A stretch of 45,331 nt of DNA, from positions 1 through 45,331 of the forward strand of contig JACZKQ010000153.1 of the NCBI GenBank assembly GCA_014859965.1, written 5' to 3'. Made by a program: the position numbers and the translations under genes. Under the pieces are notes generated by a model, which saw nothing but the letters and a program-made list of their open reading frames with translations, did not search any database and was not told where the DNA came from. This document shows, in pieces, positions 1 through 45,331 of the stretch (its first letter is position 1; the number at the start of each line of letters is the position of its first letter). Origin of the DNA: Phycisphaerae bacterium. Lineage in GTDB: Bacteria; Planctomycetota; Phycisphaerae; Sedimentisphaerales; Anaerohalosphaeraceae.

Positions 1-132
1 CCCCCAACCTCCCCCGCAACAAAAAGGCCGTTTTGGAAAAACAAACCCAATCTCAACATTGCACGGAAATCATAAGTGCTTGCATATAGGGTGTTTGCGT
101 GAAGTGATCAACGAAACGCAAAGGCACCGACC

Positions 133-175
133 CCAAAACAAAGCCAAACAAAGCCAAAATCAAGCCAAATAAGCC
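133..175. repeat. short tandem AAGCCAAA-type repeat upstream of purC
   Basis: Four imperfect copies of a 9-11 base unit built on AAGCCAAA (caaagccaaa, caaagccaaa, tcaagccaaa, taagcc) lie about 50 bases before the purC promoter. Nothing else recognisable is seen between base 1 and the promoter. The repeat could be a regulatory leader or simple slippage; I see no evidence for either. Confidence 0.4.
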
Positions 176-224
176 CCCCCTGCACCAACACATTCGCTTT
201 CCGCGTCGTAAGACCAAATGCCGA

Positions 225-253
225 TTGACATCGCGGCCGCGAAATCGTAACAT
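225..253 (+). promoter_or_regulatory. sigma-70-type promoter for the purC operon
   Basis: A perfect -35 box TTGACA (225-230) is followed after 17 bases by TAACAT (248-253), which matches the -10 consensus at four of six positions. Transcription would start near 260 and leave a leader of roughly 30 bases holding the ribosome site CAGGAG (276-281) before the purC ATG at 289. Confidence 0.6.
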
Positions 254-288
254 GCCGCCGGTTCGTTTGTTCTTATTCAGGAGTATTT

Positions 289-1179
289 ATGACAGATATA
301 GTGCTTCAGACCAACATAAAGGGCGTGCCGGTCCGGCACGGCAAAGTGCGCGACATTTACGACCTCGGCGACAAACTTCTCATCGTCGCCTCGGACAGAA
401 TCAGTGCATTTGACGTCATTATGAAGACCGGAATCTCGCGCAAAGGCATCGTTTTGACGAAAATTTCGCGTTTCTGGTTCGATCTGCTCGCCGGAACCGT
501 CGAAAACCACCTGATTTCCGACGAAATAGGCGATTTCCCGTCGCCGTTCTGCGACCATCCCGAACTCGCCGGCCGCAGCATGCTCGTCCAAAAAACCCGC
601 GTATTGCCCGTAGAATGCGTTATTCGAGGCTATCTCGCCGGTTCCGGATGGAAGGAGTACCAGAAAACCCAGACCGTCTGCGGCATAAAACTCCCCGCCA
701 ACCTGCGGCAATGCGACAAACTGCCAAAACCTATTTTTACGCCCTCCACCAAGGCCGAACAGGGCGAACACGACGAAAACATCAGTTTTGACCGCTGCGT
801 CGACACAATTGGCGAAGAATACGCCAAATATGTACGCGACAAGAGCATTGAGATATTCTCCAAAGCCAGCGCACACGCCGAATCCAAAGGCATCATCCTC
901 GCCGATACGAAATTCGAATGGGGCGTTGTGGACGGCAAAATCATTTTAATCGACGAGGTGCTCACGCCCGATTCGTCGCGGTTCTGGCCCGCCGATACGT
1001 ACGAACCGGGCCGCGACCAGGAGAGTTACGACAAGCAGTTTGTCCGTAATTATCTGGAAGAGATCAACTTTGACAAGTCCGGCGCAGGCGTCGCGCTGCC
1101 CGCCGACATTTCCGAGAAGACCTCCGCCAAGTACATCGAGGCCTACGAGCGGCTCACGGGCAAGGCGTTCGAAGTGTAG
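289..1179 (+). CDS. purC: phosphoribosylaminoimidazole-succinocarboxamide synthase (SAICAR synthetase)
   Basis: A cytoplasmic enzyme of de novo purine synthesis that joins CAIR and aspartate using ATP. The 296-residue protein has the family N-terminus with HGKVRDIYDLGDKLLIVASDRISAFD (quoted in parts: HGKVRDIYD, ASDRISAFD), then VECVIRGYLAGSGWKEY near residue 110, DEVLTPDSSRFW near 225 and SYDKQFVRNYL near 245. The length fits the longer, yeast-like SAICAR synthetases. The ATG sits 7 bases behind AGGAG. The gene is the first of an apparent operon with an ABC ATPase, an MFS transporter and a PHP phosphatase. Only purC itself has an obvious purine role. Confidence 0.95.
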   Translation: MTDIVLQTNIKGVPVRHGKVRDIYDLGDKLLIVASDRISAFDVIMKTGISRKGIVLTKISRFWFDLLAGTVENHLISDEIGDFPSPFCDHPELAGRSMLVQKTRVLPVECVIRGYLAGSGWKEYQKTQTVCGIKLPANLRQCDKLPKPIFTPSTKAEQGEHDENISFDRCVDTIGEEYAKYVRDKSIEIFSKASAHAESKGIILADTKFEWGVVDGKIILIDEVLTPDSSRFWPADTYEPGRDQESYDKQFVRNYLEEINFDKSGAGVALPADISEKTSAKYIEAYERLTGKAFEV

Positions 1180-1189
1180 GCGCCCGCGC

Positions 1190-1975
1190 ATGAGCGAACC
1201 GGTGGTCCATCTTGAGAACGTGGCTTTCCGGAGAAAGACCAAGCAGATCCTCCATGACGTCTCATGGCGCATCGAAAAAGGTACGCAATGGACGCTGTTG
1301 GGGGCCAATGGTTCAGGCAAGACGACGCTGCTGAAGATCATAACCGGCTACGAATGGCCCAGTTCGGGCAGCGTGCACGTGCTGGGCCGGCATTTCGGGG
1401 AATGCTCCATATCCGAACTGCGGACGCTGATCGGCTGGGTGAGTTCGGCGATCGAAGTTCAGTTGCCGCCGCACGATACGGCGCTGGAGATTGTCGTTTC
1501 GGGACTGGCCGCGTCGATCGGGCTGTATCGGGAGTTTTCCGAGGACGAGTTGTCGGCGGCGCGAACGGCCCTTTCACAGGTGGCCGCGGATTTGGATGGC
1601 GACCGGCCGTTCGGTGTGCTTTCGCAGGGCGAGCAGCAGCGGGTGCTGATCGCGCGGGCCATCGTGTGCCGGCCGACATTGCTGATTCTGGATGAGCCGT
1701 GCCTGGGCCTGGACCCGGCGGCGCGTCAGGGTCTGCTCAACGATCTGGCGCGCCTGGCGGCGTGGCCGGATTGTCCGACGATTATTTATGTGACGCACCA
1801 CATCGAGGAGATCGGCCCGTGGATTACGGGTGCGATGCTGCTCAAAGGCGGCCGGTGCGTGGGGCAGGGGCCGCCCGAGGAAATGATTACCAGCGAGCGG
1901 ATGAGCGACGTGTTCTCCGCAGATTGCCGCGTCGTAAGGGCCGGCGGCGGGTTTGGCATGTATGTTGAGGGTTAA
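1190..1975 (+). CDS. ABC transporter ATP-binding protein (YlmA/ModF-like)
   Basis: A 261-residue ABC ATPase with Walker A GANGSGKTT (residues 38-46), signature LSQGEQQR near 145, Walker B LLILDEPCLGLD near 165 and switch histidine in VTHH near 203. The ATG at 1190 lies 10 bases after the purC stop, with no strong ribosome site, so coupling to purC translation is likely. An in-frame ATG at 1040 lies inside purC and was rejected. No permease or substrate-binding gene is adjacent. Stand-alone ATPases of this shape resemble the molybdate-associated YlmA/ModF/PhrA group. The substrate is unknown. Confidence 0.85.
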   Translation: MSEPVVHLENVAFRRKTKQILHDVSWRIEKGTQWTLLGANGSGKTTLLKIITGYEWPSSGSVHVLGRHFGECSISELRTLIGWVSSAIEVQLPPHDTALEIVVSGLAASIGLYREFSEDELSAARTALSQVAADLDGDRPFGVLSQGEQQRVLIARAIVCRPTLLILDEPCLGLDPAARQGLLNDLARLAAWPDCPTIIYVTHHIEEIGPWITGAMLLKGGRCVGQGPPEEMITSERMSDVFSADCRVVRAGGGFGMYVEG

Positions 1976-1981
1976 GAGACT

Positions 1982-3208
1982 GTGGATGCTGTGAGTACAA
2001 CGGGGGGAGGTCGACACCTCGCATTACAATGGGCCCGGCTGATGGCTCTGGCGGCCGTACACTTTATGGCGGACTTTATTCCCGGCTCGATACACTCGGT
2101 GCTGCCGGCGATCCAGACCGAGTTTACGCTCAACATCATACTCGGCGGCATCTTCCTGGGGGCCTTCAACTTTGCTTCCAACTGGGTGCAGGTGTTCACA
2201 GGGCACCTGCGGGCCGAGCGCACCCGGCCGCTGTACATGTACCTGGGTCTCATGCTGGGCGCGGCGATTTGTCTGCTGGCGGTGCTGCCTCGGGCGACCT
2301 CGTCTTTTTCGCTGATGGTCGTGCTTGCGCTGATCGGCGGAAGCGGTGTGGCGATCATTCATCCGGAGGCCCTGCGGGCCGTGCATGCGCTGGATCGCAT
2401 CAGTTCCAGCACCAGCACCGCCGTCTTTATGATCGGCGGCATTCTGGGCTTCGCCTTGGGCGGCAAGTATTCGACTCAGCTTGTGACCTATTTCGGCGGC
2501 GTGCGAGGTCTTTTTCCGCTGGCGGTCCTGCCGATCTTCTGCATCCTGTCCCTGATGTTTCTGAAGGTGCCGCTTGCCGTGGAGCCGCGCCGCGTACGGG
2601 GGCAAGCCGTATCGGTCGGCGCGGCCCAACTGCCGTTTTGGCCGATCATGGCGATGGCGGCGCTGGCGGGCATTTCCACTTCGACCGTTGTCTGGATCGT
2701 GCCGCTGCGGCTGAAGGAATTAGGGTTTGAACTGACCTTCGGCGGCTACACGGTGATGATGTTTTCATTAGGCGCCGGCGCGGGCGCCTTTTTCTGGGCG
2801 ACGCTGGCGCGGCACATGCAGCAGATTGCCTGTGCGATGACTTCGCTGCTGCTGGGCATTCCGCTGCTGATTGCTTACGCACTGACCGCCGCGCATCGCC
2901 CGGCGGCATGGCTGCTTTTTGGCGCAAGTTTCTGTGCATTCGGCTCATTTCCATTGATGGTGTCGATTGCACGGGGGGCTTCGGGGCCGCGGCTCGGGCA
3001 GCGCATGGGTCTGATGGTGGGGGGCACATGGGGCATCGCGAGCCTGTTTCCGATGTTCCTGGCGCCGGCAGCCGATACTTTCGGCAAACATGCGATCCTG
3101 CTGTGGTCGTGGATTGGCTATGCACTGGCGGTTGCGGCCGGCGGGTACCTGCTGTTGAGCATGCGCCGCCCGGCCGACGTCAAGGAGCTGCACGCATTAT
3201 GCCAATGA
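1982..3208 (+). CDS. MFS transporter, fosmidomycin-resistance (Fsr)-like
   Basis: A 408-residue hydrophobic protein with about 12 membrane segments. The first helix region (LMALAAVHFMADFIPGSIHSVLP) with a conserved H and D in the membrane resembles the Fsr branch of the major facilitator superfamily. The second half repeats the fold from about residue 220. The chosen GTG at 1982 follows GAGGG (1967-1971); a second GTG at 1991 is also possible. It starts 6 bases after the ATPase stop and overlaps the next gene, so it belongs to the same operon. Substrate cannot be told; Fsr itself exports fosmidomycin. Confidence 0.8.
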   Translation: MDAVSTTGGGRHLALQWARLMALAAVHFMADFIPGSIHSVLPAIQTEFTLNIILGGIFLGAFNFASNWVQVFTGHLRAERTRPLYMYLGLMLGAAICLLAVLPRATSSFSLMVVLALIGGSGVAIIHPEALRAVHALDRISSSTSTAVFMIGGILGFALGGKYSTQLVTYFGGVRGLFPLAVLPIFCILSLMFLKVPLAVEPRRVRGQAVSVGAAQLPFWPIMAMAALAGISTSTVVWIVPLRLKELGFELTFGGYTVMMFSLGAGAGAFFWATLARHMQQIACAMTSLLLGIPLLIAYALTAAHRPAAWLLFGASFCAFGSFPLMVSIARGASGPRLGQRMGLMVGGTWGIASLFPMFLAPAADTFGKHAILLWSWIGYALAVAAGGYLLLSMRRPADVKELHALCQ

Positions 3209-3960
3209 CGTACGACATGCACATCCATACCGATTATTGCGGGCACTGCTCCGGCATGAGCGTCGAAGCGATCCTGCGGCGCGCCGACGCACTTGGGCTG
3301 GATACGATCGCGATTACCGATCACGTGTTTCGGCGGCAGGATTTGGCTATTATACAGCAAATCGCCGGCGAGGTGAAACGCTGCACGCCGCGGTGCCGGG
3401 TCATTATCGGCGCCGAGGTCGACGTCGACGGCAGGTACGCCGACGGGCGGCTCGTCACGGACAACGTGGGCGGGCTGGATTATGTCATCGCGGGTTTTCA
3501 CTACGTGCCCACGGTGGGCATTTATCCGCACCGCCCGGACGACTGCGTTCTGACGCCCGACGAGTTCTTCGCGGCGTGGCGCAGCTCTCTGTTGGGGATC
3601 GTGTCGAACCCGGTCGTGAGCACGCTTGCGCATCCGGGCCGACTGCCGGCTTCGGTTCTGGATGCGAAGATTTATTTCGACAAGATGCTCGCGGTCTACG
3701 TCGAAGCGGCCCGGCGCAGCGCTGAGAATCATATCGCCTGGGAGATCAACGAGCTGACGGGCATGCGGCTCAACGACGGCTATCGTGACCGGTGGCACCG
3801 CATCTATGAGATCGCCCTGGAGGCCGGGGTCAAGCTCATCTACGGATCCGACGCACACGACCCGTTGTCCATGGGGCTGGACGCATTCACTCGCGAAACC
3901 TTGAAGAAGCTCCCCGCCGGCTGCCTGTCGACGCCGGACGATGTGATCCGAACTTCCTGA
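3199..3960 (+). CDS. PHP-domain phosphoesterase (histidinol-phosphatase/YcdX-like)
   Basis: A 253-residue metal-dependent phosphoesterase of the PHP family. Metal ligands are visible in order: HIHTDYCGH near residue 7, AITDH near 40, GAEVDVDG near 74, AGFHY near 98, THPGR-like TLAHPGR near 140, and GSDAHD near 220. Its ATG overlaps the MFS gene stop by 10 bases, which points to coupled translation. The family includes histidinol phosphatases, YcdX-type phosphatases and polymerase proofreading domains. No histidine biosynthesis gene is near, so the substrate is open. Confidence 0.8.
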   Translation: MPMTYDMHIHTDYCGHCSGMSVEAILRRADALGLDTIAITDHVFRRQDLAIIQQIAGEVKRCTPRCRVIIGAEVDVDGRYADGRLVTDNVGGLDYVIAGFHYVPTVGIYPHRPDDCVLTPDEFFAAWRSSLLGIVSNPVVSTLAHPGRLPASVLDAKIYFDKMLAVYVEAARRSAENHIAWEINELTGMRLNDGYRDRWHRIYEIALEAGVKLIYGSDAHDPLSMGLDAFTRETLKKLPAGCLSTPDDVIRTS

Positions 3961-3966
3961 TACGTT

Positions 3967-4161
3967 CTACAGCTTCCAGGCGCGGGCGAAGGCCTCGAAG
4001 CTTCTGTCGTAGGTCTTCTCCGCTTCGGGCGGGAAGCAGCAGCCCGGAAGCTGGCGGCTGGCGAGATGATACGCGATGCAATCGCAGCAGAGGCCGCGTT
4101 TGCCGCAACTGGTATAGGTGCACGTGCAGTTCTTCAGGTTCTTTTCTTTTTTGCATTCCAC
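3967..4161 (-). CDS. small cysteine-rich protein, DUF6485-like
   Basis: A 64-residue protein opening MECKKEKNLKNCTCTY with ten cysteines, followed by a helix ending in YDRSFEAFARAWKL. The pattern CTCTYxxCGKRGLCCDCIAYH and CCFPPEAEKTYDRSF matches what I recall of the DUF6485 family. The cysteine spacing suggests a metal or Fe-S site, but function is unknown. It converges on the PHP gene, with 6 bases between stops. Confidence 0.8.
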   Translation of the reverse strand: MECKKEKNLKNCTCTYTSCGKRGLCCDCIAYHLASRQLPGCCFPPEAEKTYDRSFEAFARAWKL

Positions 4162-4268
4162 GGTCGCTTCTCCATGTTCGAGACGGTAAGATTCTGTCGT
4201 ATCCGTGCATAGCTAACAGAAATGCCCCGCCGGTATCAACAAAAAAAACGGATTCGCCGGTTTGCGGG

Positions 4269-4297
4269 TTCCCCATGCACGGAGGTTGACCTATAAT
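4269..4297 (+). promoter_or_regulatory. possible promoter for the isoaspartyl methyltransferase gene
   Basis: A perfect -10 hexamer TATAAT (4292-4297) has a weak -35 candidate TTCCCC 17 bases upstream. The ATG at 4296 overlaps the -10, which argues for starting the gene at 4326 instead, behind AAGGGGG (4311-4317). Confidence 0.35.
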
Positions 4298-4325
4298 GGG
4301 CTGTACAAGAAAGGGGGCTTTGCCG

Positions 4326-5162
4326 ATGGGCACAGCACAACATATCGAGAGAGTGACCGTGGGGAGCGGCCTTGTCGGCATGCTGGGTGTTTGTCTGCTT
4401 CTGGGAGGCTGCGACCGGCCCAAATCGCCCACAGACATCCCATCGAGGATTCCAGGCACGTCGGCCGACCATGTGTCGCCCGATGCTTCGTACGATGCGG
4501 ATTGGCCGCGGCCTCGTTCGCAGGATCGGCTCGGGGAGCGGCGGCGGATGGTTGAGCAGATCGCCGATTACGGCGTCGGCGATGCGGACATTCTGGCGGC
4601 AATGGGCGAGGTGCCCCGGCACTGGTTCGTCAACGAGGGCGAGCAGCCGTTCGCATACGACGACCGGCCGCTGCCTATCGGTCATGGTCAGACGATTTCC
4701 CAGCCTTTCATCGTGGCCTATATGACGCGGCTGCTCGAACCGGACGCCGACGCGAAGGTACTGGAAATCGGCACCGGCTCGGGTTATCAAGCGGCGGTTC
4801 TGAATGAATTCACGCCGCACGTGTTCACGATAGAGATCGTCGAACCGCTCGGGCGACAGGCCCGGGAGCGCTTTGCCGAGCATGGTTACAGCAGCATACA
4901 GACGCACATCGGCGACGGCTACAAGGGCTGGCCCGAACATGCGCCGTTCGATGCGATTATCGTGACGTGCGCGCCGGACGCCATTCCGCAAGCGCTTATC
5001 GATCAGCTCAAGCCGACCGGCCGCATGGTTATTCCGGTCGGCGGCGTCTTCAGCATCCAGCAACTCGTTCTCGTCACTAAAGAACGCGACGGCTCCATCT
5101 CCCAACGTTCCATGATGCCGGTCCGGTTCGTCCCAATGGTCCCGGACAACACACCGCAGTGA
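4326..5162 (+). CDS. pcm: protein-L-isoaspartate O-methyltransferase with lipoprotein-type N-terminus
   Basis: A methyltransferase that repairs isoaspartyl residues using S-adenosylmethionine. The catalytic part carries the family motifs VPRHWFVNE, LPIGHGQTISQPFIVAYM, the SAM-binding LEIGTGSGYQAAVL, GDGYKGWPEHAPFDAIIVTC and LKPTGRMVIPVG. The unusual part is the first 30 residues: a hydrophobic stretch VGSGLVGMLGVCLLLGGC followed by Asp, Arg and Pro looks like a signal peptide with a lipobox (LLGGC). A linker of about 40 residues precedes the enzyme. The start at 4326 is preferred because of AAGGGGG at good spacing. It is convergent with rluD across a repeat element. Confidence 0.88.
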   Translation: MGTAQHIERVTVGSGLVGMLGVCLLLGGCDRPKSPTDIPSRIPGTSADHVSPDASYDADWPRPRSQDRLGERRRMVEQIADYGVGDADILAAMGEVPRHWFVNEGEQPFAYDDRPLPIGHGQTISQPFIVAYMTRLLEPDADAKVLEIGTGSGYQAAVLNEFTPHVFTIEIVEPLGRQARERFAEHGYSSIQTHIGDGYKGWPEHAPFDAIIVTCAPDAIPQALIDQLKPTGRMVIPVGGVFSIQQLVLVTKERDGSISQRSMMPVRFVPMVPDNTPQ

Positions 5163-5258
5163 CGTGAGCATGGCGCACAGCGGAACCGATCTCGCATAAT
5201 CTGGGTTCAGGGCGTTGTCCCCTGCCAAAGTTCAGCCGACGCGTCCGCCGTCTGGGCC

Positions 5259-5339
5259 GATTTTGGCCTCTGCCCAACCGGTTTTGCTCTCCATTGTCGG
5301 TGCAGGTTGGGTTTGGGATACGGACATCCGGAGAATGCG
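5259..5339 (+). repeat. dispersed intergenic repeat, type 2, copy A
   Basis: This 81-base segment matches 16650-16730 at 75 of 81 positions by my alignment. It contains the core ACCGGTTTTGCTC and ends GACATCCGGAGAATGCG. It fills the gap between the convergent stops of pcm and the pseudouridine synthase gene. No ORF in it looks coding. Confidence 0.8.
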
Positions 5340-5363
5340 CCCGCCCTGCAGAAGAAGGGCTGG

Positions 5364-6440
5364 TTATGCTTTTCGGAATTTGCGGAGTTTTTCCAGCAGG
5401 GCCTGCATGTCGGGCGGCAGGGGGGCTTCGAATGTCATGAGCTGTCCTGTGGAGGGGTGTTTGACTTCCAGTTGCCAGGCGTGGAGGGCGGGTCGGTCGA
5501 TGATGGGTTCGGCGACGTCGCTCGGGCGGTCTTCGATCTGCCAGTCGTAGACGATCTTTCCGCCGTACATATCGTCGGCGACGATGGGGTGCTTCAGGTG
5601 CGTCATGTGCACGCGCAACTGGTGGGTGCGTCCGGTCTTGGGCGAGAGCTTGACGAACGCGAAGCCGCGAAACGTCTCCAGCACTTCGTAGAACGTGACG
5701 GCTTCCTTGCCGTCGGCTCGGATCGCACATTTCTCCCGCTTGTGCGGATGGGTGCCCATCGGCAGATCGATGCAGTCGGCCGTCAGTTCGGGCACGCCGT
5801 GCACGACGGCGAGATACGTTTTTCGCGTGGTGCGTTCGGCGAACTGCCGCGATATCTTCCAGTGGGCGTGATCGCTCTTTGCGACGATCATGACGCCGGT
5901 GGTGTTCTTATCCAGTCGGTGCACGATGCCGGGCCGGTAATCGGCATTCACCCCCGACAGCGTGCCGGCGTGGAAAACCAGGCCGTTGACCAGTGTTCCG
6001 CTCTTGTAGCCCCGCGCGGGGTGCACGATCAGGTTGGCCTGTTTGTTGATGACGATGATGTCTTCGTCTTCGTAGAGAATGTCGAGGGGAATCTCTTCCG
6101 GCACGAGTTCGCGGACCTCGCGGGCCGGCAGGATCAGATCGATCTCGTCTCGCGGATTGAGCTTGTGGCTCGGCTTGGCTGGATGGCCGTTGACGTTGAC
6201 GCCCTGTTCTTTGATGAGCTTCTGGAGGCGCGAGCGGCTGAAATGGCTGAACCGCCCGCAGAGATACTTGTCCAGACGCCGGAACTTGAGATTGTTGCCT
6301 ACTCGGAAACGGAGATGCTCCCCGGCGTGCTCGTCGTCGTCGTCCGTCGGCAGGATTTCAATCTCCGTATCGTCGATCAACGGCGCATCGACTTCGAAGA
6401 GTTCCTCCGAATCGTCAAATGTCTGCGTGGAACCGGTCAT
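5364..6440 (-). CDS. rluD: RluA/RluD-family 23S rRNA pseudouridine synthase
   Basis: A 358-residue pseudouridine synthase with an N-terminal S4 RNA-binding domain (YLCGRFSHFSRSRLQKLIKEQGVNVNG, about residues 58-85) and the catalytic motif PGIVHRLDKNTTGVMIVAK with its Asp near residue 177. Later motifs KTYLAVVHG, SPKTGRTHQLRVH and HPIVADDMYGG are standard for RluA/RluD. The first 50 residues are acidic and extra. Family membership is firm; whether it modifies the RluD positions of 23S rRNA is inferred from domain layout. The start lies 3 bases after the stop of the upstream TPR-like gene, so the two are co-transcribed. Confidence 0.9.
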   Translation of the reverse strand: MTGSTQTFDDSEELFEVDAPLIDDTEIEILPTDDDDEHAGEHLRFRVGNNLKFRRLDKYLCGRFSHFSRSRLQKLIKEQGVNVNGHPAKPSHKLNPRDEIDLILPAREVRELVPEEIPLDILYEDEDIIVINKQANLIVHPARGYKSGTLVNGLVFHAGTLSGVNADYRPGIVHRLDKNTTGVMIVAKSDHAHWKISRQFAERTTRKTYLAVVHGVPELTADCIDLPMGTHPHKREKCAIRADGKEAVTFYEVLETFRGFAFVKLSPKTGRTHQLRVHMTHLKHPIVADDMYGGKIVYDWQIEDRPSDVAEPIIDRPALHAWQLEVKHPSTGQLMTFEAPLPPDMQALLEKLRKFRKA

Positions 6441-6443
6441 GGT

Positions 6444-7331
6444 TTACGGATTGGTGTCCGGCGATTCAGTCTGCTGTGCGGCATCGCCGTCCGTCTCTAT
6501 GTTTGAGGGATCCGTCTGGGGTGCGTCTTCGACAGGCGACTCATTTTCCTGCGTTTCGGCAGGGGCGGCGGTCGCGTCGCCGATCACGACTGGCTCGGCG
6601 GCGGCGGGATCCGGCGAGATGGATAACGGGGTCGCCGCGGCCGCTTCGGGTTTAGGGGCGGTCGCCGCAAACGTGAACTGCATCTGATTGTCCTGCATGT
6701 TGTCCAATCGCTGCCGGGCCTGTGCGGGGAACACTGTGGCCGCATAGTCCGCGTCGGCAATGATGCCGTTGTAGATCTCTTCGGCGGTGATGTACTCGCC
6801 GACCTCTTCGGCGCACAGGCCCAGTCCGAACCGGGCCATCGCCGTCAATGTCGCGTTGCCCTCGGCAAGCAGCAGGGCCTTCTCGTATGCCTGGCGTGCT
6901 TCCTTGACGCGCTGTCCTACGATGTCGGCGTCCATCTCGGCCGCGCGGTAATGGAGATCGGCACGCAGGGCTTCGCCGTGTTTGATTAAGAGCATCGCCG
7001 ATATCTGCGGCGACTTTGTATTATCAACGCCCATCTCCAGTCTGTTGGCGGCGATCATGATGACGTCGCCGCTGTCGATGTCCTGCTGCTGGTTCTGGAT
7101 GGCGTTCAGCTTGCTCATGTTGAATTGTTCGATCAGCGAAATCGCCTCGGCCTGCTGCTGGGCCTGCGCCTCGCCGCGTATGCTCTTGCCGTAGACATAG
7201 ACAACTCCGGCGGTGACAATCAGGACGACCCCGATAATGGTCCTGAGATTTCGCCGGACGAAATCCGGAAAGTGCGCAATCCAGTCAGCCAACTCATTTT
7301 TCTTTAGTTCATGGCGATGTTCAGCGTCCAT
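6444..7331 (-). CDS. membrane-anchored TPR-like protein
   Basis: A 295-residue protein: a basic cytoplasmic start with HELKKNELADWI, one membrane helix at about residues 31-48 (TIIGVVLIVTAGVVYVYG), a helical middle with a tetratricopeptide-like run (ARQAYEKALLLAEGNATLTAMARFGLGLCAEEVGEY), and a Pro/Ala/Glu/Asp-rich tail of about 80 residues. The layout resembles YfgM-type proteins, which work with the secretion machinery, but sequence alone cannot prove that. It is the first gene of a two-gene unit with the pseudouridine synthase. Confidence 0.8.
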   Translation of the reverse strand: MDAEHRHELKKNELADWIAHFPDFVRRNLRTIIGVVLIVTAGVVYVYGKSIRGEAQAQQQAEAISLIEQFNMSKLNAIQNQQQDIDSGDVIMIAANRLEMGVDNTKSPQISAMLLIKHGEALRADLHYRAAEMDADIVGQRVKEARQAYEKALLLAEGNATLTAMARFGLGLCAEEVGEYITAEEIYNGIIADADYAATVFPAQARQRLDNMQDNQMQFTFAATAPKPEAAAATPLSISPDPAAAEPVVIGDATAAPAETQENESPVEDAPQTDPSNIETDGDAAQQTESPDTNP

Positions 7332-7412
7332 TTACTGTTCTCTCTCAAATATCTTAATCTTGTGCTTTCTTCGATTCACTGCTACACACGGGCCTTGTAT
7401 TGTCCGATTAAC

Positions 7413-7442
7413 AGTATACTACGCGCCGCCTTTAGTTGTAAA
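7413..7442 (-). promoter_or_regulatory. promoter for the TPR-like/rluD operon
   Basis: On the minus strand TTTACA (7442-7437) and TATACT (7418-7413) are 18 bases apart, about 80 bases before the start codon. AGTATACT is self-complementary, so a promoter on the other strand for the S55 peptidase gene cannot be excluded. Confidence 0.5.
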
Positions 7443-7554
7443 GCTTTTACCTTGCATAAGTTCGACGCGGATTGTAAAATTCCATGTTTACACCCAAGAC
7501 CTACGTACAGACCGCAACCGGCCTGCGTACCGGCCGGCGAGACAGGGTTACCGC

Positions 7555-9342
7555 ATGCACGCATACTTGCGAAACGCCGACACAGTCCTCAAACGTGTGA
7601 TCTTATCGGTCGCCGTGCTCGTCGGAGTTCCTTTCCGGACGGCGGCGGCTCCGGTGGACGCGACGCGCTACATCACCCTGGAGGAAATCCATACGGACAT
7701 GGACGCCTGGTGTTTGACCGTGCTCGAAGGGACGCGGGTCGAACGATTCCCTCTGAAGATACTTAGCATTATCAGAAATTATCAGCCGCAGCGGGACGCG
7801 ATCCTTGTTATCGGCACCGACGAGCGATTCATCCATGCGGGGGCGATCCACGGCTGCAGCGGTTCGCCGGTCTATATCAACGGCCGCATGGCGGGAGCGC
7901 TGGCGGCAGGCTGGGATGGGTCAAAGGACCCTCTTTATCTCGTGACTCCCATCGAAGAAATGCTCGCCATCGGGGCGACGGCCGCACCTGCCGCCGCGAC
8001 GACCCGCGCCTTAGGCATCGATCTGTCCGGGCCAATTGATCTGGCGGCGATCAGCGATACGCTGAGCCGTCGCACCACGGACACGCAGATGCCGCTTGCG
8101 ACCTCGCTATCGGCGTCGGTTTGCAGGGAGTTGTCGCCGCGGCTTGCCGCCGTGGGCATGAAGCCCGTTCCCGCGGGCGGGGCCCGGGTTTCGGGCTATG
8201 AGGCGGGGGTTACCGGCTACACTCCGGGCAGCGTTCTGGCGGTTCCGCTGATCACGGGCGATATCGCGATGGCGGCGATCGGGACCGTGACGGAAGTCGC
8301 CGACGGCAGTGTTTATGGATTCGGTCACGATTTCATCGGCATCGGCGCGGTCGACCTGCCCATGGCGTCGGGCATCGTTCACACGGTCGTGCCGGGTTTT
8401 TTGCAGGCCATCAAGTTCGCCGCGGCGGGGCCCGTTAACGGGGCCATCCGTTTCGACGAGGCGGCCGGGATCCGCGGTCGGATCGACGCGGTCGCAAAGA
8501 CCATTCCGCTGCATATCCGGGTCAACCGTTATAACGATCCGCAGGAGAGGACGTACGATTGCCGGCTGGCGGTCGAGCGACTCCGTACGCCGGTGATACT
8601 GCAGTCGGCGATTGTCGCCGCCATCGGGATGCGGGGTTCTTTGCCTGGCGAGCATACGCTGCGGTACAAGGGCGTCATTGCACCGGAGGGCTTCGAGCCG
8701 ATTGTTTTCGAGAATGTCTCGTCCGGCGAAACCTACGGCGAGATCGCCGCGGAGGTTTTCAGCACGGCGGCTCTGCTGCTGAGCAATCCGTACACCGCCA
8801 TCGACATTACGTCGCTGGATTTTGACATTGCGGTCGTCGACGAGAACACCCGCGCCACGATTCGCACGGTGACCGTTTCGGATACGGACCTCAAGCCCGG
8901 CGGGACGTTGACCGTTTCGGTCCTCCTGCAGGGGTACATGAGCGAACTGTCGCTGCACCATCTGACGGTCGCTATTCCGGAGGACCTGCGGCCCGGGGAA
9001 TACGACGTGACCGTTGCCGGCGCTTACGAGTATGAGAAGTTTATCAGGAAGGTCGCGCCATACAAGTTCACCGCGTTCGACCTGGCGACGCTCGTCGAGA
9101 CGTTGGGCGACCTGCTTACGATCCGCCGCGACCGGCTGTATGTCGCTATGGCGCTTCCGGCGGAGGGCGTTACGATCAAACGGTCCGAACTGCCCATGCT
9201 GCCGGCGAGCAGAGCGATGCTGCTCAGCGACGCCAAGCGAACCATTGCCACGCAGAAATACGGACGGTGGATCGAAAGCAGTGTGCAGACGGATACGGTC
9301 GTCTTTGGCGGCAGGAGTATCAGGATAACGGTCCATGAGTGA
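7555..9342 (+). CDS. secreted SpoIVB-type (S55 family) serine peptidase domain protein
   Basis: A 595-residue protein with an N-terminal signal region (VILSVAVLVGVPFRTAAA). The S55 hallmark HAGAIHGCSGSPVYINGRMAG places the presumed catalytic serine at residue 102, followed by SKDPLYLVTPIEEMLAIG. The second hallmark, GFGHDFIGIGAVDLPMASG near residue 260, carries the presumed catalytic histidine. The C-terminal 200 residues look like beta-sandwich domains. In sporulating bacteria SpoIVB cleaves a signalling partner across a membrane. In planctomycetes the target is unknown. The gene end overlaps an early ATG of the beta-propeller gene, so the two are probably one operon. Confidence 0.8.
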   Translation: MHAYLRNADTVLKRVILSVAVLVGVPFRTAAAPVDATRYITLEEIHTDMDAWCLTVLEGTRVERFPLKILSIIRNYQPQRDAILVIGTDERFIHAGAIHGCSGSPVYINGRMAGALAAGWDGSKDPLYLVTPIEEMLAIGATAAPAAATTRALGIDLSGPIDLAAISDTLSRRTTDTQMPLATSLSASVCRELSPRLAAVGMKPVPAGGARVSGYEAGVTGYTPGSVLAVPLITGDIAMAAIGTVTEVADGSVYGFGHDFIGIGAVDLPMASGIVHTVVPGFLQAIKFAAAGPVNGAIRFDEAAGIRGRIDAVAKTIPLHIRVNRYNDPQERTYDCRLAVERLRTPVILQSAIVAAIGMRGSLPGEHTLRYKGVIAPEGFEPIVFENVSSGETYGEIAAEVFSTAALLLSNPYTAIDITSLDFDIAVVDENTRATIRTVTVSDTDLKPGGTLTVSVLLQGYMSELSLHHLTVAIPEDLRPGEYDVTVAGAYEYEKFIRKVAPYKFTAFDLATLVETLGDLLTIRRDRLYVAMALPAEGVTIKRSELPMLPASRAMLLSDAKRTIATQKYGRWIESSVQTDTVVFGGRSIRITVHE

Positions 9343-9361
9343 TATGTTCAAGGGATACCGG

Positions 9362-11575
9362 ATGAAACGTTTAATCATGCTCGCGAGCCTCCTGCTGGTG
9401 TGCCTGTGTGTGGTTGGGGCCGAAGGTCTGGCCGTGACCACCGCGACGACACGTCATGTGCGGGCCGCCGATTTTGTTAAGGGGCGGACCGAAGACGCGG
9501 TCGTCAATTCCACGGGAACGATTACTTTGGCGGCGACAACGCGCCGGGTCGATCTGGATGCACTTTTGAAACACGTCTGGACGATCAATGCACTCGTTGC
9601 CGACAAGAACGGCGCGGTCTATCTGGGGACCAGTCCCAACGGCGACATTATTCGTTATGCCGGCGGCGCCGCTGAGGTCCTTTATACGGGGGCGGCTCAA
9701 AACCGCGAAGGAACCTATGGCGGCGACGCCAGGGCGAGCGAACCTTTTGCCAACGAGCACGTGTTCGCGCTGGCGCTCGATTCGAAGGATCGTCTGCTGG
9801 CGGGCATCAGCGGCGACAACTGCCGGCTGGTCCGCCTCTGCGGCGGGGGGGTTGAGACGTTGTTTTCCGATCCGGATGTCACGTATATCTTCGCCATTGC
9901 AACGGACCGGGACGACAACGTGTATCTCGGCACCGGCCCAAACGGCCTTATCTTCAGGATAGACGCGTGCGGCGGCGGCTCCGAGCGGATATACGACGCC
10001 CGCGACAACAGCATTCTCTCGCTGGCACTTGCCGACGACGGCACGCTTTACGCGGGCAGCGATCAGCGGGGCCTGGTCTACAAAGTCGATCCCGTACAGA
10101 AGACCGCGACCGTTCTCTATGATGCCGACCAGGACGAGATTACCGCGCTGCTGCTCAATGCGGACGGCAGTCTTTATGCCGCGGCCACGTCTGCACAGGC
10201 GGTCAAGGAGCACATTCAGGCGACGAGCATTTCCGTCGAGGACGGCGGCGGGCGACCCGACACGCAGAAAGCTCCGGATACCAGGAACAAGGAAACCGCT
10301 ACACTCGAAGTCGCTCACACGAGCGATGCCGCCGACGGCAAGAAGGCGGCGGCCCCTCCCGAGACGCCCAAGGGCACGCTGCCCAAGACCGCCGGGCGCG
10401 TCTACCGCATTGACCCGGAGGGCTTCGTCACGGACGTGTTTTCCGAGGTTGCCGTGTTCTATGCCCTCGCCCGCAAAGGTGACCGGCTGATGTTAGCTAC
10501 CGGAAACGACGGGCGGCTCTTCACGGTGAATCCCGAGACGGAGGAGAAGACGGTCGCTTACGAAGACAAACAGTCCTCGCAGGTCACGGCGCTGGCGGTC
10601 GTCGACGGCGGCGTCTACATCGGCTGCGCCAATCCGCCGCGGCTGATCCTGATCGAGGACGGGCACGTCGCCCGCGGCACGTATGTGTCGGACCTCATCG
10701 ACGCCGGTCAGCCCGCGCGTTGGGGCGCGTTGCAGATCAAGGCCGAGATCCCGCGTGACTGCACCGTCCGGATGTCGGCACGCACGGGCAACGTCGGCGA
10801 GCCCAACGATGCCACGTTTTCGCCCTGGACGAGCCCGGTCGAGCTGACCGCGGCGACGCAACTGAACGTGCCGGTCGGACGATTCTGCCAGTACCGCCTC
10901 ACCCTGGAGACCGCGCGCCCCTCCGAGACGCCCGTGGTTCAGGAGGTCTCCGTCGCCCATGTTATTCCCAACGTGCCTCCGCGGGTCACTTCCGTCAAGG
11001 TCGCGCGGCTCAACGACAAAAACAAGCCCGGCGTGTTCGCCGTCGCGTTCGGCGCTGCTGACGATAATAAGGATGTGCTGGTCTTCACAATGGACTTCCG
11101 GCAGGCCGGCCGTACACGCTGGATACAACTGAAGGACGAACTGACTGTTCCCAGGTATGAATGGGACACGCGCACCGTCGCGGACGGACGCTACGAGGTG
11201 CGCGTCACGGCGGACGACCGCCGGAGCAACACCGCCACCGACGCCATGCGCGGGTCGCGCGTCAGTGACGTGTTCGTCATCGACAACACCCCGCCCGAAA
11301 TCGAGGACCTTCGCGTCCAGGTCGAGCGGCGAACGGCCGCGATTACCCTGAAGGTTCGTGACGCATACACCGCCATCGGCGGCGTTCACTACACGGTCGA
11401 CAGCAACGAAAACTGGATCTCGGCGCTGCCCGACGATTCGGTGTACGACACCACGTGCGAGACCATCACGCTTCGCATTGACGATCTCGAACCCGGCGAG
11501 CACGTCGTTGCGCTCAAAATCGCCGACGACCTCGAAAACACCGTTTACAAAACCATCGAGGTTACCGTAGAATAG
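9362..11575 (+). CDS. secreted beta-propeller protein with C-terminal Ig-like domains
   Basis: A 737-residue protein starting MKRLIMLASLLLVCLCVVGAEG, a clear signal peptide. Residues 60-460 hold repeated blades of the type NVYLGTGPNGLIFRID, TLYAGSDQRGLVYKVD and RLMLATGNDGRLFTVN, as in SMP-30/NHL-like propellers. One blade is interrupted by a Pro/Lys/Thr-rich insert (about residues 295-340). The last 200 residues look like fibronectin/Ig-type beta domains (VFAVAFGAADDNKDVLVFTM, IDNTPPEIEDL). The start at 9362 follows AAGGG; an in-frame ATG at 9335 overlaps the peptidase gene. The propeller may bind a partner or substrate of the peptidase, which is inference. Confidence 0.8.
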   Translation: MKRLIMLASLLLVCLCVVGAEGLAVTTATTRHVRAADFVKGRTEDAVVNSTGTITLAATTRRVDLDALLKHVWTINALVADKNGAVYLGTSPNGDIIRYAGGAAEVLYTGAAQNREGTYGGDARASEPFANEHVFALALDSKDRLLAGISGDNCRLVRLCGGGVETLFSDPDVTYIFAIATDRDDNVYLGTGPNGLIFRIDACGGGSERIYDARDNSILSLALADDGTLYAGSDQRGLVYKVDPVQKTATVLYDADQDEITALLLNADGSLYAAATSAQAVKEHIQATSISVEDGGGRPDTQKAPDTRNKETATLEVAHTSDAADGKKAAAPPETPKGTLPKTAGRVYRIDPEGFVTDVFSEVAVFYALARKGDRLMLATGNDGRLFTVNPETEEKTVAYEDKQSSQVTALAVVDGGVYIGCANPPRLILIEDGHVARGTYVSDLIDAGQPARWGALQIKAEIPRDCTVRMSARTGNVGEPNDATFSPWTSPVELTAATQLNVPVGRFCQYRLTLETARPSETPVVQEVSVAHVIPNVPPRVTSVKVARLNDKNKPGVFAVAFGAADDNKDVLVFTMDFRQAGRTRWIQLKDELTVPRYEWDTRTVADGRYEVRVTADDRRSNTATDAMRGSRVSDVFVIDNTPPEIEDLRVQVERRTAAITLKVRDAYTAIGGVHYTVDSNENWISALPDDSVYDTTCETITLRIDDLEPGEHVVALKIADDLENTVYKTIEVTVE

Positions 11576-11646
11576 CCCCGCTTCGAGAATGGGCGCTATT
11601 GATCGGAGCGCGGCGACGGTTCCGGGATGACATTCGGTGTAAGAAC

Positions 11647-12510
11647 ATGAGGACGATTCAATACAATCAGATCGTTGAGGTCGTTGAGCGGCTGTGCATT
11701 GAATGCGCCCACGAACTGCCGGCGGATGTCCTAACGGCTTTGGAGGCCGCGGTCCGGTCCGAGCGCAACGCCCGTGCCCGCCGAATTCTCGAACAGCTCG
11801 TCAGGAATGCCGGCATCGCCCGAGACGACCGCATCCCTCTCTGCCAGGATACCGGTCTGGCTATCGTCTTCATCGACCAGGGCGCCGGCGTGGCCGTGGC
11901 CGCTCCGGACGACCGGCCGGCCGCGACACTGTACGATGCCGTCAACGAAGGCGTCGCGTTCGGCTACGAAAAGGGTCTGCTGCGAAAAAGCGTCGTCGCC
12001 GAACCGCTCCGCGAACGGCTCAACACCCGAACCAACGCGCCGGCGATCATTCATCACCGCGTCGTGCCCGGCGACCGGCTGAGCATCTCATTGATGACCA
12101 AAGGCGGCGGCTGTGAGAACAAGAGCCAGTTTAAGATGTTTAACCCCACCGAAACGACAGACGCCGTCTGCGACTGGATAACCGAAGTGGTGCGGCAGGC
12201 CGGCGCCAGCGCCTGCCCGCCGTTCGTCGTCGGCATCGGCCTCGGGGGCGACTTCGAGCTGTCGTGCCTGCTCAGCAAGCGGGCGTTGCTTCGCGCGATG
12301 GCCGATTCGCACCCGGACGATTTCTATGCCGACACGGAACGCCGCCTTCTTGAGCAGATCAACGCCCTCAACCTCGGCCCCCAGGGTCTCGGCGGCGACA
12401 CCACGGCGCTCGCCGTCAAGATAGAAACCGCCCCCTGCCACATCGCCTCGCTGCCGGTGGCGGTCAACATCGAGTGCCACTCCCACCGCCACAAGTCCGC
12501 CTTGCTGTAG
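11647..12510 (+). CDS. class I fumarate hydratase / tartrate dehydratase alpha subunit
   Basis: A 287-residue subunit of the Fe-S hydro-lyase family (FumA N-terminal part, TtdA). Three conserved cysteines that would hold the 4Fe-4S cluster are seen in PLCQDTG, GGGCENKS and IECHSHRH. The enzyme interconverts fumarate and malate (or dehydrates tartrate) and normally needs a beta subunit. No beta subunit gene follows; the next gene is convergent and its stop lies inside this gene's last 47 bases. The beta subunit must be elsewhere if the enzyme works. The ATG at 11647 was chosen over 11599 because homologues start close to the MRTIQYNQIVEVVERLC segment. Confidence 0.85.
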   Translation: MRTIQYNQIVEVVERLCIECAHELPADVLTALEAAVRSERNARARRILEQLVRNAGIARDDRIPLCQDTGLAIVFIDQGAGVAVAAPDDRPAATLYDAVNEGVAFGYEKGLLRKSVVAEPLRERLNTRTNAPAIIHHRVVPGDRLSISLMTKGGGCENKSQFKMFNPTETTDAVCDWITEVVRQAGASACPPFVVGIGLGGDFELSCLLSKRALLRAMADSHPDDFYADTERRLLEQINALNLGPQGLGGDTTALAVKIETAPCHIASLPVAVNIECHSHRHKSALL

Positions 12511-13084
12511 CGTCGCCCGCGGCTTGGGCCTTGACTAACTGCTCGAATTGTTCAAAGACATCTTGCAGTTGGGCTGTGTTCTCTTCCGGCACGGCGGACT
12601 TCACTGTAAGCTCAACTTTGTCTATTAGCGTTTTGGTCGGTCTGCCTGCCAAGAAGGCATGAGGCACTTTTCGCAAAATGCCTTCGATGTTTTCCTTTCG
12701 CAGTCGCATATCGATCTTGACTTCGGCTACCCCAAACGCTTTGGCTCCCAGTACAACGCACCCCGCAAGTTCGTTCGACAAATGGGCGATCTTCCATATT
12801 ATCCGCCCGTCGGGCTCCGGCAGGTCATATGTAGGTTCCTTGAGTCCAAAGTCGAATAGGAGAGCGTCATTAACGTTGTCGTAGGCCGCTTCAAAAGTCA
12901 AATCCAGTTCGGGAACCGCTTGCTTACCAAGCGAGACTGTCCCTTCACTGTGCTGAAGAAGGCGAATCTCCCTTTCTGCAGATGAAGTGGCCATCCATTC
13001 ACATTCTGGATTGAAGCAGCGATACCTGCCAAAATAGGCATCATAATCCAGCGTCCAAGCCTTGCACAATGGACATTTCTTCAT
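12464..13084 (-). CDS. zinc-ribbon protein coupled to a deaminase gene
   Basis: A 206-residue protein of no family I recognise. It opens with MKKCPLCKAWTLDYDAYFGRY and then CFNPECEW, giving a four-cysteine CxxC-x15-CxxxxC knuckle that likely binds zinc. The middle has beta-rich segments (ELDLTFEAAYDNVNDALLFDFG, ELAGCVVLGAKAFGVAEVKIDM), and the end is helical and polar. Its ATG overlaps the deaminase stop as ATGA, so translation is probably coupled. The last 15 residues (to GGGSGTRC) are read from the end of the convergent fumarase gene and may be a recent extension. Base composition is less GC-rich than the neighbours. Confidence 0.7.
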   Translation of the reverse strand: MKKCPLCKAWTLDYDAYFGRYRCFNPECEWMATSSAEREIRLLQHSEGTVSLGKQAVPELDLTFEAAYDNVNDALLFDFGLKEPTYDLPEPDGRIIWKIAHLSNELAGCVVLGAKAFGVAEVKIDMRLRKENIEGILRKVPHAFLAGRPTKTLIDKVELTVKSAVPEENTAQLQDVFEQFEQLVKAQAAGDATARRTCGGGSGTRC

Positions 13085-13824
13085 CTCTGCTCTCCATACA
13101 GTCTGAAATAAGCTCTAAACGTGACACCTTGAAAAGGTCGCTGCGTGCATTCTTCAAGTATTACTTTTGCCTCAGGATCAGGATAGGGCTCGAAATATAC
13201 GATATCATTGATGCCAGCCTGAACGATTTTGTTGGCGCACATTCTACACGGATAGGTCGTCGTGTACAACGTGCATTTCTCAAGCGGAATGGACCGCCCA
13301 TTCCTTGCCAAATTGACTATTGCGTTCTCCTCAGCGTGAAGCGCTCGGCAGTAATCAAGGATTTTCAACTGTTTTTGAAAAAGGGCCATGACTTCCGGAG
13401 ACCTGCCGCCCGCTTCCGGAATCTTCTCGACCAATTGTGCAACAAAATCGTCACGGATTTTTGCCCTGTAACACCTTTTGTATTTGCTCTGGCACGGCTG
13501 CTCCTTTCTGGGGACCTCATTGAAACCGGAACTTATCACATTGCCTTCGGGGTCTACAATTACCGCACCGACCTTTCTTTTCATGCAACTGGAACGTTGG
13601 CTGGCGGCATACGCCATCGCCATCAGCGACTCGTCAGGATGAATTGGTCTTTGCCTTGACAGCGGTTGTGCAATGAGTCTGAAATACTTATCGAGATAAC
13701 CCTCGAATGCCGCAAAATCTTCGTTGCCCTCGATATCAAAATCCTTGTTGTTGAGCACAACAATATCTGACTCGTGAAAACAATCACCTACATGCTGACC
13801 ATTTGCCGGATTGTCTTCCCCCAT
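13081..13824 (-). CDS. deaminase half of a frameshifted anti-phage dCTP-deaminase-like protein
   Basis: This 247-residue piece is a zinc-dependent cytidine/deoxycytidylate deaminase domain: GAVIVDPEGNVISSGFNEVP, then RALHAEENAIVNLA with ligand His and catalytic Glu, and TYPCRMCANKIVQAGI with two ligand cysteines. An insert with several cysteines and basic residues (PCQSKYKRCYRAKIRDDF) sits between the first and second motifs. The frame stays open upstream of its ATG and encodes FGIYADRETRWVRVAQK, which continues the P-loop half read in another frame. Deaminase-plus-P-loop fusions of this order are known anti-phage enzymes that destroy dCTP/dCMP (AvcD type). A zinc-ribbon gene follows with ATGA overlap. 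Confidence 0.75.
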   Translation of the reverse strand: MGEDNPANGQHVGDCFHESDIVVLNNKDFDIEGNEDFAAFEGYLDKYFRLIAQPLSRQRPIHPDESLMAMAYAASQRSSCMKRKVGAVIVDPEGNVISSGFNEVPRKEQPCQSKYKRCYRAKIRDDFVAQLVEKIPEAGGRSPEVMALFQKQLKILDYCRALHAEENAIVNLARNGRSIPLEKCTLYTTTYPCRMCANKIVQAGINDIVYFEPYPDPEAKVILEECTQRPFQGVTFRAYFRLYGEQR

Positions 13825-14255
13825 GTCATTGCTGTCGTCTTGATCAAACGCCTTCCTGTTGTGGTCATACTTTTGAGCAACCCGGACCCAGCGTGTTTCC
13901 CGGTCAGCATAGATACCGAAAAGAAAGATTCCCGGCGAAAAGCGGTTATCTCAGCAGAATTTCTGATGCTGTCGACAACGAAACTTGCATCCCCATGCTT
14001 TCCAGCCCGGATATCCTTAATGAGCTCTTCGGCAAGGTAGGCGGAACCCTTCTCCTTGCGTATTTGGTCGCCAAAATCCTGCAACTGCCGCCTCGGCAAG
14101 TTTTTCGGTTGTGTTCCCTCCCCCGGTGCAAACAGCGATCTCAGTTTGTCGGAAAGAGACAGTCTGATATGTCCCTTCCTATTGAGAATCTTCTCGGCTA
14201 CGTAGGTACAACCGCTACCAAAAGAACCCGTCAATCCAATAACTTGTGGATTCAT
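13788..14255 (-). CDS. P-loop half of a frameshifted anti-phage dCTP-deaminase-like protein
   Basis: Read from ATG at 14255 this gives MNPQVIGLTGSFGSGCTYVA, a dephospho-CoA-kinase-like P-loop, followed by SDKLRSLF, RRQLQDFGDQIRKEKGSAYLAEEL and VVDSIRNSAEITAFRRE. Only about the first 111 residues are meaningful; after RRESFF the frame runs into unrelated residues and stops at 13788, while the proper continuation is in the deaminase frame. Repairing one base would give a single protein of about 391 residues. The Walker A lysine is a cysteine (GSFGSGCT), so nucleotide binding may be altered. An upstream in-frame start in the next gene's 3' region was rejected because its translation is low-complexity Gly/Ala. 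Confidence 0.65.
   Translation of the reverse strand: MNPQVIGLTGSFGSGCTYVAEKILNRKGHIRLSLSDKLRSLFAPGEGTQPKNLPRRQLQDFGDQIRKEKGSAYLAEELIKDIRAGKHGDASFVVDSIRNSAEITAFRRESFFSVSMLTGKHAGSGLLKSMTTTGRRLIKTTAMTWGKTIRQMVSM
13919..13925 (-). other. frameshift point between P-loop and deaminase domains
   Basis: On the plus strand the run AAAA-G-AAA (13919-13926) reads TTTCTTTT on the coding strand. Upstream the frame gives RRESFF; downstream the frame gives FGIYADRETRWV. One extra T in the four-T run would join the frames. The site does not match the usual X-XXY-YYZ slippery heptamer, so a one-base deletion or a sequencing error is more likely than programmed slippage. Confidence 0.7.
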
Positions 14256-14353
14256 TATTGTCGCCCTGATCGATTGTGAAGCCGCCAAATTATCCACAAT
14301 ATACCCTGCAGGACCAGATTTGTCAACATCCTGTAGCAGCCCCGCCGCCCCCC

Positions 14354-15373
14354 CTACTCCTCCACCCGCGTCGATTCCAGCCAATGCTCCGAGAGGACCG
14401 CCAGGTCGCCCATGTCCACGCGGCAATCGCCGTTTATGTCCCCCGGCTGATCCGTGGTGCAGGGGTTGATTTCGTCGTCATCCACAAGAAAGGAATCCCA
14501 ATTGCTGATGGGAAGGCCGTACCCGATGCCGAAGGGTGCGGGCATTTGGCCGATACGATGAGGGGCCTCATTCGTCGGCTGGGGCGCTGCCTGCGGCGTG
14601 AAAATGTTGTCGTGTTTTACGCCGACATCAGAGACTTCCACGTAGCTGCTGTGTCCGTCGCCGAATAACACGTTCTGCCCCTCTCTCTTATGCTGCTGGG
14701 CGTTGGCCACCCGGATCCGCCACGGCTCCATGGGATCTATCGCCCAATAGGGCGCCAGATACGCCACCCGACCGGACCAGTCGTCGGACGTCGCTTCGCC
14801 TGCACGCGTAGCCGAATCGTACCACGGGTTGCGGTCTGACATCACCGCGAAGGAGGCACTGCGTGTTCCATTCGGCGCAAAGCGGCCGGAGTAGGGGTGA
14901 TGATATGAATAGGTCACGCAGTTCTTCGGTCCCGTGTCCCGGTAGTCGATGGACCCGAAGTCCCACAAGTCCGAAAAATCCAGATAGTTCGGATTGGACC
15001 CGTCAAACACCCGCTGGACCGAAGCGGGGCAAACGAATGATCCGGGATTGACATCGACCTCCCGCACCAGCAGATACAGGCTCGCCCCGACCGTGACATC
15101 ATCGTCACCGTTCCAGTTCTTATTCGGGTTGTCCCATCCCGGCGTATTTGCAGCCCACCGATTGAGGCCGCGCCCGCCTTGAACCGCATAGGCGTCTTCA
15201 TAGTCGTTTGCGTACACTGTGTGCGCGGTGCCCAGACCTTTGAGGATCGTACCGCAGACGATTCGCCTGGACTCGTCGGTCGCCAGCAAGCTTACAGCTC
15301 TCCCGGCCATTGCCAAGGTCAGAACGCTTACCAGCACGGCAACCGCGTCGCAACGCGTCAGCCCCCTGCTCAT
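14354..15373 (-). CDS. pseudopilin-like protein with C-terminal dockerin-like segment (paralogue 1)
   Basis: A 339-residue protein. A hydrophobic N-terminal helix (AVAVLVSVLTLAMAG) lacks the usual GFTLIE prepilin cleavage motif. It is followed by a pilin-like helix with LKGLGTAHTVYANDYEDAY, a globular part, and NVLFGDGHSSYVEVSD, the H/DG-type motif of planctomycete pseudopilins (DUF1559-like). The end, GDINGDCRVDMGDLAVLSEHWLES, resembles a single dockerin/EF-hand calcium loop. The ATG at 15373 has AAAGGAG upstream; a GTG at 15388 was rejected. It is about half identical to the next gene, from which it is separated by 51 bases, so the pair arose by tandem duplication. Confidence 0.8.
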   Translation of the reverse strand: MSRGLTRCDAVAVLVSVLTLAMAGRAVSLLATDESRRIVCGTILKGLGTAHTVYANDYEDAYAVQGGRGLNRWAANTPGWDNPNKNWNGDDDVTVGASLYLLVREVDVNPGSFVCPASVQRVFDGSNPNYLDFSDLWDFGSIDYRDTGPKNCVTYSYHHPYSGRFAPNGTRSASFAVMSDRNPWYDSATRAGEATSDDWSGRVAYLAPYWAIDPMEPWRIRVANAQQHKREGQNVLFGDGHSSYVEVSDVGVKHDNIFTPQAAPQPTNEAPHRIGQMPAPFGIGYGLPISNWDSFLVDDDEINPCTTDQPGDINGDCRVDMGDLAVLSEHWLESTRVEE

Positions 15374-15424
15374 GGGTTCTCCTTTCACTCCAAACCTTCG
15401 GAAATCGTCTCGACGTGCCTGCCG

Positions 15425-16453
15425 TCAGTCCGCCCGCGTGCTCTCCAGCCAATGCCTTGAAAGAACGGCTACGTCTGCCATGTCCACCCGGCAATCGGCA
15501 TTGAGATCGCCCGGCTGATCCGCAGCGCACGGGTTGTTCTCGTCATCGTTAACCAGGAAAGAATCTCCATACGACACGGCCTCGCCGTAACCGATTCCAT
15601 ACGGATCGGGCATTTGACCTACGCGATAATAGTCCGGGCTTTCCGGCTGGGCGCCTCCGTGCGGCGTATATATATTGTCGTTCCGTTTGCCGACGTCCGC
15701 GCGAAGCACAAACGATACGTGCCCGTCGGCAAACATAATATTCTGTCCGTTTCGCCAGTGCGCCTTGGAATTGCCCACCTGCAACTGCCAGTCGCGGTCG
15801 CCGCGTGCGTCGTCGTCGTAGACAATGTAGCCGACGCGGTCCTTCCACGCGGCGTCCGACGGGGCGCCCTTTCGGATCGCCGAGTCGTACCAGGGGCTCC
15901 TGTCGGCCATTACCGCAATTTGCCATGAAGACATGCCACCGGCCTGGGGCGCATAGCGACTGTACGGCATCTGGTACGCATAGCTGACACAATTTCGAGG
16001 GCCGGTGTTCTTGTAGTCGATGGAGCCGAAATCCCACAATTCCCGGAGGTCTGCCGCGTTGGGATTGGCGCCGTCAAAAGCCCGCTGCCCGGAAGCCGGG
16101 CAAACAAACGATGCCGGGTTTGCGTCGGCTTGGCGGACCAGCAGGTACAGGCTCGCCCCCACCGTGAGTTCGGAACCCTGCCACGGCCAGACCTTCAGCG
16201 GATCGTCCCAGCCGGGAGTTGTCCGGGTCCAGTGGCTCGGCTGCCGGCCTGATTGCCGGGCAAAGTCGTCATGGTTGTCGTTCGCATAGATGCACTGGGC
16301 CATCGCCAGCGCTCTGAGATTGCTCGCACAGGCAATCCGCCGCTCACATTCCTGGAGCAAATCGTCGGCCGCCAATGTAACCACGGCCGCCATCAGCACG
16401 CAACCCGCAATGACAATCGCGTCCGCACGACTGAGTCTACCTGCGGTACTCAT
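15425..16453 (-). CDS. pseudopilin-like protein with C-terminal dockerin-like segment (paralogue 2)
   Basis: A 342-residue paralogue of the downstream gene. Shared landmarks in the same order are NLRALAMAQCIYANDNHDDF, LTVGASLYLLVRQAD, FVCPASGQRAFDGANPN, LWDFGSIDYKNTGPRNCVSYAY, VMADRSPWYDSA, NIMFADGHVSF, YGIGYGEAVSY-type glycine-rich segment, and GDLNADCRVDMADVAVLSRHWLES at the end. The N-terminus has one membrane helix (AIVIAGCVLMAAVVTLAA) without a clear GFxxxE signal. It probably sits at the cell surface or periplasm. The two proteins may form a heteromeric surface structure, but nothing in the sequence shows this. Confidence 0.8.
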   Translation of the reverse strand: MSTAGRLSRADAIVIAGCVLMAAVVTLAADDLLQECERRIACASNLRALAMAQCIYANDNHDDFARQSGRQPSHWTRTTPGWDDPLKVWPWQGSELTVGASLYLLVRQADANPASFVCPASGQRAFDGANPNAADLRELWDFGSIDYKNTGPRNCVSYAYQMPYSRYAPQAGGMSSWQIAVMADRSPWYDSAIRKGAPSDAAWKDRVGYIVYDDDARGDRDWQLQVGNSKAHWRNGQNIMFADGHVSFVLRADVGKRNDNIYTPHGGAQPESPDYYRVGQMPDPYGIGYGEAVSYGDSFLVNDDENNPCAADQPGDLNADCRVDMADVAVLSRHWLESTRAD

Positions 16454-16565
16454 TTCGCCCTCCTTACCAAAATTTCCACAACGTCAGCACAACTTTGCCG
16501 CCGACGGCGAGTGGCCGCCGCGAGGACGTATAGTATCAGTGCAAACGTATTCTCCTCATAACTCG

Positions 16566-16614
16566 CTGGGCAGCCGGCGCCGCCAGGACCGAGCAAAACC
16601 GGTCGGGGCCCCAG
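16566..16614 (+). repeat. dispersed intergenic repeat, type 1, copy A
   Basis: A 49-base element that matches 45171-45219 at 48 of 49 positions. It begins CTGGG and ends CCCAG, contains the palindromes GGCGCC, ACCGGT and GGGGCCCC, and carries GAGCAAAACCGGT, the reverse complement of the core of the type 2 repeat located 54 bases further on. It looks REP-like. Confidence 0.8.
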
Positions 16615-16649
16615 ATGCCAAAATCCCCCCCCGGCGAACAAATGCTCCT

Positions 16650-16730
16650 GATTTTGGCCTCTGCCCAACCGGTTTTGCTCTCCATTGTCGCCGCATGTTG
16701 GGTTTAAGATGCGGACATCCGGAGAATGCG
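16650..16730 (+). repeat. dispersed intergenic repeat, type 2, copy B
   Basis: This is the second copy of the 81-base element also at 5259-5339. Its ACCGGTTTTGCTC core pairs with GAGCAAAACCGGT of the type 1 element just upstream, so the two together could fold into a stem of 16 out of 17 base pairs with a loop of about 60 bases. Confidence 0.8.
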
Positions 16731-16814
16731 TTTGCCTGCGTATAGTAAACCTTGTGTCTACGAAAATCCAGTACATTGCCGAACTTTTTTGATTGAACTC
16801 AGAAGTGGACAGTC

Positions 16815-17720
16815 TCACTGCGGCGGCGGGGTGATCATTTCGTGGCACAGGTTGGCTATGGAGATGTAGACCTCGGCACTCAGTTCCTCCGGCCGGCGGT
16901 GCGGCTCGGCGCATGCCCGGTCGAAGATGTCCGCCCAGTGGTGCACGTCCGCCAGCCGCCCTTCCGCGAACTTCACGCACGCCTTGAGCATCTTCCGCCG
17001 GTGGCCCATGAACAGCGACACCACCTCCTTGAGCAGCGCCATGTCCTTGATCTCGTCGGCCTTCTCCGGCAGCCTCTGATAGCCCACCATCGCCGAGTCC
17101 ACCTCCGGGCGCGGCCAGAACACGCTCGGCTTGAGCTTGCGGAGCATCTGCGCCTTGCCCGTCGCGGCCATCAGCACGCTCAGCATGCCGTAATCCGAAC
17201 CGCCGGGATCGGCCACCATCCGGTCGGCGACCTCCTTCTGGACGGTTACGTACATCGCATCGCACACGACCTGCCCCGCCCCTCCGGCGATCAAGTCCAC
17301 CATCACCGGCGCAGCGACGCTGTACGGCAGGTTCGCCACCAGCAGCAGCTTGCCTCCCAGTTCCGCCGTCGCCTCCTGCATCGCCGCCACGACCTCGCGG
17401 TTGAGCTGGTTTTTGCTCTCCAATACGTCCCCCTGGATCAGCGTCACATTGTACGCCTCCTCCAGTTGGGCCCGGGCAATCCGCGCAAGCACCGTGTCGT
17501 ATTCCACGGTGATGACGCGTCCGGCCGCTTCGCTGAGGGCCTCGGTGAAGGAGCCGGTTCCGCAGCCCACCTCCAGCACCACGTCGTTGGCGTGAATGTG
17601 CGCTGCGTCGACGAGCAGCCGCATCAGATTGAGGTCGATCAGGAAGTGCTGGCCCAGCCGCTTATTCGGCGCCACCCCCGCCGATGCGAGCAACCGTTCT
17701 ATCTGCTGTTTCGTCTGCAT
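16815..17720 (-). CDS. rsmA: 16S rRNA (adenine(1518/1519)-N6)-dimethyltransferase
   Basis: A 301-residue enzyme that dimethylates two adenines near the 3' end of 16S rRNA, using SAM. Motifs seen: PNKRLGQHFLID near residue 20, VLEVGCGTGSFTEAL near 50, VEYDT near 75, GDVLE near 100 and the catalytic NLPYSVAAPV near 130. The C-terminal domain has VQKEVADRM and KPSVFWPRPEVDSAMV. The ATG at 17720 was chosen; the in-frame codon at 17732 is TTG. The gene stands alone between intergenic gaps, divergent from the next gene. Its end has diverged from typical family members. Confidence 0.92.
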   Translation of the reverse strand: MQTKQQIERLLASAGVAPNKRLGQHFLIDLNLMRLLVDAAHIHANDVVLEVGCGTGSFTEALSEAAGRVITVEYDTVLARIARAQLEEAYNVTLIQGDVLESKNQLNREVVAAMQEATAELGGKLLLVANLPYSVAAPVMVDLIAGGAGQVVCDAMYVTVQKEVADRMVADPGGSDYGMLSVLMAATGKAQMLRKLKPSVFWPRPEVDSAMVGYQRLPEKADEIKDMALLKEVVSLFMGHRRKMLKACVKFAEGRLADVHHWADIFDRACAEPHRRPEELSAEVYISIANLCHEMITPPPQ

Positions 17721-17967
17721 AGTGTATCCCAAAACGCAACCATAAGCCCGTGTTGCGGCTGGTACAGCATACCCTCCGCAGGGCGATTATCAACCACAAA
17801 GACGAAATTTCGCATGGCTTCGAAAAGGCCGTATGGGCCGGAAAAACGTTGACCGTCGCGAAATTTGTGTAATACTTTGCCTTGGCGGACGTCTCCAAGA
17901 TGAGTGCGGCAGGCGGTGCACGCGTTGTGCCGCTGACGAGTATGGCATTAATGCAAAGAGGCTGACG

Positions 17968-19965
17968 ATGACCTGGGATATATGGCAAATCCTGTACTTC
18001 GCCGCATGGCTCTGCCTTGGGGTCCATTGTTTGCGGCGCAAGCGCTTCTTCCCCATCCTCGGTCCCGGCCTGTCCACAAAGCTGTTCTGGCTGGCGACCT
18101 TCTTATTCTTCAACCCCTTCCTGACGGTTCTCTACCTGGTCTTCGGCGTCATGCTGCCTGGCCTTGCGCCGGACAGGAAGCATCCTGTCGCCCGCCTCGT
18201 CTCCGTTCTGGCAGTCGTCATGGTCGCCGCAACGCTGGTCTTTTTTGAACTGCCCGCCCTCGGCAAACCGCGCGGGCCCGTCACTCTCGCACGCGGCGAA
18301 GAAAACACCGGCGATACGTCCGGCCTTGGCCTCAAAGCCAGTGCGGGCAAACTCGAGTCGAAAAACAACTACAGCACCACCACGTCCTCAATGCACTCGC
18401 AGAACGCCCGGCTTAACGTGACTTCCATTCTCATCCTGTGCCAGGACGACCATCCGCTGCTCGACCTGGCGGCACGCGCCCTGCAGGAGCAGCTCGCCGC
18501 GCTGCCCTATGTGCAGCGCGTCACTTATTATCCGCCCTCCGAAGCGGTCGAGATGCAGCAGGTCCTGCCGGACGCCTTCATTATGCTCGCCATGCCTCGC
18601 ATTGACGAAGGCAAATCACTCGTCGGCCGCAAACTCAACGCTACGATCACCTGCAGCGCCGGCCGAACGATCTATCCAGGCCATTCGTACACAAGCTATA
18701 TGAACGCACCGCCGGTGATCAACTTCGGCATTAAGAGCGTGTTGCAGCACGAGAGCAATTTTACCGGCATCGAAAGCCGCCAGTCGCGATATACACAGCA
18801 GGCCGAGAGCATCGCCGCCCAGATCGCAAAGGGCCTCACGGAACAGTTCGACAAATGGAAAGACGAGCACGGCCTCATGCCCGAACTGCCGGACTTCCTT
18901 TACGGTGTGTGTCGCGCCGGCGCCTGGGGACCGCAGGCGCCTTTTCTGCAGGGCGAGTTCGCACGCATGCTCGCGTCGGGGGCGGGCCTCCTGCTGAACA
19001 ATCACACCACCTGGATGTTCACCGATGACCGGCCCACTCTCGACGTCCTCAAGGACTGCCGCGATCAGCTTGCGGAACTCGGTTATCGCGGCGGCACGGA
19101 CCTCGACCGCGCGTCCGAACACCCCATCGAAAGCGTGACCCTGTCCAAGGGCGACGAACACATCACGATATTCCGACGGCGTCGCGGTGATCACGACGCC
19201 GGCTCTGCGGCTTCCGGGCCGGCAGACGCCATGCCCATGGTCGCTAATTACCAGTCGCTGTTCACCGAAGAACAGATGCACGCAGCCATGGACCGCCTCC
19301 TCGATTCCGACGTCGACCTCGAAACCGTAATGATCTTCGAACGGTCGATCCGCAGCGACGAACAGAAGCAGAAACTCCTGTCGCGGATCGAACAAAGTCC
19401 GGTGCAATCCATGCGCGGATGGCTCACGCTGGCGGGTTTCTATGCCGATGCAAAGCAGGCTGACAAAGCCGCCGCCGCCTTCATGCGGGCCCGGGCGATG
19501 TCTTATGCGGAAAAGCAGCACAATCCCGAGCCGGGCCGCTTCAAGGAGATTGCAAAGAAACTGGGCGATGAATCTCTCGCCAAAGCCGATGTCGACATGA
19601 AGTGCTTCACCGAGGCCGGCTTTATCAACATGACAGACACGGCCGAGCCGGTTGTCATTGAAAAGGGGCTCAATGAACCGGCCGCCTTTTGCGTCGTCGA
19701 CGACAACGGCGGCATCAGCACCGCTGTGATCAGAATACGGCCGGCCGCGACGCCTGCAAAGGCCCCCGACCAGTCGCCGCAATATGAAATCATGCAGGTC
19801 GTTAAGACCAGGGATTCCACGGCCGTCGGCACATCCGGCTATTATATCGGCAGCACAGCGCTCCACATCCAGGAGTTCGGTGCCCTCAACGTGAAAATAG
19901 AAACGCTCGCCGACCGGCGGTTCCGCTTCGAGGTTCAGGCCGCGCGAGGCAACCCAACGCGATAA
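17968..19965 (+). CDS. large membrane-anchored protein of unknown function
   Basis: A 665-residue protein I do not recognise. Three hydrophobic segments lie in the first 100 residues (IWQILYFAAWLCLGVHCL, LFWLATFLFFNPFLTVLYLVFGVM, LVSVLAVVMVAATLVFFEL). A low-complexity Ser/Thr/Asn stretch follows (residues 120-140), then a large soluble part starting LNVTSILILCQDDHPLLDLAARAL. Near residue 525 there is a TPR-like helix (WLTLAGFYADAKQADKAAAAFMRA). The start at 17968 follows AAGAGG; an in-frame ATG at 17833 gives a Cys/Arg-rich extension that looks non-coding. A small membrane protein follows 25 bases later, so they may work together. Confidence 0.75.
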   Translation: MTWDIWQILYFAAWLCLGVHCLRRKRFFPILGPGLSTKLFWLATFLFFNPFLTVLYLVFGVMLPGLAPDRKHPVARLVSVLAVVMVAATLVFFELPALGKPRGPVTLARGEENTGDTSGLGLKASAGKLESKNNYSTTTSSMHSQNARLNVTSILILCQDDHPLLDLAARALQEQLAALPYVQRVTYYPPSEAVEMQQVLPDAFIMLAMPRIDEGKSLVGRKLNATITCSAGRTIYPGHSYTSYMNAPPVINFGIKSVLQHESNFTGIESRQSRYTQQAESIAAQIAKGLTEQFDKWKDEHGLMPELPDFLYGVCRAGAWGPQAPFLQGEFARMLASGAGLLLNNHTTWMFTDDRPTLDVLKDCRDQLAELGYRGGTDLDRASEHPIESVTLSKGDEHITIFRRRRGDHDAGSAASGPADAMPMVANYQSLFTEEQMHAAMDRLLDSDVDLETVMIFERSIRSDEQKQKLLSRIEQSPVQSMRGWLTLAGFYADAKQADKAAAAFMRARAMSYAEKQHNPEPGRFKEIAKKLGDESLAKADVDMKCFTEAGFINMTDTAEPVVIEKGLNEPAAFCVVDDNGGISTAVIRIRPAATPAKAPDQSPQYEIMQVVKTRDSTAVGTSGYYIGSTALHIQEFGALNVKIETLADRRFRFEVQAARGNPTR

Positions 19966-19990
19966 ACCAGAAGCGTAAAAGGAGAAAACC

Positions 19991-20299
19991 ATGCAAGGCG
20001 ACATCGTAAAAGCGGCCAAGTGGTTCGGCCTCAGCATCGTTGTGTCCACGCTCATCTTCGTCATCGGCCTGGGCGTCATCGTCAACAAGAACACCCGCCA
20101 GCTCGGAAGCGACCTGCGAACTGCCGGATCCAATGCCAAACCCTGGAATATCTCCATTCCGAACAACCTTACACTTCGGCACAGCACCTCCGGCCCCATT
20201 CAGCTCGACCTGGCGCCCAATAACAAAGCCATCCAACTGGCCCCCCTCAAAATCGAACTCGAAACCCCCGAACCAACGCTCCAAGAAAAGCGGCCGTAG
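19991..20299 (+). CDS. small single-pass membrane protein
   Basis: A 102-residue protein with a strong ribosome site (AAAAGGAGAAAACC before the ATG). One membrane helix (FGLSIVVSTLIFVIGLGVIV, about residues 12-31) is followed by a beta-type soluble part ending in a Pro/Glu-rich tail. I recognise no family. It lies 25 bases after the large membrane protein and is probably in its operon. Confidence 0.7.
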   Translation: MQGDIVKAAKWFGLSIVVSTLIFVIGLGVIVNKNTRQLGSDLRTAGSNAKPWNISIPNNLTLRHSTSGPIQLDLAPNNKAIQLAPLKIELETPEPTLQEKRP

Positions 20300-20419
20300 C
20301 CGCAGGGCGGCGTTTACCCCACCGCACGTTTCACTTTTGCCGCCGCCGGCAAGCAGAAAGGGCGAGGTTCTGCCCCACCGCCGCCCCGGCCGAAGCAACC
20401 CGTGCAATCAAAAGCCTAA

Positions 20420-23400
20420 TCAGTTGCCGGCCACACAATCCGGCAGTTCCAAAACACCCTGCCCCAACGCCGCCCGAAAATCCATCTCGAACGAAAGTGC
20501 CGGCCCCTCCTGCCCGCTGCGATGACCCCTCAGTCGATAGTCGAACCCCGGCACAATCGGTACGCCTCCGTAATACCCCTGAGCATCGCTTCGCGCCGGC
20601 GGCCCCGTGATCAGATTGCCGTTGACCACATAATCGAAATTGAAGTGTACCTTCCCCACGCCGGTGCCCTGCATATCCACAATCCGCCCCTGCGGCACAC
20701 AGCCCTGCGTCATATGCAGCACCAGTTCCTCCCCCGCATGCGCCCGTGCCTGCATCGCCGCAACGCGATCCTTCCCGCCGCGATTCGTCCAGATGCACAG
20801 AAAATGATCGATTTGAGGGTCCGTGCCGAACTCGCGAAGCCATGGCACGTCCGCACGACCGTTTTCATCCGTTCGCGAAGTGCCCGTACGATGCCACTTT
20901 TCACGGAAGTAGTAATGATATACGTACTGGTCGGGCGCCGGCCGCCCCTGCTCGTCCAGAACGGTCACCATGACGTAACTCGGCTCCTGCTTTAATTCGA
21001 ACGCCTGCCGGTATTGACTGTCCCCGAAGTACAGGTTCAGCTTGCGCCCGAGTTTATTGTCCGCGTAGCCTTCTGCGCCGATCGAATCCACCACCACGTC
21101 TTTCGAATTGTACCCGACGCCGAAATACGCCTTGCCGGCCGCGTTTGTCTTGCCCTTAAACCGCCCTTTACCCTCGTTGAAGCTCAACCGGATATCCGCA
21201 TCGGCCACCGGTTTTCCGGTCTCCCGGTCCGTCACCCCGATCTCTAACATTCTGTAACGGTCCTTCGCCACCTCTCCCGTCTGCGGAATCCAGCGCCCGT
21301 CGTCCGTCAGGACCTCCGGCCAGTAAGGCAGGCCCTGCCCCCGATGCGCCAGCAGTTTCTGTGAAGGCTTCAGGGCCGCCGACACGCGGTGCACGTTGTT
21401 TAGTTCCGTCTGGAAGTTCCCCTTGTACTGCTGATAGTAGTCGTCCTTGTCCCATATCCGCAGCGCATACTCGCCTGCCTCCAAAAACATCCACAGCTTG
21501 CCTTCCGCGTCAGGCGGGTGCACAATAAAAGATGGCCCGTCCTTCGACTCGACCCGGACTTCCAGGTTCCGCGAAGTCACCGCCTCCTCCGTTCCCGCCT
21601 CGACGATGCGAAGCTCAACGGCTGCGCTCGGCGCCGGTTTGGACCCCAGATGCTCCGGAGCGATCTCCTTGTCGAAAAGAATCATCCGAACATTCTCCGC
21701 CGGCGCCGCCGTGCGTCTTGTGCAGGTTTTGTTGTACTTGGCCCATAACTCCACCGGACCGCTGCTGAGATCGCAGAACTCGAAGCGCCCGTCCTCACCC
21801 GTCCTCACGTAAACCTCGTCAATGCCCTGCGCCGGAGCATGCAGACGCACCTGGGCCTTCTGCACCGGCCGACCCAGATAATCCGTCACGATCCCCGCCA
21901 CCCGGTGAACAGGCGAACTCACCACAAAATCCCCGGCGTCCACCGCTTCCTTGCCGCGATAACTCACTTCCTCGATGGCATCGACGCCCGGACCCACGTG
22001 AGCGGTCAGATGCTTCATAAAAACCCCGCCGTCGGAATTCAGCGCGGCGATGACGTATTTCTCGCCATCACAAAGCCGCACGCTGAACCGGCCTTGGGCA
22101 TCGGTCGTGCATTCCTCGCACACATAGAGCGGATTGGAAACGCGATCATCCAACAGGTCGACCCGCACCGAGGCGTGCGCGATCGGCTGCCGGTCTTCAT
22201 TTAAAACCCGCCCCGTCACTACGCAGGCGGGCTTCAGCACAAGTTCCGCCTCGCCCGATGGTGCGTTCATAAGAAAATGATGCGTGAACCTGCGAATCGC
22301 CTTCAGTTTTCTGTCCGCCGTCTCCGCCACGAGAACCGCCGGTATCGGCAGCCATGCGCCGTCGGTGCTGCGCTGCGCCTCGAGCCGATCCATCACCGCC
22401 GCACTCAACGGTATCGGCGGCATCCAGTCCGCGCCCTGCTGCTGCCTTCTATCCAGCACCGGCTGCACGTTCTTGCGGCACCTCTCCAGCGATGCTGCAA
22501 TCTCGTACCGCCCTGTTGCATCCGTGACGGCCTCGCTCTCCGGATCCGACAAAAGCCGCACCCGCGCATCCTTCAACGGCTCGCCGGCTGCATTCACACA
22601 CCGCCCCCGCAGAATGCCCGCGCCCTGCGGCGCCTTGATTTCCGCCGCGGCGGCGGCCGCCAGACGCACTACCGGATACGACGCCGAAGGGACCGTCAGA
22701 ACCGTCTTCGGCTGGGCCAGTTGATACTCTTTGCCGCAACCAACCTCATACGACCCCGGCGGAACGTTGAAATGAAACCGCCCGTCCGAATCCCCTGTGC
22801 TTTGTGCGTTCAGGAAAAAGAGGAAACCCTCTTCTCCCTCTTTGTACTGCCGCTTCAATGTCACAACGGCCCCGGCCGCCGGCGCCTTGCCTTCTCCGAG
22901 CATGCCCTTCAGTTCTAACGCTTCACCCGCAAAGACCGGCACCTCGACAGTACGCGTCTGGCCCTCCGGCAAATCGATTTTCATCTTTTTGCTGAACAAA
23001 CCCCGCTCTGCGCATTCCAAATTGTGATGAAACAGGGTGTACTGCCCCGGTACAAGGTGCTCGAATGCAAACTTGCCCTCTGCATCCGTCAGCGACGACC
23101 GGTTATCCCGTGCCCCCAAAGTCGGCGGCACGGTGACCGACTTGTCAGCGTAGCTGACTGTGTACAACCGGGTCTTCTCACCCTGATTTCGTATAATTGA
23201 GACCATTTCTCCTGGCAGGGGCACCCCCGTATCCGATCGTCGGAGAACCCCCTCCAGAGAGGCTTCCTTGTACAGTACCAGCCTGATGTCTTCGCGCCCC
23301 GGCCGGAGCGAACGCTCAAGAGGCTTGTCCGTCCGAAACGTATACGTCCATGCGTAACCTTCTTTGATCGCGCACAATTCCGCCTTGAGGCTCAGCGGCA

Positions 23401-23932
23401 AGTCCCCGATGCGGAATGTCCCCTCGGCGTCCGTGACACAACAAAGTTCAGGTGGCCCCCCGGCCGTAGTAGACCTGCCCTGGCGACGGTCGTATTCTAT
23501 GATCGCATAGACCGTCGCGCCCTCTACCGGCCGATCGCCCGCATCGACCACTCTGCCCGCAAGTGCCGCAGAGCCCTTCTCCAAGACCAACACCGGAAGC
23601 TCTGTGGTAGTCGTCCGAAACGATGTCCACCCGATGGAATAACCCTCCAGCACTGCAATTGCCACATGGCTTACCATGCCGCGCAGCTTCTCGCGGCGAC
23701 GTGAAAATGCAAATGCTCCGTTCTCGTCGGTCTCCAGGCTGCCGACGAACACCGTGGCGTAAGGAAGCGCCGTCACGGTCGGAACGTCGTAGATGTCCAC
23801 CCGAGCACCCTGCAAGCGCACCCCCGCCGTATCCATCACCCGTCCGTAATACCCGACCTCATCCGGGCCCACCTCCTGGCTGTAACCTGCGGCTGCGAAT
23901 GTAAGAACCATTGCAATGAAAAGCCGTTTCAT
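20420..23932 (-). CDS. secreted multi-domain protein with Cna-B/CarboxypepD-regulatory-like repeats
   Basis: A 1170-residue protein. The chosen ATG at 23932 gives the signal peptide MKRLFIAMVLTFAAAGYS; the longer reading from 24007 puts 25 Arg/Gly-rich residues in front. At least seven beta-sandwich units follow, each opening with a segment such as VMDTAGVRLQGARVDIYD, LAGRVVDAGDRPVEGATVYA, LRGRCVNAAGEPLKDARVRL, VTGRVLNEDRQPIAHASVRV, VAGIVTDYLGRPVQKAQVRL and PQGRIVDMQGTGVGKVHF. These match the regulatory-like or Cna-B folds found in surface proteins. No enzyme motif is visible. A role in the cell envelope or in adhesion is inference. Confidence 0.8.
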   Translation of the reverse strand: MKRLFIAMVLTFAAAGYSQEVGPDEVGYYGRVMDTAGVRLQGARVDIYDVPTVTALPYATVFVGSLETDENGAFAFSRRREKLRGMVSHVAIAVLEGYSIGWTSFRTTTTELPVLVLEKGSAALAGRVVDAGDRPVEGATVYAIIEYDRRQGRSTTAGGPPELCCVTDAEGTFRIGDLPLSLKAELCAIKEGYAWTYTFRTDKPLERSLRPGREDIRLVLYKEASLEGVLRRSDTGVPLPGEMVSIIRNQGEKTRLYTVSYADKSVTVPPTLGARDNRSSLTDAEGKFAFEHLVPGQYTLFHHNLECAERGLFSKKMKIDLPEGQTRTVEVPVFAGEALELKGMLGEGKAPAAGAVVTLKRQYKEGEEGFLFFLNAQSTGDSDGRFHFNVPPGSYEVGCGKEYQLAQPKTVLTVPSASYPVVRLAAAAAAEIKAPQGAGILRGRCVNAAGEPLKDARVRLLSDPESEAVTDATGRYEIAASLERCRKNVQPVLDRRQQQGADWMPPIPLSAAVMDRLEAQRSTDGAWLPIPAVLVAETADRKLKAIRRFTHHFLMNAPSGEAELVLKPACVVTGRVLNEDRQPIAHASVRVDLLDDRVSNPLYVCEECTTDAQGRFSVRLCDGEKYVIAALNSDGGVFMKHLTAHVGPGVDAIEEVSYRGKEAVDAGDFVVSSPVHRVAGIVTDYLGRPVQKAQVRLHAPAQGIDEVYVRTGEDGRFEFCDLSSGPVELWAKYNKTCTRRTAAPAENVRMILFDKEIAPEHLGSKPAPSAAVELRIVEAGTEEAVTSRNLEVRVESKDGPSFIVHPPDAEGKLWMFLEAGEYALRIWDKDDYYQQYKGNFQTELNNVHRVSAALKPSQKLLAHRGQGLPYWPEVLTDDGRWIPQTGEVAKDRYRMLEIGVTDRETGKPVADADIRLSFNEGKGRFKGKTNAAGKAYFGVGYNSKDVVVDSIGAEGYADNKLGRKLNLYFGDSQYRQAFELKQEPSYVMVTVLDEQGRPAPDQYVYHYYFREKWHRTGTSRTDENGRADVPWLREFGTDPQIDHFLCIWTNRGGKDRVAAMQARAHAGEELVLHMTQGCVPQGRIVDMQGTGVGKVHFNFDYVVNGNLITGPPARSDAQGYYGGVPIVPGFDYRLRGHRSGQEGPALSFEMDFRAALGQGVLELPDCVAGN

Positions 23933-24213
23933 ACGCGTTGACCTCCAACCATGCCGTCTTTCTCCAACCTCGTGTCCCCAAACAACGAACCGTAGTCCGC
24001 GGCACACTCATCGCCTTTCAGGGTCCGACCGCAAGCGTCATAGACCACGGTCGGATTACGATAAGCACACCGCGCATCTCCCGCAAACAAAACCGGCGAC
24101 CCGAAAACCGACAGGTTGCCGCGGGAATTCTCACGTGCGACAGTTTGTTGCAGATATTGTACCAGAACGGCGGAAGGTTTTCAAATGCGCCGGCGCGGCG
24201 GCAGGCGGTCGTC

Positions 24214-25260
24214 TCAGCGCCGTCCGGTGGGGGTGTGCTGGCGTTTGGTCTTTGCCATGTGGATGGCGAGTTTTATGGCTTCTTTCATGCTGGTGGGGTT
24301 GGCGATGCCTTTGCCGGCGATGTCGAATGCCGTGCCGTGGCTGGGTGACGTGCGGATGATCGGAATGCCGATGGTGACGTTGACCGCTTCGTTGAAGGCC
24401 AGCAGTTTCACCGGGATCAGCCCCTGGTCGTGGTACATCGCCACCACGCCGTCAAACTCGCCCTGCACCGCCCGCAGGAACAGCGTGTCCGCCGGAAACG
24501 GCCCGCGGCAGTCGACGCCGTTTTCCTGGGCCAGCATGATCGCCGGCTCGATGATCCGCTTTTCCTCGTCGCCGAACTGCCCGTCCTCGCCGGCGTGCGG
24601 ATTAAGACCGGCCACGCCGATCCGCGGTCGCAGAATCCCGAAGTATTCCTTCAGCGCCGCATCCAGCAGGTCGATCGGCTCGAACACCCGCCCGATCGTG
24701 AACAGGTTCCGGATGTCGAGCAGCGCCGTGTGAATCGTCGCCAGCGCCAGCTTCAGCGGCCCGGCCACAAACATCATCACCTTCCGCGGGCTCTTGCACT
24801 GATCGGCGATCATCTCAGTATGCCCCGGCCACGGGCTGCCCGCCTTTTCCCAGCTCTGCTTGCTCACGGGCGCCGTCACCAGCGCATCGATGATCCCGGA
24901 CCGCGCCGCCTCGATGGCGTCCAGGCAGAACCGCAGCGACGCCTCGCCGCTGATCTTGCTCGGCGTATGAATATACGACGGCACCGAATAATCGTCGTAA
25001 TCGGCCACAACCACGTTCCGCGGATAGTTGCGGCTGATCTTCTCGTGCTGATGCCGCAGCCAGAACGGCTCCATTTCGATCATGTCGGCGGCGTACGTCA
25101 GGTGCTCGTTCATGCCGAAAATAATAAACTTCGCCGCGCGCCGAATCTGCGGATCGGCCAGGGCCTTGACAATAATCTCCGGACCGACTCCCCCCGGATC
25201 GCCCATCGTAATGCCGATCACCAGCTCATTGCCCAACAAATTGTCGCTGTTTTTTTTCAA
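24214..25260 (-). CDS. pdxA: 4-hydroxythreonine-4-phosphate dehydrogenase
   Basis: A 348-residue oxidoreductase of the PdxA family, which makes the amino-ketone precursor of pyridoxal phosphate. The opening IGITMGDPGGVGPEIIVKAL is diagnostic; metal and substrate residues appear in PWPGHTEMIAD (His) and VAMYHDQGLIPVKLLAF (His, Asp), and GLNPHAGEDGQFGDEE carries the third His. The end is SPSHGTAFDIAGKGIANPTSMKEAI. No other vitamin B6 gene is nearby, so the paralogous PdxA2 group cannot be excluded. It lies 75 bases downstream of ribE on the same strand. Confidence 0.92.
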   Translation of the reverse strand: MKKNSDNLLGNELVIGITMGDPGGVGPEIIVKALADPQIRRAAKFIIFGMNEHLTYAADMIEMEPFWLRHQHEKISRNYPRNVVVADYDDYSVPSYIHTPSKISGEASLRFCLDAIEAARSGIIDALVTAPVSKQSWEKAGSPWPGHTEMIADQCKSPRKVMMFVAGPLKLALATIHTALLDIRNLFTIGRVFEPIDLLDAALKEYFGILRPRIGVAGLNPHAGEDGQFGDEEKRIIEPAIMLAQENGVDCRGPFPADTLFLRAVQGEFDGVVAMYHDQGLIPVKLLAFNEAVNVTIGIPIIRTSPSHGTAFDIAGKGIANPTSMKEAIKLAIHMAKTKRQHTPTGRR

Positions 25261-25335
25261 ACCGTAATGTCTTTCATGCGACAGGCCACTGCACTATACA
25301 AGAGATTGTGTCTCTCTCAATCCGCGGGGCCAGCC

Positions 25336-25974
25336 TCAAAACCCGTGTTCCCGCAGTTTCTCGACGGTCAGGCCTCCGCCGCCGGCCAGTTTGCTTATGT
25401 ATTTCCGCACCGCCTTGATCAGGATATCCGTCTCGATATTCACTACGTCGCCGATCCTTGCCCGGCTCAAGGTGGTCTCCTTGAGCGTCGTGGGAATCAG
25501 GGCCACGGAGAAACCTCGCTCGTCGATCTCCGAAATGGTCAGGCTGATGCCGTCGATCGCCACCGAACCCTTCATCACCATCTCATCCAGCAGCTCGGCG
25601 CCGACGGCAAATCGCATCTCCGTAAACGAACCCCGCTTCTCCATCGCCGCAAGACGCCCGGTCCCGTCGACGTGTCCCAGCACGATATGCCCCCCAAACC
25701 GCCCGTCGGCCGGGAGCGCCCGCTCCAGGTTCACCTGCATTCCCGCTTTGACCGCCGCTAACGTCGACCTGGCGAGCGTCTCGCCGCTGACGTCAAAATC
25801 CGCCGCCGTGCCCGCCAGGCGGCTCACCGTCAGGCAGACCCCGCTGACAGCGATACTGTCGCCCGGCCGGACCCCGCCGGCGGCCTGCCCTAATTCAACG
25901 GCGATCACCTGGCCCCCGCCGCCCGAGCGAACCGCACGGACCGTGCCGACCGTTTCAATAATGCCCGTAAACAT
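25336..25974 (-). CDS. ribE: riboflavin synthase, alpha subunit
   Basis: A 212-residue riboflavin synthase that converts two lumazine molecules into riboflavin. The duplicated barrel is visible: the start MFTGIIETVGTVRAV, then GDSIAVSGVCLTV in the first half and MVMKGSVAIDGISLTI in the second, with GHIVLGHVDGTG linking them. Length is usual for the family. No other riboflavin gene is in the window, and I see no FMN riboswitch in the 250-base leader. Possible co-transcription with pdxA downstream. Confidence 0.93.
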   Translation of the reverse strand: MFTGIIETVGTVRAVRSGGGGQVIAVELGQAAGGVRPGDSIAVSGVCLTVSRLAGTAADFDVSGETLARSTLAAVKAGMQVNLERALPADGRFGGHIVLGHVDGTGRLAAMEKRGSFTEMRFAVGAELLDEMVMKGSVAIDGISLTISEIDERGFSVALIPTTLKETTLSRARIGDVVNIETDILIKAVRKYISKLAGGGGLTVEKLREHGF

Positions 25975-26143
25975 CCAAATCCTCTAAACCGAACTCACTA
26001 TCGCAAAACACCTTAAAACCATCCTATGCCGCGCCCCCACAAAAGTCAATCGGCTTTCCCCCACCCCCGGCATACCTGTTGCTTGATAATAGCTCCACCA
26101 TGCCCGTTTTGTCACAAATTTGCCGAAGGTTTGGCAAAATCGC

Positions 26144-26171
26144 TTGCTTTTAACACCGATAATGCTATGCT
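26144..26171 (+). promoter_or_regulatory. sigma-70-type promoter for the secreted redoxin-like gene
   Basis: TTGCTT (26144-26149) and TATGCT (26166-26171) are 16 bases apart, about 55 bases before the ATG at 26227. Just upstream, TTTGCC and GGCAAA (26119-26138) form a small inverted repeat that could be an operator. Confidence 0.4.
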
Positions 26172-26226
26172 ATAACGGTGGTGAAAACAGAACGCAATTA
26201 CCCCTGAAAAGCGAGGGCCCCTGCAA

Positions 26227-27975
26227 ATGTCCAGGCAAGTACACACAAAATCGTCGATTTTCCGGCTTACCGTAGGTTTCGTCGCGGTTCTTGCGGCCGC
26301 ACCGCCGCTCATGGCCCAGTTCGGCATGGGCCGCGACGTCATCGCGCCCACCCGAATTCTCCAGGGCGAAAATGACCGCTCCCGACCCGCGGACACCCGG
26401 GCCGGCAACCGCGCCGTCGACCGCCAGCAGCAGGTCCAGGCCAACATGCAGCAGACCGCAGCCCAGCTCGATGAGACGCTCGTCGAAATCCTCGAAATGG
26501 TCAACAACCGCGAAAAACTCACCCCCGAGCAGATCGCAAACTGCCGCGCCACCTACGACGCCGCGAGAAAATACGCCCCCCAGTTCGACAATGCACTCAA
26601 GTGTGAAACGTTTATGCTGCGGGCCTGGACCGAATACTTCGCCAAGGACCTGGAACAGGCCTTCATCGCCGCAAAAACGGCCTGCGAGACCGACCGCACC
26701 AACCAGGACGCCGCCGCAACCCAGATCGCCATGTCCATCTTCCTGGGCAGGGTGCCTTTGAAAATCGAACCACGCAGGGCACGAACCGTACCGGGACGCG
26801 CGGACACCGTCGCCGCAAGACAAAACGAGCGGGCCGCCCAGATTAACGTCCGGGCTTCCTCCGGTAACATACTGGATCTGGACACCGACGCAATAGATCT
26901 GAGTCTTCTCGGAAAGCCCGTTGGTCCGATGAAACTCACCTGCCTCAACGCCACCACGCTCGACTACAACCCCGCCCGATCCAGTCTCTGCGTCCTTTTC
27001 TGGCAGTTGGGCGCCCCCGAAGCTTCGGGCGAACCCAATAATATGTCCAATATGGCCGGCCGCATGCCCTTGCAGCGCGGCATGGCCCAGAACATGTCCG
27101 GTTCACGAGCCGCCGACGCTGGAAATCGTGGTCGGGCCGACACTCGTCGGGGCAATGTCTATGACGAGCCCGCTTACGACAATTACCGTCAGCCCGCCGC
27201 GTACGATGGATACGGCTACGGCGATGCCCGCCAACAGGGTAGCGCCCAGGGCGACCCGCTCGCCGTCGAAACCGCCGCCTATGGCCGGCTCTTCAGTTCT
27301 TATCTCCTGAATCCTCAGGTCACCTTCCTGGGCGTCAACATGGATCCGCTCACCAGCGCGCCGGCCGTTGCGCAAAAGCTTCTGGAAAGCCCCTGGCCCT
27401 GGGCCAACACCATGGCCGCCGTCCCGACAGGCGGCGCTGCACAATTCGCGGGCCTGAAGCCGACGCGTCCCACGCTGGCCATAGCCAGCGCCGGCAAGAT
27501 CATCTACGCCGGCCCTGCCGACGGCTTTCTGGCCCCCATGGTGCTCGAACACCTCGCGGGGGAGCCTGTTACGTTAAACGCGCTTGCGGCGCAGGTCGGC
27601 ACAGCGGCCCCCGCCAGCACCACGCTCAACCCCTTGAGGAATATCCTTGGCGGCGCTTCCGGCAGCCAACCGGCCGCCCCGCCGGCAGTCCTGTCAGGTA
27701 CGCAGGCGCCCCAGCAGCCCCAGACCGGCGGTGAAGAAGAGTACACGTTCGAAGATGCTCAGGCTGAAAAGCTGCTTGGTGCCGCACGAGACCTATTTAT
27801 CCCTGCCGGCCGAAAAACACTATTGACCTCAAGACAAGGCGTGAACCTCTGCCGGCAGATCATTCGAGAGTACCCGAACACAAAATACGCACAGGAAGCA
27901 CGACTGCTGCTTCGTCAGGTGCCCGAAAACGAACGCCGGCGCTACAACGTCACCGATGAGGAAATGGGCCTTTAG
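26227..27975 (+). CDS. secreted thioredoxin-like/TPR protein of unknown function
   Basis: A 582-residue protein with a signal peptide (LTVGFVAVLAAAPPLMAQ). The N-terminal third is helical and resembles TPR repeats (KYAPQFDNALKCETFMLRAW). The centre, LDYNPARSSLCVLFWQLGAPEASG then VTFLGVNMDPLTSAPAVAQ and RPTLAIASAGKIIYAGPADG, follows the order of strands in a thioredoxin fold but lacks a CxxC pair. A disordered Gln/Gly/Arg-rich insert lies at about 270-345. The end (SRQGVNLCRQIIREYPNTKYAQEARLLL) is another TPR-like helix pair. It probably works in the periplasm as a scaffold or thiol-independent redoxin-like protein; this is inference. Confidence 0.7.
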   Translation: MSRQVHTKSSIFRLTVGFVAVLAAAPPLMAQFGMGRDVIAPTRILQGENDRSRPADTRAGNRAVDRQQQVQANMQQTAAQLDETLVEILEMVNNREKLTPEQIANCRATYDAARKYAPQFDNALKCETFMLRAWTEYFAKDLEQAFIAAKTACETDRTNQDAAATQIAMSIFLGRVPLKIEPRRARTVPGRADTVAARQNERAAQINVRASSGNILDLDTDAIDLSLLGKPVGPMKLTCLNATTLDYNPARSSLCVLFWQLGAPEASGEPNNMSNMAGRMPLQRGMAQNMSGSRAADAGNRGRADTRRGNVYDEPAYDNYRQPAAYDGYGYGDARQQGSAQGDPLAVETAAYGRLFSSYLLNPQVTFLGVNMDPLTSAPAVAQKLLESPWPWANTMAAVPTGGAAQFAGLKPTRPTLAIASAGKIIYAGPADGFLAPMVLEHLAGEPVTLNALAAQVGTAAPASTTLNPLRNILGGASGSQPAAPPAVLSGTQAPQQPQTGGEEEYTFEDAQAEKLLGAARDLFIPAGRKTLLTSRQGVNLCRQIIREYPNTKYAQEARLLLRQVPENERRRYNVTDEEMGL

Positions 27976-28050
27976 CCCCGAGCGGCCAACCGCCCGCGGC
28001 GTTACGATGGCAGCAAGGACAGCAGTTGATACTATCACGGAGGATTGCCC

Positions 28051-28941
28051 ATGAGCGTTTCTAAAGTATCGGCCGGCATTCCGGTCATCTCTGTCACCGC
28101 TGATTCCCTGCCCGAAGCGTGGGAAAAGACCGTTATCGCCGTCTGGGACAACGGCACCGACATCCGCACCCAGTACGACAAGCCCGACGATCCGCCCAGT
28201 CGCGACGCTACCGCCATCGTCACCGTCGCCGATCCCTTCGCCGAGCCGCGCATCCACAAAAACTTTCCCGGCGGCCCGGAAGAGCTCGAATCCTACCGCC
28301 AGGAGGTCGTCTCCGGCATCCACGACCACTGGATCGACCCCGCCGCGGGTAAGTGGACGTATACTTACCACGAACGCCTCTTTGCCTACACCCCCGTGGG
28401 CGACCTGCGCGTCCCCGATGCCCCGCGGCCCTTTGACCCCGTCGATCAGATCAGGTACATCGTCGAAAATCTTGCCGAGTGCCACCACAGCCGCCGCGCC
28501 CAGGCCGTCACCTGGATGCCCAGCGCCGACCCGCGGACCGACGACCCCCCATGTCTCCAGCGCATCTGGTGCCGACTCACCGACAGCCCCGATGGCCCAA
28601 TGCACCTCGACATGAACACTCACTGGCGAAGCCGCGACCTTTACAAGGCCTGGTTCATGAACGTCTACGCCCTCACCGACCTTCAGCGCATCATCGCCGA
28701 CGAAATCGCCGCCCGCATCGACAAGCCCGTCCGCGTCGGCCGGTACGTCGATATCAGCGATTCACTGCACATCTATGGCGCCTATTTTCACGACGCAAAA
28801 GTCGAGGTCGAAAAAATGAAGGCCTCTTCCTTTACCGCCCGTGCCTGGGAATCCACGCACCCGGCCTTCGAAATGATGACCAACGAAGCCCGGCAAAGGC
28901 TCGCAAAAGACCCTGATTTCTATGCAAAACCCGCTTCCTGA
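28051..28941 (+). CDS. divergent thymidylate synthase (ThyA-fold) protein
   Basis: A 296-residue protein with the ThyA catalytic pattern. Cys168 lies in DDPPCLQRIWCRL where the nucleophile is expected. R193-S194-x-D196 and N204 (RSRDLYKAWFMN) match the phosphate- and dUMP-binding residues of E. coli R166, S167, D169 and N177 with exact spacing. H240 and Y242 (SLHIY) match H207 and Y209. The retained Asn favours dUMP over dCMP. The first 130 residues are unlike bacterial ThyA, and LGxPFN has become YKAWFMN. GGAGG stands 7 bases before the ATG. Whether it is the main dTMP source cannot be told. Confidence 0.72.
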   Translation: MSVSKVSAGIPVISVTADSLPEAWEKTVIAVWDNGTDIRTQYDKPDDPPSRDATAIVTVADPFAEPRIHKNFPGGPEELESYRQEVVSGIHDHWIDPAAGKWTYTYHERLFAYTPVGDLRVPDAPRPFDPVDQIRYIVENLAECHHSRRAQAVTWMPSADPRTDDPPCLQRIWCRLTDSPDGPMHLDMNTHWRSRDLYKAWFMNVYALTDLQRIIADEIAARIDKPVRVGRYVDISDSLHIYGAYFHDAKVEVEKMKASSFTARAWESTHPAFEMMTNEARQRLAKDPDFYAKPAS

Positions 28942-29069
28942 CGCAAAATCGGCCAGAGTCATGCATTGCGGCATATCGCACCCGTATTGGGCGAAACAGG
29001 GCTTCGGTGTGCCGCCAGACACCACCCGAACATCCGCTCGGGCGGGATCGTAAATTTTCTGAAAATAGT

Positions 29070-29097
29070 TTGACACAAACCGCCGAGTTGCTATACT
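29070..29097 (+). promoter_or_regulatory. strong sigma-70 promoter for rplM-rpsI
   Basis: Perfect TTGACA (29070-29075), a 16-base spacer and TATACT (29092-29097, five of six consensus bases) stand about 40 bases before the rplM start. This is the best promoter match in the window, as expected for ribosomal protein genes. Confidence 0.8.
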
Positions 29098-29137
29098 GTC
29101 GCGTTTTCCAGTGCTAAGTAATCGGAGTCGCATTACA

Positions 29138-29566
29138 ATGAAATCCACGTTAGCAAAACAGGGTTTGGTGGACCGCAAGTGGTATCTTGTGGACGCCGAC
29201 GATAAAATTCTCGGGCGCCTCGCCGTCACGATCGCGGAGATGCTCATGGGCAAGCTGAAGCCCATTTACACGCCCAACGTCGACACGGGTGATTTTGTCG
29301 TCGTCGTGAACGCCGAGAAGATCAAGGTGACGGGCAAGAAGGCCGAGACCAAAGAATACCAGAGCTATACGGGCTACCCGAGCGGGCAGAAGACCGTCTC
29401 CTATGAGGTCATGCTGGCCAAAAAGCCCGAAAGAGTGATTGAAATGGCCGTAAAGCGTATGCTGCCCAAGAACAAAATGGGTCACCATATGATAAAGAAA
29501 CTCAAGGTTTTCCGCGGGCCCGAACATGATCACGCAGCCCAGCAGCCGGTAAAAATCGAAATCTGA
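29138..29566 (+). CDS. rplM: 50S ribosomal protein L13
   Basis: A 142-residue protein of the large ribosomal subunit with the family landmarks KWYLVDADDKILGRLAV, MGKLKPIYTPNVDTGDFVVVVNAEKIKVTGKK (quoted in parts: PNVDTGDFVVVVNAEKI), YTGYPSG, AVKRMLPKNKMGHHMIKKLKVF and GPEHDHAAQQP. The start at 29138 (MKSTLA) follows GGAG; an in-frame upstream codon at 29111 was rejected. rpsI follows 21 bases later, the usual order in bacteria. Confidence 0.97.
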   Translation: MKSTLAKQGLVDRKWYLVDADDKILGRLAVTIAEMLMGKLKPIYTPNVDTGDFVVVVNAEKIKVTGKKAETKEYQSYTGYPSGQKTVSYEVMLAKKPERVIEMAVKRMLPKNKMGHHMIKKLKVFRGPEHDHAAQQPVKIEI

Positions 29567-29587
29567 CTTTAAAGGCGATTGCAGCAC

Positions 29588-30124
29588 ATGGCAGAGAAGC
29601 AAAAAGAAGGCGAGCTCAGTAATCCGGATATGGTAATGGAAGAGGCCAAACCGGCCAAAGCACATGCCAAGCCCAAGGAAGAAGAATCCGCCGAAAAAAC
29701 CGAACGAGCGGTTGTCTTGACCGGCCAATCCGACAAGGGCGGCTTCATCTGGGGCACGGGCCGACGCAAGAGTGCTGTCGCCCGCGTACGCATCAAGCCC
29801 GGGGACGGCAAGCTTGTGATCAACGACCACAAGGTCGAAGAATACTTCACCCAGGAATACGACCGCAACGCGGTTGTTGCACCGCTCAAGGCGCTCAACC
29901 TGACAAAAGCGTTTGACGTTTATGTCAACGTCCAGGGCGGCGGCTCCACCGGCCAGGCCGGCGCCGTCAGGCTCGGAATCGCACGGGCGCTTCGCAACTA
30001 CGACGAGAATCTCATTAAAGAGCTCCGCGACGGCGGCTATCTGACACGCGACGGACGCATGGTCGAACGAAAGAAATACGGCCAGTCGGGCGCCCGAAAG
30101 AGGTTCCAGTTCTCGAAACGTTAA
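29588..30124 (+). CDS. rpsI: 30S ribosomal protein S9 with N-terminal extension
   Basis: A 178-residue S9. The conserved core starts at about residue 53 with WGTGRRKSAVARVRIKPG and ends with the basic tail ERKKYGQSGARKRFQFSKR that reaches the ribosomal P site. In front of it is a charged, Glu/Lys/Ala-rich extension of about 50 residues, making the protein some 45 residues longer than typical S9. The ATG at 29588 was chosen over an in-frame codon at 29579. A strong terminator follows. Confidence 0.96.
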   Translation: MAEKQKEGELSNPDMVMEEAKPAKAHAKPKEEESAEKTERAVVLTGQSDKGGFIWGTGRRKSAVARVRIKPGDGKLVINDHKVEEYFTQEYDRNAVVAPLKALNLTKAFDVYVNVQGGGSTGQAGAVRLGIARALRNYDENLIKELRDGGYLTRDGRMVERKKYGQSGARKRFQFSKR

Positions 30125-30144
30125 ACGGACAGATCGAAATTTAC

Positions 30145-30178
30145 AAAGCCGTCCGGAGTGTTCCGGGCGGCTTTTTTT
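30145..30178 (+). terminator. rho-independent terminator after rpsI
   Basis: AAAGCCGTCCGGA and TCCGGGCGGCTTT form a GC-rich stem (one G-U pair) with a 4-5 base loop, followed by seven T. It ends the rplM-rpsI operon. Confidence 0.9.
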
Positions 30179-30195
30179 ATGGCTTGGTCACTGCA

Positions 30196-31092
30196 ATGGC
30201 GCAGGAACATCGCAAGGTCAGAGGGACTCTGTTACTGATCGCTTCGTGCGTCGCCTTTGCCGGCGCCGGCAGCCTCGTCCGCCTTGCGGCCGATCTGGGC
30301 GCCTCGCGGATCGCCCTGTTCCGGTTTGTCGTGGGCCTGGGACTCCTCGCCGCCGCTGCGGTCACCGGCAAGGTGACGCTGCGGTTTCACAACGGGCGGC
30401 TGCTGCTTCTTCGCGGCCTCACGGGCGGGGGCGCCGTGGCGATCGCCTTCTTTGCCATCGCCCACCTCGGTTTGGGCAAGGGCACCCTGATCATGAGCTC
30501 GTACCCCATTTTTGCGTGTATCTTCAGCGCGATCTTCCTTAAGGAACGTTTTGGCCTCATTAACGCCGTTGCGCTTCCGGCCGCCTTCGCCGGCATTTAC
30601 CTGTTGAGCATCAGCGGTTCCGGCGACGCCTTATGGGTGCTCGGCCGTTATGAGCTGATTACCATCGGGGGCGCCGTCTTGAGCGGCATCGCCGTGACCG
30701 TCATACGCAAACTGCACGAGACCGACACCTCCGCGGCGATCTATTTTTCGCAGTGCGCCATCGGCATGTGGCTCGTGCTGCTGCCGGGCCTCGGCGATCC
30801 TGCTCCCCTGGGCCTCCCGCAGGCGGTGCTGCTGGTGGCTATCGGCGTTACCGCCACCATCGGCCAGTTGCTCATGACCGAAGGGTACAGGTACCTGCCC
30901 GTCCGCACGGGATCACTCATCTGCATGCTCGAACCCGTCTTGGCGTTTGCCGCGGGCATTATGATCTTCAGCGAGCCCTTTACCGCCCGTTCGGGCGCGG
31001 GCGCCGTGCTCGTCGTCGGGGCGTGTGCGATGGTCCTTACGGGGCGCACCCCGCCCGACCGGGCCGCCCCGGTTATAGAACCGGCCGCGTGA
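30196..31092 (+). CDS. EamA/DMT-family transporter
   Basis: A 298-residue protein with ten predicted membrane helices in two EamA repeats: the first begins GTLLLIASCVAFAGAGSLVR with IALFRFVVGLGLL, the second LITIGGAVLSGIAVTVIRKL. The fragment FFAIAHLGLGKGTLIMSSYPIFACIFSAIFLKER (in parts) is typical of drug/metabolite transporters. The ATG at 30196 has no clear ribosome site and lies 18 bases after the rpsI terminator, so expression may rely on read-through or a leaderless transcript. Substrate unknown. Confidence 0.85.
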   Translation: MAQEHRKVRGTLLLIASCVAFAGAGSLVRLAADLGASRIALFRFVVGLGLLAAAAVTGKVTLRFHNGRLLLLRGLTGGGAVAIAFFAIAHLGLGKGTLIMSSYPIFACIFSAIFLKERFGLINAVALPAAFAGIYLLSISGSGDALWVLGRYELITIGGAVLSGIAVTVIRKLHETDTSAAIYFSQCAIGMWLVLLPGLGDPAPLGLPQAVLLVAIGVTATIGQLLMTEGYRYLPVRTGSLICMLEPVLAFAAGIMIFSEPFTARSGAGAVLVVGACAMVLTGRTPPDRAAPVIEPAA

Positions 31093-31108
31093 AAAAAAGA
31101 GTGACTTA

Positions 31109-31138
31109 TTGTGATTTAGTAGTAAGATGAACTATAGA
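31109..31138 (+). promoter_or_regulatory. possible promoter for argC
   Basis: TTGTGA (31109-31114) and TATAGA (31133-31138) are 18 bases apart, about 40 bases before the argC start in an AT-rich gap. Each box matches four to five consensus positions. Confidence 0.35.
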
Positions 31139-31180
31139 GGGGGCCATCCCGTCCCCAAAGGCCAACGAAAGGAACAAAAC

Positions 31181-32188
31181 ATGATACGCGTTGCGATTAT
31201 TGGAGCCAGCGGCTATACCGGTCTTGAGTCCATTGAAATACTGCTGCGGCATCCGGAGGCAAGGGTCACTTACCTGACCGCGCTGCCCGAGGAGTGCGGA
31301 CACGTCGCCGACATGTTCGGGTCGCTGCGGGGCCGGCTCGAAATGCAGGTGGAACCGCTGGATATGGGCAAACTGGCCGACAGCGCAGATGTGGCTCTGT
31401 GCTGCCTGCCGCACAAGGTCTCGATGGGTTTCGTCCCGCGACTCCTCGATACCGGCCTGAAGGTCATCGACTTCAGCGCCGATTACCGCCTCAAGGACGT
31501 GGTCGTTTACGAGAAATATTACCAGCCCCACACCGACCGTGAAAACCTCGCCCACGCCGTGTTCGGTCTGCCCGAACTCTTCCGCGAAGACATCCGCAGC
31601 GCCCGGCTCGTCGCCAATCCCGGCTGCTATCCCACGGGCGCGCTGCTGGCGATCGCGCCGCTGCTCAAGAACGGATTGATCGAAACCAAAGGCATCATCG
31701 TCAACTCCGTCACCGGCGTCACCGGAGGCGGCAAGAACCCCTCGGTGCTGTTCCATTACCCGAACATGAACGAGAACCTGCTGGCCTACGGCATCGGCTC
31801 GCACCGTCACATGCCCGAGATGGAGCAGATCGCCTCGGTCGTCGCCGGCACGCCCGTCGAAATGCTGTTCCAGCCGCACGTCGGACCCTTCGACCGCGGC
31901 ATCCTCTCCACCGTATACTGCGATCCGAAACGGTCGCTGACCAAAGAAGAGCTGCACGAGATGTACCGCACGTTCTACCAGAGCGAGCAGTTTGTCCGCG
32001 TCCTCAACGGCCCGCCGGCCCTCAAGCATGTCGCCCGGAGCAACTACTGTCACGTCTTTCCGGCAATCGCCAAGGGCAAGATCATCTGCTTCTCGGCGAT
32101 CGACAATCTCATTAAGGGCGCGTCCGGACAGGCTATTCAGAATATGAATATCATCTTCGATCTCGAAGAAACCCTCGGATTGAAATAG
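31181..32188 (+). CDS. argC: N-acetyl-gamma-glutamyl-phosphate reductase
   Basis: A 335-residue NADPH enzyme of arginine synthesis. The N-terminal nucleotide-binding motif is VAIIGASGYTGLESIEILLRHPE; the active-site cysteine is in LVANPGCYPTGALLAIAPLL near residue 147; SVTGVTGGGKNPS and the His of GIGSHRHMPEMEQI follow. The ATG at 31181 stands behind AAAGGAAC. No other arg gene is adjacent; the next gene 80 bases on is a nitrilase-family hydrolase. Confidence 0.95.
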   Translation: MIRVAIIGASGYTGLESIEILLRHPEARVTYLTALPEECGHVADMFGSLRGRLEMQVEPLDMGKLADSADVALCCLPHKVSMGFVPRLLDTGLKVIDFSADYRLKDVVVYEKYYQPHTDRENLAHAVFGLPELFREDIRSARLVANPGCYPTGALLAIAPLLKNGLIETKGIIVNSVTGVTGGGKNPSVLFHYPNMNENLLAYGIGSHRHMPEMEQIASVVAGTPVEMLFQPHVGPFDRGILSTVYCDPKRSLTKEELHEMYRTFYQSEQFVRVLNGPPALKHVARSNYCHVFPAIAKGKIICFSAIDNLIKGASGQAIQNMNIIFDLEETLGLK

Positions 32189-32268
32189 GAGCACTCGACA
32201 TAACATGGAAACGGTATCCGCAGACGGCGCGGCAATGCGTCATCTGCGGATCATGTGAGGGCAAGTTC

Positions 32269-33120
32269 ATGACGGACGGCATACTGAAGATTGCGACCTG
32301 CCAGTTCGGCGTCGGACCCGACGCGGCGGCCAACGGCGCCCACATACGGGATTGCATTCGACACGCCGCCGATGGGGGCGCCGACGTCGTGCACTTCTCC
32401 GAATGTGCGATGAGCGGCTATGCCGGAACCGATTTTGCATCCTTCGAAGCGTTCGACTGGGACCGCCTCCGCGCCGAAACGCAAGCGGTCATGCAGGCTG
32501 CCCGCGAGGCCGCTATATGGGTCGTGCTGGGCAGTTCCCACCGTCTCACGCCGCCCTACAATCCCCACAACTGTCTCTATCTCATCGCTCCCGACGGCAC
32601 GCTCGCCGACCGCTACGACAAACGCTTCTCCACGAACGTCGATCTCAAGCACTACACGCCAGGCGACCGGTTCGTGAATTTCCAGGTGAACGGCGTCACC
32701 TGCTCGCTGCTGATCTGCTTCGACCTGCGGTTTCCGGAGATCTACCGGGCCCTCTACAGGCAGGGCGTCCAGTGCATCCTCCAGTCGTTCTACAACGCCC
32801 GGCAGAACGGCCCGAGCGTCCACACGCATATTATGCGTCAGACGATGCAGTGCCGCGCTGCGACCAACCACATGTGGGTCAGCATGAGCAATTCGTGCGC
32901 GTGGTTTTCGCCTTACCCGTCCTGTTTCATCCGGCCCGACGGCAAGATCGTCAAGCAGCTTCAGATGCACCGTGAAGGCGTGATGATCAACACGGTCGAC
33001 GTGCACAAAGAATTCTACGATCCGATGGCCGACTTCCGTGATATGGCCCTGGACGGCCGCCTCACGAACGGCCCCGGCCCCATCGAGGACCCGCGCTCGA
33101 CCGACACGAAAAATCTGTAA
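32269..33120 (+). CDS. carbon-nitrogen hydrolase (nitrilase family)
   Basis: A 283-residue hydrolase with the Glu-Lys-Cys triad of the nitrilase superfamily: E45 (HFSECAMSGY), K118 (RYDKRF) and C150 (ICFDLRFPE). The C-terminal half has the usual NHMWVSMSNS strand. Members cut amides or nitriles; candidates are omega-amidase, N-carbamoyl amidase or agmatine-type hydrolases. Its place after argC suggests an arginine or polyamine link, but this is only context. Confidence 0.85.
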   Translation: MTDGILKIATCQFGVGPDAAANGAHIRDCIRHAADGGADVVHFSECAMSGYAGTDFASFEAFDWDRLRAETQAVMQAAREAAIWVVLGSSHRLTPPYNPHNCLYLIAPDGTLADRYDKRFSTNVDLKHYTPGDRFVNFQVNGVTCSLLICFDLRFPEIYRALYRQGVQCILQSFYNARQNGPSVHTHIMRQTMQCRAATNHMWVSMSNSCAWFSPYPSCFIRPDGKIVKQLQMHREGVMINTVDVHKEFYDPMADFRDMALDGRLTNGPGPIEDPRSTDTKNL

Positions 33121-33185
33121 ACTTGAATATGTCATGCCGATATCATGATGACCGGATTGGCTGCCCGACTTTGAGGAGTGTTGCC

Positions 33186-33452
33186 ATGACAATGCAGAAG
33201 AACTTTAAAATCGTCACCTGGTTTATTTCCATCGGCCTGGCCGTTGGCGTCGGCTCGCTGTCTGCGCTGCTGGTGATGGCATTCATCCCCAGCCCCGGCA
33301 CATCCCTGGATGCTGTCCTCCTGCTCATGGTCTCAGGCGGCTTTGCCTGCGCCGCGTTCGGCGTCGTGTGGCTGCTGTATTACGTCTTCAAACACATGGA
33401 CATGCAGTCCAAAACGTCGCCTGCCGTTCCGGCCTCCGCCCGCGGGGCCTGA
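33186..33452 (+). CDS. small two-helix membrane protein
   Basis: An 88-residue protein with two hydrophobic helices (IVTWFISIGLAVGVGSLSALLVMAF and LLLMVSGGFACAAFGVVWLLYYVF, in parts) and a Ser/Pro/Ala tail. GAGGAG precedes the ATG at 33186. I recognise no family. It lies 65 bases after the hydrolase gene. Confidence 0.6.
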   Translation: MTMQKNFKIVTWFISIGLAVGVGSLSALLVMAFIPSPGTSLDAVLLLMVSGGFACAAFGVVWLLYYVFKHMDMQSKTSPAVPASARGA

Positions 33453-33849
33453 CGCGCCGACGTGCGTTACTTCCGGATTATAGGTCCTCTCTGAAAAACC
33501 TGCAAAAACGCATTATCCGTCTTGCTATGACGGCAACTCTGCGCCTCGCTGACTCTGCCCAACCGACGGGTCGGCCCCAGTGTCCGATAAACTCTTGCCC
33601 AGCGCAACACCAGTGTCATTGCCGGCCGTCTGATCACGGGCGTCGGCGCTTCGACAACCTGCGCCACCCCTGCCGTCTGTACCGACTGTGATTTCTATGC
33701 AGACCCGAAACCCATTAAGTACCTCAATTATGAGGTCGATAAACGAGCAAGTTATTCCAATGAAATGTCCGCGATATCACGCATATCGAAAGAAGAGAGG
33801 CATAATCAGAAGTACGAGCCAAGCAATGTTTCTAAAAGGAGAACCAGAG
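33453..33849. other. 397-base gap, probable leader of the tubulin-like gene
   Basis: No convincing coding ORF. It becomes AT-rich from about 33700. CCTCAATTATGAGG (33720-33733) is a short inverted repeat and AAAGGAG (33836-33842) is the ribosome site of the tubulin-like gene. I see no clear sigma-70 promoter. The length suggests a long untranslated leader. Confidence 0.4.
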
Positions 33850-35265
33850 ATGGCAGGAAAGAAGAGTCACACCAGCGCACGGAGCACCAAGGCGAAGACG
33901 CCGCGTGCCCGCAGCAGCGCAAAGCCGCGCCCGGCCGTAGAGAGCACCTCGCCCAAGGCAGGCGCTAAGGCCAAGCCCGTAACCCGCAAGCAGACGACCA
34001 CGACGGCAAAAGCCGCCCCGAAGGTCACCGCTCGCAAACGTCAGACGACCAAAGCGAAAAGCACGCCGAAGGTAACGGCCCGCAAGCACACCGCGCCCAA
34101 GGCGGCCGGCAAAGATTTTGACTTCAATTCGTGGCTGCTGCCGACACTCGAACTCGAGCACTACGAACCCAGCATCGAAGAAGAAGCCGGCGTCCAGGAC
34201 CACATCAAGGGTTCGACCCGCTTCGCATGGCTCGGCGCCGGCCAGTGCGGCGGCCGCCTCGTCAAGTCGTTCTACGACCTCGGCTACCGCAAGGCACTCG
34301 CCGTCAACACCACGCACCACGACCTCGATCTGCTCGAAATCCCCGCCTCCCAGAAGTTCCTCATGGACATCGGCGAACACGGTGCAGGCAAGGATATGGA
34401 ACGCGGCAAAGCGGCCGTCGAGCAGCACAGCCAGGAAATCCTCCACAGTGCACGCAAGACCTTCGGCACCCAGGTCGACCGCATCATGGTCTGCTTCGGC
34501 GCCGGCGGCGGCACCGGCAGCGGCAGCGTCAAAGGCCTCATCGAAGTCGCCAAACGCTACGCCCGCTACATCGGCATCAAAGACCCCAACAAGAAGGTCG
34601 GCTGCATCATGACACTGCCCACGACCGGCGAGTCCAGCTCCCCGATGGTCGCCCAGAACGCATGGCAGGTCGCCACCGATCTCAGCAAGATGGCCTCCAA
34701 AGGCGAGATCAGCCCGCTCATCATCGTCGACAACGACAAAGTCGGCAAGATGTACCCCGGCATGACCGTCCGCAACTTCTGGCCCAGCATCAACAACACC
34801 GTCGCGGCCCTGTTCGACATCTTCAATCGCCTCAGCGCGATGTCCAGCCGGTACACCTCCTTTGATCCGGTCGATTACCACAGCATCATCGAATCCGGCG
34901 GCTGCGCCATCATGGGCCTCACCAAGGTCGCACAGGTCGGCGACAAGTTCGCACTCAGCCAGGCCGTCAAGAAGAACCTCGAAAAGACGCTCCTGGCCGG
35001 CGGCTTCAATCTCAGAAGCGCCAAACTCGCCGGCTGCATCGCCGTCGGCGGCAAGAAGCTCATGACCAACGTCAAGGGCCTTCAGGACAACATCGACTAC
35101 GCTTTCGATGTCCTCTCCGAGGTGACAGGCAACGCAACGATCCATCGCGGCATCTACGAAGATAACCGCGACTCGCTGCGGGTCTACACCATCATCGGCG
35201 GGATGGACGCCTGCACCGCACGGCTCGAAGAACTCAAGAGCCGCAGCGCCGTCACCGTCGGTTAA
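33850..35265 (+). CDS. tubulin/FtsZ-superfamily GTPase with histone H1-like N-terminal tail
   Basis: A 471-residue protein. Residues 1-88 are Lys/Arg/Ala/Thr/Pro-rich and carry the repeat APKVTARK and TPKVTARK, like histone H1 tails. A short acidic linker follows. The GTPase starts near 125 with GAGQCGGR (T1 loop; GQCG as in eukaryotic tubulin), VNTTHHDL (T3), FGAGGGTGSGS at 217-226 (T4, the tubulin signature), LPTTGESSSP (T5) and VDNDK (T6). SFDPVD at 337-342 aligns with the FtsZ T7 loop NxDxxD, keeping both Asp residues, so GTP hydrolysis on polymerisation is possible. The whole is closer to CetZ-like proteins than to canonical FtsZ. The ATG follows AAAGGAG. Confidence 0.85.
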   Translation: MAGKKSHTSARSTKAKTPRARSSAKPRPAVESTSPKAGAKAKPVTRKQTTTTAKAAPKVTARKRQTTKAKSTPKVTARKHTAPKAAGKDFDFNSWLLPTLELEHYEPSIEEEAGVQDHIKGSTRFAWLGAGQCGGRLVKSFYDLGYRKALAVNTTHHDLDLLEIPASQKFLMDIGEHGAGKDMERGKAAVEQHSQEILHSARKTFGTQVDRIMVCFGAGGGTGSGSVKGLIEVAKRYARYIGIKDPNKKVGCIMTLPTTGESSSPMVAQNAWQVATDLSKMASKGEISPLIIVDNDKVGKMYPGMTVRNFWPSINNTVAALFDIFNRLSAMSSRYTSFDPVDYHSIIESGGCAIMGLTKVAQVGDKFALSQAVKKNLEKTLLAGGFNLRSAKLAGCIAVGGKKLMTNVKGLQDNIDYAFDVLSEVTGNATIHRGIYEDNRDSLRVYTIIGGMDACTARLEELKSRSAVTVG

Positions 35266-35298
35266 GAACGAATCCTCGAACACGTGATTCGTGCGTTT

Positions 35299-35352
35299 CG
35301 CCGGGCTTGTCGTATCGGTCAGGGATCGGTCGGCAGGCCCGGCGTTCTTTTT
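35299..35352 (+). terminator. probable terminator after the tubulin-like gene
   Basis: CGCCGGGC (35299-35306) and GCCCGGCG (35337-35344) pair perfectly, with a loop of 30 bases and the T-rich tail TTCTTTTT. The long loop lowers certainty. It lies between convergent genes. Confidence 0.6.
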
Positions 35353-35393
35353 GCGCCGGCCCCGCCGCCCGCCGCCGCACGTCAGAACGCATT

Positions 35394-35768
35394 TTACTTG
35401 CCGCCAACCCTCTCCGTCAGTTCGGCAATCTGAAGGCTGAGCCGCTTGACGTCCCGCAGGAGGAGGTTTCGCCCCATGAACTGCCAATACCACAGCTTGC
35501 ACACGCTGACGAACATCATCGCCGTAATGAACACCGTGGCGTACAGGATCATCGCCCGGGTCTCCTCGACCTGGAAAAACCGCCACGCCGAAAATATAGC
35601 CACGGCCAGAAAGCCCCATATATAAATCCACAGTACGACCACCAGCCATCGCAGCCGCGTCCGGAAGGAATCCATGATCATTCCGCGCACCGTTTCCTCA
35701 CGACCCGCGCTGTACTCGCCCGGAAGATCCGGCGCATCGATAATCTTTTTGAGTTCTTCTTCGTTCAT
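35394..35768 (-). CDS. DUF6768-like membrane protein beside an ECF sigma factor
   Basis: A 124-residue protein with a cytoplasmic start MNEEELKKIIDAP, two membrane helices (LRWLVVVLWIYIWGFLAVAIF and MILYATVFITAMMFVSVCKLWYW, in parts) and a coiled tail LLLRDVKRLSLQIAELTERV. The pattern RxRLRWL, AxRFFQ and KLWYW fits what I recall of DUF6768. Its start is 23 bases after the sigma factor stop on the same strand. A role as a membrane regulator of that sigma factor is inferred from position. Confidence 0.75.
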   Translation of the reverse strand: MNEEELKKIIDAPDLPGEYSAGREETVRGMIMDSFRTRLRWLVVVLWIYIWGFLAVAIFSAWRFFQVEETRAMILYATVFITAMMFVSVCKLWYWQFMGRNLLLRDVKRLSLQIAELTERVGGK

Positions 35769-35791
35769 GGCATATCTCCTGAAATCATCAT

Positions 35792-36352
35792 TTACTCACT
35801 TCGATTGTCATTGACCCGATACGATTCCTTCAGCCGCGCCCGTGCCTTAAAGAGCCGCGACTTCACCGTCCCCTCCGGAATCTGCAATACCCCCGCAATC
35901 TCCGCCACCGAAAACCCCTCCAGGTAATGCAGCGTCAGCACCTGCCGATCCCGCACGCCGAGCCGATCCACAATCCGCCGCGTTGCGTCATCCGCCTCAT
36001 TGCCCCCGGCCGCACCCTGCACTGCGTCCGCCGCCTTTTCCGCCGCCGCCTCACGCAGCCTTCTATCCCGCACCTTCCGGCCGATCGCATCGGCCGCCTT
36101 GTGCGTCACGATCCGAAACGCCCACGTCCGAAAGCACGCCGCATCCTCCAGCCGCCGCAGCCCCCGGATGATCGCCACCCACGCCTCCTGCACCACGTCC
36201 CACGCCGCCTCCGCGTCGTCCGTCAGCCGATACGCATGCGTCCACAGCGGCCGCTGCCACCGCTCTACCAAAGCCTTCATCGCCGCCGCATCGCCCCCCT
36301 GGCTCCGCAGCACCAACAGCTCGTCGACAAGTTGTTCCCGATCTGCCCTCAT
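35792..36352 (-). CDS. ECF RNA polymerase sigma factor
   Basis: A 186-residue sigma-70 family protein of ECF type. Region 2 is LWTHAYRLTDDAEAAWDVVQEAWVAIIRGL with FRTWAFRIVTHKAADAIGR; region 4 is LTLHYLEGFSVAEIAGVLQIPEGTVKSRLFKARARL, a helix-turn-helix. The chosen ATG at 36352 overlaps the stop of a three-codon leader ORF (ATG at 36360, Met-Ala-Leu), which itself lies 7 bases behind GGAGGG. A GTG at 36391 is also in frame. The DUF6768 protein follows. No anti-sigma factor with a zinc site is seen. Confidence 0.88.
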   Translation of the reverse strand: MRADREQLVDELLVLRSQGGDAAAMKALVERWQRPLWTHAYRLTDDAEAAWDVVQEAWVAIIRGLRRLEDAACFRTWAFRIVTHKAADAIGRKVRDRRLREAAAEKAADAVQGAAGGNEADDATRRIVDRLGVRDRQVLTLHYLEGFSVAEIAGVLQIPEGTVKSRLFKARARLKESYRVNDNRSE

Positions 36353-36451
36353 AACGCCATAATAGTCCCTCCCCCCGGCCGCAGGGTTCACTTTTTCCCC
36401 GGAAATGCGCTGTCAACTGCCGCCCACCCCCCGTGTCCACCCTGTATTGCC

Positions 36452-37684
36452 TCAGAGAACATCCCACGGCAGCGCGTAGTCGTTCTTCGATATCTTCGCA
36501 AACGCCCCGGTCGGGGATATCACCAGCCCCGGCGCAATCCGCGATTGCTGATAGGCATCACGAAATGCACACAGCCCCCTGGCATCCGCCCCCGAAGGCT
36601 GTGAAGCCAGCTTCACCTCAATCGGGTACAGCACGCCGTCCCTTTCAAGTACGATATCCACCTCGGCCCCGCCGTGACTCCGCCAGTGATAGAACGTCGG
36701 CGGCGTCCCCAAAACCCGGCCCAGCTTGCGAATCTCCCCCGCCACGGCCGTCTCGAATAATGCCCCTGTAAGCGGATGACCGCTCAAAGACCTCGCCGAC
36801 GACAGCATCTGCAGCGCGCACACAAGACCCGTATCAGCAAAGTAGCCCTTCGGCTTCGAGCTCGTTCGTTTGACCGTGCTGCCGCTGTAGGCCGGCGCCT
36901 CGAACCATTGGAATGTCGCCGACAGCGTGCTCAGCCACCGCCGGGCTGTCTGCGGCGTCAATCCCAACTCACGCCCCAATTGAGAGTAATTGATCTCCTG
37001 GCCCGTAAGCGCCGCCGCCAGTCGAACGAACCGGCCGAACTGCTGCCAGTCCGCCGTATCCGAGATCATCCGCACGTCGCGCTCGATGTACGTCTGCACG
37101 TACGCATTGTAATAATCCGGTATCAGCTCAAGCGAAATCCTGTCCGCCTCCGGCAGCCAGCCCCGCCACAACTGCTCGTACAGCGTCCGACCCGTCGTCG
37201 GCCGCTTCGGCGGCGCCGCGATCACCTCGTCCGGATCGTCCAGCCACCGCTCCAGCCAGCTTCTCTCCACCCGCTGCTCGTATATCTCGCTAAGGCAGAA
37301 ACCTTCCAGGTTCAGAAACACCGCCCGCCCCGCAAGGCTCTCTGCGATGGATTTCATCACCGACCACTGCTGCGACCCTGTTATGATGTACTGTCCGCTC
37401 GACCGGTCACGGTCTATCCGCCGCTTCACCGCCGCGACCAGTTCAGGGGCATATTGTATCTCGTCGAGGATTATCGGGCTCGGGTGATTGTCGAGAAACA
37501 GGTCCGGATCGTGACGGGCATTGCCGACGTCCACCACCGGGTCGAAAACAACACAATCCGCACCGCTGAATACGTGACGCACAAGCGTACTCTTGCCCAC
37601 CTGCCGTGCCCCGGATAACACCACGCACGGAAACGCCGCCGACAGCTTTCTGAGTCGCTCGCTTATGATCCTGTGCTTGTACAT
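36452..37684 (-). CDS. AAA ATPase with DUF4143-type nuclease-like C-terminus
   Basis: A 410-residue protein. Walker A is VVLSGARQVGKSTLV near residue 24 and Walker B is SPIILDEIQYAP near 70, followed by ITGSQQW (sensor 1). The middle has a winged-helix segment (YSQLGRELGLTPQTARRWLSTL). The end FYHWRSHGGAEVDIVLERDGVLYPIEVKL carries the E/D...E-x-K pattern of PD-(D/E)xK-like nucleases, as in the DUF4143 family. Function of this large family is not known; many members lie in variable regions. The ATG at 37684 was chosen; a longer reading would translate through the palindrome. Confidence 0.85.
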   Translation of the reverse strand: MYKHRIISERLRKLSAAFPCVVLSGARQVGKSTLVRHVFSGADCVVFDPVVDVGNARHDPDLFLDNHPSPIILDEIQYAPELVAAVKRRIDRDRSSGQYIITGSQQWSVMKSIAESLAGRAVFLNLEGFCLSEIYEQRVERSWLERWLDDPDEVIAAPPKRPTTGRTLYEQLWRGWLPEADRISLELIPDYYNAYVQTYIERDVRMISDTADWQQFGRFVRLAAALTGQEINYSQLGRELGLTPQTARRWLSTLSATFQWFEAPAYSGSTVKRTSSKPKGYFADTGLVCALQMLSSARSLSGHPLTGALFETAVAGEIRKLGRVLGTPPTFYHWRSHGGAEVDIVLERDGVLYPIEVKLASQPSGADARGLCAFRDAYQQSRIAPGLVISPTGAFAKISKNDYALPWDVL

Positions 37685-37694
37685 AGTGGCTGTA

Positions 37695-37731
37695 CCTCGA
37701 TAATTGATGATGCCATCATCAATTATCGAGG
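37695..37731. repeat. perfect 37-bp palindrome upstream of the AAA ATPase gene
   Basis: CCTCGATAATTGATGATG (37695-37712) is exactly repeated in reverse complement at 37714-37731, with one central base. It lies 11 bases before the ATPase start codon. It could be an operator that overlaps the translation start, a hairpin hiding the ribosome site, or a recombination site. Confidence 0.85.
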
Positions 37732-37809
37732 CAAATCGCCCGGCAGTCAACCAAAATAGTTGATTTCAACCACATTCTTGCCCCACCACCTGCCGCCGAT
37801 CACCCTTTC

Positions 37810-38178
37810 CTACTCCACCAGCTTCGTCGTCTTACTCGAACAAAGCCACTTCTGCTCGCCGAAGTCGAAGTTGTAGTGCTGGCGCACCTTGAACACCGCC
37901 ACCGACTCCGGCAGCGTCGCGAAGTACTCGTCCATATCGTCGAAAAGCACCGATATCCCCTCCGCCATGATATACGCCGCCTTGTCCCGCGTGATATGAA
38001 TCACATGATACGTAATCCCATGCTGCGCCAGCAGTTCCGCCACAAAGGCCTCCGTCCCCGGCACGCGATTGGTAATCACATGAATCTCATGCCCCGCCGC
38101 CGCCATCGCCGCCGTAAACGCACTGAAAAACGCAGGATACGCCGTAATCGTCGCATCCACATCCACCCCGATCTTCAT
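37810..38178 (-). CDS. small HAD-like (NIF/5'-nucleotidase-type) protein
   Basis: A 122-residue protein starting MKIGVDVDATITAYPAFF, where DVDATIT is HAD motif I (DxDxT). HVITNR near residue 37 fits motif II, and VLFDDMDEYF fits motif IV. The compact size and lack of a cap resemble small HAD phosphatases acting on nucleotides or sugars. The ATG at 38178 was chosen because HAD motif I starts close to the N-terminus in relatives; an in-frame upstream reading to 38268 adds 30 doubtful residues. Substrate unknown. Confidence 0.7.
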   Translation of the reverse strand: MKIGVDVDATITAYPAFFSAFTAAMAAAGHEIHVITNRVPGTEAFVAELLAQHGITYHVIHITRDKAAYIMAEGISVLFDDMDEYFATLPESVAVFKVRQHYNFDFGEQKWLCSSKTTKLVE

Positions 38179-38288
38179 GTCGCCCCCGTCTGACGCAACA
38201 CTCGCGGTTGCCGGAACTACCCGTGTTCCTTCTTGCATCGACATTTCAATGCATGACCTTGGGCGCAACGATGAGACCTATTCAACGC

Positions 38289-38708
38289 TCAATGCCAATC
38301 CGTGCTGGACAAATCCGCGTCATCTCCCTCGCCCCCCGGCGCTCCATCCGCCCCATAACTCATAATGATAAACGGAATCCTCTCCTCGGGCTTAAGAATA
38401 AAGACAAACTCCCTGCCCCAGCTATCGCGCGGAATTTCTGCTGTATCCAGGTACCCTCCATCGTTCCACCCGGTCACACCAGCCGGTTCCTCGATAAGAA
38501 CCCTGAGTCCTTCTTCACCGGTCGGGTAGCGCCCCGTGTCCATCTTGAACTGAATAACAGCATGGTGAAGAGAAAATAATGTTCCTCGAGTCGTCATTTG
38601 CCTGGCTGGCGCGCTTGTCGCATGAGGCCAGAAACAAAGACACGCAACCAGCCCAAGGAGGACGGCGATCAGCATGATCAATGTGACAATGCGCACAGAG
38701 TTCTCCAT
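38289..38708 (-). CDS. GspG-like type II secretion pseudopilin domain protein
   Basis: A 139-residue protein: one membrane helix (IVTLIMLIAVLLGLVACLCF), then LHHAVIQFKMDTGRYPTGEEGLRVLIE, the GspG core, and SYGADGAPGGEGDDADLSSTDW, the calcium loop typical of major pseudopilins. The prepilin peptidase motif GFTLIE is missing, so it may be anchored uncleaved. No other secretion gene is adjacent, which makes it an orphan pseudopilin. Confidence 0.8.
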   Translation of the reverse strand: MENSVRIVTLIMLIAVLLGLVACLCFWPHATSAPARQMTTRGTLFSLHHAVIQFKMDTGRYPTGEEGLRVLIEEPAGVTGWNDGGYLDTAEIPRDSWGREFVFILKPEERIPFIIMSYGADGAPGGEGDDADLSSTDWH

Positions 38709-38914
38709 CTTTGCCCATTCAGTCTGCTTTGAAGAAATTTGTGTTTCTACCGTCGCCTGCTCTTTATATCTGCGTTACTGCCTTTACCGCCGGCGCCGTA
38801 ACTCAGTATCTCAAATGGGCCGGTGCAAACAGCATCGGGCGTCGCAAGCAAGTGCCTGCAATTTTTGACAATTCTGAGCCTGTAAGGTTCTGGGTTCTAT
38901 CGCGAGGAACAATA

Positions 38915-38942
38915 TAGACTGAACAGTGACAACTGCTATAAT
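38915..38942 (+). promoter_or_regulatory. promoter for the zinc-ribbon/DUF4190-like gene
   Basis: TAGACT (38915-38920) and a perfect TATAAT (38937-38942) are 16 bases apart, 45 bases before the ATG at 38988, which has GGAGG as ribosome site. The rest of the 279-base gap shows nothing else I can name. Confidence 0.5.
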
Positions 38943-38987
38943 TCCAGGTATGCACCCAAACTGTTCTCCGAACAATGGGAGGAAAAC

Positions 38988-40457
38988 ATGAACTGCCCTG
39001 AATGCCAAAGACAGACGCCGGACGCAAGCGCCACCTGCGAAAGCTGCGGCCATCGTTTTACCGCCGCCCCGCCCCGAACGAGCCGGGCCGCTATAGCGGC
39101 TTTTGTGCTGGGCCTGCTGCCGCTCAGCCCGCTGGTCGCCATAGGCGTCCTGATCGTCGGGTTGATCGCATTGCGAAACATTCGCAGAAGCCGCGGCGCG
39201 CTCAAGGGCAGGGGATGGGCCATCGCAGGAATGACCTTCTGCTGCATCTCCGTTGTGCTTGTGGGTGCATTTTGGGCATGGTCATTGGATGCCGAGCCCA
39301 TCACCGACGACTACACCATAGCCGACCTGAAGTACCCCGGCCCCGAATACGATCAAACATGGGACCTCCTGAAGCAGCTTGCACAGGCCCGCGACGCCTC
39401 CGGCGGAGAAGACTGGGTGCAGGATGCCCAGGAATCGATTTCCGCCTTTTTCAAAGACTTCAATGATCCCAATCAAACCATCGCAGCGACTCTCAGCTCT
39501 CACGCCGCAACGGGTGAGCGGCTCTGGCAGGATTCTATGCCCGCTCGCGAGATTATTCGGCAATTAAGCGGGTTCGAGCATATCAGTGACCTCAGCGACC
39601 CCGTGTTCTGCGCCGGCAGCGATCACCAGAAGGATATCAGATATCTTGGCGGCCTCTATGCAATGCAGGCGATCCTGGAAGCCGCGCGAGGCAATGACGT
39701 GTCCGCATCCCAAACGCTGATCGAAATGAGCACGGTCAACCGCAAACTCTCCACGACGTCGCGCCCGCTGCTGACGAAATTGATCTGCTTCAGTAATCTC
39801 GGCATGGACTTCCAGGCCGCCGTCTTCATCCTCAACGCGCCGTCAACCAGCCCGGCAGCGCTCGACTTGCTGAGAAAACATTACGCACCGCTGGCAGAGG
39901 ACCAGTTATGCTTCACTAACTGTCTGATCTTCGAATATCTGGCAGAGAAGCGCGCATGGCTGGATATGCTCGCTCAGCAGTCATCGGCTCTCGCCCTTAT
40001 CGCAAAACCCAACTCGACGTTGCGCGTGCTCAGGAACTGTTACGATGCGCAGATTGCGCGTCACCGAAACAGGCAATTCGAGGCATTGCCCGTCTACCCG
40101 CATGGCTACCCTTATCAGCCGTACGCACCGGACGATCCGCTTCTGGAAAGAGGCGGGTTTTACCAGGTTTATAATCCTTTTGGATGGCTGTTTCTGTGTT
40201 TTACGGCGCCGACGACAGACCACGTTCTCAGGCAATCCGAAAGGTTTGCCGTCACAGACGACCTGTTCCAGATCATACTGGCGATGCGCCTGGGCGAGGA
40301 CTACAGCCTGGAATCGCGTATCCCCGGCCAGGAGTACGTAATTGACATGGATCGCAAAATCATCTACAGCCCCGGCCCCGACGGCGAGCCCTTCACGTGG
40401 GACGACATCAAACTGCCCATCAACCCCGAAGTGCTGCAGCAGACCGCTGGCCGTTAA
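38988..40457 (+). CDS. zinc-ribbon membrane protein with DUF4190-like region
   Basis: A 489-residue protein. Two CxxC pairs form a zinc ribbon at the start (NCPECQ, CESCGH). Two membrane helices follow with the DUF4190 pattern (AAIAAFVLGLLPLSPLVAIGVLIVGLIAL, in parts; GWAIAGMTFCCISVV). The remaining 380 residues are soluble, probably outside the membrane, and helical; I recognise no domain there. The last segment (IPGQEYVIDMDRKIIYSPGPDGEPFTWDDI) resembles pseudopilin calcium-loop tails (SPGPDG). It converges on the M50-like gene, with stops overlapping by 4 bases. Confidence 0.7.
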   Translation: MNCPECQRQTPDASATCESCGHRFTAAPPRTSRAAIAAFVLGLLPLSPLVAIGVLIVGLIALRNIRRSRGALKGRGWAIAGMTFCCISVVLVGAFWAWSLDAEPITDDYTIADLKYPGPEYDQTWDLLKQLAQARDASGGEDWVQDAQESISAFFKDFNDPNQTIAATLSSHAATGERLWQDSMPAREIIRQLSGFEHISDLSDPVFCAGSDHQKDIRYLGGLYAMQAILEAARGNDVSASQTLIEMSTVNRKLSTTSRPLLTKLICFSNLGMDFQAAVFILNAPSTSPAALDLLRKHYAPLAEDQLCFTNCLIFEYLAEKRAWLDMLAQQSSALALIAKPNSTLRVLRNCYDAQIARHRNRQFEALPVYPHGYPYQPYAPDDPLLERGGFYQVYNPFGWLFLCFTAPTTDHVLRQSERFAVTDDLFQIILAMRLGEDYSLESRIPGQEYVIDMDRKIIYSPGPDGEPFTWDDIKLPINPEVLQQTAGR

Positions 40458-40993
40458 AGCACCAGCCGCATGACCAGTTCCGGCAGCGCGAGGCCCACGC
40501 CTGCCGCGTAGAAGAGGTCCGCCCAGACGATGGAAAGGATGTTTCCGACGTACACCAGCGCGACGATAGGGAACACCAGCAGCGCCAGGTAATTGGCGGC
40601 CTTGATCTTCTCTCTTGCAAGGGCCCAAAGATTCTTCGCATCCTGGTTGGAGGGAAAGGCGTGCATCCCGATCGAAAGCCCGAGCCAGCCGATGACGTAG
40701 TATGACCAGTGCTCGACATTGAAAAACCGGATCGGCAGAAACACCGAAAAGCAGATGGCAAAGCACAGCACCGAGTTGATCAAAAACGGCCCGCAGGCGA
40801 CGAAAAACGCCGGCCAGAACCGATCCGTGCCCTGGTGTACGACATACCCCGCCGGCCCTGTCGTGGCGAAGCGAAAAAAGCGCACGTCAAGAACATACAA
40901 ACCGAACAGTCGGCAGAACAGAAGATGCGCCGCCTCGTGTACGATAACGCCCGGAAAGGTCAGCCACGCGATGATAAAGCCCGGAATAATCAT
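40454..40993 (-). CDS. M50-like/DUF3267-type membrane metalloprotease
   Basis: A 179-residue membrane protein with HEAAH (HExxH zinc motif) near residue 19 in FPGVIVHEAAHLLFCRLFGL. Several hydrophobic helices follow. A conserved DAKNLW segment near residue 122 may provide the third ligand (Asp). Small size agrees with DUF3267-type intramembrane protease relatives. The ATG overlaps the stop of the upstream zinc-ribbon gene as ATGA, so the two are coupled and may act together. Confidence 0.75.
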   Translation of the reverse strand: MIIPGFIIAWLTFPGVIVHEAAHLLFCRLFGLYVLDVRFFRFATTGPAGYVVHQGTDRFWPAFFVACGPFLINSVLCFAICFSVFLPIRFFNVEHWSYYVIGWLGLSIGMHAFPSNQDAKNLWALAREKIKAANYLALLVFPIVALVYVGNILSIVWADLFYAAGVGLALPELVMRLVL

Positions 40994-41916
40994 GGATTCT
41001 TCTCCGTTTGTGCGATGCCGTGCAGTTTCCGGTACGCCTCGGCGGTAATAATCTGCCGCGTCTCGATGCGATGGATAATCCGCTCCCTGTATTCGTCAAA
41101 AGTCGGATCGGGGTCCTGTCTGTTGATCTCCTCGGCCCGCGCAAGAAAGTCGAGGGCCTTCTGCCTGTCCTCCGGCCGCCCCTCCGCGGCATACATGCAC
41201 GCATGCGCCGAACCGGCCTGTGCAATCGCCGTCGGATTGCCGGGCAGTTGTGCCAGCAAATCGAGGCTCAAACGCAGAAACTCGCCGTAATCTTTATTGT
41301 CGAAAGCCACAGCAATCTGCGCACGCGACATCATCATGTCCAGTTGGAACTGCGGCGGCAGATCGCGACATTGTTCAAAACAGCGAACCGCATCGCCCCA
41401 CTTTTCCTGCTGCATCGCAACAACACCCGAAAGAAAGCTGGAAAGCGTCGCCAGTTCCTGCGATTCGGGAACAAGATTCGCCGCAGTATACATCTGCTCG
41501 GCCGCCAGCGGGATTTCGCCCTGCTGAAAAGCCAGCTTCAGCGAACGATCCATAAGGATGCGCGCCTTGAAAAACCGCGCATTGGCCGCCAGCGTCCACA
41601 CGACAACAATCACAAGCCCAACGCAAGCCGCTTTTATCCACAAAGGGAACGGATAATGGCGAATCTGCTCGCTGCACCTGTCGCATAAAGGCATCTCCAG
41701 AGTGCTTTCAAACGGCACATCGCCGTTGTCGGCCGTGCAGCGGGCACAAATGGTGGGATCGGTGAGGCGGAAGACGGTTTTGTCGGTTATTGTCGCAGAA
41801 TCGACGTTTTCGAGGCGGCCGTCAGCGCATTTGCCGCACAAAGTTTCGTTAAAGGCGGAAAGCAGTTCATTTAGGCCGAACGAATGTCCGCAAAGATCAC
41901 ACGTTTGTTTTCGCAT
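40990..41916 (-). CDS. zinc-ribbon membrane protein with TPR-like helices
   Basis: A 308-residue protein. The N-terminal 80 residues hold four CxxC pairs (CDLCGH, CGKCAD, CARCTA, CDRCSE), enough for two zinc sites. One membrane helix (AACVGLVIVVVWTLAANA) follows, then a helical repeat region (LAAEQMYTAANLVPESQEL, WGDAVRCFEQCRDLPP, AHACMYAAEGRPEDRQKAL). The ATG at 41916 stands 5 bases behind GAGGG; another at 41928 lacks it. It is translated just before the M50-like protease gene. Confidence 0.75.
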   Translation of the reverse strand: MRKQTCDLCGHSFGLNELLSAFNETLCGKCADGRLENVDSATITDKTVFRLTDPTICARCTADNGDVPFESTLEMPLCDRCSEQIRHYPFPLWIKAACVGLVIVVVWTLAANARFFKARILMDRSLKLAFQQGEIPLAAEQMYTAANLVPESQELATLSSFLSGVVAMQQEKWGDAVRCFEQCRDLPPQFQLDMMMSRAQIAVAFDNKDYGEFLRLSLDLLAQLPGNPTAIAQAGSAHACMYAAEGRPEDRQKALDFLARAEEINRQDPDPTFDEYRERIIHRIETRQIITAEAYRKLHGIAQTEKNP

Positions 41917-42149
41917 GGCTGCCCTCATTTTTCAGCATTTTTGGCCATATTAGGAGCGTTTGCGGCAGAAATCAAAGCATTTATCGGGTTTTTATGTGAA
42001 AAGACGTTGTTTTTCCAGCGAGTTTGATTGAATTTCTGTCCGGCGTTTGAAAAATGCCCGTACTGCGACGGCGAAAGCGTGTCGCGTGCGGAGGCGAATA
42101 GTCGCAAGTTCTTCAAAACACTGGTGTTATGTTCGCGGCAGCGGACGGG

Positions 42150-42329
42150 TCAGGACCAGGTTGTCTCGATAAAGCGTCGCTTTAGCGGGTCTTCGTATTG
42201 CTTGGCGAGGTCGATTTCGAGCTGATGGAGGTATTCGCTGGAGACTTCGAAGGGATGATTGGAATTCCGCCATGACTGGAGAGCAATACGAGCGTATTTG
42301 CTGATCCACTGCTGCTTCTTGTTCTGCAT
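42150..42329 (-). CDS. small 59-residue helical protein
   Basis: A short ORF giving MQNKKQQWISKYARIALQSW, then HPFEVSSEYLHQLEIDLAKQ and ending RRFIETTWS. Its composition (aromatic, charged, helical) is protein-like, in contrast to the longer overlapping ORF in another frame (42366-42127), whose end is Arg/Pro-rich. No strong ribosome site is seen; GGGA lies 14 bases upstream. Function unknown. Region 41929-42149 beyond it shows nothing I can support. Confidence 0.5.
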   Translation of the reverse strand: MQNKKQQWISKYARIALQSWRNSNHPFEVSSEYLHQLEIDLAKQYEDPLKRRFIETTWS

Positions 42330-42475
42330 ATATCTTATTGTCCCAGGGGGAGTTGCGTTTTGTCACTTTCCTTTCCGGTGATTATTTTTCTTCGGCTGTT
42401 TGGCGTTGCGGCGTTAATATCCATGTGATTATCCGCCGTTTTTGAGGGCCTCGAAGACCGGCTGAGGGGGGCGAA

Positions 42476-42637
42476 ATGGAGACCAAGAGGGGATTGCGGA
42501 ATTTCTTATTTCAGTACAAAAAGCGCAAAAAAGGTACGCGGGAGACCCAAAAAATGCGCGTTTCACTACTGAAAACGACACAAAAATCGCAAAAAGGCGC
42601 AAAAAGCCGCAGAAAAGAGCGCAAAAAGTACGCGTGA
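42476..42637 (+). CDS. possible very basic 53-residue peptide
   Basis: ATG at 42476 follows GAGGGGGGCGA and opens a frame giving METKRGLRNFLFQYKKRKKG and ending SRRKERKKYA, with about 22 Lys/Arg out of 53. The DNA is a run of CGCAAAAA-type repeats, so the frame may be a by-product of low-complexity sequence. I list it only because of the good ribosome site and spacing. Confidence 0.25.
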   Translation: METKRGLRNFLFQYKKRKKGTRETQKMRVSLLKTTQKSQKGAKSRRKERKKYA

Positions 42638-42675
42638 GGAGGGTGTTTTGCGCGGGTCGACAATGTCGAGAACAC

Positions 42676-42729
42676 GATCGCCAGGGTGCTGCAATGTTTT
42701 TTGCGGACACATTGCAGCCCCTGGCGATC
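42676..42729. repeat. long intergenic hairpin downstream of the RIC gene
   Basis: GATCGCCAGGGTGCTGCAATGT (42676-42697, two bases quoted over several segments: GATCGCCAGGG, T, GCTGCAATGT) pairs with 42709-42729, with one bulged T and an 11-base loop. There is no T-run on either side. It lies 55 bases beyond the stop of the RIC gene and might stabilise that transcript's end. Confidence 0.7.
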
Positions 42730-42783
42730 CAGTTGTCATGAGTCATGGGTTCGGCGGAGCCGGACCCTGAATTGCCGTTACCT

Positions 42784-43542
42784 TCAGGACCTGTCGCTTC
42801 GCTGGCAGACCCTGCTTTCCAGCTCCACCGCCTTTCCGAAGAGAATGTTGTTCTCGAGATGGATGTGCTGGTGCAGATCGTCCTCCATAGCCTTCAATCC
42901 GTCGTAGAGCGCCTTGAAAGTCTCGCACGCGTCGTCCGGCAGGAGGTATCCCGAAGTGATCGTCCGCATCTCAGCGAGAACGCCGCCGGCCGTGTCGTGC
43001 TCCGACTCCATTTGTCGTATCGGGTTCTGCACGGTGCCGCAATGCATCTCCGGCATGGGCGCCTGCCCGTTGGCGAACGCCTCCATCTCCTTGATCATTG
43101 GAAAGAGCACCTGCTCTTCTTTGGCGAGGTGCATTTCGATATCCATTCGGAGCCGTTCGTACAACCACTGCAATTGGCGGATCGTCTCGCCGTGGCGGGC
43201 GTGGTGGGCTTTGTAAACTTTGTCCAGCAGACTCGTCAGCCGCGGGAGCTGCTCCTTCATGAAGGAATGGTGCGTCGCGACGATATGGTCGACGAGTTCG
43301 CCGGCGGAGGCCTGGAGCCACTGGGGCATGCCGTAGGTCTCCGGGCGCGGAAGCTCAATCAACTGCTCGAGTTGCGCCTTGATTTCATTATATGACCGCC
43401 CGGCGTTTTCGCAGGCGTTTTTGAGAGGCTGCCTGCCCCCGCAACAATAATCGATGCCTGATTCTTCGAGGAACTGCCTGGTCTGCGGGTAACGCGAAAC
43501 GACATCCGCAACCGACATACTGCCTGTTATATGCCTGTCCAT
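42784..43542 (-). CDS. ric: iron-sulfur cluster repair di-iron protein (RIC/YtfE/ScdA)
   Basis: A 252-residue protein that repairs Fe-S clusters damaged by nitric oxide or peroxide. The ScdA N-terminal domain (VADVVSRYPQTRQFLEESGIDYCCGG) has the paired cysteines. The hemerythrin-like part supplies His/Glu ligands in VDHIVATHHSFMKEQLPRL, MHLAKEEQVLFP, MESEHD and LHQHIHLENNILF. Length is normal for the family. The ATG at 43542 follows AGGAG. The AT-rich 5' region (TATCTAATAAT) may hold its -10 box; I see no clear FNR or NsrR palindrome. Confidence 0.93.
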   Translation of the reverse strand: MDRHITGSMSVADVVSRYPQTRQFLEESGIDYCCGGRQPLKNACENAGRSYNEIKAQLEQLIELPRPETYGMPQWLQASAGELVDHIVATHHSFMKEQLPRLTSLLDKVYKAHHARHGETIRQLQWLYERLRMDIEMHLAKEEQVLFPMIKEMEAFANGQAPMPEMHCGTVQNPIRQMESEHDTAGGVLAEMRTITSGYLLPDDACETFKALYDGLKAMEDDLHQHIHLENNILFGKAVELESRVCQRSDRS

Positions 43543-43788
43543 GAAAGGGACTCCTAATCCAAACATTATTAGATAAGTTACACATGGTTATACCCCTGCG
43601 GGGCGGGGTTGTTCCAAATGCCTTACCGGCAATCCGGCGGCGCCCGGCCGTGTCGCACTCCTTGTGTGCCGTAAGCTGTTGTTTCGGCTGTATTTATCGG
43701 GCTTAGGCCCTGTGCGTTACGAGGGTGTTTTTGCTTTATTTCTTCGTGTTTTTCTGGTACAATTATTGCGGTTGAGTAAGGGGTCACC

Positions 43789-45144
43789 ATGACTGTGCGA
43801 GACAAGACAAAACGAGTCTTATGGATGGCGGTCGGGGCCGCTGTTCTTGCGTTGTCCGGCTGTGCGGAGACGCCGCCTCAGCGGGAACTGCCGCAGGCGA
43901 TTCGTTCGACCCGCATCGCCAGCCGTGACGGGCTGCGTGCTGCATTGAACGTTTTAGAGGATGTTCTGGTGACCACGATTCGGGACGCGGCGGATCGTGT
44001 GGAACAGGAGTATGCCGACCCGCGTTACAAGCAGCTCAACGTGCACCTTAATACGCGGCTGATCCAGGCTGTTCGGACGCTGATGGACAACCGGGACCCG
44101 CTGGTGTGCCTGATCGAGAACTGGGAGTTGTGCGCGCGGCTGTCTTATTATTTCGCGCAGGGGGACGGGGCGGCGCTTTACGGTCCGGCGGCGGCCCAGA
44201 TGATGGCGGCGGCGCAGAGAAACGAGGCGGAGGCGGAACGGGTCGCGGCGGCTTATCTTCCGGAGGCGACGTACGAGGAGGCGCACAAGCTGGTCCATAA
44301 TTTTGCGAAGACCCATCCCATCCAAGGGACGTTCGGCAATCTTATTCTGTATGTGACCGAGTCCCATCCCGGGCGGCCGAATCCGTTTCAGCAGGTTCTG
44401 ACGGCGCCGCTGGCTCCGTTCCGGGCGATGGAAGGGATGGACAACACGGGCTATGCAATCCATCGTTTTACGGATACGGCCAACCGTTTCAACGAGATAC
44501 TGAGCGACACGCCGGAATCGATGCGATGGCAGATGCTGCTTTTCCTGTATGAGCTGCAGAACAGCGAATTGAGCACATCGGTGCTGAAACATATGGAGGA
44601 TTTTGCCGAGCAGAGCCGTCGTTTTGTCGAGCAGGTGGAGACGCTTCCGGGGGATGTGCGCAAGGAATTGACCCTGCTGCTGGAGCAAATGGAGGACAAG
44701 CAGGAGGCGGCGCTGGAGACACTGAAGGCGCTGGAGGCGGCGTCGGATTCGCTGCGGGCTACGGGGGCGGCGCTTGACCTGACGGCGCAGAGCTGGGGCT
44801 CGGCGGCGGGGGCGACGACGCAGACCATCGAGGCGTGGCGTGATTATGCGGATTCGCGGCCGGCGGACGACGTTCCGATCCGGCCGGAAGAGGTTCAGGC
44901 GGCGGCGCTGGAGGTTCAGAATGCGGCGCGGGAGATTCGTCAGGCCATGGCGGACCTGGACAATCTGACGCAGTCGGAGGCGGTCGCTCGCGTGCAGAAG
45001 AATTTCGAGGAGGCGATCGAGGCGAGCCGGACGGCGGCGCAGGCGGTGGTGGATCGTCTGGCGTGGAAGCTGGCGCAGGTGCTCGGCGGGGCGATCGTAC
45101 TTTCGGGGGTCGTCGCGGCGGTGATGAAGCGCAAGCGTAACTGA
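43789..45144 (+). CDS. coiled-coil lipoprotein with a C-terminal membrane helix
   Basis: A 451-residue protein. The start AVGAAVLALSGCAETPP is a signal peptide with lipobox LSGC. Residues 35-230 are helical with no domain I know. From 240 to 420 heptad-like helices (LLEQMEDKQEAALETLKALE, AALEVQNAAREIRQAMADL) predict a coiled coil. The end LAQVLGGAIVLSGVVAAVMKRKRN is a membrane helix with a basic tail. The protein could thus be lipid-anchored at one end and inserted in the inner membrane at the other. AAGGGG precedes the ATG. Confidence 0.7.
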   Translation: MTVRDKTKRVLWMAVGAAVLALSGCAETPPQRELPQAIRSTRIASRDGLRAALNVLEDVLVTTIRDAADRVEQEYADPRYKQLNVHLNTRLIQAVRTLMDNRDPLVCLIENWELCARLSYYFAQGDGAALYGPAAAQMMAAAQRNEAEAERVAAAYLPEATYEEAHKLVHNFAKTHPIQGTFGNLILYVTESHPGRPNPFQQVLTAPLAPFRAMEGMDNTGYAIHRFTDTANRFNEILSDTPESMRWQMLLFLYELQNSELSTSVLKHMEDFAEQSRRFVEQVETLPGDVRKELTLLLEQMEDKQEAALETLKALEAASDSLRATGAALDLTAQSWGSAAGATTQTIEAWRDYADSRPADDVPIRPEEVQAAALEVQNAAREIRQAMADLDNLTQSEAVARVQKNFEEAIEASRTAAQAVVDRLAWKLAQVLGGAIVLSGVVAAVMKRKRN

Positions 45145-45170
45145 GCGACCAAGGGTAAACATCCAGGGCG

Positions 45171-45219
45171 CTGGGCAGCCGGCGCCGCCAGGGCCGAGCA
45201 AAACCGGTCGGGGCCCCAG
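45171..45219 (+). repeat. dispersed intergenic repeat, type 1, copy B
   Basis: The second copy of the 49-base element at 16566-16614, with one mismatch. It begins 26 bases after the lipoprotein stop codon. No type 2 repeat follows in the 112 bases left in the window. Confidence 0.8.
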
Positions 45220-45300
45220 TCAATCATGTCCCCCGCGGGGACACCCGGAAGAATGAAAAGGGCTTCGAGTTTGGATATACTGGTCTTCGGAGGGCCCGCG

Positions 45301-45331
45301 ATGGACCGAGGCCGTACCTCTGTGGTGCCGC
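45301..45331 (+). CDS. start of a gene cut by the window edge
   Basis: ATG at 45301 lies 6 bases behind GGAGGG and about 22 bases after a TATACT -10-like box (45273-45278). It reads MDRGRTSVVP to the end of the window. Too short to name. Confidence 0.35.
   Translation, partial: MDRGRTSVVP

Follow-up and report, generated by a model that had tools for sequence, protein, structure and literature searches.

A gene for a tubulin/FtsZ-superfamily GTPase with intact T1, T4, and T7 motifs was found in the window, i.e., the whole stretch of 45,331 nucleotides of Phycisphaerae DNA analyzed here. The encoded protein appears by sequence comparison to be nearer to TubZ than to FtsZ, and it carries an N-terminal polycationic tail. 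We tentatively propose that it forms a chromosomal TubZ-like filament, which would be tethered to nucleic acid by the tail and would act in the positioning or organization of DNA. Planctomycetes divide without FtsZ, and the internal arrangement of their cells is still poorly understood. If this reading is true, the fusion of a tubulin relative to a nucleic-acid tether would link the cytoskeleton and the chromosome in one protein. The positions of the gene, its parts, and related loci are given in Table 1.

Table 1. Positions of the tubulin-like gene, its parts, its neighbors, and related loci. Ranges without a locus name are positions in the window.
Feature	Position	Strand	Details
Whole gene, TubZ-like tubulin-superfamily GTPase with polycationic N-terminal tail	33850..35265	+	471 aa plus stop
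Ribosome-binding site AAGGAG	33836..33841	+	8 nt 5' of ATG, read directly
Histone-H1-like tail, aa 1-88	33850..34113	+	composition (18 K, 8 R, 1 E)
PKVTARK repeat 1, aa 57-63	34018..34038	+	translation
PKVTARK repeat 2, aa 73-79	34066..34086	+	translation
Conserved FDFNxWLLPxLxLExYEP segment, aa 90-107, tail/core junction	34117..34170	+	alignments
GTP-binding domain, aa 123-300	34216..34749	+	PF00091 at aa 127-300; fold matches CetZ, TubZ, FtsZ
T1 loop GAGQCGG, aa 129-135	34234..34254	+	translation, alignment
T3 loop GAGKD, aa 178-182	34381..34395	+	alignment; common to plasmid TubZ-like protein (L213)
T4 signature GGGTGSG, aa 219-225	34504..34524	+	translation, alignment
T7 loop DPVD, catalytic Asp339 and Asp342	34864..34875	+	alignment
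C-terminal domain, TubZ/FtsZ-like, aa 343-471	34876..35262	+	TIGR00065 match to aa 454; full-length profile match with TubZ-like proteins
DUF6768 protein	35394-35768		neighbor of the window gene
ECF sigma factor	35792-36391		neighbor of the window gene
Marine phage tubulins	L130-L209, e.g., L144:4992-6128		mostly just upstream of terminase and portal
Helix-turn-helix-fused paralogues	L072:7723-9519 (-); L069:6708-8288; L068:8379-10082; L099:1-867		tandem with untailed or short-tailed copy

The motifs named in the first-pass annotation, i.e., the GGGTGSG tubulin signature, a GQCG T1 loop, and both Asp residues of the T7 loop, were all found in the translation of this gene. In the T7 loop, D339 and D342 are kept, and Ser337 stands in the place of the Asn of the FtsZ NxDxxD motif. 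The assignment to the tubulin/FtsZ superfamily was upheld as well, by the score against the Pfam Tubulin family (46.2 bits for PF00091, whose cut-off is 33), by the motifs, and by the fold matches. A 605-aa antisense ORF (33832-35649, minus strand) overlaps the gene; the strand and frame of the gene itself are fixed by the 60-80% protein identity to its relatives. An artefact of the start codon or frame was rejected, because a ribosome-binding site is present and the tail lies in the same frame and is kept in most relatives.

The affinity of the protein within the superfamily was analyzed by profile and structure comparisons. The window protein did not reach the cut-offs of the FtsZ equivalog model (TIGR00065, 43.6 bits against 295.2) or of Tubulin_2 (PF13809, 16.9 bits against 27). 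It had no match to TubZ-like_C (PF22453) in the Pfam search; the cut-off of this model is exceeded by two phage relatives. Among solved structures, the family profile matched TubZ/RepX best (1.2e-15), followed by CetZ (6e-10) and FtsZ (1e-6 and weaker). A profile-profile comparison with four plasmid or phage TubZ-like proteins covered 335 columns, the C-terminal domain among them, with an E-value of 1.4e-35. Against single sequences, the family profile gave 1.7e-17 for a TubZ-like protein and 3.6e-10 for E. coli FtsZ, the latter over a longer stretch. No FtsA/ZipA-binding peptide of the type at the FtsZ C-terminus was seen in residues 343-471. In a structure model built from 14 sequences, the blocks of the GTP-binding domain mostly had a pLDDT of 60-90, and the C-terminal domain was poor, with low confidence. 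The predicted fold of the GTP-binding domain is tubulin-like, as the first-pass annotation had anticipated: the matches listed by Foldseek were exclusively tubulin/FtsZ-superfamily structures (E down to 1.1e-11). In a structure comparison with about 200 residues aligned, the Z-scores were 21.2 for CetZ, 19.9 for TubZ, and 19.7 and below for FtsZ; rows within one unit of each other were counted as tied, so the fold search by itself picks no subfamily. It is the profile comparisons that place the protein nearer to TubZ than to FtsZ.

In its own genome, which is 99% complete, PF00091 detected no gene besides the window gene. The search for ftsZ elsewhere in the genome, suggested by the first-pass annotation, accordingly returned nothing, and no canonical FtsZ was found by PF00091 in the 161 genomes of the order (probably Sedimentisphaerales). 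The loss of FtsZ has been reported for Planctomycetota, including Phycisphaerae (PMC5147048; PMC12283558). With the family profile, the window family was found in 28 of the 161 genomes, and the PF00091 matches in the order belong exclusively to this family, apart from one weak match below the cut-off (G590). The family was found in none of the genomes of the class sampled outside the order, nor was it found described in papers on tubulin-like proteins of Phycisphaerae. It is thus an accessory family, patchily distributed in an FtsZ-less order, and a general role in division is therefore disfavored.

A more specific version of such a role would be the replacement of FtsZ in division, the tail serving as a tether to the membrane or cell wall instead of FtsA or SepF. 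Consistent with this, the protein is the sole tubulin homologue in a genome where neither FtsZ nor SepF was found, and FtsW/RodA-type genes are present there; two FtsA-family matches in the same genome are FtsA or PilM-type proteins. This role is nevertheless distinctly unlikely. The genomes of the order outside the 28 lack any tubulin homologue, so one is not required for division in this order; the protein scores far under the FtsZ cut-off; and the tail has, by eye, no hydrophobic or amphipathic pattern. In addition, no dcw or other division cluster was found, the neighbors of the window gene and of its relatives not being division genes. On these grounds, and with the greater affinity to TubZ, the "division variant" offered in the first-pass annotation was not supported. 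ParB-family proteins are also present in the genome, and the window protein is therefore not needed to explain chromosome segregation.

The genes flanking the window gene are a nitrilase-family gene, a small unidentified ORF, and the genes for a DUF6768 protein and an ECF sigma factor. The latter two are adjoined by a gene for an AAA_14/DUF4143 ATPase (36452-37750, minus strand). No centromere-like direct repeats or iterons were found within positions 32000-37500, and no TubR-type adaptor gene is evident beside the window gene. The relatives are located next to gap/pgk/rpe/accD-like genes (identified by eye) or unrelated genes, and no conserved functional partner gene was found across them. 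In three genomes (L088, L089:7563-8222, and L092:6849-7505), the tubulin gene is immediately preceded by a GAF-like/coiled-coil gene of 219 aa; no such gene is located beside the window copy. A plasmid or prophage gene was rejected as an explanation, the neighbors looking chromosomal and one relative lying on a 2.96-Mb chromosome.

The basic tail of about 88 residues with a PKVTARK repeat, also described in the first-pass annotation, was confirmed: it contains 26 K/R, a single E, and no D, has a computed pI of about 12, and carries the repeat twice. Its lysine count tops that of every 88-residue stop-free stretch in the six frames of the window. The tail has no Pfam match of its own and is expected from its composition to be disordered. 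Its likeness to histone H1 is compositional: it is a long, low-complexity stretch, rich in K, R, A, P, and T, nearly free of acidic residues, and variable in repeat number. Among the other proteins of the same genome, polycationic tails were matched at chance level at most.

The conservation of the tail, a further check proposed at the outset, was analyzed in the 28 genomes. The N-terminus of a main-clade copy is readable in 26 of them, and an in-frame tailed copy was found in 24 of these 26. The tails of the relatives comprise 44 to about 270 residues with a net charge of +17 to +104, and acidic residues are almost absent. The two genomes without a proper tail are G578, which is 54% complete, and G585, with a 17-residue remnant. 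In the latter genome (locus L092, on the 2.96-Mb chromosome), the tail is shrunk to MAKKSGKNRKEEAGSSE, and a second copy that comes after it has a strongly acidic N-terminus (net -18), its remainder being partly masked. Between pairs of relatives, pN/pS was 0.28-0.49 for the tail and 0.03-0.18 for the core. In comparison with the nearest relative, the window tail retains 26 of 26 K/R and 31 of 63 other residues, a result that is supportive rather than proof, as the alignment scoring somewhat prefers K/R matches. These comparisons indicate that the tail is genuine and under selection, with its charge conserved and its length and sequence drifting.

Precedents for such tails are known. In AlgP and PhaF, H1-like tails on non-histone proteins serve as nucleoid tethers, and DNA binding was reported (PMC9239181). 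Hc2 is a DNA binder with a variable number of repeats (PMC2848022), and a lysine cluster of TubY binds both DNA and membranes (PMC7762940).

Tandem pairs of the gene were found in several genomes. The first copy of such a pair has no tail or a short one; the second, directly after it, starts with a neutral or acidic N-terminus and is extended at its C-terminus by about 126-157 residues. This extension matches AAA_lid_14 (down to 1.9e-17) and the end of an RtcR/PspF-like model, and HTH_8 is above its cut-off in one of these paralogues. These matches identify the extension as the end of a sigma-54 activator, with an AAA lid of the NtrC type and a Fis-type helix-turn-helix. DNA-binding parts therefore recur in the family. 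Degenerate relatives were also found. Second copies in one genus (L098:6392-7510 and L101:6683-7735) have lost the GTP-binding loops and kept the C-terminal half; they are possible non-catalytic partners. Two proteins from another family of the phylum (L226 and L227, in G472 and G446) combine an FHA-like domain and a coiled coil, both identified by eye, with a degenerate tubulin domain that retains the GIYED...VGGL end. The simplest reading of the tree is that the ancestor of the main clade (31 rows) already had the tail and that it was lost in the untailed group, in G585, and in the helix-turn-helix group.

The sigma-54 activator lid and DNA-binding end of the tandem paralogue, together with degenerate members such as the FHA-fused ones, would also suit a GTP-dependent nucleoid-associated regulator, i.e., a DNA-bound transcription switch or scaffold without a dynamic filament. 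This is unlikely, however, because T1, T4, and the two T7 aspartates are retained in every tailed member aligned, which is what an assembling GTPase would be expected to show.

The nearest relatives outside the order are proteins of uncultivated marine tailed phages. A scan of IMG/VR found 168 loci encoding a relative, of which 80 were kept; these share about 50% identity with the window family across the whole GTPase core, and the PxLxLExYE part of the segment at residues 90-107 has a similar form in them (alignments). About 60 of the 80 loci have the same downstream neighbors, the terminase large subunit and portal genes, and this terminase is similar to that of T4-type phages. No tail was found among the 80 loci, in which the N-terminal extension is at most 41 aa long with a net charge of -10 to +6, or in two further phage loci. 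In 50,697 phage records, no member of the phage sister family is present apart from the distant gp138 of phage G, and neither the window protein nor the main phage clade had a match in PHROGs. This family would widen the phage tubulins well past the known TubZ and PhuZ groups. The tree unites the bacterial and phage sequences in a single group with a long stem (98/99), in which the bacterial ones make up a clade (92/89), and it does not settle which way the transfer between phages and bacteria went.

The phage relationship, the patchy distribution, and the degeneracy of some paralogues could alternatively be explained by a captured phage tubulin kept for phage interference, which would co-assemble with phage filaments and poison them. 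We regard this as very improbable: PADLOC gave no match for the tubulin part, no defense neighborhood was recognized, the tree leaves the direction of transfer open, and such a function does not require a conserved cationic tail.

The mechanism that we tentatively prefer, a chromosomal filament on nucleic acid, can be outlined as follows. The core would bind GTP and make the T7 contact, as the intact motifs suggest, and would assemble into dynamic head-to-tail filaments, as expected from its family. The histone-H1/Hc2-like tail would be a multivalent tether that holds nucleic acid, most probably the nucleoid, by electrostatic attraction, and the many tails per filament would keep the filament on DNA. 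By assembling and turning over, the filament could then position or organize the chromosome, or a cargo located on the chromosome. TubZ is the tubulin of type III plasmid partition, certain phages and plasmids position their own DNA with such tubulins, and TubZ reaches DNA via the separate adaptor TubR. In the window protein, the DNA-binding part would instead be fused to the filament, and in some relatives the tandem paralogue with an AAA lid and helix-turn-helix would add site-specific binding.

DNA is not the only ligand of polycations, which bind membranes, RNA, and polyphosphate too. DNA was put ahead of these because DNA-binding parts recur in the family, because of the affinity to TubZ, and because of the AlgP and PhaF precedent. 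Of the roles offered in the first-pass annotation, those linked to DNA are the likelier ones. The tail could otherwise tether polyphosphate, RNA, or another polyanion, so that the filament would position granules or ribonucleoprotein rather than the chromosome. A purely electrostatic tail cannot discriminate DNA from other polyanions by sequence alone, and AlgP, with an H1-like tail similar in composition, is needed for the even spacing of polyphosphate granules (PMC9239181). Such a cargo is nonetheless unlikely, as the helix-turn-helix paralogues and the TubZ affinity indicate DNA and the conserved neighborhood has no recognized granule gene. The fuller form of the DNA reading is doubtful as yet, namely an adaptor-free chromosomal tubulin-type DNA-positioning system with its tail on the nucleoid, in FtsZ-less bacteria, and with a sister family in abundant marine phages. 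We know of no earlier chromosomal tubulin-type DNA-positioning system.

Among known systems, TubZ (RepX/TubZ, TubZ-like proteins of Bacillota plasmids, and gp138 of phage G) provides the best full-length profile match to the window protein, at an identity of about 25%, and shares with it the T1 GxGQxGG, T3 GAGKD, and VDND motifs. Unlike TubZ systems, the window gene is chromosomal, and neither a TubR/TubY neighbor nor iterons were found nearby; its putative DNA-binding part is the N-terminal tail on the GTPase itself. FtsZ has the fold and the T4 and T7 motifs in common with the window protein, which differs from it by a score far under the equivalog cut-off, the lack of a division context, and the absence of a visible C-terminal peptide. 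Archaeal CetZ is among the top structure matches (Z 20-21) and has a GQxGG-type T1 loop; its sequence-profile score for the window family is below that of TubZ. To our knowledge, no CetZ carries a comparable tail. FtsZl1/Tubulin_2 (PF13809) is known from planctomycetes and carries additional N-terminal domains (PMC2875224); the window protein is under the cut-off of this family. The marine phage tubulins share the PxLxLExYE-like segment with the window protein and, unlike it, are untailed. Finally, the low-complexity lysine-rich repeats of Hc2, AlgP, and PhaF resemble the window tail and are likewise variable in number (PMC2848022; PMC9239181), and in AlgP and PhaF, as in the window protein, they form a tail on another domain (PMC9239181). 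In none of these three are the repeats attached to a cytoskeletal GTPase, in contrast to the window protein, where they precede a tubulin-type core.
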